Source: Acidimicrobiales bacterium (GTDB taxonomy: Bacteria > Actinomycetota > Acidimicrobiia > Acidimicrobiales > JACCXE01). From it: 58,460 bases of DNA. Where the stretch lies: NCBI GenBank assembly GCA_035546775.1, contig DASZWD010000027.1, positions 1 through 58,460 of the forward strand, given 5' to 3'. The notes under the pieces are model-generated. The model made no database searches and was not told where the DNA came from. It worked only from the letters and a program-made list of their open reading frames with translations. Positions 1 through 58,460 of this stretch are shown piece after piece. A program made the translations under genes and the position numbers. The stretch's first letter is position 1. Every line of letters starts with the position of its first letter.

Positions 1-816
1 CCCCCCCCCCCCACAACGGTGCCGTCGCCGGGCGCATCACGCCGCAGGACGCGCAGCGCCTTTATTCCTCGGTTGGTGGCGTGGGTGCCGCATAACGCGA
101 TCGGAGCGGTAGTGGCCAAGGAGTTGCGTTACACATGGCGCGACCCGCGTCGGCGCGCCGCACTCTTCGGCGTGGTGTTTGCCGGTGTGTTGCCGCTCGT
201 CGTCTTCCGCAGCATTGCGGCGACGAACGTCCGCACCTGCTTCATCGCCGTGTGGCCCGCACTCAACATCGGGCTCAACACGAATGCGTTCGGGTTCGAC
301 GGCGACCGGTTGTGGGTCGACGTCGCCGCCGGCGCGTCGGTAGCGGAAGAGTTGCGGGCGCGGACACTCGCGCGTTTCATTTCGGCCGTGCCCGTGGTGC
401 TCGTACTGATGGCGGTCCTGGCGGTACTGGCGGGCAGTGCGGCCGCCGTCGTCCCGGCGCTCGGTGCTGTCGCCGCCGCCCTCGGGATCGGCGCGGGCTT
501 CGCCGCGTTCTTGAGCGTGCGGGCCCCCTTCCCGATGCCCGACGCCGGTCGGGGCAACGCCTTTGGTGGCGCGGGCGCGGGCCAGAACGCGTCCGCCGGC
601 TTCGCCGCCCTCGGAGCGATCCTCGTCTCGGGCCTGCTCGTGACACCACTGGTCCTGGTGTCGATCGCGCTGCCGTTGGCGAGCCCATGGCAGAGCGCGC
701 TTGCCGCTATCGGCGTTGCCATCGGGTGGCTCAGTTGGCGCGTCGGCATCGCCGTCGCCACCAACTGGCGCCTCCCGGATGCTCCGGCACTACTGGCGAC
801 GCTGACCCGGGTCTAG
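1..816 (+). CDS. ABC-2 type transporter permease, 5' end cut off
   Basis: Membrane protein of an ABC transporter; substrate unknown. The reading frame is open to the left edge, and the first internal GTG is at 19, so the N-terminus is probably missing. The visible 265 residues begin with a basic stretch, then a cytoplasmic segment KELRYTWRDPRRR that is typical of actinobacterial ABC-2 permeases. About five hydrophobic helices follow, with a small-residue-rich loop around residues 180-195 (GRGNAFGGAGAGQNASAG). No ATPase partner is visible; it would lie left of the window. The family call rests on the motif and membrane pattern only. Confidence 0.6.
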   Translation, partial: PPPPTTVPSPGASRRRTRSAFIPRLVAWVPHNAIGAVVAKELRYTWRDPRRRAALFGVVFAGVLPLVVFRSIAATNVRTCFIAVWPALNIGLNTNAFGFDGDRLWVDVAAGASVAEELRARTLARFISAVPVVLVLMAVLAVLAGSAAAVVPALGAVAAALGIGAGFAAFLSVRAPFPMPDAGRGNAFGGAGAGQNASAGFAALGAILVSGLLVTPLVLVSIALPLASPWQSALAAIGVAIGWLSWRVGIAVATNWRLPDAPALLATLTRV

Positions 817-848
817 AACGAATAACGCGACCGACTAGAAACACCGCC

Positions 849-1394
849 GTGGAACGGTTGTCTGCGGCGCTGTCCGGCGCCGTCATCGTCGTGACGGGCC
901 CACCGGGCGCCGGCAAGTCGACGGTGAGCGCCGAGTTGGTGACCCGGGCCGATCGAGGCGTGCTGATCGACGGCGACTCGTTCTTCGAGTCGGTGAAGGC
1001 GGGGTGGATCGCGCCCTGGTTGCCGGAATCGAACCGGCAAAACGAGACGGTGATCGACGCGCTGGGCGCGGCCGCGTCCCGGTTCGCGCGGGGCGATTAT
1101 GCGGTCGTGGTCGACGGCATCATCGGGCCGTGGTTTCTCGACCGTTTCCGCGTCGAGGTTGCGTCACCGCTGCAGTATGTCGTCGTCCGGCCAACGCGCA
1201 CCGCCGCGTTCGCGCGCGCCGCGCACCGGCCGCCGCGATCGGGCGACAACCCTGAGGCGGTGGCGAAGATGTACGACGAGTTCGAGTCACTCGGCGTCTT
1301 CGAACGCTGCGTCGTCGACAACTCGATGCACACGGTCGACGAGACCGTCGACGCCATCGTGAAGGGATTGCAGGAAGGCGTGTTCCGGGTTTGA
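849..1394 (+). CDS. P-loop kinase/phosphotransferase-like ATPase
   Basis: A 181-residue protein with a Walker A loop GPPGAGKST near residue 17, then LIDGDSFF, which fits a small-molecule kinase that phosphorylates a hydroxyl (chloramphenicol-phosphotransferase, gluconate-kinase or zeta-toxin-like folds). A possible lid region with several Arg residues lies around residues 120-135 (RAAHRPPRSGD). The GTG at 849 places the P-loop at the usual distance from the N-terminus; the frame stays open further upstream but reads as out-of-frame permease sequence. The substrate cannot be told. It ends one base before the stop of the convergent iron-permease family gene. Confidence 0.7.
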   Translation: MERLSAALSGAVIVVTGPPGAGKSTVSAELVTRADRGVLIDGDSFFESVKAGWIAPWLPESNRQNETVIDALGAAASRFARGDYAVVVDGIIGPWFLDRFRVEVASPLQYVVVRPTRTAAFARAAHRPPRSGDNPEAVAKMYDEFESLGVFERCVVDNSMHTVDETVDAIVKGLQEGVFRV

Positions 1395-1395
1395 G

Positions 1396-1797
1396 CTACG
1401 CCGCGTTGTGCGACGTGCTCTCATGTGCTTCGAGTCCGACTGCGTCCTGCAACTCCTCGACGTCCTTCTTCAACTGATCGTTGCCGTCGCGGCTCGCCGA
1501 GGCGCGCATGAGATCGGCCAGCGCGTCGGCAATGGCGTTGAGTTTGTGCTGCACCGCCTGATCCGCGCGGGTCTGGCTGTTCTGCAGCAGCGCCACCATG
1601 AGGAAGGTGATGATCGTCGTGGCGGTGTTGATAATCAGCTGCCACGTGTCGACGCTGCGGATGAGCAGGATCGACGGGAACCAGATGAGGACCAAAAGCA
1701 CGCAGAAGATGAAGAAGAGCGCCCGACTGGCCAACAGCGCGGCAGCGCCGGCGAAGCGGTCGAAGATGCCGACGTCGTCGGACACCTCGGAGGGCAT
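1396..1797 (-). CDS. Low-affinity iron permease family protein
   Basis: A 133-residue inner-membrane protein. Two hydrophobic helices occupy about residues 18-45 (LLASRALFFIFCVLLVLIWF) and 52-72. The second carries WQLIINTATTIITFLMVALL followed by QNSQTRADQAVQHKLN, the hallmark of the Iron_permease family. A charged, partly helical C-terminal tail ends the protein. Despite the family name, iron transport has not been shown for most bacterial members. ATG at 1797 is used here; GTG at 1824 would add nine residues (VAPKSKHVK). A sigma-B-like promoter sits just upstream on the same strand. Confidence 0.8.
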   Translation of the reverse strand: MPSEVSDDVGIFDRFAGAAALLASRALFFIFCVLLVLIWFPSILLIRSVDTWQLIINTATTIITFLMVALLQNSQTRADQAVQHKLNAIADALADLMRASASRDGNDQLKKDVEELQDAVGLEAHESTSHNAA

Positions 1798-1833
1798 CTT
1801 CACGTGCTTCGATTTCGGTGCCACAACGCACGT

Positions 1834-1859
1834 GTACCCGCATGAACGCCGGGTAAATC
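1834..1859 (-). promoter_or_regulatory. Possible sigma-B/sigma-F-type promoter for the iron-permease family gene
   Basis: On the minus strand GATT (1859-1856), a 16-base spacer and GGGTAC (1839-1834). This resembles the GTTT-N15-17-GGGTAT/C pattern of actinobacterial general-stress sigma factors. It lies 10 bases upstream of the alternative GTG start and 36 upstream of the ATG. Matched by eye only. Confidence 0.35.
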
Positions 1860-1945
1860 GCTGGTCATGGGCACCGTCGTATCCGTGGCGCTGCGGGACA
1901 GCGTGCATCTGGTGTGGCACGCGCGCGACAAGCGCGCTCGCGGTC

Positions 1946-1971
1946 GTATGCAACATGCGTACCGCGGGTAG
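1946..1971 (+). promoter_or_regulatory. Possible sigma-B/sigma-F-type promoter for the CsbD gene
   Basis: GTAT (1946-1949), 16 bases, GGGTAG (1966-1971), nine bases before the ATG of the CsbD-type gene. CsbD proteins are classically under general-stress sigma control, so motif and function agree. A second related site, GTGT-N15-GGGTAA, lies at 1832-1856. Confidence 0.4.
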
Positions 1972-1980
1972 CAGAAGAGC

Positions 1981-2457
1981 ATGCGTGTAGGAACGATCGA
2001 TACCAACAAACTTCGTGGGATCACCGACAAGGGTTTCGGCCTCGGCAAGGAATTCGTCGGCGTCATCACGAATAACGAGAACCTCCAGAAGGAAGGCCAG
2101 GCGCAGCAAGAACGCGCCGCCGCCGAGCTCGACGCGCTGCGTGAGGAACTGAAGGCGCAGAAGTACGAAGCCAAGGCCGGGACGCACGAGGCGAAGGAAC
2201 GCGCCGCCCAGGAGTCCAAGGACAACAGCAATTCGCTGAAGGCCAAGGACGAGAACGGCGTCGCCGCCGCGGTCAAGGGCAAGGTGAAGGAAGCCGTGGG
2301 CGACCTCACCGACAACGCCGAGCTCAAGCGCGAAGGCCAGGCGCAGAAGGACAAGGGCAAGGCCGAAACCGACGCCGACGCCGCCCGTGGCCGCGCCAAG
2401 GCGTACGAGGCGAAGGCCAAGGAAAAAGAGCTCGAGCAGCAAGCCGCTCAGTCGTAG
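1981..2457 (+). CDS. CsbD-type general stress protein with internal duplication
   Basis: A 158-residue, very hydrophilic, Ala/Glu/Lys-rich helical protein. The CsbD signature is KGKVKEAVGDLTDNAELKRE at residues 99-118. A second, diverged unit lies exactly 80 residues earlier: EGQAQ occurs at 38-42 and 118-122, and YEAKA closes both units (62-66 and 142-146). CsbD proteins are small stress-induced cytoplasmic proteins of unknown biochemical activity, usually 60-70 residues, so this one is a tandem form. The start at 1981 follows a sigma-B-like promoter. It is followed after nine bases by the TIGR02569 gene. Confidence 0.75.
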   Translation: MRVGTIDTNKLRGITDKGFGLGKEFVGVITNNENLQKEGQAQQERAAAELDALREELKAQKYEAKAGTHEAKERAAQESKDNSNSLKAKDENGVAAAVKGKVKEAVGDLTDNAELKREGQAQKDKGKAETDADAARGRAKAYEAKAKEKELEQQAAQS

Positions 2458-2466
2458 CTTCGTGCG

Positions 2467-3312
2467 GTGGGAGCACCACCGCCACCTCACGTGCGCGCCG
2501 CCTTCGGAGTGCGCGCTGATGCAGAACTCACGCCGCTCGCCGGCGCGCTCGAGCAAACCGCTTGGCGCGCCGGCGACGTCGTTTTGAAGCCGGTGCAAGA
2601 AGCGAACCCCGGAGAAGCCGACTGGGTCGCCGGTGTACTCGACGCGATCGAAGAAAACGGCTTTCGCGTCATCAAGCCCGTGCGGTCCGTCGAAGGAACG
2701 TGGCTCGAGCACGGATGGACGGCCTGGTGTTGGTTCGACGGGCACCACGAGCGGGCGCGTTGGCACGACGTCGTCGCAGCCACCGATGCATTCCACGCCG
2801 CGGTGCCGAAGGCCATCGCGCAGGCCGGTGTCGCCCCGCGTCCTGATTGGCTCGATCGGCGCGGCCACCGGTGGGCGCGCGCGGAGGCGACGGTCTGGCA
2901 CGGGGAACGGCTGCCCCCGACGGTGAATCACGGCGCCGTGGAGTGGCGGCTGTACGAACGGGCGACCGCGGTCGGACCGCCGCTCACCGATGACGCACGC
3001 GCCACGTCGATCGTCGTACACGGTGACATCGCCTCCAACGTCCTGCGCCTCGCTGACGCCTCGACCCATGCGTTCATAGACATGTCACCGGGGTGGCGCC
3101 CGGCGGCCTCGACGCGTGCGCAGATCGCCGTCGAGGCGGTGACGTGGTTCGGCGCCCCGGTCGACTTGCTCGAAGAGTTCCCGCGCGAGGACATCGCCCG
3201 CGCCAGCGCGTTCCGCCTGCTGTGCGGCTTGCAGGCGAGTCCCGATTGGGCGGCCGACTTCCCCGGCGAAATCGAGGCGTGGACGCGGGCCATCGAGGCC
3301 ATTGGCGCCTGA
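2467..3312 (+). CDS. TIGR02569 family protein (aminoglycoside phosphotransferase-like fold)
   Basis: A 281-residue cytoplasmic protein matching the actinobacterial TIGR02569 family as I remember it: PPPHVRAAFGV near the N-terminus, TAWRAGDVVLKPV (residues 31-43), and a kinase-like core with IVVHGDIASNVL around residue 185 followed by FIDMSPGWRP, equivalent to the catalytic loop and metal-binding Asp of APH-type kinases. No substrate is established for the family. Start GTG 2467 is the first start that keeps the conserved N-terminal PPPH segment. Confidence 0.75.
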   Translation: MGAPPPPHVRAAFGVRADAELTPLAGALEQTAWRAGDVVLKPVQEANPGEADWVAGVLDAIEENGFRVIKPVRSVEGTWLEHGWTAWCWFDGHHERARWHDVVAATDAFHAAVPKAIAQAGVAPRPDWLDRRGHRWARAEATVWHGERLPPTVNHGAVEWRLYERATAVGPPLTDDARATSIVVHGDIASNVLRLADASTHAFIDMSPGWRPAASTRAQIAVEAVTWFGAPVDLLEEFPREDIARASAFRLLCGLQASPDWAADFPGEIEAWTRAIEAIGA

Positions 3313-3350
3313 ACGGCATCAAACATACGTTCGACTACCCTGGGCGCCGG

Positions 3351-3995
3351 ATGAACCTGGCCTGGCAGCTTTCGTTGCTCGGCGCCGCCGCGCCGTCGAT
3401 CGACGCGACGTTCCGCGCCGCCTACCGCGTCGAGCTCGACGCGGAGTCGTGGATCGACGTCGTACCGGGCTGGCTAGCCGGGGCCGACGAGGTGTTCGCC
3501 GCGCTGGCCGAAAAGGCTCCGTGGTCGCAACGCCAACGGATCATGTGGGGCAACAAGGTGCCCGAGCCGCGGCTCACCTCGGGCTGGGCCGAAGCCAAGG
3601 TGGGCGTGATCGCGCCGGTCCTCGTCGACGCCCGCGCCGCACTCACGCGTCGCTATGGCATCACCTTCAACTCCGGCTGGCTCAACCTGTATCGCGACGG
3701 CCATGACAGCGTCGCGTGGCATCGAGATCGCATTCCGAAGAGCAACCCGTTCCCGCTGGTCGGCATCCTGTCGCTCGGTTCGCGACGCAGGTTTCTCGTG
3801 CGTCCCTACGGTGGAGGCCCGTCGGTGCGGTTCGACCCCGCGCCGGGCGACCTCTTGGTGACGGGCGGACTCATGCAACGCCAGTGGGAACACACCGTGC
3901 CGAAGGTCCCCGACGCAGGCCCGCGCATCAGCGTCACCTTTCGCCACATCCACGACGACGATCAGACGAAGATGGGTGAGTGGCTGAAAAAGTGA
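3351..3995 (+). CDS. alkB: AlkB-type 2-oxoglutarate/Fe(II)-dependent dioxygenase
   Basis: A 214-residue oxidative demethylase of the AlkB family, which removes alkyl groups from damaged nucleic-acid bases using Fe(II), oxygen and 2-oxoglutarate. The iron-binding HxD is AWHRDRIP, the distal His is in QWEHTVPKV, and the 2-oxoglutarate-binding Arg pair is RISVTFRH near the C-terminus. GWLNLYRDGHDS is the substrate-side motif typical of the family. ATG 3351 gives a normal length. It overlaps the next gene by 16 bases, so the two are probably co-transcribed. Confidence 0.9.
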   Translation: MNLAWQLSLLGAAAPSIDATFRAAYRVELDAESWIDVVPGWLAGADEVFAALAEKAPWSQRQRIMWGNKVPEPRLTSGWAEAKVGVIAPVLVDARAALTRRYGITFNSGWLNLYRDGHDSVAWHRDRIPKSNPFPLVGILSLGSRRRFLVRPYGGGPSVRFDPAPGDLLVTGGLMQRQWEHTVPKVPDAGPRISVTFRHIHDDDQTKMGEWLKK

Positions 3996-4858
3996 AGGTG
4001 GGGCTCGTCGGCGCCGGGCCGTGGGCGCACATGGTGCACGCGCCGGTGCTGGCCAACAGTCCCGATACCGAACTCGTCGGGATCTGGGCGCGCCGACCCG
4101 AAGCCGCCGAGAAGCTGGCGGGTAAGCACGGCGCCGTCGCGTACACCGACTACGGGGCGCTGCTCGACGCCTGCGACGCCGTTGCGTTCTGCGTCCCGCC
4201 CGACGTGCAGGCCGACATGGCGGTCGCCGCGGCGAAGGCCGGCAAGACGCTGCTGCTCGAAAAACCGATCGCGCTCGACCTCGCCGCCGCCGAACGCCTC
4301 GTCGCGGCGGTCGACGCCGCGGGCGTCTCCACCGTCGTGCTGTTGTCGTTGCGCTACGCCGACTCGGTACAGGCGTTTCTGGAGGAGGCGCGGGCGATCG
4401 GCCGGCCCCTCGGCGGGCGCATGGCCTTCGTCTCCGGAGCGCTGCTCGACGGCAGTCCGTTCGCGACGCCGTGGCGACTCGAACGCGGGCCGCTACCCGA
4501 CCTCGGTCCGCACGCCATCGATCTCGTCGACGCCGCCCTCGGTGCGATCGTGAACGTCACCGCCGCCGGCGACCCGCTCGGCTGGGTGTCGCTGCTGTGC
4601 GAACACGACAACGGCTCGACGAGCACGGTCAACCTGTGCGCCACCGCGCCGCAGGGCGGCATGAGTCGCATCGAGGTGTTCGGTGACGCGGGCGTCGCCA
4701 TGCTCGATGCGTCGTCGGCGGCCGACGCCACGTCGATGATGCGGGTGGCCACCGCTCTCGCCGCCGCTGCCCGCGGGGAGGCGGCTGACGCGCCCGATGT
4801 GCATCGCGGCCTGCACATCCAGCGCATCATCGAGTCCGCCGTGTCGCAGCTCGGTTAG
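3980..4858 (+). CDS. Gfo/Idh/MocA family NAD(P)-dependent oxidoreductase
   Basis: A 292-residue enzyme with an N-terminal Rossmann fold (VGLVGAGPWAHMVHAPVL, residues 6-23) and the family motif LLLEKPIALD, whose Lys lies near the nicotinamide. The C-terminal domain has GPLPDLGPHAIDLV, carrying the usual catalytic His. Members oxidise or reduce sugars, inositols or related polyols; the substrate is not evident. Starts at GTG 3980 inside the end of alkB, and ends four bases into the convergent PAP2 gene. Confidence 0.88.
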   Translation: MAEKVKVGLVGAGPWAHMVHAPVLANSPDTELVGIWARRPEAAEKLAGKHGAVAYTDYGALLDACDAVAFCVPPDVQADMAVAAAKAGKTLLLEKPIALDLAAAERLVAAVDAAGVSTVVLLSLRYADSVQAFLEEARAIGRPLGGRMAFVSGALLDGSPFATPWRLERGPLPDLGPHAIDLVDAALGAIVNVTAAGDPLGWVSLLCEHDNGSTSTVNLCATAPQGGMSRIEVFGDAGVAMLDASSAADATSMMRVATALAAAARGEAADAPDVHRGLHIQRIIESAVSQLG

Positions 4859-5619
4859 TCAATCGCCGGAGCGGCGGCCGCCTCTTCGGGCTCGACGCCC
4901 TCCGCAAGGGGGTCGGTGCGGCGCTGACCGTGGTCCTCCCGCCACACCTCGAACACGGCGACGGAACCGACGAGCCACGCCGCGCCGAGGACGTAGCCGC
5001 CGAGGACGTCGGAGATGTAGTGCACGCCGAGCGCAAGGCGGGAGAAGCCGATCGCTGCCACCCACACCGCGACCCCGGCGACGGCGACCGGCCGCCACCG
5101 CCGCGCCACGAGCGGCAGGAGCACGAGCAGCGCGGCTCCGTAACAGACGAGCGACGACATGGCGTGGCCCGACGGGAAGCTTTTGCCGTACGCCGTCATG
5201 ATGGGATCGCTGAAGGACGGCCGCGGTCGCGACACGGCGAGCTTCACGACCGTGTCGATCAGGCTGCCGCCGAGCGACACGACGACGAGGAACAGCGCCA
5301 GCTTGCGCGCTTGGCGGACCAGCAACCACACCACCGGGATCCCGACCAGGGCAACGAGGAACACCGGCTTGCCGGTGAAGGACAGGAACTTGAGCAGGGA
5401 GATCACGGCGCGGTGGTGCACCACGCGGCCGTGAAGCGACCGGGCGGCGCTCCTGTCCCACTGCGTGAGCGGTCCGTGGGAGGTGACCTCGTGCAGCAGG
5501 TAGCCGAAGGGCAAACCCACGAGCGCAACCGCGCCGGCAAGCAGCGCCTCACGGACGCCGAAGCGTGACGCGGGAGGGAGAAGGTCGACCGTCGTCGCAG
5601 GGTAGCGATGATCCGCCAA
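4855..5619 (-). CDS. PAP2 family membrane phosphatase
   Basis: A 254-residue integral membrane phosphatase with about six helices. All three PAP2 signature blocks are present: [17 protein letters not shown] and [12 protein letters not shown], giving the catalytic His residues and phosphate-binding Arg residues. Likely substrates are phosphatidate, diacylglycerol pyrophosphate or undecaprenyl pyrophosphate; the sequence does not decide. The start appears to be TTG 5619, as no ATG or GTG lies suitably upstream. It begins nine bases after the stop of the diacylglycerol-kinase-like gene, so the pair is likely one operon. Elsewhere in actinobacteria PAP2 and lipid kinase domains can be fused. Confidence 0.9.
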
Positions 5620-5628
5620 CCGAGCGCG

Positions 5629-6066
5629 TCAGTCGCGAAGAGGGGGCACGGCCACGCGCAACGCGCGCGGCTTCTTCGCGACGGTGAACTTCGCCGGGCC
5701 GTCGTCGAGGGTCATGGCGGTCCACTCGCAGTAGACGTGGCAGCGGGCGAGCCGGCCCGACACCATCACCGCGGCGGCGAAGCGGGTACGCGAGCACCGA
5801 TCCGAGAGCAATTGAGCAAGATCGTCCGCTTTGTCGAGTTCGTGGACATCCGCCGCCGGCAGCGCCTCGCGCAAGGCGTCGGTCGGAGCGGGCATGAACG
5901 CCGGCCCGGCCGACGGGTTCACGACGAGGCGCAACCCGTTGCCGGCGGTCGTGGGGCGCGGATCGCCCTCCGGAATGCGCCGGGGCCAGCCGTGCCGGCT
6001 GTTCTTGGGCCGTCGAGGCACCACGACCGTCCGGAACCAAACGCCCGCGGCGGCCACCAGCAGCAT
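5629..6066 (-). CDS. Diacylglycerol-kinase-like protein with the central catalytic region missing
   Basis: An intact 145-codon frame with an N-terminal membrane segment ([10 protein letters not shown]), then [10 protein letters not shown] at about residue 45, which resembles the start of a DagK/YegS lipid kinase, and a C-terminal segment [20 protein letters not shown] resembling the end of that family. The nucleotide-binding GGDGT-type motif and the roughly 150-200 residues that should lie between them are absent. I read this as an in-frame internal deletion leaving a non-catalytic remnant; it could also be a short family of its own. ATG 6066 is used (TTG 6069 also possible). It sits directly upstream of PAP2. 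Confidence 0.45.
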
Positions 6067-6119
6067 CAAGGCTGCACACCGCGCGCGCGGAAATGCCTCA
6101 CCACCCCGCTTTTGCCCAT

Positions 6120-6148
6120 TCGACGTGGTGTTTCAGACCGGCTATCCT
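6120..6148 (+). promoter_or_regulatory. Predicted promoter of the rplC operon
   Basis: TCGACG (6120-6125), 17 bases, TATCCT (6143-6148). The same -10 TATCCT with 17-base spacing occurs before rplM. Transcription from here would leave a leader of about 160 bases before rplC at 6316; I found no convincing leader structure in it. Confidence 0.4.
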
Positions 6149-6315
6149 CTCCCGGTTCGCAAATCGACGTCCGCGGGCGCCCGCATGGTCCACCTCCGCG
6201 TGGGCCATGGCACTCCGGGAACCCCGTGGCACAACCGAATTCGCGCTCCGTCTGCGCTTGCCTCTTGGGGCAACGCCGCAGGCGGAGCGTCCGCGTGAGA
6301 AGAGACAGGCTCGAA

Positions 6316-6957
6316 ATGGCAACCAAAGCGATCGTCGGCGAGAAAGTCGGCATGACCCAGGTGTGGGACGAACAGCACCGGCTGGTCCCGGTGACCGTGC
6401 TGCGCGTCGTCCCTGCTCGCGTTGTGCAGGTGAAGACGTCCGACCGTGACGGCTACAGCGCGGTGCAGGTCACCTATGGGCAAGTGAAAGCGTCGCGGGT
6501 CAACAAGCCCGAAACCGGCCACTTCGCCAAGGCCGGCGTCGAGCCGGGGAAGAAGCTCGTGGAACTGCGCCTCGACGACACCAGCGCGTACAACGTGGGC
6601 GACTCGATCGGCGTCGACGTGCTCGCCGCCGGCGACAAGATCGACGTCACGGCCGTCAGCAAGGGCAAGGGCTTCGCCGGCGGCATGAAGCGCCACAACT
6701 TCAAGGGCCAGGGCGCCGGGCACGGTAACCACAAGAAGCACCGCGCTCCGGGCTCGATCGGCGCCTGCGCCACGCCGTCGCGCGTGTTCAAGGGCACCCG
6801 CATGGCGGGCCGCATGGGCGGCGAGCAGGTCACCACGCTGAACCTCGAAGTCGTCGAAGCCGACGCCGAGCGCGAGCTGCTGCTCGTCAAGGGCAACGTG
6901 CCCGGTCCCCGGGGCGGCCTCGTCTTCATCCGTGACGCCGTGAGGGGGCGCAAGTAG
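6316..6957 (+). CDS. rplC: 50S ribosomal protein L3
   Basis: A 213-residue large-subunit protein that binds 23S rRNA early in assembly and reaches towards the peptidyl-transferase centre. Recognised by [12 protein letters not shown] at the N-terminus and [20 protein letters not shown] in the central extension. ATG 6316 gives the standard [15 protein letters not shown] start. First gene of the long ribosomal operon here; rpsJ, its usual upstream neighbour, is absent from the window. Confidence 0.98.
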
Positions 6958-7584
6958 ATGGCTGAATTGCAGGTTCGTACGCAGACGGGCGGCACCGCCG
7001 GCACCGTCGTGTTGTCGAGCGGCATCTTCGGCGTCCAGCCGAACGTGCCGGTCATGCACCAGGTCGTCACCGCGCAGCTCGCCAGCGCCCGTGCGGGTAC
7101 GCAGTCGACGCTCACCCGCGCCGAGGTGCGCGGCGGCGGCAAGAAGCCGTGGCGCCAGAAGGGCACCGGCCGCGCTCGTCAGGGTTCGACCCGTGCGCCG
7201 CACTGGGCCGGTGGTGGCGTCGCCCTCGGTCCCAAGCCCCGCAAGTACGACCAGAAGACGCCCAAGAAGATGATCGCGCTGGCCCTCAAGAGCGCGCTGT
7301 CCGATCGCGCCAACGAGGACAAGATCATCGTCGTCGACCAGTGGAACTTCGAGAAGCCCTCCACCAAGACGGCCAAGGCGGCGCTCGCCGCGCTCGGCCT
7401 CACCGACGAGCGCGTGCTGCTCGTCATCGATCGCGACGACGAGGACGCCTTCAAGTCGTTCCGCAACCTGCCCGAGGTGCAGGTGATGCTCGTGGGCGAG
7501 CTCAACACCTACGACGTGCTCGTCAATGACTGGATCGTCTTCACCGAGGCGACCCTTCCGAAGGAGGCGGCCGCCCATGCGTGA
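6958..7584 (+). CDS. rplD: 50S ribosomal protein L4
   Basis: A 208-residue protein, contiguous with rplC (no gap). The exit-tunnel loop is clear: [20 protein letters not shown] at residues 59-78. L4 lines the peptide tunnel with L22 and in some bacteria also represses its own operon; no such leader is recognisable here. It overlaps rplW by eight bases. Confidence 0.98.
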
Positions 7585-7867
7585 CCCGCGTGACGTTCTG
7601 ATCAAGCCGGTCGTTTCCGAGAAGTCCTACGGGCTCCAGGAGGAGGGAGTCTACACGTTCATCGTGGCGCCCAACGCGACTAAGCCGGAGATCCGCGACG
7701 CCGTCGAGAAGATCTTCAGCGTGAAGGTGGCCAAGGTCAACACGCTGAACCGTCCGGGCAAGCGCAAGCGCAACCGGCGCAGCTTCACGTTCGGCAAGCG
7801 CGCCGACACCAAGCGCGCCATCGTCACCCTCGCCGGTGACGACCGCATCGAGATGTTCGAGGGTTAA
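7577..7867 (+). CDS. rplW: 50S ribosomal protein L23
   Basis: A 96-residue protein located at the tunnel exit, the docking site for trigger factor and [16 protein letters not shown] at the N-terminus and [16 protein letters not shown] in the extended loop identify it. ATG 7577 starts inside the end of rplD, which fits translational coupling. Confidence 0.98.
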
Positions 7868-7872
7868 GACAG

Positions 7873-8709
7873 ATGGCACTTCGCAAGCGCAAGCCCACCA
7901 GCCCGGCCCGACGGTTCCAGTCGGTCTCCGATTTCAAGGAGATCACCTCCACGACGCCGGAGAAGTCGCTGCTCGAGCCGTCGCCCAAGAGCGGCGGTCG
8001 CAATAGCTACGGCCGCAAGACGTCGCGTCACCGCGGCGGCGGTCACAAGCAGCAGTACCGCGTCATCGACTTCAAGCGCACCAAGGACGGCATCCCGGCC
8101 AAGGTCGCGACGATCGAATACGACCCCAACCGCAACTGCCGCATCGCCCTGCTGCACTACCGCGACGGCGAGAAGCGCTACATCCTCGCGGCCAAGAACG
8201 TGAACGTCGGCGACATGCTCCAGAGCGGCCAGGGCGCCGAGATCCGTCCGGGTAACGCCCTGCCGATGCGCTTCATCCCGGTCGGTACCGTCATCCACAA
8301 CGTCGAGCTGTATCCCGGCGCCGGCGGCAAGATGGCTCGCTCGGCGGGTTCGTCGGTCCAGCTCGTCGCCAAGGAAGGCAACTTCGCCACGCTGCGCCTG
8401 CCGTCCTCGGAAATGCGCCGCGTGCCGATCGACTGCCGGGCGACGGTGGGCGAAGTCGGCAACAGCGAGTTCGAGCTCATCAAGGTTGGTAAGGCCGGCC
8501 GCAGCCGCTGGCTCGGCAAGCGCCCGCAGACCCGCGGCGTCGCCATGAACCCCGTCGACCACCCGCACGGTGGTGGCGAAGGCAAGACCTCCGGTGGTCG
8601 TCACCCGACCTCACCGTGGGGCAAGCCGGAGGGCCGCACGCGCGCCCGCCGCAAGGATTCCGATTCCATGATCATCCGGCGCCGTCGCGGGCGCGGGGCG
8701 CGGAGGTAA
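7873..8709 (+). CDS. rplB: 50S ribosomal protein L2
   Basis: A 278-residue protein needed for subunit joining and peptidyl-transferase activity. [20 protein letters not shown] near residue 222 contains the highly conserved His of the active-site region. The N-terminus [16 protein letters not shown] is the normal start. The C-terminus is Arg-rich ([12 protein letters not shown]). Confidence 0.99.
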
Positions 8710-8715
8710 CCGGTA

Positions 8716-8994
8716 ATGCCACGCAGTCTCAAGAAGGGCCCGTTCGTCGACGGCCATCTGTTGAAGAAGGTCGACGCGTTGAACGCCGCCAACGACAAGA
8801 AGGTCATCAAGACCTGGAGCCGTCGCTCCACGATCATCCCCGACATGGTCGGCCACACCATCGCTGTGCACGACGGGCGCAAGCACGTGCCCGTCTACCT
8901 GACGGAATCGATGGTCGGTCACAAGCTCGGTGAGTTCGCACCCACCCGCACGTTCCGCTACCACGCGGGCCAAGAGCGTCAGGGCCGCCGATGA
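8716..8994 (+). CDS. rpsS: 30S ribosomal protein S19
   Basis: A 92-residue small-subunit head protein that contacts S13 and the A-site finger. [17 protein letters not shown] at the N-terminus and [13 protein letters not shown] near the C-terminus are diagnostic. Its TGA overlaps the ATG of rplV. Confidence 0.99.
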
Positions 8995-9679
8995 CGTTCG
9001 GAGTCAAGACCAACGAACGCGAAGGCGTGCGCGCCGTGCTGCGCAACGCGCCCGGTTCGGCGTCGAAGGTGCGCGTCGTGCTCGACCTCATCCGCGGCCT
9101 CGACGTGCAGTCGGCGCGTGACGTGCTCGAGTTCTGCGAGCGCGACGCGGCCACGACGGTGGGCAAGTTGCTCGACAGCGCCATCGCCAACGCGCAGAAC
9201 AACCACGACCAGAACCCCGAAGAGCTGTTCGTGTCGGCGTGCTTCGCCGACGAGGGCCGCACGGCCAAGCGCTTCAAGCCGCGTGCGCGCGGCCGCGCCG
9301 GCAAGATCTTCAAGCGCTACAGCCACATCACGATCATCGTGAGCCGTCTGCCAGAGGATCGCCTCGCTCGACTCAAGGCCAAGGCTGAATCGGCGCAGGC
9401 CGAGCGCCGCACGCGCCGTGCTGGTGCCAACGCCGAGCGCGGCCGCCGCGCCCGCGTCGCCGCGTCCCAGGCCGCCCAGTCGGGCGCCAGCGAAACCCCC
9501 GACCACGTCGAGCCCCAAGCGGACGCAGTCGATCTGCAAGAACAAGAGACTCCCGTGGTCGAGCCCGAAGCTATTGCCGAAGAGGCCGTAGCCGCGGAAG
9601 CGGCTGAAGAAGTCAGTGCTGGCGAAGAAGTGGCCGAACCTCCGGCCGAAGAGGCCGCTGAAGAAGGAGAGGCCGAGTA

Positions 9680-9680
<1 letters not shown>
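8991..9680 (+). CDS. rplV: 50S ribosomal protein L22 with long acidic C-terminal tail
   Basis: The first 120 residues are a standard L22: [26 protein letters not shown] and the tunnel hairpin [15 protein letters not shown]. From about residue 135 a further 95 residues follow, first Arg/Ala-rich and then almost entirely Ala, Glu, Val and Pro. L22 is usually 110-130 residues, so this copy has nearly doubled in length. The tail is low complexity and probably disordered on the ribosome surface. The frame is continuous and ends one base into rpsC, so the tail is not a frameshift artefact. Confidence 0.97.
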
Positions 9681-10596
<916 letters not shown>

Positions 10597-10597
<1 letters not shown>

Positions 10598-11028
10598 TGT
10601 TGATGCCCCGCAAGGTCAAGCACCGCAAGCAGCAGCGCGGGCGCATGTCGGGTGAAGCCAAGGGCGGCACGTACGTCGCCTTCGGCGAGTTCGGCATCCA
10701 GGCGCTCGAGCCCGGCTGGATCACGGCGCGACAGATCGAAGCCGCCCGTATTGCCATGACCCGTCGCGTCAAGCGCGGCGGCAAGGTGTGGATCCGGGTG
10801 TTCCCCGACAAGCCCGTCACCCAGAAGCCGGCCGAAACCCGCATGGGTTCGGGCAAGGGCAACCCCGAGTTCTGGGTGGCCGTGGTCAAGCCCGGTCGGA
10901 TCCTGTTCGAGCTCGGCGGCGTGGGCGAAGAGCTGTCGCGCTCGGCGCTCGAGCGTGCGATCCAGAAGCTGCCGATCAAGGCCAAGGTCGTGTCCCGCAA
11001 GGTCCAGTCCGAACAGGTGGAGGTCTAG
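10597..11028 (+). CDS. rplP: 50S ribosomal protein L16
   Basis: A 143-residue protein near the A-site tRNA elbow. [17 protein letters not shown] is the classic start, and [19 protein letters not shown] is conserved across bacteria. The ATG overlaps the rpsC stop (TGATG). Confidence 0.99.
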
Positions 11029-11256
11029 ATGTCGAAGGCCCATAACACCGAGCTGCGCGGCCTCGGCGACGCCGAACTCGCCAGCCGCCTACTCGAAGCG
11101 AAGGACAACCTGTTCAAGCTGCGGTTCCAGATGGCCACCGGTCAGCAGGACAACAACGCCTCGATCAGCCAGGCGCGCCGCGAAGTGGCTCGTCTCAACA
11201 CGCTGATTCGTGAGCGGGAAATCGCACTGCACGAAGCTACGGAAGCGACTGCGTAA
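11029..11256 (+). CDS. rpmC: 50S ribosomal protein L29
   Basis: A 75-residue two-helix protein at the tunnel exit beside L23. [20 protein letters not shown] and [12 protein letters not shown] match L29. It directly follows rplP and its stop overlaps the rpsQ start by one base. Confidence 0.98.
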
Positions 11257-11543
11257 TGACAGAGAACACCGCTGAAGAACTGACAGAGAAGCGCGGCAAT
11301 CCGCGCAAGACGCGCGAAGGCATTGTCACGTCGAACGCGATGAACAAGACGGTCGTCGTGTCGGTGACCGAGCGCGTGCGTCACGCCAAGTACTCCAAGA
11401 CCGTGCAGCGCACCAAGAAGCTGTACGCCCACGACGAGACCAACGATCTCAAGCTGGGTGACAAGGTCCGGGTCCAGGAGACGCGCCCGCTGAGCAAGCT
11501 CAAGCGCTGGCGCGTCGTCGAGGTCGTGGAGCGTGCCCGATGA
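11256..11543 (+). CDS. rpsQ: 30S ribosomal protein S17
   Basis: A 95-residue OB-fold protein binding 16S rRNA early in assembly. [20 protein letters not shown] and the basic loop [17 protein letters not shown] are diagnostic. An extra 14-residue acidic N-terminus ([14 protein letters not shown]) precedes the core. Confidence 0.98.
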
Positions 11544-11908
11544 TCCAACAGGAATCGCGTCTGCGGGTCGCCGACAACAGCGGCGCCAAGGAAGTGCTGT
11601 GCATCAAGGTGCTCGGCGGTTCCCGCCGGCGCTACGCCGGCATCGGTGACGTCTTCGTGGCCACGGTCAAAGACGCCATCCCCGGCGCCGCCGTCAAGCG
11701 TGGCGACGTCGTCAAGTGCGTCGTCGTGCGCACCAAGAAGGAGCGTCGCCGTCCGGACGGTTCCTACATCCGTTTCGACGAGAACGCCGCGGTGCTGATC
11801 AACGATCAGCAGCAGCCGCGCGGCACGCGCATCTTCGGCCCGGTCGGCCGTGAACTGCGCGACAAGAAGTTCATGCGCATCGTCTCGCTTGCGCCGGAGG
11901 TTTTGTAG
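11540..11908 (+). CDS. rplN: 50S ribosomal protein L14
   Basis: A 122-residue protein forming an inter-subunit bridge. [18 protein letters not shown] and [14 protein letters not shown] identify it beyond doubt. It overlaps rpsQ by four bases and rplX by one. Confidence 0.99.
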
Positions 11909-12216
11909 TGAAGCTCAAGAAGGGCGACCGCGTCATCGTGCTGTCGGGCAAGGACCGCGGCAAGGACGGCGTGATCATGAAGGTGCTCCCGGGCGCCGAC
12001 AAGGTCATCGTCGAGGGACGCAACGTCGCCAAGAAGCATCAGAAGGCCACCCGCGCCACCATGCAGGGCGGCATCATCGACAAGGACATGCCGCTGCCGG
12101 CGTCCGCTGTCGCGATCATCAGCCCGGCCGACGGCAAGCCGACCCGTGTCGCCTACCGCTTCGACGACCAGGGCAACAAGGTGCGCATCTGCGCCCGGAC
12201 GAAGGTCGACCTATGA
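11908..12216 (+). CDS. rplX: 50S ribosomal protein L24
   Basis: A 102-residue assembly-initiating protein with an N-terminal KOW motif ([18 protein letters not shown]) and the conserved [17 protein letters not shown] start at 11908 overlaps the rplN stop; the end overlaps rplE by four bases. Confidence 0.98.
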
Positions 12217-12782
12217 CGATCACCGCCACCTCACCGCGGCTCAAGGTGAAGTACGAAAACGAGATCCGCGCCCAGCTCAAGGAAACGCTTGGCCTCGGCA
12301 ACATCATGGAAGTCCCGCGCTTCCAGAAGATCGTGATCAACATGGGCGTCGGCAAGGCCACGCAGCAGGCGAGCCTGCTCGAGTCCGCCGTGCGCGACCT
12401 CACGATCATCAGCGGCCAGAAGCCGCTGATCACCAAGGCCAAGAAGTCGATCGCCTCGTTCAAGCTGCGTGAGGGCAACGCCATCGGCTGCATGGTCACG
12501 CTGCGCGGCGACAAGATGTGGGAGTTCTTCGATCGCCTCGTGTCGATCGCCATCCCGCGCATCCGTGACTTCCGCGGCCTGCCTACCAAGGGCTTCGACG
12601 GTCGTGGCAACTACACGTTCGGTGTCACCGAGCAGCTGATCTTTCCCGAGATCGAATACGACAAGGTCGACAACCCCCGGGGCATGGACGTCACCATCGT
12701 GACGACCGCCCGCACCAATGCCGAAGGCCGAGCGCTGCTCGACGCCTTCGGGTTCCCGTTCCGTCGCGCTGAGGGGCAGTAG
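12213..12782 (+). CDS. rplE: 50S ribosomal protein L5
   Basis: A 189-residue 5S rRNA-binding protein of the central protuberance. [30 protein letters not shown] and [15 protein letters not shown] are L5 signatures. ATG 12213 forms the ATGA overlap with rplX. Confidence 0.99.
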
Positions 12783-12792
12783 GTACGAAGAA

Positions 12793-12978
12793 ATGGCCAA
12801 GAAGGCTCTCATTCAGAAGCAGCAGCGCACCCCGAAGTACAAGGTGCGCGCCTACACCCGGTGCCAGCGGTGCGGCCGGCCGAAGGCGGTCTTCCGCAAG
12901 TTCGGTCTGTGCCGTATCTGCCTGCGCGAGCTCGCCCACGCCGGCGAGCTGCCGGGCGTGACGAAGGCCAGTTGGTAG
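12793..12978 (+). CDS. rpsN: 30S ribosomal protein S14, zinc-binding type Z
   Basis: A 61-residue S14 with two CxxC pairs ([10 protein letters not shown] and [10 protein letters not shown]) that bind one zinc. This short zinc form is the housekeeping S14 of many Gram-positives; a longer zinc-free form, if present, would be elsewhere and typically Zur-controlled. ATG 12793 is preceded by a GAAGAA-type purine stretch. Confidence 0.98.
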
Positions 12979-12993
12979 GGGAGAGGAGAACAC

Positions 12994-13398
12994 ATGCCTG
13001 TTTCTGATCCCATCGCCGACATGCTCACCCGTCTGCGCAACGCCAACGTGGCGATGCACGACAAGGTGACGATGCCGTCGTCCAAGCTCAAAGAAGCGCT
13101 CGCCAAGATCCTGGTGCAGGAGGGTTACATCGCCGGCTTCGCCGTCAGCGACAACACCAAGGGTCCGGGCAAGCTGCTCGAGATCGAGCTCAAGTACTCC
13201 GCCGACCGCGCCCGCACCATCAGTGGGATCAAGCGCGTGAGCAAGCCCGGCCTGCGCGTCTACAGCGCCGCCGACCGGCTGCCGCGCGTCCTTGGCGGTC
13301 TCGGCGTTGCTGTCCTGTCCACCTCGCAGGGACTCATGACCGACAAGGAGGCGCGCAAGCGTCACGTCGGTGGCGAAGTCCTCTGCTTCGTCTGGTAA
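12994..13398 (+). CDS. rpsH: 30S ribosomal protein S8
   Basis: A 134-residue protein binding helix 21 of 16S r[15 protein letters not shown] at the N-terminus and [20 protein letters not shown] at the C-terminus are diagnostic. GGGGAGAGGAG upstream is a good ribosome binding site. Confidence 0.99.
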
Positions 13399-13403
13399 CG
13401 GCC

Positions 13404-13943
13404 ATGTCTCGAATCGGTAAGAACCCCATTCCGGTGCCTTCGGGCGTGGAGGTGTCGATCGTCGATCGCCACATCACCGTCAAGGGCACCCAAGGCACGC
13501 TCGAGCGCGACATTCCGGGCGACATTCAGGTCGCTCAGGAAGAAGCGACGCTCGTCGTGACGCGTCCGAACGACGAGCGGCAGAACCGCGCCCTGCACGG
13601 TCTGACCCGTTCGCTGGTCAACAACATGGTCCTCGGTGTGAGCGCCGGGTTCTCCAAGGAGCTCGACATCGTCGGCGTCGGTTACCGAGCCACGGCGCAG
13701 GGCCCGACGAAGCTCGAGCTGGCCCTCGGTTTCTCGCACCCCGTGCACGTCGACGCTCCGGCCGGCATCACCTTCGAAGTGCCCACCCCGACCAAGATCG
13801 TGGTCAAGGGCATCGACAAGGAACTCGTTGGCCAGGTCGCCGCCAACATCCGCAAGATTCGCAAGCCCGAGCCCTACAAGGGCAAGGGCGTGCGCTACAC
13901 GAACGAAGTCGTCCGCCGCAAGGCCGGCAAGGCCGCGAAGTAG
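13404..13943 (+). CDS. rplF: 50S ribosomal protein L6
   Basis: A 179-residue protein with two copies of the L6 fold, located near the factor-binding site. [16 protein letters not shown] starts it and [19 protein letters not shown] is the conserved C-terminal signature. Confidence 0.99.
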
Positions 13944-13951
13944 GTATCTGA

Positions 13952-14311
13952 GTGTCTACGTCTCACAAGCTCGAATCGCGTCGCCGCCGCCACAACCGTG
14001 TGCGCAAGCGCGTCACCGGCACCGCGGCGCGTCCGCGCCTGGCGGTGTTCCGCTCGGCCAAGCACATCAGCGCCCAGGTCATCGACGACGTCGCCGGCAA
14101 GACGCTCGCGGCGGCGTCGACCACCGAGAAGTCGCTGCGTTCCTCGACCGGCGGCAACAAGTCGGCGGCCGAAACCGTGGGCCGACTGATCGGCGAGCGG
14201 GCCAAGGCGGCGGGCGTCACGTCCGTCGTGTTCGACCGCGGCGGGTTCCTCTATCACGGCCGTGTGGCCGCACTGGCTGACGCGGCGCGTGCCGCCGGAC
14301 TGGAGTTCTAA
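13952..14311 (+). CDS. rplR: 50S ribosomal protein L18
   Basis: A 119-residue 5S rRNA-binding partner of L5. [18 protein letters not shown] and [20 protein letters not shown] are diagnostic. The start is GTG 13952; rpsE follows with no gap. Confidence 0.98.
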
Positions 14312-14860
14312 GTGGCTGAGTCCCAATACGAAGAGCGTTCGATCGGGCGTCCGCGCCGCGTGTCGAAGGTCGTCAAGGGCGGCCGCCGCTTCTCCTTCGG
14401 TGCCCTGATGGTCGTCGGCGACGGCAACGGCAAGGTCGGCCTCGGCTACGGCAAGGCCGAAGAAGTCGGTCTCGCCATGCAGAAGGCCGTCGAGGAAGCC
14501 AAGCGCAACATGTTCACCGTGCCCCTCGCCGGCTCGACGATCATCCACACGATCATCGGTGAAGCCGGCGCCGGCCGCGTGCTGCTCAAGCCCGCGGCCC
14601 CCGGTACCGGCGTGATCGCCGGTGGTGCGGCGCGCGCCATCCTCGAAGTCGCGGGCATCCACGACGTGCTGGCCAAGTCGCTCGGTTCGACCAACGCGCT
14701 GAACGTCGCCCACGCCACCATCGCCGGCCTCAAGGGCCAGAACTCGCCCGACGACGTGGCCGCCAAGCGCGGCAAGGCGGCCGACGAGGTCACGCCGGTC
14801 GGCATCTATCGCGCCTACCGCGAGACCAAGCAGGCCAAGGCAAAGGTCGGTGAGGAGTAA
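14312..14860 (+). CDS. rpsE: 30S ribosomal protein S5
   Basis: A 182-residue protein affecting decoding accuracy. The S5 RNA-binding domain [20 protein letters not shown] begins near residue 25, and the C-terminal domain has [22 protein letters not shown] start at 14312 abuts the rplR stop. Confidence 0.99.
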
Positions 14861-15042
14861 TGGCGAACCTCGTCATCACGCAGGTCAAGTCCGCGATCGG
14901 CACCAAGCCCAAGCACCGCGGCAACCTCCGCGCGCTCGGTCTCGGCCGCATCGGCAAGACCAACACGCTGCCCGACACCCCGGTCGTGCGCGGCATGATC
15001 GCTCGGGTTCCGCACCTGATTGAAGTGAAAGAAGAGTCATGA
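14860..15042 (+). CDS. rpmD: 50S ribosomal protein L30
   Basis: A 60-residue protein; [20 protein letters not shown] and [17 protein letters not shown] are typical. It overlaps rpsE by one base and rplO by four. L30 is missing in several bacterial phyla, so its presence is mildly informative. Confidence 0.97.
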
Positions 15043-15530
15043 AGCTCCACGATCTCAAGCCGGCCCCCGGGTCCAACCGCCCGAAGCGGCGCGTCGGGCG
15101 CGGCATTGCGGGCAAAGGCGGCAAGACCGCCGGTCGCGGTACCAAGGGCCAGAAGGCGCGCAACACCGTCCACCTCGGCTTCGAGGGCGGCCAGCTGCCG
15201 CTGGCGCAGCGCCTGCCGAAGCTCCGGGGCTTCAACAACCCGTTCCGGGTGGAGTACAACGTCGTCAACCTCGACACCCTCGCCGGGATGGACACGTCCG
15301 AGGTGACGCCCGAGACGCTGCGTGAGCGCGGCCTGGTGCACAAGCACGGCCTGGTGAAGGTGCTCGGCCGTGGTGACCTGGGCGGCAAGGCGGTCCAGGT
15401 CAAGGCCCACGCGTTCTCCAAGACGGCTGAAGCGGCGATCACCGCCGCGGGCGGTAGCGTCGAGCGTCTCCCGATGCCCTTCGGCAACGGGCGCCCGCCC
15501 GTGCAGGGCAACCAGTTCGCCAACCGCTAA
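15039..15530 (+). CDS. rplO: 50S ribosomal protein L15
   Basis: A 163-residue protein. [20 protein letters not shown] at the start and [18 protein letters not shown] in the middle are diagnostic. The usual Gly/Lys-rich extended N-terminal segment is present. Confidence 0.99.
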
Positions 15531-15553
15531 AGCAGAAGGACTAGGACCGAAAC

Positions 15554-16846
15554 GTGAAGTTTCTCAACATGTTCCGGGTCGCCGACCTGCGGAACAAGAT
15601 CATCTTCACGCTGTTCATCATCGTCCTGTACCGCATCGGCTCGCACGTGCCGGTACCGGGGATCTCCTTCGAGAAGGTCCAGCTGCTGAAGGACCAGGCG
15701 AGCAAGTCGGGCGTGCTCGGCTTCCTCAACCTGTTCTCCGGTGGTGCGCTGACGCGCTTTGCCGTGTTCGGCCTCGGCGTCATGCCGTACATCACCAGCT
15801 CGATCATCATCAACCTCCTCGAGGTTGTGATCCCGAAGCTGGCGGAGTGGCGTGACCAGGGTGCCGTCGGTCAGCGCAAGATCACCCAGACGACGCGCTA
15901 CCTCACCGTCGCGCTCGCCATCATGCAGTCGACCGGTCTGGCGTTCGTGTTCCACAACGGCGGCCGTGGCTTCCTCACCAACAACTCGTCGAACCTCGAC
16001 CTGATCCCGCACTTCAATGCCTGGCTCGTGCTCCTCATCGTGCTCACGATGACGGCCGGCACGGCCTGCGTCATGTGGCTGGCCGAAGTCATCACCCAGC
16101 GCGGCATCGGCCAGGGCATGTCGATCCTGATTTTCGCCAACGTGGTGTCGGGCCTGCCCTCGGGCGGCGCGGCGATCCGGGCCGAAGGCGGCAACGTCAA
16201 GTTCACCATCGTCATCCTGTTGACCCTGGCGCTGCTGGTGGCGATCGTCGCCGTCGAGCAGGGTCAGCGCCGCATCCCGGTGCAGTTCGCCAAGCGCATC
16301 GTGGGCCGGCGCATGTACGGCGGCCAGTCGACCTACATCCCGCTCAAGGTCAACCAGGCGGGCGTCATCCCGATCATCTTCGCCAGCTCGGTGCTGTACT
16401 TCCCGGTGCTGCTGTCGAACGTCGTGCCGTGGGTGGGCGTGCGTTCGTGGATCAACAACCACCTGGCGACGCCGACCGACGGGTTCTACATCGCCTTGTA
16501 CGGCCTGATGATCGTGGGCTTCACGTACTTCTACACGTCGATCGCCTTCAACCCCGAGCAGCAGGCCGACATCATCCGGAAGCAGGGCGGCTACATTCCG
16601 GGCATCCGACCGGGGCCGCCGACCGTCCGTCACCTGCAGGGGATCCTCACTCGCATCACGCTGCCGGGCGCCCTGTTCCTCGCCTTCATTGCGCTCCTGC
16701 CGTCGCTGTTCCTGTCCTTCTGGGGTCTGACCCAGTACCCGTTCGCTGGCACCACGCTGCTCATCGCGGTGGGTGTCGCGCTCGAGACGATGAAGCAGAT
16801 CGACAGTCAGCTGACGATGCGCAACTACGAAGGTTTCCTGAAGTAA
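15554..16846 (+). CDS. secY: Protein translocase subunit SecY
   Basis: A 430-residue channel subunit of the Sec translocon with ten predicted membrane helices. The first includes KIIFTLFIIVLYRIGSHVPV and the plug region GGALTRFAVFGLGVMPYI follows. The cytoplasmic loop FNPEQQADIIRKQGGYIPG and the end LTMRNYEGFLK are also standard. Start GTG 15554 is preceded by an AAGGA-type site at 15536-15540. It sits in the usual position after rplO and before adk. Confidence 0.98.
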   Translation: MKFLNMFRVADLRNKIIFTLFIIVLYRIGSHVPVPGISFEKVQLLKDQASKSGVLGFLNLFSGGALTRFAVFGLGVMPYITSSIIINLLEVVIPKLAEWRDQGAVGQRKITQTTRYLTVALAIMQSTGLAFVFHNGGRGFLTNNSSNLDLIPHFNAWLVLLIVLTMTAGTACVMWLAEVITQRGIGQGMSILIFANVVSGLPSGGAAIRAEGGNVKFTIVILLTLALLVAIVAVEQGQRRIPVQFAKRIVGRRMYGGQSTYIPLKVNQAGVIPIIFASSVLYFPVLLSNVVPWVGVRSWINNHLATPTDGFYIALYGLMIVGFTYFYTSIAFNPEQQADIIRKQGGYIPGIRPGPPTVRHLQGILTRITLPGALFLAFIALLPSLFLSFWGLTQYPFAGTTLLIAVGVALETMKQIDSQLTMRNYEGFLK

Positions 16847-16850
16847 TCCG

Positions 16851-17525
16851 ATGATTCCCGGCATTCGCCTCGTGCTGCTGGGCAAACAAGGTGCGGGCAA
16901 AGGCACGCAGTGCGTGCGCTTGGCTCGTCACTATGTTGTGTCCCACGTGTCGACGGGAGACATCTTCCGCGCGGCCGTGCGATCCGAGAGCGAGCTGGGC
17001 AAGAGGGTCAAGGGCTACCTCGACGCCGGCGAACTGGTGCCCGACGAAGTGACCCTCGCCATCGTCGGCGAACGCCTCAACCACCCCGACACCCGCTCGC
17101 GCGGCTTCATCCTCGACGGCTTCCCCCGCTCGGTCAATCAGGCAAAGCTGCTCGACGAGCTGCTCGATCCGGTGGTGATGGACATGGTCATCGACCTGCA
17201 CATCCCGACCGAAGAGGCGCTCCAGCGGCTCAACGGCCGGCGCGTGTGCTCGACGTGCGGGGCGATCTACCACGTGTCGCGCCCGCCCAAGTACGACTGG
17301 ACGTGCGACAACTGCGGCGGCGAGGTCGTGCAGCGCGACGACGACACCGACGACGCCATCCGCCGCCGGCTCCAGCTGTACGAAGACGAAACGGCGCCTT
17401 TGATCGACTACTACTTCGAACGCGGCATGCTGGTGACCGTGGATGGCCTGGGATCGACCGACGAAGTCGCCGATAGGTTGACGGAAGCGATCGACCGTCA
17501 TCGCGGGCGAGGGATGAATGCGTAG
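16851..17525 (+). CDS. adk: Adenylate kinase, zinc-binding LID
   Basis: A 224-residue enzyme converting ATP plus AMP to two ADP. The P-loop is GKQGAGKGTQ, STGDIFR and LDGFPRS bind AMP, and the LID domain has two Cys pairs (VCSTCG and WTCDNCG), showing the structural-zinc form. ATG 16851 follows the secY stop by four bases. The C-terminus overlaps map by eight bases. Confidence 0.98.
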   Translation: MIPGIRLVLLGKQGAGKGTQCVRLARHYVVSHVSTGDIFRAAVRSESELGKRVKGYLDAGELVPDEVTLAIVGERLNHPDTRSRGFILDGFPRSVNQAKLLDELLDPVVMDMVIDLHIPTEEALQRLNGRRVCSTCGAIYHVSRPPKYDWTCDNCGGEVVQRDDDTDDAIRRRLQLYEDETAPLIDYYFERGMLVTVDGLGSTDEVADRLTEAIDRHRGRGMNA

Positions 17526-18261
17526 GACCAAAGACGAGCTGGCCAAGATGCGCAAGGCCGGCCGCGTCGTCGCCGAGATGCACGAGAAGACGCGGGCGGC
17601 GATCCGTCCGGGCATCACCACCATGGAGCTCGACCGCATCGCCCGTGACGTGATCGAGCGGCGCGGCGCCCGCTCGAACTTTCTCAACTACCACGGGTTC
17701 CCGGCGGTGATCTGCACGTCGCCCAACGACATGATCGTGCACGGCATCCCGTCCGAGGACGTCGTGCTGCACGAGGGCGACATCATCTCGATCGACTGCG
17801 GGGCGATCATCGAGGGCTACCACGGCGACGCCGCCTACACCGCGCCCGTCGGCGACATCAGCCCCGAGGCGCGCAAGCTCATCGAGGTCACCGAGGCGTC
17901 GCTGGCGGCCGGCATTGCCCAGATGCTCGACGGCAACCGTCTCACCGACATCAGCCACGCGGTGCAGACCGTCGCCGAAGCCGGCGGTTACTCCGTCGTG
18001 CGCGAGTACGTCGGCCACGCCATCGGCACGGCCATGCACGAAGAGCCGCAGGTGCCGAACTACGGACCTCCGGGCAAGGGCCCCAAGCTCCGGTCCGGCA
18101 TGGTCTTTGCCATCGAGCCGATGGTGAACATGGGCGGTCCCGAGACGTTCCTGCTCGAGGACGGTTGGTCCGTCGTGACCGCCGACGGTTCCCTGTCGGT
18201 CCACGTCGAGCACACCATCGCCATCACCGACAACGGCCCCGAGATCTACACCGTCCCCTAG
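17518..18261 (+). CDS. map: Type I methionine aminopeptidase
   Basis: A 247-residue metalloprotease that removes the initiator Met. Metal ligands are visible in IDCGAIIEGYHGDAA (two Asp, although spaced by an insert-free family loop), GHAIGTAMHEEP (His), VFAIEPM (Glu) and VEHTIAIT (Glu). FLNYHGFPAVICTSPNDMIV contains the substrate-pocket His. Starts within the end of adk and ends the secY-adk-map group; an inverted repeat follows. Confidence 0.97.
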   Translation: MRRTKDELAKMRKAGRVVAEMHEKTRAAIRPGITTMELDRIARDVIERRGARSNFLNYHGFPAVICTSPNDMIVHGIPSEDVVLHEGDIISIDCGAIIEGYHGDAAYTAPVGDISPEARKLIEVTEASLAAGIAQMLDGNRLTDISHAVQTVAEAGGYSVVREYVGHAIGTAMHEEPQVPNYGPPGKGPKLRSGMVFAIEPMVNMGGPETFLLEDGWSVVTADGSLSVHVEHTIAITDNGPEIYTVP

Positions 18262-18277
18262 CGGTCCACGTCGCCGG

Positions 18278-18330
18278 CGTGCGCCCTTGAGGGCGTGATC
18301 CGGCGGAGTTCACCCCCTCAAAGGCGCACG
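18278..18330. terminator. Inverted repeat between convergent genes, possible bidirectional terminator
   Basis: Arms of 16 bases (18278-18293 and 18315-18330) with one mismatch and a 21-base loop, placed between map (+) and the scramblase-like gene (-), which converge here. There is no T-run, so intrinsic termination is uncertain. A partial direct repeat (GATCCGG-N-GG-N-GTTC at 18297-18310 and 18331-18345) overlaps it. Confidence 0.4.
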
Positions 18331-18379
18331 ATCCGGTGGCGTTCGAGTTCGCGAACGTGCGGCGCCAGCCACGCCGGGT

Positions 18380-18970
18380 TCATTTGTCGTCTTGTTTAAG
18401 TGCAGTGTCGACGCACAGGGCCGCGGCGAGCACGAGGCTGCGCAGGGGTTCTTCGAGCGGCGCGGGGATCTCGACGAAGTAGTTGTCCGCGGTCGTGAAC
18501 GCTTCCTTCAGTACGCCGGCCCACTTCTTGGTGACGCGGGCCACCTCGCGGCCGCTGTCGTCCTGGATGTTGAAGTTCCACGCCCGCCAGTTCTCGGCGT
18601 TGATCGACCCGACGGTGCGCCCACCGGCCTCGAGGCTGAAGTGGATCTTGCCGATCACGTTCTCCTGGTTGATGTTGCCGATGGCGTTGCCCTTGCCGTC
18701 GGTCACCGCGATCTTCGACTTGAGCAGCTTGGCGCCACGCTCGAGGCGCAGCACCACGTTGCCATCGCCGTCCGCGATCTCGAGCTTGATGCTGAGGAAC
18801 TGATCGACGTTGGTGAGGGCGCGCAGCAGCTTGCGCCCCTTGCCTTGGCCGACTTGCCGCACGGTGCCGATGCGGTTGCCGTTCTCGTCGCAGATGGCGT
18901 ACTCGTTGGTCAGCTCGATGAGCTTGGCCTTTTGGTTGACGACGAGCGTGGTCGAATCAAAGAGACCCAT
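18380..18970 (-). CDS. Phospholipid scramblase / LURP-one-like family protein
   Basis: A 196-residue protein of the tubby-like beta-barrel fold: repeated short strands such as VVNQKAKLIELTNEYAICDE, ENGNRIGTVRQVG and IAVTDGKGNAIGNI, and a final hydrophobic helix near residues 178-192 (SLVLAAALCVDTAL). Bacterial members have no established function; lipid scrambling is shown only for some eukaryotic relatives. ATG 18970 lies only 12 bases from the divergent tlyA start. It is inserted between map and infA, where many actinobacteria have no such gene. Confidence 0.75.
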   Translation of the reverse strand: MGLFDSTTLVVNQKAKLIELTNEYAICDENGNRIGTVRQVGQGKGRKLLRALTNVDQFLSIKLEIADGDGNVVLRLERGAKLLKSKIAVTDGKGNAIGNINQENVIGKIHFSLEAGGRTVGSINAENWRAWNFNIQDDSGREVARVTKKWAGVLKEAFTTADNYFVEIPAPLEEPLRSLVLAAALCVDTALKQDDK

Positions 18971-18982
18971 AATGCGAACAGG

Positions 18983-19699
18983 ATGACACGGCGGGCGTTG
19001 ATCGAGTTGTTGACGAAGCAGCGGCCCGAACTCGCCGATCCTGTTGCCGCCATCGAGGCGGGCGAGGTGCACGTCGACGGCGTCATCGTCACCAACCCGA
19101 ACTCGCTGGTGCGTAGCGACGCCGCCATCGTCGTCAAGCAGGCGAAGGAACTGAAGGGCGAAGCGAAGCTCGCCGCCGGCCTCGACGGGTTTCGTGAACC
19201 GGTGATCGTGGAAGCCAAGACGTGTCTCGACGTGGGCGCGTCGACGGGCGGGTTCACGACGGAGTTGCTGCGCCGCGGGGCGCGCTTCGTCTATGCCGTC
19301 GACGCCGGCCACGGCCAGCTGATGGGTTCGCTGCGCCAGAACCCGCGGGTGAAGAACTTCGAGGCGACCAACGCGTCGGAGCTCGACCGGCAACTGATCC
19401 CCCAGCCGATCGATCTCGTCACGATCGACGTCTCGTACTCGCCGCTGCGTGCCATCGTCCCCGACATCACCAAGAACCTGGACTGGTCGCCGGGAGCGAC
19501 GATGGTGGCGCTCGTCAAGCCGATGTTCGAACTGCAGGCCGCGACGCTCCCGACCGAGCGATCCGACCTCGAACGCGCCGTCAACAGCGGCGAGATGGCG
19601 CTCGATTCGGCCGGCTGGCACGTCACCGAGGCGATCGAGTCGCCCTTGCGCGGGAATAATGGCGCAGTCGAGTTCTTCCTGCGGGGGACCCTGGCCTAG
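18983..19699 (+). CDS. tlyA: TlyA family rRNA 2'-O-methyltransferase
   Basis: A 238-residue protein with an N-terminal S4 RNA-binding domain (residues 1-60, [20 protein letters not shown]) and an FtsJ-like methyltransferase domain with the SAM motif [35 protein letters not shown] and ALVKPMFEL hold the expected catalytic Asp and Lys. TlyA methylates 16S and 23S rRNA in actinobacteria, where it affects capreomycin sensitivity. ATG 18983 is 10 bases after CATAAT (18968-18973), so the mRNA may be leaderless. Confidence 0.88.
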
Positions 19700-19723
19700 C
19701 GTTTTCCCTGGTAGTCGGGTTTT

Positions 19724-19752
19724 TTGCCCATTTACCCGGGAGCCGTTAAGAT
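19724..19752 (+). promoter_or_regulatory. Predicted promoter of the infA-rpmJ-rpsM operon
   Basis: TTGCCC (19724-19729), 17 bases, TAAGAT (19747-19752). Spacing is ideal for the housekeeping sigma factor. The start would be near 19759, giving a leader of about 65 bases to infA. Confidence 0.6.
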
Positions 19753-19823
19753 ATTTCGCCGGTCAATCGCGCCCCTGGGTGCACTCGGCCCGGCAATTCA
19801 TCAGCAGTTCTAAGGAGTTTGAC

Positions 19824-20048
19824 CTGTCGAAATCGAAGGAAGAGGGCATCACGCTCGAGGGGACCGTCGTCGAGCCACTACCGAACGCGGTATTCAAAGT
19901 GGAACTCGAAAACGGGCATCACGTGCTCGCTCACTCGTCCGGAAAGATGCGCATGCACCGCATCCGGATCCTTCCTGGTGATCGCGTCCAGGTTGAAATC
20001 ACTCCCTACGACCTCACCCGGGGTCGCATCGTCTTCCGTTACCGGTAA
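19824..20048 (+). CDS. infA: Translation initiation factor IF-1, apparent CTG start
   Basis: A 74-residue OB-fold factor that occupies the A site during initiation. [35 protein letters not shown] and [13 protein letters not shown] are standard. No ATG, GTG or TTG lies in frame near the expected N-terminus. An AAGGAG ribosome binding site at 19812-19817 is six bases before an in-frame CTG at 19824, which gives the normal IF-1 length. The nearest upstream in-frame GTG (19779-19781 region) would put the ribosome site inside the coding sequence. So CTG is my preferred start. Confidence 0.93.
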
Positions 20049-20056
20049 AGAGAGCA

Positions 20057-20170
20057 ATGAAAGTTCGTCCGAGCGTCAAGCCCATGTGCGATAAGTGCAA
20101 GGTCATCCGCCGTCACGGTCGCGTGATGGTGATCTGCACTGACCCGCGCCACAAGCAGAGGCAGGGTTAA
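20057..20170 (+). CDS. rpmJ: 50S ribosomal protein L36, zinc-binding type
   Basis: A 37-residue protein, [20 protein letters not shown] at the start, with three Cys and one His as zinc ligands (CDKC, C at residue 27 and H at 32). It sits between infA and rpsM as in most bacteria. The zinc form implies that a zinc-free paralogue, if any, lies elsewhere. Confidence 0.97.
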
Positions 20171-20173
20171 CCG

Positions 20174-20551
20174 ATGGCACGTATTGCTGGCGTCGACATC
20201 CCGCGCGAAAAGCGCCTCGTCATCTCCCTCACCTACGTGTTCGGCGTCGGGCCGACCAAGGCGAAGGAGATCTGCGAGGCCACCCAGACCAATCCCGACA
20301 CGCGCGTGCGCGACCTCACCGAAGACGAGGTCGCCAAGCTCCGCAACTGGATCGACGAGAACCTCAAGGTCGAAGGTGACCTGCGCCGCGACATCCAGCA
20401 GGACATCAAGCGCAAGATGGAGATCGGTTGCTACCAGGGGCTGCGGCACCGCCGCGGCCTGCCGGTCCGTGGTCAGCGGACCCACACCAACGCCCGCACC
20501 CGCAAGGGCCCCAAGAAGACCGTCGCCGGTAAGAAGAAGGTTCGTAAGTAA
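20174..20551 (+). CDS. rpsM: 30S ribosomal protein S13
   Basis: A 125-residue small-subunit head protein contacting the P-site t[23 protein letters not shown] starts it; [20 protein letters not shown] is the C-terminal signature. It overlaps rpsK by one base. Confidence 0.99.
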
Positions 20552-20949
20552 TGGCTAAGCCGAAGCCGGGCGGTCGTCGCCCGCGCAAGAAGGAACGCAA
20601 GAACGTCACGCACGGCGTGGTGCACATCAAGTCGTCCTTCAACAACACGATCGTGTCGATCTCCGACGCGCAGGGCAACGTCATCTCGTGGGCGTCGGCC
20701 GGCAACGTGGGCTTCAAGGGCTCGCGTAAGTCGACCCCGTTTGCCGCCCAGCTCGCCGCCGAGCAGTGCGCCCGCCGTGCCATGGAGCACGGGCTGCGCA
20801 CCGTCGAGGTCATGGTCAAGGGCCCGGGTTCGGGTCGTGAGACGGCGATCCGCTCGCTCATGAACACCGGCCTCGAGGTCAACGGCATCAAGGACGTCAC
20901 GCCGATCCCGCACAACGGCTGCCGTCCCAAGAAGCGGAGGCGCGTCTAA
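20551..20949 (+). CDS. rpsK: 30S ribosomal protein S11
   Basis: A 132-residue platform protein. [18 protein letters not shown] and [18 protein letters not shown] are diagnostic. Its stop overlaps the ATG of rpsD. Confidence 0.99.
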
Positions 20950-21575
20950 TGGCCCGCTACACCGGCCCGGCGTGCCGTCTGTGCCGCCGCGAGAAGCAGA
21001 AGCTGTTCCTCAAGGGTTCCAAGTGCGACACCATGAAGTGCCCGATCGAGCGCCGGCCCTACCCTCCGGGTGAGCACGGACGCGATCGTCAGCGCCAGGG
21101 CAGCGAGTACCTGAACCAGCTGCGCGAGAAGCAGAAGGCCCGCCGCATCTACGGCGTGCTCGAAAAGCAGTTCGCCAACATGTACAAGGAAGCGAACCGC
21201 CAGCAGGGCATCACCGGCGAGAACCTGCTGCGCATGCTCGAGATCCGTCTCGACAACGTGACCTTCCGCGCCGGTTGGGCCGCGAGCCGCAACCAGGCCC
21301 GCCAGTTCGTGCGTCACGGCCACGTGCTCGTAAACGGCAAGCGCGTCACCATCCCGAGCTACCGCGTGAAGAAGGGCGACGTGATCTCCCTCAAGGAGAA
21401 GTCGCGCACCATGATCGTGATCCGACACAACATGGACACGCTCGATCATCAGGTGCCGGGCTGGCTCGAAACCGGCGCCGAAGGCTTCGAGGTCACCGTG
21501 CGTGATCTCCCGCAGCGCGAGCACATCGACATTCCGGTGCGCGAACAGCTCATCGTCGAGCTCTACTCCAAGTAA
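20949..21575 (+). CDS. rpsD: 30S ribosomal protein S4, zinc-binding form
   Basis: A 208-residue assembly-initiating protein with an S4 RNA-binding domain ([20 protein letters not shown]). Four N-terminal Cys (CRLC, then C at about 32 and 37) indicate the zinc-containing form. It directly precedes rpoA. Confidence 0.99.
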
Positions 21576-21607
21576 CCAGAACACTTCCCGCGTCCGAAGG
21601 ACCTTTC

Positions 21608-22558
21608 ATGCTCATTATTCAGCGACCCACCGTCGAAGCCATCGGCGAGGAGGAGAACGACCGGCAGCGCTTCGCTATCGGCCCGCTCGATCCCGGCTTC
21701 GGCCACACGCTCGGTAACGCCCTTCGTCGCACGCTGCTGTCGTCCATCCCGGGCGCGGCGGTTACGCAGGTTCGCTTCGACGACGCGCTCCACGAGTTCA
21801 CGACCCTCACCGGCGTGAAGGAAGACGTCACCGACATCATCCTCAACCTCAAGGACCTCGTCCTGCGCATGGACGTCGACGAGCCCGTCACGCTGCGCCT
21901 CGACGTGCGCGGTCCGGCTGAGGTGTCCGCCGCCGATCTCTCGCAGGTCACCGGCGTCGAGATCCTCAACCCCGAACTGCACATCGCGTCGGTCAACGGC
22001 AAGGGTCGCCTCGCCGTCGACGTGACCGTCGAGCGGGGTCGTGGCTATGCGTCGGCCGACAAGAACAAGCGCTCCTCGACGATCGGCGTGCTGCCGGTCG
22101 ACTCGATCTTCGCCCCGGTGCGCCGCGTGGCCTTCACCGTCGAGCCGACGCGCGTCGAGCAGTCGACCAACTTCGACCGCCTCGTGCTCGACATCGAGAC
22201 CGACGGTTCGATCTCGCCGCGTGAAGCCCTGGCTTCGGCCGGCGACACGCTGCGCTCGCTCGTCACGCTGGTGGCCGAGATGAGCGACGCCCCGCAGGGT
22301 CTCGAACTCGGCGACGTTGCCGTTGCGGGTTCCGGCTCGCCCGACATGGACCTGCCGATCGAAGACCTCGACCTGTCGGAGCGCCCGCGCAACTGCCTCA
22401 AGCGGGCGCAGGTCAACACCATCGGCGAACTCATCCAGAAGACGCCCGACGACCTGCTGGCCATCACCAACTTCGGCCAGAAGTCGCTCGACGAAGTGCT
22501 GGTCAAGCTCGACGAGCGCGGCCTGTCGCTGCGCGGTAGCCGAACGGTTGGTATCTAG
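21608..22558 (+). CDS. rpoA: DNA-directed RNA polymerase alpha subunit
   Basis: A 316-residue subunit that nucleates RNA polymerase assembly. The N-terminal dimerisation domain has [20 protein letters not shown], and the C-terminal domain, which binds UP elements and activators, has [20 protein letters not shown] and [15 protein letters not shown]. It is followed two bases later by rplQ. Confidence 0.99.
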
Positions 22559-22560
22559 CG

Positions 22561-22914
22561 ATGCCCGGAACTCCCAAGCGCGGCCGCCGTTTCGGTGGCG
22601 ACGCCGCCCACCAGAAGGCGATGTTCGGCAACCTGGTGGCCTCGCTGATCGCCGCCGAGGCGATCGTGACGACCGAAGCCAAGGCCAAGGCGCTGCGCCC
22701 GGTCGCCGAGAAGGTCATCACCAAGGCGAAGAAGGGCGGTCTCGCCCGTCGTCGTGAGGTCATCGCGTTCATCCGTGACACCGAGATGACCCACAAGCTG
22801 TTCGAGGAGATCGGTCCCCGCTACGCCGACCGCAACGGTGGCTACACGCGGATCCTGAAGCTCGGCCCGCGCAACGGCGACAACGCGCCGATGGCGCGCA
22901 TCGAACTCGTGTAG
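22561..22914 (+). CDS. rplQ: 50S ribosomal protein L17
   Basis: A 117-residue protein near the tunnel exit. [20 protein letters not shown] and [18 protein letters not shown] are typical; [20 protein letters not shown] closes it. Last ribosomal gene of the alpha operon. Confidence 0.99.
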
Positions 22915-22925
22915 CACCGGTTCGA

Positions 22926-23738
22926 GTGACCCTCTTCGACGAGGATCTTGAAACGGCGGGGCCCGAAGTGGTCCCGCCGATTCGCGTCCGGATGACGGTC
23001 GCCTACGACGGCGCCGCCTTCCATGGTTTCGCCGCCCAGCCCGAGGTGCCGACCGTCGCCGGCAAGCTGACCCTCGCCATCGGCCGGGCGCTGCGCCTCG
23101 ACAGCGTCGACCTGGTGTGCGCCGGGCGCACCGACACCGGCGTGCACGCTCGCGGCCAGGTCGTGTCCTTCGACGTCCCCGCAGGGACGTCGCTCGACTG
23201 CGACGAGTTGATGCGGCGCGTCAACCGGCAAACGGCGCCGTCGGTCGTCGTACGCGACTGCGCGATCGCCGAGGGGTTCGACGCCCGCCACGATGCCGTC
23301 GCCCGCCGCTACCGCTACACGGTGGTCAACGCGCCGGTGCCCGATCCGCTGCTGGCCACGCAGGCGTGGTGGGTGCCCGAACCGCTCGACGCGCGCGCCA
23401 TGCAGGCGGCGTGCGACCCGTTGCTAGGCGAGCACGACTTCGCCGCCTTTTGCCGCAAGCCCACGGCGAGGCGCGACGGCACGATCCCCGGCACGACGCG
23501 GCGCGTGGTCGACGCCGAGTGGGAGTTCCCCGACACCGACGGCGTCATGTACTTCTGGATCGAGGCCAACGCGTTCTGCCACCAGATGGTGCGCTCGATC
23601 GTCGGCCTGCTCGTCGACGTCGGCAAGGGCAAGCGCCACGTGAGCGACGTGCTGGCGGTGCTACGCGGCGGCGATCGTCAGGCCAACGCCGAGCCGGCGC
23701 CGCCCCACGGCCTGGTGCTGTGGGAAGTGACGTACTGA
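22926..23738 (+). CDS. truA: tRNA pseudouridine(38-40) synthase TruA
   Basis: A 270-residue enzyme that isomerises uridines 38-40 in the anticodon stem-loop. The catalytic Asp is in CAGRTDTGVHARGQV, and MVRSIVGLLVDVGKG is the conserved C-terminal motif. An acidic 15-residue N-terminus precedes the core; GTG 22926 is the start. It follows rplQ by 11 bases and is probably co-transcribed, as in other actinobacteria. Confidence 0.96.
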   Translation: MTLFDEDLETAGPEVVPPIRVRMTVAYDGAAFHGFAAQPEVPTVAGKLTLAIGRALRLDSVDLVCAGRTDTGVHARGQVVSFDVPAGTSLDCDELMRRVNRQTAPSVVVRDCAIAEGFDARHDAVARRYRYTVVNAPVPDPLLATQAWWVPEPLDARAMQAACDPLLGEHDFAAFCRKPTARRDGTIPGTTRRVVDAEWEFPDTDGVMYFWIEANAFCHQMVRSIVGLLVDVGKGKRHVSDVLAVLRGGDRQANAEPAPPHGLVLWEVTY

Positions 23739-23742
23739 GTCG

Positions 23743-24123
23743 TCAGATCACGGTGATGGTGACGGTTGGGCCGTCAGAGCTCAACTTGAGGAACGCGATG
23801 CCGAGGCCGTGATGCGCGGGCGCGCTCGCCGTGCCGTCGTGCAACGCGACCCGCTGCCCGTAGGTGAAGCCGGAGCCGTCGGTGAACGCTGGCGTGACCG
23901 ACTCGATCGACGTGACGCCGGCGACGTTCCACCCAGGGTCGTCGGCGCGGGTGTCGGTCACCACGACGTGGCTGCCCCGCACGTCGATCACCAGTTGGCC
24001 GGCGGGGCGCGTCACGGTGATCGTCTGGCTGAGCGAGTCCGCGTGCGCGGGCGTGACGGACGCGACGAGGCCGACGAGGGCCGCGCCGAGCGCCGAGAGC
24101 GCGAGAAGGACACGTCGTTGCAC
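23743..24123 (-). CDS. Secreted protein of unknown function
   Basis: A 126-residue protein with a clear Sec signal peptide (MQRRVLLALSALGAALVGLV, likely cleaved after AHA near residue 28). The mature part of about 98 residues is rich in Thr, Val and Gly with alternating hydrophobic strands, suggesting a beta-sandwich; no Cys and no family that I recognise. It starts at GTG 24123. A GCCGATAA element (24178-24171) lies 47 bases upstream on the same strand. It is inserted between truA and rplM together with ilvA. Confidence 0.65.
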   Translation of the reverse strand: MQRRVLLALSALGAALVGLVASVTPAHADSLSQTITVTRPAGQLVIDVRGSHVVVTDTRADDPGWNVAGVTSIESVTPAFTDGSGFTYGQRVALHDGTASAPAHHGLGIAFLKLSSDGPTVTITVI

Positions 24124-24250
24124 AATCGTCTATCGACGTGCGCCCAACGCATCTCAACTGGCGTTGGGGTTTATCGGCCGTTCGGCGTACACGCATGGGC
24201 CGTTGGTCGAGTTGTCTACGAATTGGGATTTGCGAGGCGGTGCTGGCGCT

Positions 24251-25387
24251 CTAGCTTTCGTTCGCCGCGAAGCCGGCGTTGCGGATGACGTCGATGACTT
24301 CACCGCGGTGGGACGGATCGCGGGTCTCCAGCGTGAGGCGCACCTCGGTCTTGTTGATGCCGACGTGCGAACCGGCGCGGTGGTGGTCGACCGACAGCAC
24401 GTTGAGCCCTTCGGCGGCCACGACGTCGAGGAGGCGGGCGAGCTCGCCGGGCGCGTCACGCACGATGACGCTGAGCACCAGGTAGCGGCCGGCGGCCGAC
24501 AGCCCGTGTTCGACGACGCGCACGAGCAGCAGCGGGTCGATGTTGCCGCCCGACACGATGACGCCCACCGCACCGTCGCCCGGGACGAGGCCGCTCAGCA
24601 CCGCGGCGAGGGCGGCGGCGCCGGCGGGTTCGACGACTTGTTTGGCCCGCTCGAGCAACATGACGAGCGCCTGGCTGATCGCTTCTTCGTCGACCTTTAC
24701 GACTTCGTCGACGTAGGCGCGGATGTGCGCCTCGGTGAGCGCGGACGTGCCCTTGACCCGGATGCCGTCGGCCATCGTCGTGGCGCGGTCGGCCGCCTCG
24801 ACGCCCACGACGCGCACGTCGCGACGCGTGTGGGCGAACGCCGTGGCGACGCCGGAGATGAGGCCGCCGCCGCCGATGGGGACGACGACGGTTTCGATCT
24901 CGGGTGCCTGCGCTGCCATCTCGAGCCCGACGGTGCCCTGGCCCGCGATGATGCGCTCGTCGTCGAAGGGGGGCACGTACACGGCGTCGCCGGCGTCGGT
25001 CTGGGCCCGCTCCAGGCACTGGTTGACGTCGCCGTCGACCAGCACGACCTGGGCGCCGTAGTTCCGGGTCGCCTCGATCTTGGGGAGGGGTGCCGAGGCC
25101 GGCATGTAGATCGTGGCCCGATGCCCGAGCAGGCCGGCCGCGAGCGCCACCCCCTGGCCGTGGTTGCCCGCCGACGCCGCCACCACCGGCACGCCGTCGG
25201 CGAGCTGGGCGATCAAGTTGTACGCCCCCCGGATCTTGAACGAACCCGTCCGCTGGAGGTGCTCGTACTTCATGGCAACCGGTCGGCCGGCGAGCGCCGA
25301 GATCCCGGCGTGGCGCTCGACCCGGGTTTCGTTGATGACGCCGGCGAGTCGCTCGGCCGCCGTCTCGATATCCACCCGCGAGATCAC
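24251..25387 (-). CDS. ilvA: Threonine ammonia-lyase with C-terminal ACT domain
   Basis: A 378-residue PLP enzyme that deaminates threonine to 2-oxobutyrate. The PLP Lys is in QRTGSFKIRGAYNLIA, and the Gly-rich phosphate loop is VVPIGGGGLISG. Residues about 305-378 form one ACT domain (YLVLSVIVRDAPGELARLLD), as in the short single-ACT form that may be biosynthetic or catabolic. It begins at GTG 25387 and diverges from rplM. An inverted repeat AAACCCGC/GCGGGTTT (25400-25407/25424-25431) lies in its leader. Confidence 0.92.
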   Translation of the reverse strand: MISRVDIETAAERLAGVINETRVERHAGISALAGRPVAMKYEHLQRTGSFKIRGAYNLIAQLADGVPVVAASAGNHGQGVALAAGLLGHRATIYMPASAPLPKIEATRNYGAQVVLVDGDVNQCLERAQTDAGDAVYVPPFDDERIIAGQGTVGLEMAAQAPEIETVVVPIGGGGLISGVATAFAHTRRDVRVVGVEAADRATTMADGIRVKGTSALTEAHIRAYVDEVVKVDEEAISQALVMLLERAKQVVEPAGAAALAAVLSGLVPGDGAVGVIVSGGNIDPLLLVRVVEHGLSAAGRYLVLSVIVRDAPGELARLLDVVAAEGLNVLSVDHHRAGSHVGINKTEVRLTLETRDPSHRGEVIDVIRNAGFAANES

Positions 25388-25421
25388 GAAGAGCAGGCTA
25401 AACCCGCTGGTCAGGGCCCGT

Positions 25422-25450
25422 TTGCGGGTTTTGCCAGATCCCCCTATCCT
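25422..25450 (+). promoter_or_regulatory. Predicted promoter of rplM-rpsI-glmM
   Basis: TTGCGG (25422-25427), 17 bases, TATCCT (25445-25450), 48 bases before the rplM start. The -10 is identical to that proposed for rplC. Confidence 0.6.
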
Positions 25451-25498
25451 TGAACGGTCCCGCGACCAGGTTGCGGCCTTCGAGGTTTAGGAAAGCAA

Positions 25499-25951
25499 GT
25501 GCCCACGTACTCACCCAAAGCATCTGACATCACGCGCGTCTGGCATGTCGTCGACGCGGAGGGGATGGTCCTCGGTCGCATGTGCACCGAAGTGGCGCGC
25601 CTGCTGCGCGGCAAGCACAAGCCGATCTTTGCGCCGCACCTCGACACGGGTGACTTCGTCGTCATCGTGAACGCCGACAAGGTCGTGCTCACGAACAACA
25701 AGGCCGAGGCGAAGAACGTGTATCGCCACTCCGGCTACCCCGGCGGTCTCAAGACCACCACCTTCGCCGAGCTGCTCGCCACCAAGCCCACCGAAGCGGT
25801 GCGCAAGTCGGTGCGCGGCATGCTGCCCAAGGGCGCGCTCGGCCGTCAGCAGATGCTCAAGCTGAAGGTCTACGCCGGCCCCAACCACCCCCACGCCGCC
25901 CAGCAGCCCCAGCCGTTCGACGTGCCGGGCGCCCGTCGGGTCGAGCAGTAA
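25499..25951 (+). CDS. rplM: 50S ribosomal protein L13
   Basis: A 150-residue early-assembly protein. [35 protein letters not shown] and [20 protein letters not shown] are diagnostic. GTG start at 25499 is preceded by AGGAAAG. Confidence 0.99.
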
Positions 25952-25963
25952 GAGGAGTCTTCG

Positions 25964-26356
25964 ATGCCCAAGCCGCTCACCCAGACCACCGGTCGTCGTA
26001 AGGAAGCCGTCGCACGCGTTCGCCTGCGCCCCGGCACCGGCAAGATCACGATCAACAAGCGCACGTTCGAGGACTACTTCCCGTCGCCGACGCACCGCAT
26101 GATCGCCAGCGAGCCGCTGCGCCTCGCCAACCTCGAGAGCGCCTACGACGTCGACGTCACCATCGACGGCGGTGGGGTCGCCGGTCAGGCCGGCGCGCTG
26201 CGTCTCGGCATCGCGCGTTCGCTCGTCGAACTGGATCCCGAAAGCCGCCCGCTGCACAAGGGCGCCGGCTTCCTCACTCGCGACGCTCGCGAGAAGGAAT
26301 CGAAGAAGGCCGGCCTCAAGAAGGCCCGCAAGGCGCCGCAGTACTCGAAGCGCTGA
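25964..26356 (+). CDS. rpsI: 30S ribosomal protein S9
   Basis: A 130-residue protein whose C-terminal tail reaches the P-site t[35 protein letters not shown] and the conserved [20 protein letters not shown] confirm it. It follows rplM by 12 bases with an AGAGGAG site. Confidence 0.99.
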
Positions 26357-26363
26357 CCTACTC

Positions 26364-27695
26364 GTGTCCCTGAAGTTCGGGACCGACGGCGTCCGGGGCG
26401 TCGCTTTCGAAGAACTCACCACCGACCTCGTCTACGGACTCGGCCGCGCCGCCGCGCGGGTTCTCGGTGCGGGCGAGGCGTTTCACGTCGGGCGCGACAC
26501 GCGCGAGTCCGGTCCCGCGCTCCAAGCGGCGCTCGCCGCGGGTCTGGCGGCGGAAGGAGCGCGCATCGTCGACCTCGGCGTCATCCCGACACCCGGCGTC
26601 GCGTTCGTGTGCGCCGCGCGTAACGCGCCGGGAGCAGTGCTGTCGGCCTCGCACAACCCGTACCAGGACAACGGCGTGAAGTTCTTCGCCCGCGGGGGCG
26701 TCAAGCTCACCGACGACGTCGAGCAACGGATCGAAGACCAGATGCGCGAACTCGCGCCGCACGGCGACGGTCCGGCCAACGCCACGCCACAGGTGCGCGA
26801 CGAGGGGGCGGTGGCGGAGTACGAGCGCCAGTTGCTCGGCTCGCTCGAGGGTCGGCGACTCGACGGTTTGTCGGTCGTGCTCGACTGTGCACACGGCGCC
26901 GCGTCGACGATCGCGCCCCGGGTGTTCGCGGACGCCGGGGCGCGCGTGACGGTGATGGCGAACGCGCCGACCGGCACCAACATCAACGACGGCTGCGGCT
27001 CGACGCATCCCGAAGCCCTGCAAGCCGAAGTCGTGCGCGTGGGTGCCGACGTCGGGTTGGCCTTCGACGGCGACGCCGACCGCGTGCTCGCCGTCGACGC
27101 AGCCGGCGAGCTCGTCGACGGTGATCACATCCTGGCCGTGTGCGCCCTCGACCGGCGCGAGCGCTCGCGCCTCGTCGGCGACACGCTCGTCGTCACGGTG
27201 ATGGCCAACCTCGGCTTGCGCATCGCGATGGAGCAACACGACGTGAACGTCGTCGAAACCGCCGTCGGTGACCGCTACATCCTCGAGGCGATGGCCTCGG
27301 GTGGTTGGACGCTCGGCGGGGAGCAGTCGGGCCACATCGTGTTCCGCGACCTCGCCACCACCGGCGACGGCATGCTCACCGGACTCCAACTGCTCGACGT
27401 GGTGGCAAGGTCGGGCCGCCCACTCGCCGACCTGGCGTCGGTCATGACCCGCCTGCCGCAGGTGATGATCAACGTGCGCGGCGTCGACTGCGGCCGCCTC
27501 GACGACACGCCGTCGATCTGGGCGATGGTCGACAAAGAGACAATCGGTCTTGGGTCCAACGGCCGGGTCCTGCTGCGCAAGTCCGGCACCGAGCCGATCG
27601 TGCGCGTGATGGTCGAAGCCGCCACCGAACCCCAGGCCCACGAAGTGGCCGAGCGCATCGCGTCGCTCGTGCAGGAGGAACTGGCGCTGGGTTAG
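26364..27695 (+). CDS. glmM: Phosphoglucosamine mutase
   Basis: A 443-residue enzyme interconverting glucosamine-6-phosphate and glucosamine-1-phosphate for UDP-GlcNAc synthesis. The phosphoserine loop is SASHNP, the magnesium loop DGDADR and the C-terminal phosphate-binding loop RKSGTEPIVRVMVE. GTG 26364 gives MSLKFGTDGVRGVA, the usual start, seven bases after rpsI. With glmS 31 bases downstream it supplies peptidoglycan precursors. Confidence 0.97.
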   Translation: MSLKFGTDGVRGVAFEELTTDLVYGLGRAAARVLGAGEAFHVGRDTRESGPALQAALAAGLAAEGARIVDLGVIPTPGVAFVCAARNAPGAVLSASHNPYQDNGVKFFARGGVKLTDDVEQRIEDQMRELAPHGDGPANATPQVRDEGAVAEYERQLLGSLEGRRLDGLSVVLDCAHGAASTIAPRVFADAGARVTVMANAPTGTNINDGCGSTHPEALQAEVVRVGADVGLAFDGDADRVLAVDAAGELVDGDHILAVCALDRRERSRLVGDTLVVTVMANLGLRIAMEQHDVNVVETAVGDRYILEAMASGGWTLGGEQSGHIVFRDLATTGDGMLTGLQLLDVVARSGRPLADLASVMTRLPQVMINVRGVDCGRLDDTPSIWAMVDKETIGLGSNGRVLLRKSGTEPIVRVMVEAATEPQAHEVAERIASLVQEELALG

Positions 27696-27725
27696 AGCGC
27701 ACCGGTCGCCTGTAGCCTTGCGGCC

Positions 27726-29591
<1,866 letters not shown>

Positions 29592-29601
29592 TCGGACCGT
29601 A

Positions 29602-29952
29602 ATGATTGGCCTGGGCATTGACGCCGTCGATGTCGACCGTTTCGAATCCGTGCTCGCCCGCTCCCCGCGCCTGGCCGACCGCTTGTTCACCGAGCGCGAA
29701 CGGGCGCTGACACCCGTCGCGCGGTTAGCGGCTCGCTTCGCGGTGAAAGAGGCAGTGATGAAGGCGATGGGTGTCGGTCTGGGCGCGTTCGGCTGGCACG
29801 AGGTCGAGACCGTGCGCGCCGAGTCCGGTGCCCCCGAACTCGTGCTGCGGGGTTCCGCCGCGACCCTCGCGAGCGGCCAGGGCATCACCCGCTGGATGGT
29901 GTCGCTGTCGCACACCGACCGCACCGCGGTCGCGGTGGTGGCCGCGCTGTGA
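29602..29952 (+). CDS. acpS: Holo-[acyl-carrier-protein] synthase
   Basis: A 116-residue phosphopantetheinyl transferase that activates acyl carrier protein with CoA. GLGIDAVDVDRFESVLAR holds the metal-binding Asp, and LAARFAVKEAVMKAMG the Glu/Lys pair. It overlaps the NAD(P)HX repair gene by four bases, an order also seen in other bacteria. Confidence 0.95.
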   Translation: MIGLGIDAVDVDRFESVLARSPRLADRLFTERERALTPVARLAARFAVKEAVMKAMGVGLGAFGWHEVETVRAESGAPELVLRGSAATLASGQGITRWMVSLSHTDRTAVAVVAAL

Positions 29953-31310
29953 AGCCGGTCCTGTCCGTCGCCGAGATGCAGGCGGTCGACGCCGCCGCGA
30001 GCGAACCCGTCGCCACGCTGATCGAACGCGCCGGCAGCGCGGTGGCGTGGGCGGCGCTGCGCATGCTCGGGGGCACGTACGGCAAGCGCGTCGTCGTCGT
30101 CGCCGGCAAGGGCAACAACGGTGCCGACGGGCGCAGCGCGGCACGCCGGCTCAGCGAGCGCGGCGTGCGCGTCCGCATCTTCGACGCGGCTGACGTCCCC
30201 GAGGTGCTGCCGCCGAGCAACCTCGTCATCGACGCCGCCTACGGCACGGGCTTCCGGGGTGAGTACCGCGCCCCCGACCCCAACGGTGCGCCGGTGCTGG
30301 CCGTCGACATCCCTTCGGGCGTGAACGGCGACTCGGGCATCGCGTGTCACGGCGCGGTGCACGCGGTGCGCACGGTGACCATGGGCGCGCTCAAGCCGGG
30401 GTTGCTGCTGGCGGACGGACCCGATCACGCCGGCGACATCGTGATCGAAGCGATCGGGTTGGGGGCGTCGTCAGAACGTGTGCACTTGGTCGAACCCAGC
30501 GACGTCCGTCACTGGGTGCCGCGCCGCGATCGCGAGGCGCACAAGTGGCGCGGCGCGGTGTGCGTGATCGGCGGGTCGCCCGGGCTCTACGGCGCCGCGG
30601 GGTTGGCGGCGGCTTCAGCGCAACGCGCCGGCGCCGGCATGGTGCGCTTGGCGATTCCGGGTGGCACCCCGTCGGGACCGCCCAAACCGATCTCGTCGCT
30701 CGGGGCCGATCTCCCGCTGCGCCACTGGGGCAAGTCGGCGGTCGAAGCGACCGAGCGGTGCGCCGCGGCGATCATCGGCCCGGGGCTCGGCCGCAGCCAT
30801 GACGCCCTCGACAGCGCCGCCGAAGTACTCGCCGAGACCGATATCCCGATCGTCGTCGACGCCGACGCTCTCGACCTGTCGATCATTCGTCGCGAGGTGA
30901 TCAAGGAGCGCACGGCGCCCGTGGTCGTGACGCCGCATGACGCCGAGTTCAAGCGCCTCGCCGGCCGCTATCCCGGCGAGGACCGCATCGGCGACGTGGT
31001 CGCGCTGGCGCAGTCGACGGGTGCCGTCGTGCTGCTCAAGGGGCCGACGACGATCGTGGCCGACGCCGACGGGCGTCGGGTGCTGATGGCGAACGCCGGA
31101 GACCAGCGACTGGCGACCGGCGGCACCGGTGACGTCCTGTCCGGAGTGCTGGCGTCGTTCTGCGCCCGCGGCGTGCCCGCATTCGAGGCCGCGGCGGCCG
31201 CAGCCTTCGTGCACGGACTCGCGGGACGGCTCGGCCCCAAGGACGGCCTGGTCGCCGACGACCTGCCACCGCTGTTGCCGATCGCCCTCGCGCAGGTCTT
31301 CGATGCCTGA
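29949..31310 (+). CDS. nnr: Bifunctional NAD(P)H-hydrate epimerase / ADP-dependent dehydratase
   Basis: A 453-residue metabolite-repair protein. The N-terminal YjeF epimerase domain has VVVAGKGNNGADGRSAARRL and acts on the S/R forms of hydrated NAD(P)H; the C-terminal ribokinase-like domain (VTPHDAEFKRLAG, ATGGTGDVLSGVLASF) dehydrates them using ADP. The fused form is common in bacteria. GTG 29949 overlaps acpS by four bases; the 3' end overlaps alr by eight. Confidence 0.95.
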   Translation: MKPVLSVAEMQAVDAAASEPVATLIERAGSAVAWAALRMLGGTYGKRVVVVAGKGNNGADGRSAARRLSERGVRVRIFDAADVPEVLPPSNLVIDAAYGTGFRGEYRAPDPNGAPVLAVDIPSGVNGDSGIACHGAVHAVRTVTMGALKPGLLLADGPDHAGDIVIEAIGLGASSERVHLVEPSDVRHWVPRRDREAHKWRGAVCVIGGSPGLYGAAGLAAASAQRAGAGMVRLAIPGGTPSGPPKPISSLGADLPLRHWGKSAVEATERCAAAIIGPGLGRSHDALDSAAEVLAETDIPIVVDADALDLSIIRREVIKERTAPVVVTPHDAEFKRLAGRYPGEDRIGDVVALAQSTGAVVLLKGPTTIVADADGRRVLMANAGDQRLATGGTGDVLSGVLASFCARGVPAFEAAAAAAFVHGLAGRLGPKDGLVADDLPPLLPIALAQVFDA

Positions 31311-32442
31311 AGCGCGGACGCGTCCGGCGTGGGCGGAGGTGGACCTCGACGCCATCACCGCCAACGCCCGCGCCATCGCCGAACTGGTTGCGCCCGCCGA
31401 GTTGTGCGCGGTGGTGAAGGCCAACGGCTACGGCCACGGTGACGCCGACGCGGCGCACGCCGCCCTGCGCGGCGGCGCGACCCGTCTCGGCGTGGCCCTG
31501 GCCGAGGAAGGTGTCGGCTTGCGCAGGGCGGGCATCGAAGCGCCGGTGTTGCTGCTCTCGCAGCCGTCCGCGGCGGCCATGGCCGACGTGGTGCGTTACG
31601 ACCTCACGCCGACGCTGTACTCGGCGCGCGCCGTCGGCGCGCTGGCGTCGGCGGCCAAGCGGCGTGGCGTCACCGTGCCCGTCCACGTGAAGGTCGACAC
31701 GGGAATGCACCGCGTGGGTGCGGAGCCCGACGCCGCCGTCGCGCTGGCGGTGCAGATCGCCGAGACGCCTGGTCTCGAACTCGAGGGCTTTTACACGCAC
31801 CTCGCGGTGAGCGAAGACATGGACCGCGCCGACGTGACGGCCGCGGCCCTGGACCGTTTCGAGGCCGCCGTCGAGAAGTTGGCGGCGCAGGGCGTGGCGC
31901 CACGCGTGCTCCACGCCGCAAACTCCGGCGGCACGCTCGGCCACCCCCGCAGCCGTTACGACATGGTCCGCGTCGGCATCGCGCTCTACGGCTACCCGCC
32001 CGGGCCCGATCTCGCCGGTCGCGTGGAGCTCGTGCCGGCGCTGCAGTTGAAGGCGCGCGTCACACACGTGCAACACCTCGCGGCAGGCGAGGGCGTCAGC
32101 TACGGGCTGCGCTTCGTGACCGAGCAGCCAACCGTGATTGCCACACTGCCGCTCGGGTACGCCGACGGTGTACCGCGCGCGTTGTCGGCCGCCGGTGCGT
32201 GCGTGCTCGTCGGCGGGAAACGCCGGCCGATCGCCGGCACGATCACCATGGACCAACTCATGGTCGACTGTGGTCGGGACTCTACGGTGGAGCCCGGCGA
32301 CGAAGTCGTCCTATTGGGATCCCAAGGAGACGAGACCATCACTGCCGAAGACTGGGCACAGCGGCTGGGGACGATCAGTTACGAAGTCTTGTGTGGCATC
32401 GGGCCCCGCGTGCCCCGGCGGGCGCACGGAGCCCACGAGTAG
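31303..32442 (+). CDS. alr: Alanine racemase
   Basis: A 379-residue PLP enzyme producing D-alanine for peptidoglycan. The PLP Lys is in CAVVKANGYGHGDAD; RVGIALYGYPPG and GYADGVPRAL are typical of the second domain, and AGTITMDQLMVD ends the active-site region. ATG 31303 overlaps the upstream gene. It is close to glmM/glmS, so wall-precursor genes cluster here. Confidence 0.97.
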   Translation: MPEARTRPAWAEVDLDAITANARAIAELVAPAELCAVVKANGYGHGDADAAHAALRGGATRLGVALAEEGVGLRRAGIEAPVLLLSQPSAAAMADVVRYDLTPTLYSARAVGALASAAKRRGVTVPVHVKVDTGMHRVGAEPDAAVALAVQIAETPGLELEGFYTHLAVSEDMDRADVTAAALDRFEAAVEKLAAQGVAPRVLHAANSGGTLGHPRSRYDMVRVGIALYGYPPGPDLAGRVELVPALQLKARVTHVQHLAAGEGVSYGLRFVTEQPTVIATLPLGYADGVPRALSAAGACVLVGGKRRPIAGTITMDQLMVDCGRDSTVEPGDEVVLLGSQGDETITAEDWAQRLGTISYEVLCGIGPRVPRRAHGAHE

Positions 32443-33411
32443 ATGCCACGCCGTCGCCAGAACCGGGCGCTGGCGCTCGGGGCCGCCGGTGTCGGTGCCG
32501 GTCTCGCGGCAACCGCCGCGTTCCAAGCCGCGCGCCGTCACCGCAATCGTGCACTGGACCTGGCCGAGCTGCGCCTGCCGAACGCGCTCACGCACCACCA
32601 CGTCACCGTCGACGACGGCGCCGTCATCCACACCGTCGAGAACGGCCACGGCCGCCCGCTCGTCCTGCTCCACGGCGTGACGCTTTCGATCGAGACGTGG
32701 CCGTACCAGATCGCCACGTTGAGCAAGCACTTCCGCGTGATCGCCCTGGACCAGCGTGGGCACGGCCGGTCGCAGCGCGGTTCGGGGGGCTACGGCATCG
32801 CGCGCATGGCGAGCGACGCGGCGCAAGTGTTGACGCATCTCGACATCAGCGACGCGGTCGTCGTGGGTCATTCCATGGGCGGCATGGTCACCCAGCAGAT
32901 GTGCCTCGACTTTCCCGACCTGGCGCGCCAGCGCGTTGCCGGAACCATTCTGTTGTCGACGGCCGCTGCGGTGTCGCCGGGGATTCCGGGTTTGTCGGCG
33001 GTGAACCGGGTGGCCAACCCCGGTGTGTTGACGCGGGCGACGGGTCGCGGGTTCCCGGCGGGCGACGTCGGTTACGCGCTGGCCCGACTCGCAGTCGGCA
33101 CCAACGCTGATCCGCGTCACGTGGCCCACACCCGCAACATGACCGCGGCGGTTCCACCGGCGACGCTCGCGGCGCTGATGCCCGGCGTGATCGGCTTCGA
33201 CATCCGGTCGCGCCTCAAGGACTATCCGGTGCCGGCGCTGGTGATCACCGGTTCACGCGACTTATTGACTCCGCCGCGACTCGGCCGCGATATCGCCCGG
33301 CGCATCCCCGGCGCCGAGTTCGAGGTTGTGTCGGGCGCGGGTCACATGCTGATGATGGAGCGGGCCGAATGGCTCAACGACCGCATCGCTGCCTTCGCGC
33401 GTGATCACTGA
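32443..33411 (+). CDS. Alpha/beta hydrolase
   Basis: A 322-residue hydrolase. It begins with a basic stretch and a short hydrophobic segment (LALGAAGVGAGLAATAAF), possibly a membrane anchor or signal. The fold follows with oxyanion-hole HGVTLSIETWPYQ, nucleophile elbow VVGHSMGGMV, acid in TGSRDLLTPP and catalytic His in SGAGHMLMME. Homologous genes often follow alr in actinobacteria. Substrate unknown. The start abuts the alr stop. Confidence 0.9.
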   Translation: MPRRRQNRALALGAAGVGAGLAATAAFQAARRHRNRALDLAELRLPNALTHHHVTVDDGAVIHTVENGHGRPLVLLHGVTLSIETWPYQIATLSKHFRVIALDQRGHGRSQRGSGGYGIARMASDAAQVLTHLDISDAVVVGHSMGGMVTQQMCLDFPDLARQRVAGTILLSTAAAVSPGIPGLSAVNRVANPGVLTRATGRGFPAGDVGYALARLAVGTNADPRHVAHTRNMTAAVPPATLAALMPGVIGFDIRSRLKDYPVPALVITGSRDLLTPPRLGRDIARRIPGAEFEVVSGAGHMLMMERAEWLNDRIAAFARDH

Positions 33412-34258
33412 CGTTCGCGGCGTCAGGGTCGGGCACTGGACCGACGCCGTGGGGCAGACCGGTTGCACCGCCGTCGTGTTGCCCAAGGGCTGCGTAGCCT
33501 CGGGTGAAGTGCGCGGCGGCGCGCCTGGCACCCGTGACTTCGCGCTCCTCGATCCGACGCGCCTCGTGCAGCACGTCGACGTCGTCATGCTCAGCGGTGG
33601 CTCGGCGTACGGGTTGGCGACGGCCGACGGCGCCATGCGCTGGTGCGAGCAGCACCGCCGCGGCCTGAAGACGGCGCGCGGCGGACTCGTACCGATCGTG
33701 GTGGGGATGATCGTGTTCGACCTCGCCGTCGGTGATCGCAAGGCGCGACCCGACGCCGACGCCGGCTACGCCGCGTGTGCCAACGCCGGCCGCGGCCGCT
33801 TCGACGTCGGGCGGGTCGGCGCCGGCACCGGCGCCACTATCGGCAAGCTCGGCGGGCGCGTGGCCGACCGGCGCCCCGGCGGTCTCGGCACGGCGACGGC
33901 GCGCCGCGGCGAACTCGTCGTCAGTGCCTTGATGGTGGTGAATGCGGTTGGGTTCCTGCGCGGCGAGCAGGCGGCGCCGGTGTCGGGGCATGTGCCGGCC
34001 AACCCGATCGAGAACACCACCATTGGCGTCGTCGTGACGAACGCGTCGCTCTCGAAGACCGACTGCTTTCTCACCGCCCAGTCCGCGCACGGCGGCATCG
34101 CGCGCGCGATCGACCCGGCCCATACGCGCGTCGACGGCGACGCCATCGTGGCCGCGGCCACGGGTCAGGTGAGGGCCGACGTCGAGTCGGTTCGTATGCT
34201 GGCCGCCCACGCGGTGGAGGCGGCGATCAGGAACGCTGTTTCGGCGGCAAACCCCTAG
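33401..34258 (+). CDS. P1 family peptidase (DmpA/NylC-like, self-cleaving)
   Basis: A 285-residue N-terminal-nucleophile hydrolase. ITDVRGVRVGHWTD starts it, and PNPIEN-like sequence NPIENTTIGVVVTNASLSK marks the autocleavage site before the catalytic Thr, around residue 205. LSGGSAYGLATADG is the other family signature. Relatives are beta-aminopeptidases or nylon-oligomer hydrolases; the true substrate is unknown. GTG 33401 overlaps the upstream hydrolase by 11 bases. Confidence 0.9.
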   Translation: MITDVRGVRVGHWTDAVGQTGCTAVVLPKGCVASGEVRGGAPGTRDFALLDPTRLVQHVDVVMLSGGSAYGLATADGAMRWCEQHRRGLKTARGGLVPIVVGMIVFDLAVGDRKARPDADAGYAACANAGRGRFDVGRVGAGTGATIGKLGGRVADRRPGGLGTATARRGELVVSALMVVNAVGFLRGEQAAPVSGHVPANPIENTTIGVVVTNASLSKTDCFLTAQSAHGGIARAIDPAHTRVDGDAIVAAATGQVRADVESVRMLAAHAVEAAIRNAVSAANP

Positions 34259-34270
34259 GCTTTTGTGGTC

Positions 34271-34861
34271 ATGGCGTCTTCACTCGCCGAACTGGCGGTG
34301 CAGGCCGCCAGCTGCACGAACTGTCCGCTGGCCCAGACGCGTACCAACGTCGTCTTCGGCGCCGGCGATCCCGACGCGCCGCTGATGATCGTCGGGGAAG
34401 CGCCGGGCAAGGACGAAGACGAGCGGGGGGAGCCCTTCGTCGGGCGTTCGGGGAAGCTGCTCGACCAGGTGATGCTGGAGGAACTCGGCGTGACGCGCGA
34501 GCGCGTGTTCATCGGCAACACGCTGCTGTGCCGTCCGCCGGGCAACCGCGATCCGCTGCCTGACGAGATCGCGGCGTGCAATCCGTGGCTCGAGGCGAAG
34601 CTCGACGCCATCGGGCCGAAGGTGGTCATCACGCTGGGCAACTTCGCCACCAAGTTGCTGCTGTTCGGCGATCCCAAGGCGAAAGAGGGCATCACGAAGC
34701 TGCGGGGCAAGACATATCCGTGGCGCCACGGTGCCGTCCTTGTGCCGACGTATCACCCGTCGGCCGTGTTGCGCAGCGGTGGCGGGCAACCGCTCGCCGA
34801 GATGCGCGCCGACTTCGTGCGCGCCAAGCGAGCGCTGGCCGACGCGGGAGTCACGCTGTGA
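34271..34861 (+). CDS. Family 4 uracil-DNA glycosylase (iron-sulfur type)
   Basis: A 196-residue base-excision enzyme that removes uracil from DNA. MIVGEAPGKDEDERGEPFVG is motif 1, and PTYHPSAVLR holds the motif 2 His. Four Cys (CTNC near residue 14, C in NTLLCRPPGNR and C in AACNPWL) can bind a 4Fe-4S cluster. ATG 34271 is used; GTG 34265 adds two residues. It overlaps tsaE by four bases. Confidence 0.93.
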   Translation: MASSLAELAVQAASCTNCPLAQTRTNVVFGAGDPDAPLMIVGEAPGKDEDERGEPFVGRSGKLLDQVMLEELGVTRERVFIGNTLLCRPPGNRDPLPDEIAACNPWLEAKLDAIGPKVVITLGNFATKLLLFGDPKAKEGITKLRGKTYPWRHGAVLVPTYHPSAVLRSGGGQPLAEMRADFVRAKRALADAGVTL

Positions 34862-35292
34862 TCACCCGCGTGACCCACAGCCCCGAAGAGACCGAGCAAC
34901 TGGCGGCGACCGTCGCGCACATGGCGCGTCCCGGTGACCTCATCGTGCTCGTCGGCGGTCTCGGCGCCGGCAAGACGCGCTTCGTGCGCGGCTTCGTCAC
35001 GGCGACGGGGTCTTCCGAACAAGCCACGTCGCCGACGTTCGCGCTGGTGCACAACTACGAAGGACCGACCCCGATCGTGCACGCCGACCTGTACCGCCTC
35101 GTCAGCGAACACGAGGTGCTCGACCTGGGCCTGGACGAGTCGCTGGCCGACGGCGCCATCGTGCTCGTCGAGTGGGGCGACCTCGCCGAGACGCTGCTGC
35201 GTCCCGACCGCTTGACGGTCACCATCACCGATGTCGACGAGACGTCGCGCCGGTTCGACTTCGACGGCTGGGCTGATCGGTGGACCACATGA
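34858..35292 (+). CDS. tsaE: tRNA t6A biosynthesis ATPase TsaE
   Basis: A 144-residue ATPase required for threonylcarbamoyl-adenosine (t6A37) synthesis in tRNAs reading ANN codons. Walker A is GGLGAGKTRFVRGF; ATSPTFALVHNYEG and HADLYRL are typical, and VEWGDLAE completes the site. GTG 34858 overlaps the UDG stop; its TGA overlaps the tsaB ATG. Confidence 0.95.
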   Translation: MITRVTHSPEETEQLAATVAHMARPGDLIVLVGGLGAGKTRFVRGFVTATGSSEQATSPTFALVHNYEGPTPIVHADLYRLVSEHEVLDLGLDESLADGAIVLVEWGDLAETLLRPDRLTVTITDVDETSRRFDFDGWADRWTT

Positions 35293-35930
35293 TGGTTCTC
35301 GGCGTCGAGTCGGCGACGGCGCGTGCCGGCGTGGCGATCGGCACCGATGACGGCGTGATCGCCGGTGCCCACGTGACCCGCGGGCCCCGCCACGCCGAAG
35401 CCCTCATGCCGGCGATCGACTTCGTGTGCACGCAGGCAGGCATCGCAGTCGCCGACGTCGACGCCATCGCCGTCGACATCGGCCCGGGGCTGTTCACCGG
35501 GCTGCGCGTCGGGATCGCCACCGCAAACGGGCTGGCGCAGGCACTGGGCAAGCCGATGATCGCCGTGTGCAGCCTCGACGTGTTGGCGCACACCCTGCGC
35601 CACGCCGGCGGCGACATCGTGAGCGTGATCGACGCCCGCCGCCGGGAGGTCTACGCCGCTCGGTACGAATCCGTCGGCCGGGAGCTCAAGCGCGTCATGG
35701 AGCCCACCGTGCTGCCACCCGACGAGCTGCTCGCCCAGATCGGCGACGCGACGTTGGTCGGCGACACGCTCGGCGAAGCGGGGGCGCTCTTCGCTCTGCC
35801 GTCGGCCGAGGCGCTCGTCGAGTTGGCCCGCACGCTGCCGTTCCAGGAACCCAACAGCATTTCGCCCCTGTATCTGCGAAAGTCAGACGCAGAGCTGAAC
35901 GCCGAAAGGGGGGCGTCGAGTGGCAGCTGA
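35289..35930 (+). CDS. tsaB: tRNA t6A biosynthesis scaffold TsaB
   Basis: A 213-residue ASKHA-fold protein that dimerises with TsaD. GVESATARAGVAI starts it, and DIGPGLFTGLRVGIATANGL is the hallmark. It has no active site of its own. ATG 35289 (ATGA overlap with tsaE) is preferred over GTG 35280. It overlaps rimI by 11 bases. Confidence 0.95.
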   Translation: MMVLGVESATARAGVAIGTDDGVIAGAHVTRGPRHAEALMPAIDFVCTQAGIAVADVDAIAVDIGPGLFTGLRVGIATANGLAQALGKPMIAVCSLDVLAHTLRHAGGDIVSVIDARRREVYAARYESVGRELKRVMEPTVLPPDELLAQIGDATLVGDTLGEAGALFALPSAEALVELARTLPFQEPNSISPLYLRKSDAELNAERGASSGS

Positions 35931-36507
35931 ACCGAAGGATCCGGCTGGAATCACGCCCCGCGACGGCGAGCGCGATCCGGTCGACGTCCATCTGACGCCC
36001 ATGCGGCGCCGTCACCTGCGCACGGTGTTGCGCATCGAGACCGAGGTGTATCCGCGGCCGTGGACGATCAACTTGTTCGTGAGCGAACTCGGGATGCGGA
36101 CGAGCCGCTCGTACTACGTGGCCAAGGTCGGTCCGACCGTCGTCGGCTACAGCGGGCTCATGCTCGTCGGTGAGGATGCGCACGTCACCACCATCGCCGT
36201 CGATCCGGCGTGGCACCGGCACCACATCGGTACGCGGCTGCTGATGAACATCGCACGCGACGCCCGTGAGCGTGGCGCCCGCCACCTGACGTTGGAGGTG
36301 CGCGTGTCGAACGAGCCGGCGCAGCGGATGTACCGCCGGTTCGGCTTCCGTCCTGCCGGTATCCGCAAGGGCTACTACGTCGAGACGAATGAGGACGCGC
36401 TTGTCATGTGGGCCGACGACATCGACCAACCCGAGTACCTCGAGCGGCTGCTCCGCATCGAAGAAGGCGTCCGCGGCGAGACGACCGTCGATCGGCTCCG
36501 GCCATGA
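35920..36507 (+). CDS. rimI: Ribosomal protein S18 N-acetyltransferase RimI-like GNAT
   Basis: A 195-residue GNAT acetyltransferase that in other bacteria acetylates the N-terminus of S18 or related proteins. Acetyl-CoA-binding motif A is IAVDPAWHRHHIGTRLL; SNEPAQRMYRRFGFRPAGIR is the RimI-type C-terminal motif with its conserved Tyr. About 30 extra N-terminal residues precede the fold. Its position between tsaB and tsaD is standard. Confidence 0.92.
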   Translation: MAAEPKDPAGITPRDGERDPVDVHLTPMRRRHLRTVLRIETEVYPRPWTINLFVSELGMRTSRSYYVAKVGPTVVGYSGLMLVGEDAHVTTIAVDPAWHRHHIGTRLLMNIARDARERGARHLTLEVRVSNEPAQRMYRRFGFRPAGIRKGYYVETNEDALVMWADDIDQPEYLERLLRIEEGVRGETTVDRLRP

Positions 36508-37505
36508 GCGACCTCGTGCTGGGTATCGAGACGAGTTGTGACGAGACGGCCGCGGCGGTCGTCGCCGGCGGCACGACGGTGTTGTCGTCGGTGGTGTCGA
36601 GCCAGATCGACCTGCACGCGCGCTTCGGTGGTGTCGTGCCGGAGCTCGCGGGCCGCGCCCATCTCGTCACACTCGGGCCGGTGATCGACGACGCGCTTAC
36701 ACAGGCTGGGGTCGGTGGGCGCGACTGCGCGGCGGTCGCCGTGACCAAAGGTCCTGGTCTCATCGGTGCGTTGCTCGTCGGCGTGAGCCACGCCAAGGCA
36801 CTCGCCTACGGGTGGGGGGTGCCGTTCGTGGGCGTCAATCACCTCGAGGGGCACCTCTACGCCTGCCTGCTCGAGCGCCCCGACCTGCCGCTGCCGGCGG
36901 TCGTCCTGCTGGTGTCGGGCGGCCACACGATGCTCGTGCACGTGCGCGGCATGGGCGACTACTCGATCCTCGGCGGCACGATCGACGACGCCGCCGGTGA
37001 GGCCTACGACAAGGTGGCCCGCGTCCTCGGCCTCGGCTATCCGGGTGGGCCGATCATCGACAAGCTCGCCAAAGAGGGCGACCCCAAAGCTGTCGCCATG
37101 CCGCGTCTGATGCGCGACGACTCCTACGACTTCTCGTTCTCCGGCATCAAGACCGCCGTGGCGCGCAAGGTGGCGGGCGACGCGTCGCTCGCCACGGCAG
37201 ATGTCGCCGCCGGTTTCCAGAAGGCAGTCGTGGACAGCCTGGTGTCGAAAGCGGCGAAGGCCGTCACCGACACCGGCGCGCGAGCGCTGTGCCTCGCCGG
37301 GGGCGTCGCCGCCAACTCGGAGCTGCGGGCGCGCACCCAGGCAACCGCTGACGACCTCGGCGTGGAGTGTCTTCTGCCCGCGTTCAAGTACTGCACCGAC
37401 AACGCGGCGATGATCGCCGCCGCCGGGTGGTGGCGCCTCCAGTCAGACGGCCCGACCGGCCTCGCCGAGGCCGCCTACCCGAACCTGCGCCTCGCCACCG
37501 CCTGA
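36504..37505 (+). CDS. tsaD: tRNA threonylcarbamoyladenosine transferase TsaD
   Basis: A 333-residue catalytic subunit that transfers the threonylcarbamoyl group to A37. LGIETSCDETAAAVV starts the ASKHA core; metal ligands are in ELAGRAHLVTL (first His) and VNHLEGHLYACLL. SFSGIKTAVARK and YCTDNAAMIAAAG complete the signature. The first metal motif reads HxxxL rather than HxxxH, so one ligand differs from the textbook pattern. ATG 36504 overlaps the rimI stop (ATGA). Confidence 0.96.
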   Translation: MSDLVLGIETSCDETAAAVVAGGTTVLSSVVSSQIDLHARFGGVVPELAGRAHLVTLGPVIDDALTQAGVGGRDCAAVAVTKGPGLIGALLVGVSHAKALAYGWGVPFVGVNHLEGHLYACLLERPDLPLPAVVLLVSGGHTMLVHVRGMGDYSILGGTIDDAAGEAYDKVARVLGLGYPGGPIIDKLAKEGDPKAVAMPRLMRDDSYDFSFSGIKTAVARKVAGDASLATADVAAGFQKAVVDSLVSKAAKAVTDTGARALCLAGGVAANSELRARTQATADDLGVECLLPAFKYCTDNAAMIAAAGWWRLQSDGPTGLAEAAYPNLRLATA

Positions 37506-37513
37506 CGCGTCGT

Positions 37514-37543
37514 AAGGCCCTGGCGCGTCAGCGCCGGGCTTTC
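37514..37543 (+). terminator. Probable intrinsic terminator after tsaD
   Basis: Stem CCTGGCGC/GCGCCGGG around a GTCA loop (37519-37538), with one wobble pair, continued by weaker pairs to a short T-rich end (CTTTC at 37539-37543). It begins eight bases after the tsaD stop and closes the operon that starts with the P1 peptidase or earlier. Confidence 0.6.
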
Positions 37544-37554
37544 ATGCCACCTTC

Positions 37555-37594
37555 GGGCGGCCAAACCGCGTCGTAGACGCGAGATGGCGGCCAC
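37555..37594. repeat. Palindromic dispersed repeat, copy A
   Basis: A hairpin-forming sequence with a perfect CGCGTC-GTA-GACGCG core (37568-37582) and imperfect GGCC-containing outer arms. It is about 85 percent identical over 39 bases to copy B at 49034-49076. Both copies lie between genes. Confidence 0.6.
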
Positions 37595-37605
37595 CCAACG
37601 GCATC

Positions 37606-37638
37606 AAACGATCAGCGGTGTACGCAACGAGATCGTTT
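37606..37638. terminator. Inverted repeat, possible terminator of the HEAT-repeat gene
   Basis: AAACGATC (37606-37613) and GATCGTTT (37631-37638) are perfect 8-base arms around a 17-base loop. Read on the minus strand they follow the HEAT-repeat gene stop by 17 bases and end in TTTGATG. The loop is long and the stem AT-moderate, so termination is only possible. Confidence 0.35.
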
Positions 37639-37655
37639 TGAGGTCGCTCGTCACG

Positions 37656-38228
37656 TCACGACGCGGCGGACTGACGGCGCAGGGCCTTGCGCGTCTTGAC
37701 GCGCTTGTAGTTGCCGGCGGCGGCCTCAGCGGCCGCCAGCCGGAGCAACGGGTCGGGGTCGTTCGCGGCCGCGCGCGCGAATGCGGGCTGGATGCGATCG
37801 TCACGCGCCGCCAGCATCGACAATGGGAATAGCGACGCGTGGCGGACTTTCGGGCTGTCGTCGTGCTCAAGGACGTCGATGAGCGCCGGTACCACGTCGT
37901 CGGTGCACAGTGCCCCGACGCGGCAGCGTTCGCACGACAACCCGTGCAGGGCGTTGAGGCGTACCACTGGGGCCGGGTCACGCAGGGCGGCCCGGAACAC
38001 CTCGGTTGACGCGTCGTTCGCCGCGTGATCGAGCACGCCTAGAGCGAACCGCCGGATTTTGCCGTTGGGGTGGTGCAGGGCGGCGCGCTGCATGAGCCCG
38101 ACGGGCGGATCGGGGAGGCGCTCCTTCCAGTCGTCGCCTTGGCGGTCGGCGACGGCGGCCGACCATTCGGAGACGTACTGGTCGACGGCGCAACGCTCCT
38201 CGGCGGTCAGCGGCATGGGATCAGGCAA
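37656..38228 (-). CDS. HEAT-repeat-like protein
   Basis: A 190-residue helical protein. Residues about 55-165 contain three to four HEAT-like helical pairs with the usual DPxPxVRxNA-type turns ([45 protein letters not shown]). Two Cys ([10 protein letters not shown] area) lie in the second repeat and may bind metal. The end is basic. HEAT repeats bind proteins or phycobilin-like groups; no role can be assigned. Its start lies within 20 bases of the groES -35 box on the other strand. Confidence 0.75.
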
Positions 38229-38245
38229 CCAGGCCGGCGACCGGG

Positions 38246-38274
38246 TTGCCAGCGCTTTGCGCAGTCACTACGAT
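38246..38274 (+). promoter_or_regulatory. groES-groEL promoter, housekeeping type
   Basis: TTGCCA (38246-38251), 17 bases, TACGAT (38269-38274). The CIRCE operator begins at the last base of the -10 box, so bound HrcA would cover the transcription start. Confidence 0.75.
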
Positions 38275-38300
38275 TAGCACTCGCAATACGAGAGTGCTAA
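38274..38300. promoter_or_regulatory. CIRCE operator for HrcA
   Basis: TTAGCACTC-N9-GAGTGCTAA, a perfect match to the CIRCE consensus with the standard nine-base spacer. HrcA represses groE at normal temperature through this site. It lies in the groES leader, 23 bases before the ATG. HrcA itself is not in the window. Confidence 0.95.
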
Positions 38301-38323
38301 CAGGCCTTTGGAGGTCCAACGCA

Positions 38324-40260
<1,937 letters not shown>

Positions 40261-40270
40261 ACGAAGTAGA

Positions 40271-40310
40271 GGGTGGGCTCGGCGCTCCGGCGCCGGGCCC
40301 ACCCTTTGTC
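40271..40310 (+). terminator. Strong intrinsic terminator after groEL
   Basis: Fifteen-base arms (40271-40285 and 40290-40304) with one wobble position and a TCCG tetraloop, followed by TTTGTC. It starts ten bases after the groEL stop. Confidence 0.9.
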
Positions 40311-40352
40311 ATATCTGGAGATAAACGGGGTAATCACGTTCGTCGACTGGCC

Positions 40353-40676
40353 ATGACAACGACTGACGGAACTCACGACGAGTCGCTCCTGCACAGTGCC
40401 CCTCTGCTGGCGGAGGCCGAGCGCAGGGTCGCCGAATTGCGGGCGCAAGGGGTCGCCGACAAGGCGCAACTGTCGGCGCTGCAAAGCGAGATCGCCAGCC
40501 TGCGTACGGCGCTCGAGTCGCGTGCGGTCATCGAGCAGGCGAAAGGCATCATCATCGGCAGCACCGGGTGCGACGCCGACGCCGCCTTCGATGTCCTGGC
40601 GCGCCAGTCCCAACACGAGAACCGCAAGCTGCGCGAGGTCGCCGAAGAACTCGTGCGTTCGAAGCAGCGCCGCTAG
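40353..40676 (+). CDS. ANTAR-domain protein
   Basis: A 107-residue protein with an N-terminal helical coiled-coil (residues 15-50) and a C-terminal ANTAR domain (RAVIEQAKGIIIGSTGCDAD, then AFDVLARQSQHENRKLREVA). ANTAR domains bind paired RNA hairpins and cause antitermination. There is no receiver or GAF domain, so how it is switched is unclear. Its end overlaps the DUF3052 stop on the other strand by four bases. Confidence 0.85.
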   Translation: MTTTDGTHDESLLHSAPLLAEAERRVAELRAQGVADKAQLSALQSEIASLRTALESRAVIEQAKGIIIGSTGCDADAAFDVLARQSQHENRKLREVAEELVRSKQRR

Positions 40677-41089
40677 CGGCCGGCGGTCCGCCGCTCCTTG
40701 CGCCACACAACCTTGAGGCCAGACCAGGTGTCGTCGATGGCGCACACCTTCACGTCGACGAGGCCGCGGGGCAAACACACTTCGCGCACGCTGTGCTCGC
40801 TGATGTCGTCGGGGCCATAGGTCGCCTTCCGCGGTCGCGCGATCCAGATGGCGCCGTCGGGGAAGATCGCCTGCTCCAGTTTCGCGATGGCGCGTTCGAG
40901 GTGGCGGCGCGTGTCGACGAAGGCCACGATCACGTCGTGCGCCTGGCCGAGCCGGGTCGTGACGACGGCGCCTGCAGGCAGTTCGCCGAGCGTCGCGCCG
41001 AAGTCGGCGGGCGCGTGCAGCAGCGCCACCCGCGCCCCTTCCTTGATGCCCAATTTCTGCGGCAGCGGCGTTCCCGAGTATCCGGCCAT
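40673..41089 (-). CDS. DUF3052 family protein
   Basis: A 138-residue protein. PLPQKLGIKEGARVALLHAPADF at the N-terminus, a central DVIVAFVDTRRHLERAIAKL and GAIWIARPRKATYGPDDISE are features of DUF3052, an actinobacterial family of unknown function with an overall Rossmann-like look. ATG 41089 is used; ATG 41110 would overlap the divergent start at 41109 by two bases. Confidence 0.8.
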   Translation of the reverse strand: MAGYSGTPLPQKLGIKEGARVALLHAPADFGATLGELPAGAVVTTRLGQAHDVIVAFVDTRRHLERAIAKLEQAIFPDGAIWIARPRKATYGPDDISEHSVREVCLPRGLVDVKVCAIDDTWSGLKVVWRKERRTAGR

Positions 41090-41108
41090 GCGTCGTAGAT
41101 TGTCGCCC

Positions 41109-41264
41109 ATGTCCGAACGGCCGGCACCTGATCCGAAGAATCTGCTCGAGGAATGGATGAAGTGGGAGCGGGGCGAGATCGAGCCGGGTCGCTTGATCGC
41201 CAATCTCAAGAAGGCCGGCCTACGCGACGTGCTCGAACAACTCGCAACCAAGGCGGGAGACTGA
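41109..41264 (+). CDS. Small conserved-looking hypothetical protein
   Basis: A 51-residue hydrophilic helical protein (LLEEWMKWERGEIEPGRLIA is the core). I recall similar small proteins in actinobacteria but no function. Codon usage is typical of the region. The start region is shared with the divergent DUF3052 gene, and the stop overlaps the likely Nudix start. Confidence 0.55.
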   Translation: MSERPAPDPKNLLEEWMKWERGEIEPGRLIANLKKAGLRDVLEQLATKAGD

Positions 41265-41953
41265 GCGGCCCGCCGCAGGTCATTCCCCGGCCCGCCTCGC
41301 ACCGTCCGGGCGAGCCGGCGCCGTGGGCGCACCTGCCGGCACAGGCGCGCTCGGGGATCCACCTCGAACGCGTGCGCGCCGCGGTCGCCGCGCCGCGCGT
41401 GCCGAACGAAGAACACCTGAAGCCGCTGGGTGCGCCGGTCGCCTACGCGCCGCTGCCGGGCAAAGCCGCGGCGGTGTTGGCGGCGTTCTTCGAAGAGGAC
41501 GGTGAGGCGCGCGTGGTGCTGACGCGCCGGGCGTCGCACTTGCGCAGCCACACCGGTGAAGTGTCCTTCCCCGGCGGGCGCATCGAGGAGGACGAGGACG
41601 CCATCCAGGCGGCGCTGCGCGAAGCGTGGGAGGAGATCGCCCTCGACACCTCCGCCATCGACATCGTCGGCACGCTGACGCCGATCTCCACCCTGGCGGC
41701 GACGTCGGGTATCACGCCCGTCGTCGGGTTCTTGCCGGACCGGCCCGCGGTGGAGGCTGACCCGAACGAGGTCGAGTTCGTGTTCGACGTGTCGCTGGCA
41801 CAGTTGCTCACCGACGGCGTCTTCGCCGAGGAACGGTGGGACACGCCTTGGGGCGACGACCGCCAGATCAACTTCTTCTACTTGCCCCACGACATCATCT
41901 GGGGGGCCACGGCGCGCATCTTGCGCGAATTGCTGGAGCTGGTGACGAGTTAG
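41261..41953 (+). CDS. Nudix hydrolase, CoA pyrophosphatase-like
   Basis: A protein of about 230 residues with a Nudix box GRIEEDEDAIQAALREAWEE at residues about 107-126, typical of CoA-diphosphatase-like enzymes (TRRASHLRSHTGEVSFPGGR just before it). The Gly two residues after REAWEE is replaced by Ala. The start is uncertain: the N-terminal segment PPQVIPRPASHRPGEPAPWA looks like genuine protein, but the only nearby candidate is CTG 41261, overlapping the previous stop. GTG 41372 gives a 193-residue version. It overlaps the convergent methyltransferase by four bases. Confidence 0.85.
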   Translation: MSGPPQVIPRPASHRPGEPAPWAHLPAQARSGIHLERVRAAVAAPRVPNEEHLKPLGAPVAYAPLPGKAAAVLAAFFEEDGEARVVLTRRASHLRSHTGEVSFPGGRIEEDEDAIQAALREAWEEIALDTSAIDIVGTLTPISTLAATSGITPVVGFLPDRPAVEADPNEVEFVFDVSLAQLLTDGVFAEERWDTPWGDDRQINFFYLPHDIIWGATARILRELLELVTS

Positions 41954-42735
41954 CGCACGCCGACGGCGATTGGCGCGACGGCGTCGAGCCCGCCGGCGGC
42001 GGTGACGGACTCCGCGAACGCCTCGGCGGCCTGGTCGTAGGTGGCCGCGTCGAGGGCCTCGACCATCATCCGTAGCGGCGGCGACCAGTCGCGGGTCGTG
42101 CGAAAGAACGCGGCGGGGTCGGTGAAATCCCAGTGGTGCATGACCTCGTGGACCTCCACGTCGTGGAAACCGGCGGCGCGCAAGTTGTCGACGAGGTTGT
42201 CGGCGAAGGGCGCCCACGTCGGCGGCCGCAGCGGCGGAGGCGCCGGGAGCACGCGCCGCAGAGCCGCCGCGATGTGCCGGCTGACGGAGAAGTCGCGCGT
42301 CCACACGCCGATGGCGACGCGCCCGCCTGGTCGCAGGACGCGGTGAAGCTCGCGCAGTCCCTGGGCGGCGTCGGGAAAGAACATCAGACCGAACATCGAG
42401 ACGCCGACGTCGAAGGACGCGTCGGCGAAGGTGAGGTGCTGCCCGTCCATCTGCATCACGGTGACGTCGTCGTCCCCGGCGAAGCGTTGCTCGAGCTCGC
42501 GCACCATGCCCTCGGCGAAGTCGGTGGACGTGACGCGGCCTCCGGCGGAGCGGGCGGCGGCGCTCGCTTCACCGGTGCCGGCGGCGACGTCGAGGACATC
42601 GCTTCCCGCGCCGACTCCCGCGAGCCGAACCGCATCGGCGGCGAAGCTGCGGGTCAACACGCCGAAGTTGTCGCGGTACGAGCTGGCGCCGTCGCTCCAG
42701 CCGTCGGGTACCTGGTCGGGTGCCACATCGGTCAT
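41950..42735 (-). CDS. Class I SAM-dependent methyltransferase
   Basis: A 261-residue enzyme. Motif I is VLDVAAGTGEASAAA, followed by STDFAEGMV, the acidic loop DVTVMQMDGQHLTFADASFD and post-motif III LHRVLRPGGRVAIGVW. This is the UbiE/Coq5-like Methyltransf_11 group, where substrates include quinones, small molecules and lipids; none can be assigned. ATG start at 42735. Confidence 0.88.
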   Translation of the reverse strand: MTDVAPDQVPDGWSDGASSYRDNFGVLTRSFAADAVRLAGVGAGSDVLDVAAGTGEASAAARSAGGRVTSTDFAEGMVRELEQRFAGDDDVTVMQMDGQHLTFADASFDVGVSMFGLMFFPDAAQGLRELHRVLRPGGRVAIGVWTRDFSVSRHIAAALRRVLPAPPPLRPPTWAPFADNLVDNLRAAGFHDVEVHEVMHHWDFTDPAAFFRTTRDWSPPLRMMVEALDAATYDQAAEAFAESVTAAGGLDAVAPIAVGVR

Positions 42736-42754
42736 GGGCTGACACTATGCAGCC

Positions 42755-43267
42755 ATGAACCGTGACGAGTTGCGAGCGATCCAGAAGCCGATCAAGCAGC
42801 GCTACCGCGACGACCCAGCGAGCGCGGTCGTCACGCTGCGCGCCGCTGGATCGCTGTCGGACTCCGACGTGGCGTGTTCCGTCGACACGGGACGAGCGCT
42901 GGTCGAAGCGGGGTTGCACCCCGTAACCGGCGGCAGCGGTCTACTGGCGTGTTCGGGCGACATGCTGCTTCAAGCCCTCGTGGCGTGCGCCGGCGTGACG
43001 CTGCGCTCTGTCGCCGTTAGCCGCGACATAGACGTCACCGGAACGCTGCGCGCCGAGGGCGACCTCGACTTCCAGGGCACGATGGGCACCGACCCCGAGG
43101 CACCCGTCGGCTTTCGCGCTATCCGGCTTTTCTTCGACCTCGCATCCGACGCCCCGGAGGAAGAGATCGACGCGCTCGTCGAGACGACCGAGAAGTACTG
43201 CGTCGTGTTTCAGACGCTGGCGCGCGGGGTCACGCCTTCCCTGCACACGTCGCGCACAGCCCGATGA
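42755..43267 (+). CDS. OsmC family protein
   Basis: A 170-residue protein with the OsmC/Ohr two-Cys arrangement: ALVACAGVTLRSVA and TEKYCVVFQT. Such proteins reduce organic hydroperoxides by a Cys pair. It lacks the extra motifs that would tell Ohr from OsmC. It diverges from the methyltransferase with a 19-base gap, and its last 38 bases overlap the convergent Fur gene. Confidence 0.85.
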   Translation: MNRDELRAIQKPIKQRYRDDPASAVVTLRAAGSLSDSDVACSVDTGRALVEAGLHPVTGGSGLLACSGDMLLQALVACAGVTLRSVAVSRDIDVTGTLRAEGDLDFQGTMGTDPEAPVGFRAIRLFFDLASDAPEEEIDALVETTEKYCVVFQTLARGVTPSLHTSRTAR

Positions 43268-43685
43268 TGTCGAAGCGGTGGTCGGTCGCCTTGAAGCCCG
43301 TGGTCGCCGCCACCTGATCGAGCGAGTCCGCCACGGCTCGCTCGAGGCGGGCCGGAACGGTGAAGTCGTCGACGTTGCCGCAGCGTGAGCAGATGAGGTG
43401 GTGGTGGTGATGGGCGGTGAGGGCTTCGGCGAGTTCGAAGCGGGCGTGCTCGTCGCCGCCGAGCACGATGCGGTGCACGACGCCGGCTTTTTCCAGCACC
43501 GTCATGTGCCGGTAGGTGCTGCTCACGGCCAGCGACGGCGACGAGGCGATCAGTTCGGGCACCGTGGCCGGACGGTCGATGCGAGCGAGCGCGTCGACCA
43601 CTTCTTGGCGGCCCGAGGTGAAGCGCTGGCCGACCTCGCGCAGCAGCATCGCGACGTCGTCGTGCAGCCTTCGCTCACCGGGCAT
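43230..43685 (-). CDS. Fur family metal-responsive regulator
   Basis: A 151-residue dimeric repressor. The winged-helix DNA-binding domain includes PATVPELIASSPSLAVSSTY, and the metal/dimerisation domain begins HHHHHLICSRCGNVDDFTVP with zinc pairs CSRC and CATC. Whether it senses iron, zinc or peroxide cannot be told. It overlaps osmC-like gene ends by 38 bases, so the two transcripts are antisense there; a role in oxidative stress would fit but is inference. Confidence 0.9.
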   Translation of the reverse strand: MPGERRLHDDVAMLLREVGQRFTSGRQEVVDALARIDRPATVPELIASSPSLAVSSTYRHMTVLEKAGVVHRIVLGGDEHARFELAEALTAHHHHHLICSRCGNVDDFTVPARLERAVADSLDQVAATTGFKATDHRFDIIGLCATCAGKA

Positions 43686-43709
43686 TCACGTCAGCGTAAG
43701 TTGTTCGCG

Positions 43710-44096
43710 ATGCCGACGCTGTCGTTCGAAGGTGAGACGCACGCTGAGATCGTGCGCAAGGTACGGCGCTGGTTGGTCAGCCTGGACCAGCCGGAGGAGG
43801 TGATCACCTCCGTCGAGGCGGTCGAGCGCGCCTCGGAGATCACCAAGGACGCCCTCACGGTGATCGCGCAGTCGGCGCCCGCCCCCGTCCGCCAGAGCGA
43901 ACTGTTCAAGGCCCTCACCCGCCTCGGCTACCAGAACACCGAGATGACCAAGAAGGCCGTCATCAATGCGCTGGACAACACCGCCCAGACGCAGGACGGT
44001 GTGGTGCGCCGCATCGAAGGCGCCGGCCGCGCCGCCGTCTACGAGATGAACGCGGCGGTCGCCAAGCAAATCCTCAAGGCGCTTCGCCCGCGGTAG
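43710..44096 (+). CDS. Conserved-looking hypothetical protein
   Basis: A 128-residue soluble protein that I do not recognise. The N-terminal MPTLSFEGETHAEIVRKVRR region looks like a small alpha/beta unit; the C-terminal two-thirds (SELFKALTRLGYQNTEMTKK onwards) could form a winged-helix or helical domain. It diverges from the Fur gene with a 24-base gap. No membrane segments or Cys. Confidence 0.6.
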   Translation: MPTLSFEGETHAEIVRKVRRWLVSLDQPEEVITSVEAVERASEITKDALTVIAQSAPAPVRQSELFKALTRLGYQNTEMTKKAVINALDNTAQTQDGVVRRIEGAGRAAVYEMNAAVAKQILKALRPR

Positions 44097-44099
44097 CTT

Positions 44100-44270
44100 T
44101 TACCGGCAGGTTTGAACGTTGCCGGTCGGCGTCCGCTCCATCACGCACGCCGTACCGATCTGCACCTTCGACTTGGCAGCGTGCAGCGGCGTCAAGCGGG
44201 GACCGCCGAACACGAAGATCGTGACGCCGAGAAGGACGCTGATGACCTGCGTCCGGCGCCGTGACCTCAT
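44100..44270 (-). CDS. Possible small secreted two-cysteine peptide
   Basis: A 56-residue frame with an Arg-rich start (MRSRRRTQVISVLLGVTIFV) and a hydrophobic core typical of a signal peptide, leaving a mature part of about 24 residues with two Cys (TACVMERTPTGNVQTC). Third codon positions are strongly GC-rich, as in neighbouring genes, which supports coding. It ends four bases after the hypothetical gene on the other strand and lies downstream of the secreted beta-propeller gene. It is short, so the call is tentative. Confidence 0.4.
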   Translation of the reverse strand: MRSRRRTQVISVLLGVTIFVFGGPRLTPLHAAKSKVQIGTACVMERTPTGNVQTCR

Positions 44271-44331
44271 AGATCAAATATCGACTGTGGAGCGCCGGGT
44301 CGGCGCGGCTTGTCCGTTCGTTGGGCGTGCG

Positions 44332-45492
44332 TTAGCTGACGTTGATCCACGACGCCCGCGTCGTCTTGGCGCCGTCATCGTCGGTGACGGTGACGCGAAC
44401 GAAGTACGTCCCGGGCGCGGCGTAGACATGCCACGCGTGCTTGCCGAGCGTCACCGGCGTGTAGTCGCCCCAGTGCCACTCGTACTTCACGATCGAGCCG
44501 TCCTCGTCGTAGGACGCATCGGCGTTGCCGAAGAGCGCCTGCGGGCCGCGGTTCTGGGCGGTGGCGAGCGCGTGCGGCGCCTTGTTGGGCAGCGGCACGA
44601 TCGTCTGCCAGTCGGGATCGGTGTCTTCGCCGTGGGTGACTTGGTGCGCCTCCGAACCGTCCGTGCGGATGACCCAGATGCCGTCGGCGGCGCCGACCTG
44701 GCTGCGGCTGTACGCGATCCACTGGCCGTTCGGCGACCACACCGGAGCCGAGGCGTGCGCTGACGCATCGACGATCGCCGTGTCTTGGGTGCCGTCGACG
44801 TTCACGATGTGGAGCTCGCCGCTGCTGTTGCTGTAGACGAACTGCGCTCCGTCCGGCGAGTAGGCGACGCTCCGTACCGAGCCGCTGAGCATCTCGCGTC
44901 CGCCGGTCCCGTCGAGGTCGACGATGCCGATCGATGAGCTCGGGCCGAAGTAGGTGAACGCAAGGTGTTGGAGGTCAGGCGACCAGACAGGGAAGTACGT
45001 GTCGCGCGCGCTTCCGGCGACGAGCACGTGCTCGTTGGTGCCGTCCGCATCCGCGACCTTGATCGTCGACGAGTTGTTAACCCACTCCATCCAGGCAAAC
45101 TGCGACCCGTCCGGCGACCAGGCCAGACCCATGCCGGCGTAGGGCCGCGCCAGCACCGTGTGGGCATTCGTGCCGTCGGCGTTCATGACCTCAATCCCCT
45201 GGTCGCTGCGAAACGCGAGCTGCGAGCCGTCGGGGCTGTAAGACGCGAAGTCGGTGTAGGTGAAGGGCGTCCCCGCCTGATTCGTCAACTGGGTGACAGA
45301 GGTGCCGTCGGGGGAGGCGGTGTAGAGGCCTTGGAGGCTGGGGTCAGCGGCGGACCGGGTGAAGACGATCCGCCCGTCGAAACCGCGGAAGCCGGCGGCG
45401 GAGGCGGGTGGGGCGGTGGCAATCACCCCAGCGACGGCGAGGGCGGCGAGGACAGCAAGGGTGCCGCGGGCGCGGCGGACTGCGGACAACAT
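44332..45492 (-). CDS. Secreted TolB-like beta-propeller protein with C-terminal PKD domain
   Basis: A 386-residue exported protein. A Sec signal peptide (LAVLAALAVAGVIATAPPAS) is cleaved near ASA. Five or more WD40/TolB-type repeats follow, each with SPDGSQLAF or WSPDGSQFAW motifs between residues 40 and 300, and a final PKD-type beta-sandwich (about 310-386, DASYDEDGSIVKYEWHWGD). Such proteins usually bind other proteins or sugars at the cell surface. A sigma-28-like promoter lies eight bases upstream of the ATG. Confidence 0.88.
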   Translation of the reverse strand: MLSAVRRARGTLAVLAALAVAGVIATAPPASAAGFRGFDGRIVFTRSAADPSLQGLYTASPDGTSVTQLTNQAGTPFTYTDFASYSPDGSQLAFRSDQGIEVMNADGTNAHTVLARPYAGMGLAWSPDGSQFAWMEWVNNSSTIKVADADGTNEHVLVAGSARDTYFPVWSPDLQHLAFTYFGPSSSIGIVDLDGTGGREMLSGSVRSVAYSPDGAQFVYSNSSGELHIVNVDGTQDTAIVDASAHASAPVWSPNGQWIAYSRSQVGAADGIWVIRTDGSEAHQVTHGEDTDPDWQTIVPLPNKAPHALATAQNRGPQALFGNADASYDEDGSIVKYEWHWGDYTPVTLGKHAWHVYAAPGTYFVRVTVTDDDGAKTTRASWINVS

Positions 45493-45500
45493 GAGTTGGC

Positions 45501-45527
45501 CTATCGGCGCCCAAATCGTTGGGTTGA
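45501..45527 (-). promoter_or_regulatory. Sigma-28 (FliA/WhiG)-type promoter
   Basis: On the minus strand TCAA (45527-45524), 15 bases, GCCGATAG (45508-45501), close to TAAA-N15-GCCGATAA. It is eight bases before the ATG of the secreted beta-propeller gene, so the mRNA would have almost no leader. Confidence 0.5.
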
Positions 45528-45555
45528 GGGTTCACGGATGGCGGAGGCCGTCCGC

Positions 45556-45561
45556 TAGAAT
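45556..45561 (+). promoter_or_regulatory. Likely -10 box of the guaB3 promoter
   Basis: TAGAAT, one mismatch from TATAAT, 32 bases before the guaB3 start. No good -35 box lies at the usual distance. Confidence 0.35.
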
Positions 45562-45593
45562 TCCCTACTTGGCGACCTTGCGGAGGGGCCCAC

Positions 45594-46757
45594 GTGGCTG
45601 AAATCGAGATCGGTATCGGCAAGAGCGGCCGTCGTGCCTACGGGTTCGACGACATCGCGATCGTCCCCAGCCGGAGGACTCGAGACCCCGAAGACGTCGA
45701 CATCTCGTGGGAGATCGACGCCTTCAAGTTCGAACTGCCGCTGATCGCTTCGGCCATGGACGGCGTCGTCAGCCCGGCCACGGCCATCGAGATCGGCAAG
45801 CTCGGCGGCGCCGCGTGCTTGAACCTCGAGGGCCTGTGGACCCGCTACGAGGACCCCGAGCCGCTGTTCGAGGAGATCAGCAAGCTCGACACCGACAAGG
45901 CCACGGCCCGCATGCAGCAGATCTACGGCGAGCCGATCAAGCCCGAGTTGGTGCGCGACCGCATCAAGGAGATCAAGTCCGCGGGCGTCACGGCCGTCGC
46001 CAGCCTCACGCCCCAGCGCGTCGAGCAATTCGCCGATGCCATCCTCAAGGCCGAGCTGGATCTCTTCGTGATCCAGGGCACGGTCGTGTCCGCCGAGCAC
46101 GTGTCGAAGACCGTCGAGCCGCTCAACCTCAAGAAGTTCATCCGCGAGTACGACATCCCGATCATCGTCGGCGGCTGCGCCAGCTATCAGGCGGCGCTGC
46201 ACCTCATGCGCACCGGAGCCGTCGGCATCCTCGTCGGTGTTGGCCCCGGCAACGCCTGCACCACCCGTGGCGTACTTGGTATCGGCGTGCCCCAGGCAAC
46301 GGCGATCGCCGACGCCGCCGGTGCCCGCATGCGTCACCTCGACGAGACCGGCGTGTACGTGCAGGTCATCGCCGATGGCGGCATGAGCCGCGGCGGCGAC
46401 ATCGCCAAGGCGATCGCCTGCGGTGCCGACGCCGTCATGATCGGCTCGCCGCTCACGTCGGCCCATGAGGCTCCGGGCAAGGGTTACCACTGGGGCATGG
46501 CCACATTCCACCCCACGCTGCCCCGCGGCGCCCGGGTGCGCACCGAGATCCGCGGTTCGCTCAAGGAGATCCTCGTCGGCCCCGCCCACGAGAACGACGG
46601 CCGCCTCAACCTGTTCGGTGCGTTGAAGACGTCGATGGCCACCTGCGGCTACGAGACGGTCAAGGAGTTCCAGAAGGCCGAAGTGATGATTGCGCCGTCA
46701 CTGCAGACCGAGGGCAAGCAGCTCCAGCGGTCGCAGGGCGTGGGCATGGGCCACTGA
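45594..46757 (+). CDS. guaB3: GuaB3 family IMP dehydrogenase/GMP reductase-related enzyme
   Basis: A 387-residue TIM-barrel enzyme without CBS domains. The catalytic Cys loop is [35 protein letters not shown] is the phosphate-binding region, and [20 protein letters not shown] is specific to the GuaB3 subgroup. Recent work has described a GuaB3 as a GMP reductase; older annotation says IMP dehydrogenase. The classical guaB, often adjacent in actinobacteria, is not in the window. GTG start at 45594; guaA follows four bases later. Confidence 0.93.
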
Positions 46758-46761
46758 GTCT

Positions 46762-48626
<1,865 letters not shown>

Positions 48627-49013
48627 TTACCTCGGCTGCCACGGGCGGTCGGCCGGCATGTCGTGCATCACGCAGAACTCGTTGCCTTCGACGTCTCGCA
48701 TGACGGTGAAGCGTTCGGCGAGGTCGAAGTCGTCGGCGAAGGTCCCGCCGAGTTCGACCACGCGTTCGATGGCGCTTTCCGGGTCGGCCGATGCGATGTC
48801 GAGGTGCAGGCGGTTCTTGACGACCTTCTTGTCGGGCACGAGCACGAAGTCGATCGTGATGCCCTCGGCGCGCAATGTGACGACGCCGTACTGCGGCCAC
48901 ACCATCAGCTCGCCACCGAGCAACCCGTACCAGAACGCGGCGAGCGTGTCGGGGTCGTGGCAGTCCACCACCAAGGACGACACGACGATGCCGGGCTGCG
49001 TCACGGGCACCAT
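48627..49013 (-). CDS. VOC (glyoxalase/bleomycin-resistance) superfamily protein
   Basis: A 128-residue protein with paired beta-alpha-beta-beta-beta modules: SSLVVDCHDPDTLAAFWYGL and KNRLHLDIASADPESAIERV, ending RDVEGNEFCVMHD. The VOC fold carries metal-dependent lyases, dioxygenases and binding proteins; the activity is not evident. ATG start at 49013; it converges with the YCII gene, whose stop abuts its own. Confidence 0.85.
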   Translation of the reverse strand: MVPVTQPGIVVSSLVVDCHDPDTLAAFWYGLLGGELMVWPQYGVVTLRAEGITIDFVLVPDKKVVKNRLHLDIASADPESAIERVVELGGTFADDFDLAERFTVMRDVEGNEFCVMHDMPADRPWQPR

Positions 49014-49033
49014 CTTGCAATCCGATGACGTGG

Positions 49034-49076
49034 AATGGCGGCCATATCGCGTCGTGGACGCGAAATGGCCGCCATT
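49034..49076. repeat. Palindromic dispersed repeat, copy B
   Basis: Two 20-base arms (49034-49053 and 49057-49076) with a single mismatch around a GTG loop, forming an unusually stable hairpin. It is about 85 percent identical over 39 bases to copy A at 37555-37594. It lies between the VOC gene start and the WYL regulator end, both on the minus strand. Confidence 0.75.
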
Positions 49077-49095
49077 TGGCGGCAGGAACGATGCG

Positions 49096-50043
49096 TTAGC
49101 CGTAGAGGGTGAGGAGTTGGCGGCCCTTCTCGAACAGGGCGGCGCGGACGTCGGGCGGCGTGTGGACTTCGACGCCGCCGCCGAGGCCGGCGAGTTCGCC
49201 GGCGAGCGACGCCACGTGGTGGCCGCGGATCTCGACGTGGATGCGCCCGTCAGTTGCCGGCGGCCCGATGCGCAGCCGGGTGCCGAACATGTAGCGGGCC
49301 ACGTCGAGCATGCCGGGGTCGAGCGATGCGGTGACGACGATCGGTGTGCGCATGTCCTCGAGTCGATCGGTGATCAGTTGCCACACGTCTGCGAGTTCGA
49401 AGCCGTCGGGCCGTACCACCGGTTCGCCGGTGTCGCGCAGCGACTGCACGCGGTCGACTCGGAACGTGCGCAGTCCATTGGCGGTGTTGGCGACGAGGTA
49501 CCAGTGCGCGCCCTTCGACGCCAGACCAAGCGGGTCGATGACGCGCGTCGTAGCGGATCCGTCGCGGGCGACGTAGTCGAGCGCGACCTGTCGACCCTCG
49601 ACCACGCAACGCTGCGCCTCGTCGAGCAGGGGAGGCGTGCGGGCCAGGCGCGGCGCGTCGCCGTCCCAGGCGCGGTCGAACAGCACACGGTCACTCGTTG
49701 CATCCGCGGCGGCGCGGAACGGCTCAGGCAGGGCACGCACCAATTTCCGCACCGCGGCCCGCACCGCCGGCGACGCGGCCGACGAGGGCCCGGCGACGAG
49801 GAAGAGGGCCCGTGCTTCTTCGGCGGTGAGACCCGACAGGTCCGTCTTGCCGCCGCCCGCCAGTCGCCACCCGCCGTTGCGTCCCTGCAATGAGTAGATC
49901 GGCACCCCCGCCTGCCCGAGCGCTTCGAGATCGCGCCGCGCCGTGCGCTCGGAGATCTCGAGTTCCTCGGCGATCTCGGTCGCCGTCACCTGCCCCCGGA
50001 CCTGGAGCAGGTTGAGAATCGCCACGAGGCGGTCGGCGCGCAT
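49096..50043 (-). CDS. HTH/WYL-domain transcriptional regulator
   Basis: A 315-residue DeoR/YafY-type regulator. The N-terminal winged helix is VRGQVTATEIAEELEISERT with recognition helix ERTARRDLEALG; the WYL domain (about 140-215) has VALDYVARDGSATTRVIDPL and GLASKGAHWYLVANTANGLR, which binds nucleic-acid or small ligands, and a WCX-like C-terminal domain follows. It diverges from the DinB gene over a perfect palindrome, likely its own operator. Confidence 0.9.
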   Translation of the reverse strand: MRADRLVAILNLLQVRGQVTATEIAEELEISERTARRDLEALGQAGVPIYSLQGRNGGWRLAGGGKTDLSGLTAEEARALFLVAGPSSAASPAVRAAVRKLVRALPEPFRAAADATSDRVLFDRAWDGDAPRLARTPPLLDEAQRCVVEGRQVALDYVARDGSATTRVIDPLGLASKGAHWYLVANTANGLRTFRVDRVQSLRDTGEPVVRPDGFELADVWQLITDRLEDMRTPIVVTASLDPGMLDVARYMFGTRLRIGPPATDGRIHVEIRGHHVASLAGELAGLGGGVEVHTPPDVRAALFEKGRQLLTLYG

Positions 50044-50061
50044 GCCGTGATGTTTTCAGAA

Positions 50062-50086
50062 AAACCGGTCACAAGTTGACCGGTTT
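50062..50086. promoter_or_regulatory. Perfect palindromic operator, probably for the WYL regulator
   Basis: AAACCGGTCA (50062-50071), CAAGT, TGACCGGTTT (50077-50086): perfect 10-base arms in the 62-base gap between divergent genes. A TTGACC that could serve as a -35 box overlaps the right arm, so binding could block transcription. Confidence 0.65.
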
Positions 50087-50105
50087 CCCACCGCAGGCTA
50101 CGGAC

Positions 50106-50678
50106 ATGCCTGGACTGACCCCTGCCACGATCGACGAACGAGACACCCTGGTCGCCTTCCTGCGCCAGCAGCGGTACGTGCTGAAGCTGGCTGCGTACGG
50201 CCTGACCGACGAAGAGGCGCAAGCCACTCCGAGCGCCAGTGCGCTCAGCGTCGGGGGCATCATCAAGCACGTCGCCCTCACCGAGCAGCACTGGATGCGC
50301 CGCATCGTGCGCGGCGAGGAATACGGCAACGTCGAGGACGAGTACGCCAACGGGTTCCGTTTCGTGGGCGACGAGACGCTGGCGTCGGTACTCGCCTTCT
50401 ACGACACCGTTGCCGCCGACACCGAAGCCTTCATCGCCACCGCGGAACTCGACCAGCTCGTGCCCGTCCCCAAGGGCGTGCCGTGGTTCCCGCAGGACGA
50501 GAACTTCTGGTCGCTGCGCTGGGTGCTGGTGCACATTGTCGAGGAGACCGCCCGCCACGCCGGTCACGCCGACATCGTGCGCGAGTCGATCGACGGCGCC
50601 ACCGGCTTCCGCCTCCTCGCCGATTACGAGACGGCCCTGGGCAACCGCCCCGCCTGGGCCGACTACCTCCCGGCCTAA
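50106..50678 (+). CDS. DinB family protein
   Basis: A 190-residue four-helix protein with metal-binding His residues: GGIIKHVALTEQHWMRRI (first His) and HIVEETARHAGHADIVRE (second and third). The DinB/YfiT family includes thiol-dependent S-transferases using mycothiol or bacillithiol, so a detoxification role is possible. Start ATG 50106. It is probably controlled by the divergent WYL regulator. Confidence 0.85.
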   Translation: MPGLTPATIDERDTLVAFLRQQRYVLKLAAYGLTDEEAQATPSASALSVGGIIKHVALTEQHWMRRIVRGEEYGNVEDEYANGFRFVGDETLASVLAFYDTVAADTEAFIATAELDQLVPVPKGVPWFPQDENFWSLRWVLVHIVEETARHAGHADIVRESIDGATGFRLLADYETALGNRPAWADYLPA

Positions 50679-51448
50679 GCCTTGGTGCCGTGACGGCCGG
50701 CACCGGAGGCGAAGCGTTGGGCGCCGGCTTGGGTCTCGCCCGATCGGATGACGTCCATGCCGCCGGCGTACTCGCGCTCGATGGCGTCGTCGAGGTCGAG
50801 GCCCCACTGCTCGAACACCGACCGGCGGTCGGCCCGCAAACAGATGGGCGGTAACTCCGCCAACTCCTTGGCCAGCGCCACGGCGGCGGGCAGCGCCTCC
50901 CCGTCGGGCACGACACGGTTCGCCAACCCGATGCGTTGGGCCTCCTCGGCGCCGACGCCGCGGCCCGTGAGGATCATGTCGAGCGCGTGCGACTGACCGA
51001 TCAGCCGCGGCAAGCGGATGGTGCCGCCGTCGATCAACGGCACACCCCAGCGACGGCAGTAGACGCCGAAGACGGCCGATGCTGCCGCGACGCGCAGGTC
51101 GCACCACACGGCGAGTTCGATACCGCCGGCGACGGCGTAGCCCTCGACTGCCGCGATGGTCGGCTTGTTCAGCAGGAGACGGGTCGGACCCATCGGGCCT
51201 TCGTTGTCCTTGCGCGGCCGGCCGCCCGCGGCACCCTGGGCGACGGCTTTGAGATCCGCCCCGGCGCAGAAGGTCCCCTCGGCGCCGGTGAGGACGGCGA
51301 CGGCCTGCGAGTCGTCGGCGTCGAAGTCGACGAACGCGTCGTACAGCATTCCGGCGGTCTCGCGGTCGACGGCGTTGCGGGCGTGCGGCCGGTTGATCGT
51401 GACGATCGTGACGGGACCGTCGGTCGTGACCAGCACCGAGTCACTCAC
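50675..51448 (-). CDS. Enoyl-CoA hydratase/isomerase family protein
   Basis: A 257-residue crotonase. The oxyanion-hole loops are TFCAGADLKAVA and VAGGIELAVWCDLRVA; catalytic residues are less clear, the second being in RRWGVPLIDGGTIRLPRLIG with Asp where typical hydratases have Glu, so it may not be a simple hydratase. GTG 51448 overlaps the stop of the upstream metallo-hydrolase. The 3' end overlaps the DinB gene stop by four bases. Confidence 0.9.
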   Translation of the reverse strand: MSDSVLVTTDGPVTIVTINRPHARNAVDRETAGMLYDAFVDFDADDSQAVAVLTGAEGTFCAGADLKAVAQGAAGGRPRKDNEGPMGPTRLLLNKPTIAAVEGYAVAGGIELAVWCDLRVAAASAVFGVYCRRWGVPLIDGGTIRLPRLIGQSHALDMILTGRGVGAEEAQRIGLANRVVPDGEALPAAVALAKELAELPPICLRADRRSVFEQWGLDLDDAIEREYAGGMDVIRSGETQAGAQRFASGAGRHGTKA

Positions 51449-52272
51449 GGCGCACTCAGCTTCATCAGGTCGTGGGCCATGACAATGGTGCCGTCGAACG
51501 CGGTGGCCGCTTCGTCGATCCACTCCTGCTCGGCGCCGGGAGCCGGCGCCGGGACCGGGTGATTGAGCACGAGCGTCTTCACCCCGGCGCGCGCCGCCGT
51601 GCCGCCGGCGCCCGGCAGGTCCGAGTGGTAGTCGAGGATGTCCTTGAACCGCTGCACCGGCACCATCTCCACCAACCCGCGGCGCACGACCGTCTGCACG
51701 TAGATGTCGGCGTCGCGCGCCAGCGCGTAGAGCCCGTCACACGGCAGCGTGTCTCCGGGCCAGCACGCGGCGGCGCCGTCGGCTTCGAACCGGTAGCCGA
51801 CCGCCGGGCGCACGACGCCGTGGTCGACGAGTCCCGCCACGATGCGCACGCCTTCGGCCTCGTAGGCCACGCCGTCGCTGATCTCGGTCACCTCGACGGC
51901 CGGCGGTTCGTTGATGTCCGCGTGGTGGTCGATGCGGTAGCCGATGTCGGCGCCCATGGCGGCGATCGTGCCGTCGACGAACGCCTGCGTACCCGGGGGC
52001 CCGATGACGCGCAGGGCGCGCCCGGCGCTGCCCGGCATCACCCACCACGTCGTCACGACGTCGTTGAAGTCGGTGGTGTGGTCGGAGTGCAGGTGGGTCA
52101 GCAACACCGCCGTCAGCTGCGGGACCATGACGCCGGCCCCGCTCAACCGGATCAGCACGCCGCGGCCGCAGTCGACGAGGAACTTGTAGGGCCCCGTTTC
52201 GACCAGCCCGCTCGGCCCGGCACGGTCGGCGTCGGGTATCGGCGAGCCGCTTCCGAGAATGGTCACGTCCAT
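51445..52272 (-). CDS. Metallo-beta-lactamase-fold hydrolase
   Basis: A 275-residue enzyme with the signature THLHSDHTTDF for two zinc ions, and later metal ligands in VDHGVVRPAVGY (His), CWPGDTLPCDG (Asp) and MAHDLMKLS (His). The early ILGSGSPIPDADRAGPSGLV is like arylsulfatase or RNase Z-type members. The substrate is unknown. It is co-directional with and overlaps the crotonase, so they are probably one operon. Confidence 0.88.
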   Translation of the reverse strand: MDVTILGSGSPIPDADRAGPSGLVETGPYKFLVDCGRGVLIRLSGAGVMVPQLTAVLLTHLHSDHTTDFNDVVTTWWVMPGSAGRALRVIGPPGTQAFVDGTIAAMGADIGYRIDHHADINEPPAVEVTEISDGVAYEAEGVRIVAGLVDHGVVRPAVGYRFEADGAAACWPGDTLPCDGLYALARDADIYVQTVVRRGLVEMVPVQRFKDILDYHSDLPGAGGTAARAGVKTLVLNHPVPAPAPGAEQEWIDEAATAFDGTIVMAHDLMKLSAP

Positions 52273-52296
52273 GTCGTTGGTCTAACACCCGGCCCG

Positions 52297-52302
52297 TACA
52301 AT
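52297..52302 (+). promoter_or_regulatory. Likely -10 box of pcrA
   Basis: TACAAT, one mismatch from TATAAT, ending 10 bases before the GTG start, which suggests a leaderless or nearly leaderless mRNA. No good -35 box at 16-18 bases. Confidence 0.45.
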
Positions 52303-52312
52303 TGAATCTCCC

Positions 52313-54571
<2,259 letters not shown>

Positions 54572-55357
54572 GGCTGCGCTCGAACAACGGCAGCGACGCT
54601 GCCGGTGCGGGCGGGCGCAGCAACTCTTCGACGATCTGATCGACGACGCCGGCCGACAGCAGCATGCCCATGTGGCCCATCGCCGGTACGAGCACGTTGC
54701 GGGCGTTGAGCGCCGGCGCGTCGATGCGACCGGCGTGCATCGGTTGGATCAGGGCGTCGGTGTCGCCGTAGAACGCAACCCAACGGACGTTGGTCGGCAG
54801 CGCGCGTTCGTTGAGCCGCCGGATAACCCACGAGTTCGGACGGCACTCCCGCGCCGTGCGGCCCGGGGGCACGAACGCGGCGATGGTGCCCTTGTGGGGC
54901 GACGCCAGCGTGATCGCGGTGTTGACCTTGAGGTCGCCGTCCATCTCCTGCACGTACCAGCGGCTGACGAGCCCGCCCAGGCTGTGGCCCACGAGGTTCA
55001 CCGTGTCGGCCCCGGTCAGCCCGCGAATCATCTCGACGCGATCGGACAGCTTCTCGGCGATCCGCGGGATGTCGTGGACCAGCGGGTTGTAGTTCATGGT
55101 GTGGATGCTGGTGAAGCCCGCGGTCTTGAGTGCCTTGCGCAGCATGAACCACGCCGAGGAGTTATGGCCGTAGCCGTGCACGAGCAGGACCGGGGTGTCA
55201 AGGCTCTGGTCGCCCGACGGCTTGCCGGTACGCATTCCGGCGCTGCGGAAGCCTTGCGGGTAGGCGACGATGCAACGAGCGACGGAATACGCCTCGTTCG
55301 CGGTCGCGCGCAGCATCGGGTACATAGGTTCCTTTTCGGTCGCTCGAGCTGAAGTTT

Positions 55358-55903
55358 TCAGTGCGTGACCGCTGTGGGGGTGGATACCCGGTTTTTGAAG
55401 TCGACGACCACAATTCCGTCGACGACCTTCGTCTCGAACCGGCGTAACCCAGCCCCGCTCGCCGGATACGTCGTGCCGGTGCACGGATCCTTGTATTCGT
55501 GGCCCGTCCATTGGAGTTGGCACGAGCGCTCGGCGTCAGGAGCGTGGGCTTCGATGGCGCGCCAGCCTTCGTAGAAGTGCTTGCCCTGCTGGTGGTCGAC
55601 GTAGATGTCGATCCCTTCGTTGCGCAGGTCCTGGAACAGCAGCGGGTAGTGGTCAGCGCGAATGCGCGCTTCGAGCGTCTTGGCGGAGCCGACCTTGAAC
55701 GTGTCGCTGCCGAGATGTACGTCTGCGTTCGGCCGTGTCGCGAGATGCAGGGTCAATACGGTCAAGAAGATCGCCAAGCTGCCGATGATCACAACCGACA
55801 AGGCGACCGCGCGTCGCCGCCGAGCGCGTTCCGCGTGGGTGAGAAGACGGACCGGTGGTCCCGAAGGCGACAAGTTGTTGCCTACGTCCGTCATCGCAGC
55901 CAC
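55358..55903 (-). CDS. Membrane-anchored protein with a Rieske-like fold lacking the cluster ligands
   Basis: A 181-residue protein: a cytoplasmic basic N-terminus, one membrane helix (about residues 31-55, AVALSVVIIGSLAIFLTVLT) and an extracellular domain. The C-terminal part, CQLQWTGHEYKDPCTGTTYP followed by GLRRFETKVVDGIVVVDF, resembles the second half of Rieske domains, where DPCHGS is usual, but the ligand His is replaced. So if related, it no longer binds a 2Fe-2S cluster. This is a resemblance by eye; it may be an unrelated family. Confidence 0.55.
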   Translation of the reverse strand: MAAMTDVGNNLSPSGPPVRLLTHAERARRRRAVALSVVIIGSLAIFLTVLTLHLATRPNADVHLGSDTFKVGSAKTLEARIRADHYPLLFQDLRNEGIDIYVDHQQGKHFYEGWRAIEAHAPDAERSCQLQWTGHEYKDPCTGTTYPASGAGLRRFETKVVDGIVVVDFKNRVSTPTAVTH

Positions 55904-57261
55904 CGGGTGGTCACCGCGTCGTGGCGGCGGGCGCGGTCGCCCACTTGTGCGTGGTCGAGAGCGGCGAGCAGTTGCGTGCGGACGGACTCGACGTCACCGC
56001 TGATGACGCCGTCGATGGCGCCCAGTTCGAGCAGGTCGGGTGCGGTGATCTTGAGCAGACGCGCGAACTCCGGCGCACGGTTGGCGTCGCGTCCGAGGAT
56101 CACCGCGGCGCCTTCGGGCGCGATGACGCTGAAGATCGCGTCGGGCAGCAGATAGAGCCGGTCGCACGCCGCCAGTGCGAGCGCGCCCCCGCTGCCGCCT
56201 TCACCCACGCATAACGCGATCGACGGCACCCGCAGCGACGCCTGGGCCACGAACGTCTTGGCGATCTCCGACGCGATGCCGTTGCGCTCGGCGTCGGGAC
56301 CCGGATCGGCGCCGGGCGTGTCGACGAGCGCCACGAAGGGGAGATGGAGCCGATCGGCCATCTTCAGCGCCCGCCGCGCCAGTTGGTACGCCTTGGGCGT
56401 GACCCGTCCCGCGCCGATGTGACGGTCACACGCCACCATGATCACCCGTTTGCCGGCGAGGGTGGCGATGCCGGCGCGCAGCACGGGATCGAGGCCCTTC
56501 AGCTCGACCCAGCTGTCGCACAGGGCGGCGGCCCACTGCCACCCGGATGGACGCTTGTCGCTGCGCACCTGCTGGACCGCATCCCAGGCGTCGGTCGGCG
56601 CGGTGAGATCGACGTCGACTGCACGCAGGGTCCGCGGGAACGGGTTCGCCGGTTCGGGCGGCAGGTTGCGCAGCCCGAGCACGCCTTCGACCCAGCGTGG
56701 TTGGTCGATCTCCGAGACGATGGCGTCGATGCGCCCGGCCTTGAACGCGGATTCCGCCGAATGGCTCTCGGTGTTCACGTCGACGTTGAGCGTCTCGTGC
56801 ACGATGCGCGGGCCGGCGAAGCCGATGAGGGCGCCCGGCGCGGCGGCGCGCACGTCGCCGAGCGAGCCGTAGGACGCATACACGCCGCCTGTCGTGGGGG
56901 AGCGCATGAGCGCGACTTGCAGCAGCCCGGCTTGGGCGTGCGCCAGGGCGGCGGCCGAGGTGCGCGCCATCTGCGTCAGGGCGACCATGCCCTCCTGGAG
57001 ACGGGCGCCTCCCGACGCGGTGATCACGACGATCGGGAGGCGCTCGTCGGCCGCCCGCTGAAAGGCGCGCACGACGCGTTCGCCGTGTGCCGCGCCCATC
57101 GAGCCGCCCATCACGTCGAAGCGGCCCTCGATGAGTGCGTAGTGCTCGGTTCGTCCGGTCCGCACCGATTCGTTTTCGGGCGCGACGTAGCCGGGGAACC
57201 CCAGGGGGTTGTCGCCGCGCAGGCCAACATCCCACTTCTCGACCAACGGGTGAAGCGCCAC
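55891..57261 (-). CDS. accDA: Acetyl-CoA carboxylase carboxyltransferase, fused AccD-AccA
   Basis: A 456-residue fusion. The first half is AccD-like ([56 protein letters not shown]) but lacks the N-terminal Zn-ribbon; the second is AccA-like ([53 protein letters not shown]). Together they transfer CO2 from carboxybiotin to acetyl- or another acyl-CoA. No biotin carboxylase or BCCP is in the window, so partners lie elsewhere. GTG 57261 is only 21 bases from the divergent mutase-subunit start. Confidence 0.9.
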
Positions 57262-57282
57262 CGGTGCGTAGTATCGCCCGCC

Positions 57283-57690
57283 GTGGAACGTCCTTATCGT
57301 GTTGTGGTCGCCAAACCCGGCCTCGACGGGCACGACCGTGGCGCCAAAGTCATCGCGCGGGCGCTGCGCGACGCCGGCTTCGAGGTCATTTATACGGGCC
57401 TGCACCAGACGCCGGAGCAGATCGTCGAGACGACGATTCAAGAAGACGCCGACGCGGTCGGGTTGTCGTTGCTGTCCGGCGCGCACATGACGCTGTTCCC
57501 CCGCGTGCTCGAGCAACTGAAGGAGCGCGGAGCCGACCATGTTGTCCTGTTCGGCGGCGGGATCATTCCCGACGCTGACGTGGCGACGCTGAAGGACATG
57601 GGCGTCGCCGAGATCTTCACCCCGGGCGCGCCGCTGGCGTCGATCACCGATTGGCTGGCGGACACCCTCGACCAGAAAGAGCACGCGTAG
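57283..57690 (+). CDS. B12-binding subunit of an acyl-CoA mutase
   Basis: A 135-residue stand-alone cobalamin-binding domain. The motif [20 protein letters not shown] holds the His that ligates cobalt, and [20 protein letters not shown] and [20 protein letters not shown] bind the corrin. It corresponds to the small subunit of methylmalonyl-CoA mutase or of 2-hydroxyisobutyryl-type mutases, which pair with a separate large subunit not seen here. sucC starts immediately after the stop, in keeping with succinyl-CoA metabolism. GTG 57283 follows TAGTAT (57270-57275). Confidence 0.9.
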
Positions 57691-58460
57691 GTGGACCTCT
57701 TCGAGTATCAGGGCAAGCAGTACTTCGCCCGCTACGGCATCTCGGTGTCACCCGGCGGTGTCGCCGACACCGTCGAGGACGCGGTGGCGCAGGCCGAGGC
57801 CGCGGGCTACCCCGTCGTCGTCAAGGCGCAGGTGCAAGTCGGCGGGCGCGGCAAGGCGGGCGGCATCAAGTTGGCGGACAACGCCGACGAGGTGCGCGAG
57901 CACGCCGGCAACATCCTCGGCATGGACATCAAGGGCCACGTCGTGCGTCGCCTGTGGGTCGAGCACGCGTCCGACATCGCCGAGGAGTACTACGCCAGCT
58001 TCACCCTCGACCGCTCGGCCAAGAAGCATCTCGCCATGGTGTCGGCCAAGGGCGGCGTCGAGATTGAGACCGTGGCCGAGGAGGATCCGTCGGCCATCGC
58101 CAAGATGCACGTCGACCCCGTCGACGGGCTCACCGAGGCCGACGCCCGCAGACTCGTCGACGACGCCGGCCTGAACCCCGCCGCCCGCGATGGTGCCGTG
58201 CAGATCCTGCTCGCCTTGTGGCGCTGCTACACCGAGGGCGACGCCGACCTCGTCGAGATCAACCCGCTGATTTTCACCCCTGACGGCAAGGTGCACGCCC
58301 TCGACGCCAAGGTGAGCCTCGACGACAACGCGTCGTTCCGTCATCCCGAGTGGGAAGAGTTCCAGGGCGTCGCCCAGATCGATCCGCGCGAGGCGATGGC
58401 CAAGGCCAAGGGCCTCCAGTACGTCGGCCTCGACGGCGACGTCGGCATCATCGCCAACGG
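57691..58460 (+). CDS. sucC: Succinate-CoA ligase beta subunit, 3' end cut off
   Basis: The first 256 residues of the ADP- or GDP-forming succinyl-CoA synthetase beta chain, open to the right edge. MDLFEYQGKQYFARYGISV starts it; the ATP-grasp domain has VVKAQVQVGGRGKAGGIKLA and LVEINPLIFTPDGKVHALDA, which carries magnesium ligands. GTG 57691 abuts the mutase-subunit stop, so both are likely one transcript. sucD would be expected downstream, outside the window. Confidence 0.95.
   Translation, partial: MDLFEYQGKQYFARYGISVSPGGVADTVEDAVAQAEAAGYPVVVKAQVQVGGRGKAGGIKLADNADEVREHAGNILGMDIKGHVVRRLWVEHASDIAEEYYASFTLDRSAKKHLAMVSAKGGVEIETVAEEDPSAIAKMHVDPVDGLTEADARRLVDDAGLNPAARDGAVQILLALWRCYTEGDADLVEINPLIFTPDGKVHALDAKVSLDDNASFRHPEWEEFQGVAQIDPREAMAKAKGLQYVGLDGDVGIIAN

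Follow-up and report, generated by a model that had tools for sequence, protein, structure and literature searches.

The window, by which we mean the whole 58,460-nt stretch of Acidimicrobiales DNA that was analysed, holds a short reading frame beside the gene of a PAP2-superfamily phosphatase, which raises the question of what this frame encodes and why it is still open. It had been proposed that the frame preserves the two ends of a DagK/YegS-like lipid kinase and lies intact next to the phosphatase gene. Both statements are borne out by our analysis: the 145-codon ORF is followed after 9 nt by an intact PAP2 gene, and it matches a full-length kinase profile built from 15 relatives in three collinear pieces, at model positions 6-90 (61.4 bits), 257-286 (10.5 bits) and 305-325 (9.8 bits) of 326. 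Because the second and third pieces are weak singly, the C part was put to a shuffle test, in which its best score was 95 and none of 1000 shuffles exceeded 49; for the N part the best score was 236, with 68 as the highest of 500 shuffles. Chance is excluded as the source of the kinase match at both ends. Judged by these matches, the ORF is a DagK/YegS-type lipid kinase cut down by two in-frame deletions (Table 1). Its third-position GC content is still gene-like (0.877, against 0.890 for PAP2); the value computed for rplC came from a wrong frame and was excluded.

Table 1. Features of the remnant kinase gene and its neighbours (positions in the window).
Feature	Position	Strand	Description
PAP2-superfamily phosphatase	4855..5619	-	Intact, TTG start, 254 residues; PF01569, E 1.5e-19
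TGA stop and 9-nt spacer to PAP2 start	5620..5631	-	Frame shared with PAP2; Shine-Dalgarno match at best 3 of 6
Remnant dagK ORF	5629..6066	-	145 codons + TGA; ATG at 6066, TGA at 5631-5629; profile match, alignment
Kept C part 2	5632..5703	-	24 residues, end of kinase C domain; profile, alignment
Junction 2	5703..5704	-	17 residues absent, DGET motif included
Kept C part 1	5704..5799	-	32 residues, one more than in relatives; profile, alignment
Junction 1	5799..5800	-	165 residues of G168 absent, GGDGT included
Kept N part	5800..6066	-	89 residues: predicted N-terminal helix (judged hydrophobic by eye), linker, first beta-alpha-beta-alpha of kinase with NPSAG motif
rplC	6316..6957	+	Divergent neighbour (named by eye)

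The missing blocks were mapped by alignment to 23 full-length relatives (the sequences scoring above 300 bits on the kinase profile, duplicates removed) and by pairwise alignment to the kinase of genome G168, the closest full-length relative found, to which the kept part is 51% identical. The original prediction of one missing block, with the ends joined directly, stands only in part: the GGDGT block is indeed gone, but a second block, carrying the DGET motif, is gone as well, so that 165 and 17 residues are lacking relative to G168. The longer gap runs from just after helix 84-88 of the G168 model up to just before helix 258-268 and takes in the GGDG nucleotide-binding motif, and the DGE motif near the C-terminus falls in the shorter one. 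In an alternative alignment to the G046 kinase, the first deletion may split into 71 + 93 residues around a four-residue relic. Altogether the remnant shows two deletions and one insertion, all of whole codons. Among the columns invariant in the 23 relatives, 49 of 56 are deleted and the remaining seven are all unchanged; with columns at least 90% conserved, 69 of 83 lie in the gaps and all 14 of the kept ones are intact.

The extent of the loss can be read from structure models. The full-length G168 kinase (L060), modelled by AlphaFold with pLDDT 83.6 and pTM 0.82, shows the fold shared by DgkB, YegS and sphingosine kinase (PDB 2qv7, 2qvl, 2p1r, 2bon, 2jgr, 3vzb): its kinase part matches 2qvl at a Foldseek E of 3.8e-22 and aligns by VIA-align to sphingosine kinase 1 (3vzb; Z 24.4, rmsd 3.3 over 279 residues) and to DgkB (2qv7; Z 22.3, rmsd 3.4 over 262 residues). 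Of this fold the remnant still has the NPSAG motif and the beta-alpha-beta-alpha at the N-terminus, but more than half of the domain is gone, together with GGDG and the DGE motif. In sphingosine kinase 1, the similarity to DgkB led to the prediction that the Asp and Glu of motif 5 coordinate magnesium (PMC4466670); equating motif 5 with the DGE motif is our own reading. Neither kinase activity nor the known mode of ATP or magnesium binding would be expected of the remnant.

We considered whether the 145 residues might belong to another complete family. A Pfam scan of the ORF returned no family up to E 10, DAGK_cat (PF00781) included, and an NCBIfam scan gave no match; the lone PDB sequence match, to 6cp8 (CdiA) at E 1.1, was taken as chance, and no solved structure was matched by Foldseek at E <=0.001 with the remnant model, which is of low confidence. 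In the genome of the window, PF00781 was detected only on contig C16, in one other full-length DAGK_cat protein with a frame of 310 codons.

Recurrence of the same deletion in several species had been named in the original prediction as support for a conserved short form. It was looked for in relatives, in the order and in the class, sets that sample larger groups and overlap in their genomes. In a search of 59 relatives, six genomes matched the remnant, its own included; four of the five other matches lay towards the N-terminus of frames 351 to 746 codons long, and the best, in G046, had 51% identity in a frame of 388 codons. Among 397 genomes of the order, 22 matched, again with the genome itself, and G168 was added, with 49% identity along 95 residues and a frame of 486 codons. 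A 12-sequence profile, with up to five candidates scored per genome, found the kinase subfamily essentially full length in 21 of these 397 genomes, at 398 bits or more, with matches starting at model positions 1 to 3, or at 25 in one case, and ending at 324 or later; the next match below 398 bits was a distant kinase at 219 bits. The matches of two of the 21 genomes include a TGA, which in the loci concerned, L017 and L023, is the frame end. Among the matches listed for the order, none but the window's (model 5-89) lies in a frame of fewer than 200 codons. The class search matched seven of 395 genomes, the window's own included, and yielded no credible short form; the match in G485 was weak, in a frame of 133 with two TAG inside. 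G359, G190, G024 and G182 were considered as other short forms, but their matches were weak, in short or broken frames and without a match to the kinase profile, and were taken as chance. Within the best 80 of 368 PAP2 loci from named genomes, the kinase subfamily lies upstream in 12 and spans the profile in every one of them; weaker kinase matches (33 to 84 bits) at 15 of the 80 loci were set aside. Among the genomes searched, the short form was thus found only in the genome of the window. In the kinase at L073:3044-3973, a separate in-frame gap was seen, with about 19 residues of the C-terminal region missing and both catalytic motifs retained.

The other genome of the genus that was examined, G001 (77% complete), has a PAP2 gene at 61% identity with no dagK beside it, and nothing on its 5.3-kb PAP2 contig matched the kinase profile; the gene before PAP2 is there a divergent membrane-protein gene, DedA-like as named by eye. 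With the short form in one genome only and G001 without dagK at this place, the expected support from several species fails, and a full-length gene in a sister genome, which would have pointed to a collapsed assembly, did not turn up either. A DAGK_cat protein on contig C31 of G001 was considered as the missing gene and rejected: it scores 219.6 bits on the kinase profile, against 465.8 for the G168 kinase, its match starts at model position 36 and it stands in another neighbourhood, so that it was taken as a distant paralogue. That the true gene is full length and the remnant an artefact of assembly or binning is very unlikely. The draft state of the genome (75 contigs) would allow for such an error, but it would have to produce two separate whole-codon deletions with a coherent 32-residue piece in between, while leaving PAP2 and rplC intact on the two flanks.

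The confinement of the short form to a single genome, the PAP2 gene of G001 that is already without dagK, and the other full-length DAGK_cat protein retained in the genome are all points in favour of a plain recent pseudogene, in which whole-codon deletions would have arisen by chance, no selection would act on the frame and the gene will be lost. We regard this explanation as quite possible, though less likely than not. Without selection, two deletions and one insertion would all consist of whole codons in about 1 of 27 cases, before allowing for the fact that the feature was chosen for its open frame, and the short distance to PAP2 offers a possible reason for selection on that frame.

The rates of change bear on the age of the deletions. 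When G046 serves as outgroup, the kept pieces show 17 changes on the lineage of the window and 18 on that of G168 (p 1.0); of five outgroup ratios the test was applied to this one, and the use of G046 as outgroup is an assumption, the window, G168 and G046 being about equally distant from each other (pairwise identities 71/136, 70/137 and 68/136). Four other outgroups gave 16:15, 12:16, 17:13 and 6:15 changes (window:G168), and for PAP2 of the same pair the ratios were 24:25, 22:25, 24:21 and 22:30, with 35:17 for one further outgroup. There is no marked surplus of changes in the window over the intact G168 gene, and the neutral share of the branch would be at most 5, 10, 24 or 40% for an assumed omega of 0.05, 0.1, 0.2 or 0.3. 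Long free drift would give such a surplus; as the kept residues have changed about as often as those of intact G168, either the deletions would be recent or the remaining pieces would still be constrained, two cases between which a single genome cannot decide. Together with the gene-like third-position GC, these equal rates suit the young event that a plain pseudogene implies.

Continued constraint is what would be expected of a functional short protein, in which the N-terminal helix, the first half of the kinase N lobe and the two C-terminal pieces form a non-catalytic partner or anchor of PAP2. The intact state of all kept invariant and nearly invariant columns, and a number of changes not markedly above that of the intact relative, are in line with this proposal. 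We nevertheless consider it unlikely. The model of the remnant is poor (pLDDT 63.9, pTM 0.42), far from the values for the full-length relative: pLDDT is 71 to 89 for residues 41-90 and falls to about 50 in the C half. The model matched no solved fold at the threshold given above, no second species was found in the order and class searches, and the helix and linker part fits the 24-sequence consensus least well, in 5 of 15 columns. It is quite unlikely, too, that the kinase was turned into a small membrane-anchored, non-catalytic PAP2 subunit, by which a kinase/phosphatase pair would have become a regulated phosphatase alone. The original prediction had left the choice between a regulatory or PAP2-binding role and recent decay; decay fits better, and nothing directly supports a role.

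The junction with PAP2 suggests a reason for the open frame. The phosphatase gene is intact: in an alignment of eight homologues, K126, R133, P134, P149-H152, R194, H200 and D204, which we take to be the known PAP2 signature positions, are invariant. The TTG at +9 is the only in-frame start that retains the conserved PAP2 N-terminus, the next candidate lying 33 codons inside, and no clear Shine-Dalgarno site precedes it; a promoter and terminator scan found nothing. Of the remnant's two other frames, one is open to 68 nt within PAP2, and in the remaining one the stops closest to the PAP2 start lie 95 nt upstream and 214 nt downstream of it. The remnant and PAP2 stand in one frame, separated by a single TGA and three codons, so that readthrough would give a fusion.

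The spacing in relatives was tabulated for the eight adjacent dagK-PAP2 pairs among the 12 loci with the kinase upstream. Measured from the dagK stop, their nearest possible PAP2 starts lie at -4, +1, +94, +4, -4, +19, +3 and +5 nt; six pairs range from a 4-nt overlap to 5 nt past the stop, and the other two have +19 and +94. In the four loci left out of this table (L066, L068, L071 and L076), kinase and PAP2 are about 650-720 nt apart. The arrangement in the window would be compatible with termination-reinitiation. Huber et al. 2023 (PMC10666635) report that restart depends strongly on distance, at about 20-60% for +13/14 nt and almost nil by about 20 nt, give 15 nt of the upstream gene as sufficient for restart, and describe E. 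coli gene pairs at +9 to +12 as likely initiated independently, with space for a Shine-Dalgarno site.

We favour, at just short of an even chance, the explanation that the remnant is a decaying, catalytically dead gene whose frame is held open via coupling to PAP2 and whose deletions are recent. It is proposed that a DagK/YegS-type kinase gene once lay in the same transcription direction as PAP2 and that two in-frame deletions, seen in the alignment, took out the GGDG and DGE motifs. Ribosomes finishing the remnant would stop at the TGA and restart at the PAP2 TTG 9 nt on, and the frame would still be open because these ribosomes go on to translate PAP2. A frameshifted remnant would end far from the PAP2 start and lower PAP2 output, which an in-frame loss would not do; the deletions would be young relative to the split from G168, as the rate comparison suggests. 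The remnant polypeptide itself most likely does nothing. The three collinear kinase pieces, the loss of most invariant columns, the frequent close neighbourhood of dagK and PAP2 in relatives, the TTG at +9 as the one suitable PAP2 start, the stops of the two other frames, the reported distance dependence of restart and the indels made up of whole codons throughout all speak for this explanation. The +9 spacing counts against coupling, lying outside the commonest -4/-1 overlaps, and so does the independent initiation held likely for E. coli pairs at +9 to +12. PAP2 does not generally depend on dagK, since the kinase lies far off in four of the 12 loci and none precedes PAP2 in G001. Coupling alone predicts drift of the kept amino acids, yet all 14 nearly invariant columns are intact, so that recency is needed too. 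A further point against is that a frame kept by luck through two deletions, a chance of about 1 in 9, is not rare when the feature was picked for its open frame.

On the other side of the remnant, rplC lies without rpsJ before it; in the genome of the window rpsJ is found on another contig (G000 C51:7281-7565) after a tuf-like gene (rplC and tuf named by eye). The G168 genome likewise has about 1.2 kb between rpsJ and rplC, and as the two genes are parted in both genomes the S10 operon seems to be split there. Just before rplC, at 6225-6316 on the plus strand, is a strong hairpin with about 20 base pairs. The folding energy of this stretch is -42.8 kcal/mol (z -2.4), a value reached by 2 of 200 shuffles. 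No Rfam family reached its gathering score anywhere in the window, and the hairpin is possibly a ribosomal-protein leader.

The locus can be compared with several related arrangements. The dagK-PAP2 pairs and PAP2-DagK fusions of Acidimicrobiales and other actinobacteria have the same gene order, orientation and kinase subfamily as the window, whose copy has additionally lost the kinase core. An N-terminal PAP2 domain scores over the Pfam cut-off in the kinases of L062, L064, L069, L073 and L075, falls below it in L061 and is not found at E 0.01 in G168 (L060), G046 (L003), L067 and L076, a graded loss among the kinase relatives. The window likewise resembles in-frame remnants upstream of coupled genes in that a short upstream ORF stops close to where the next gene starts. 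Among open-licence PMC papers we found none on such a DagK remnant and none on DagK and PAP2 in Acidimicrobiia.

Taken as a whole, the remnant most likely reflects gene decay of an ordinary kind, unusual though it looks. It looks like one stage of a stepwise erosion that includes PAP2-kinase fusions, kinases in which no PAP2 domain is detectable, the form in the window that has no active site, and the genome of G001 with no kinase at this place. The locus suggests the more general idea that translational coupling may filter the deletions that a dying upstream gene tolerates, and it carries a warning for annotation, as an ORF of this kind would be neither a kinase nor a new family.
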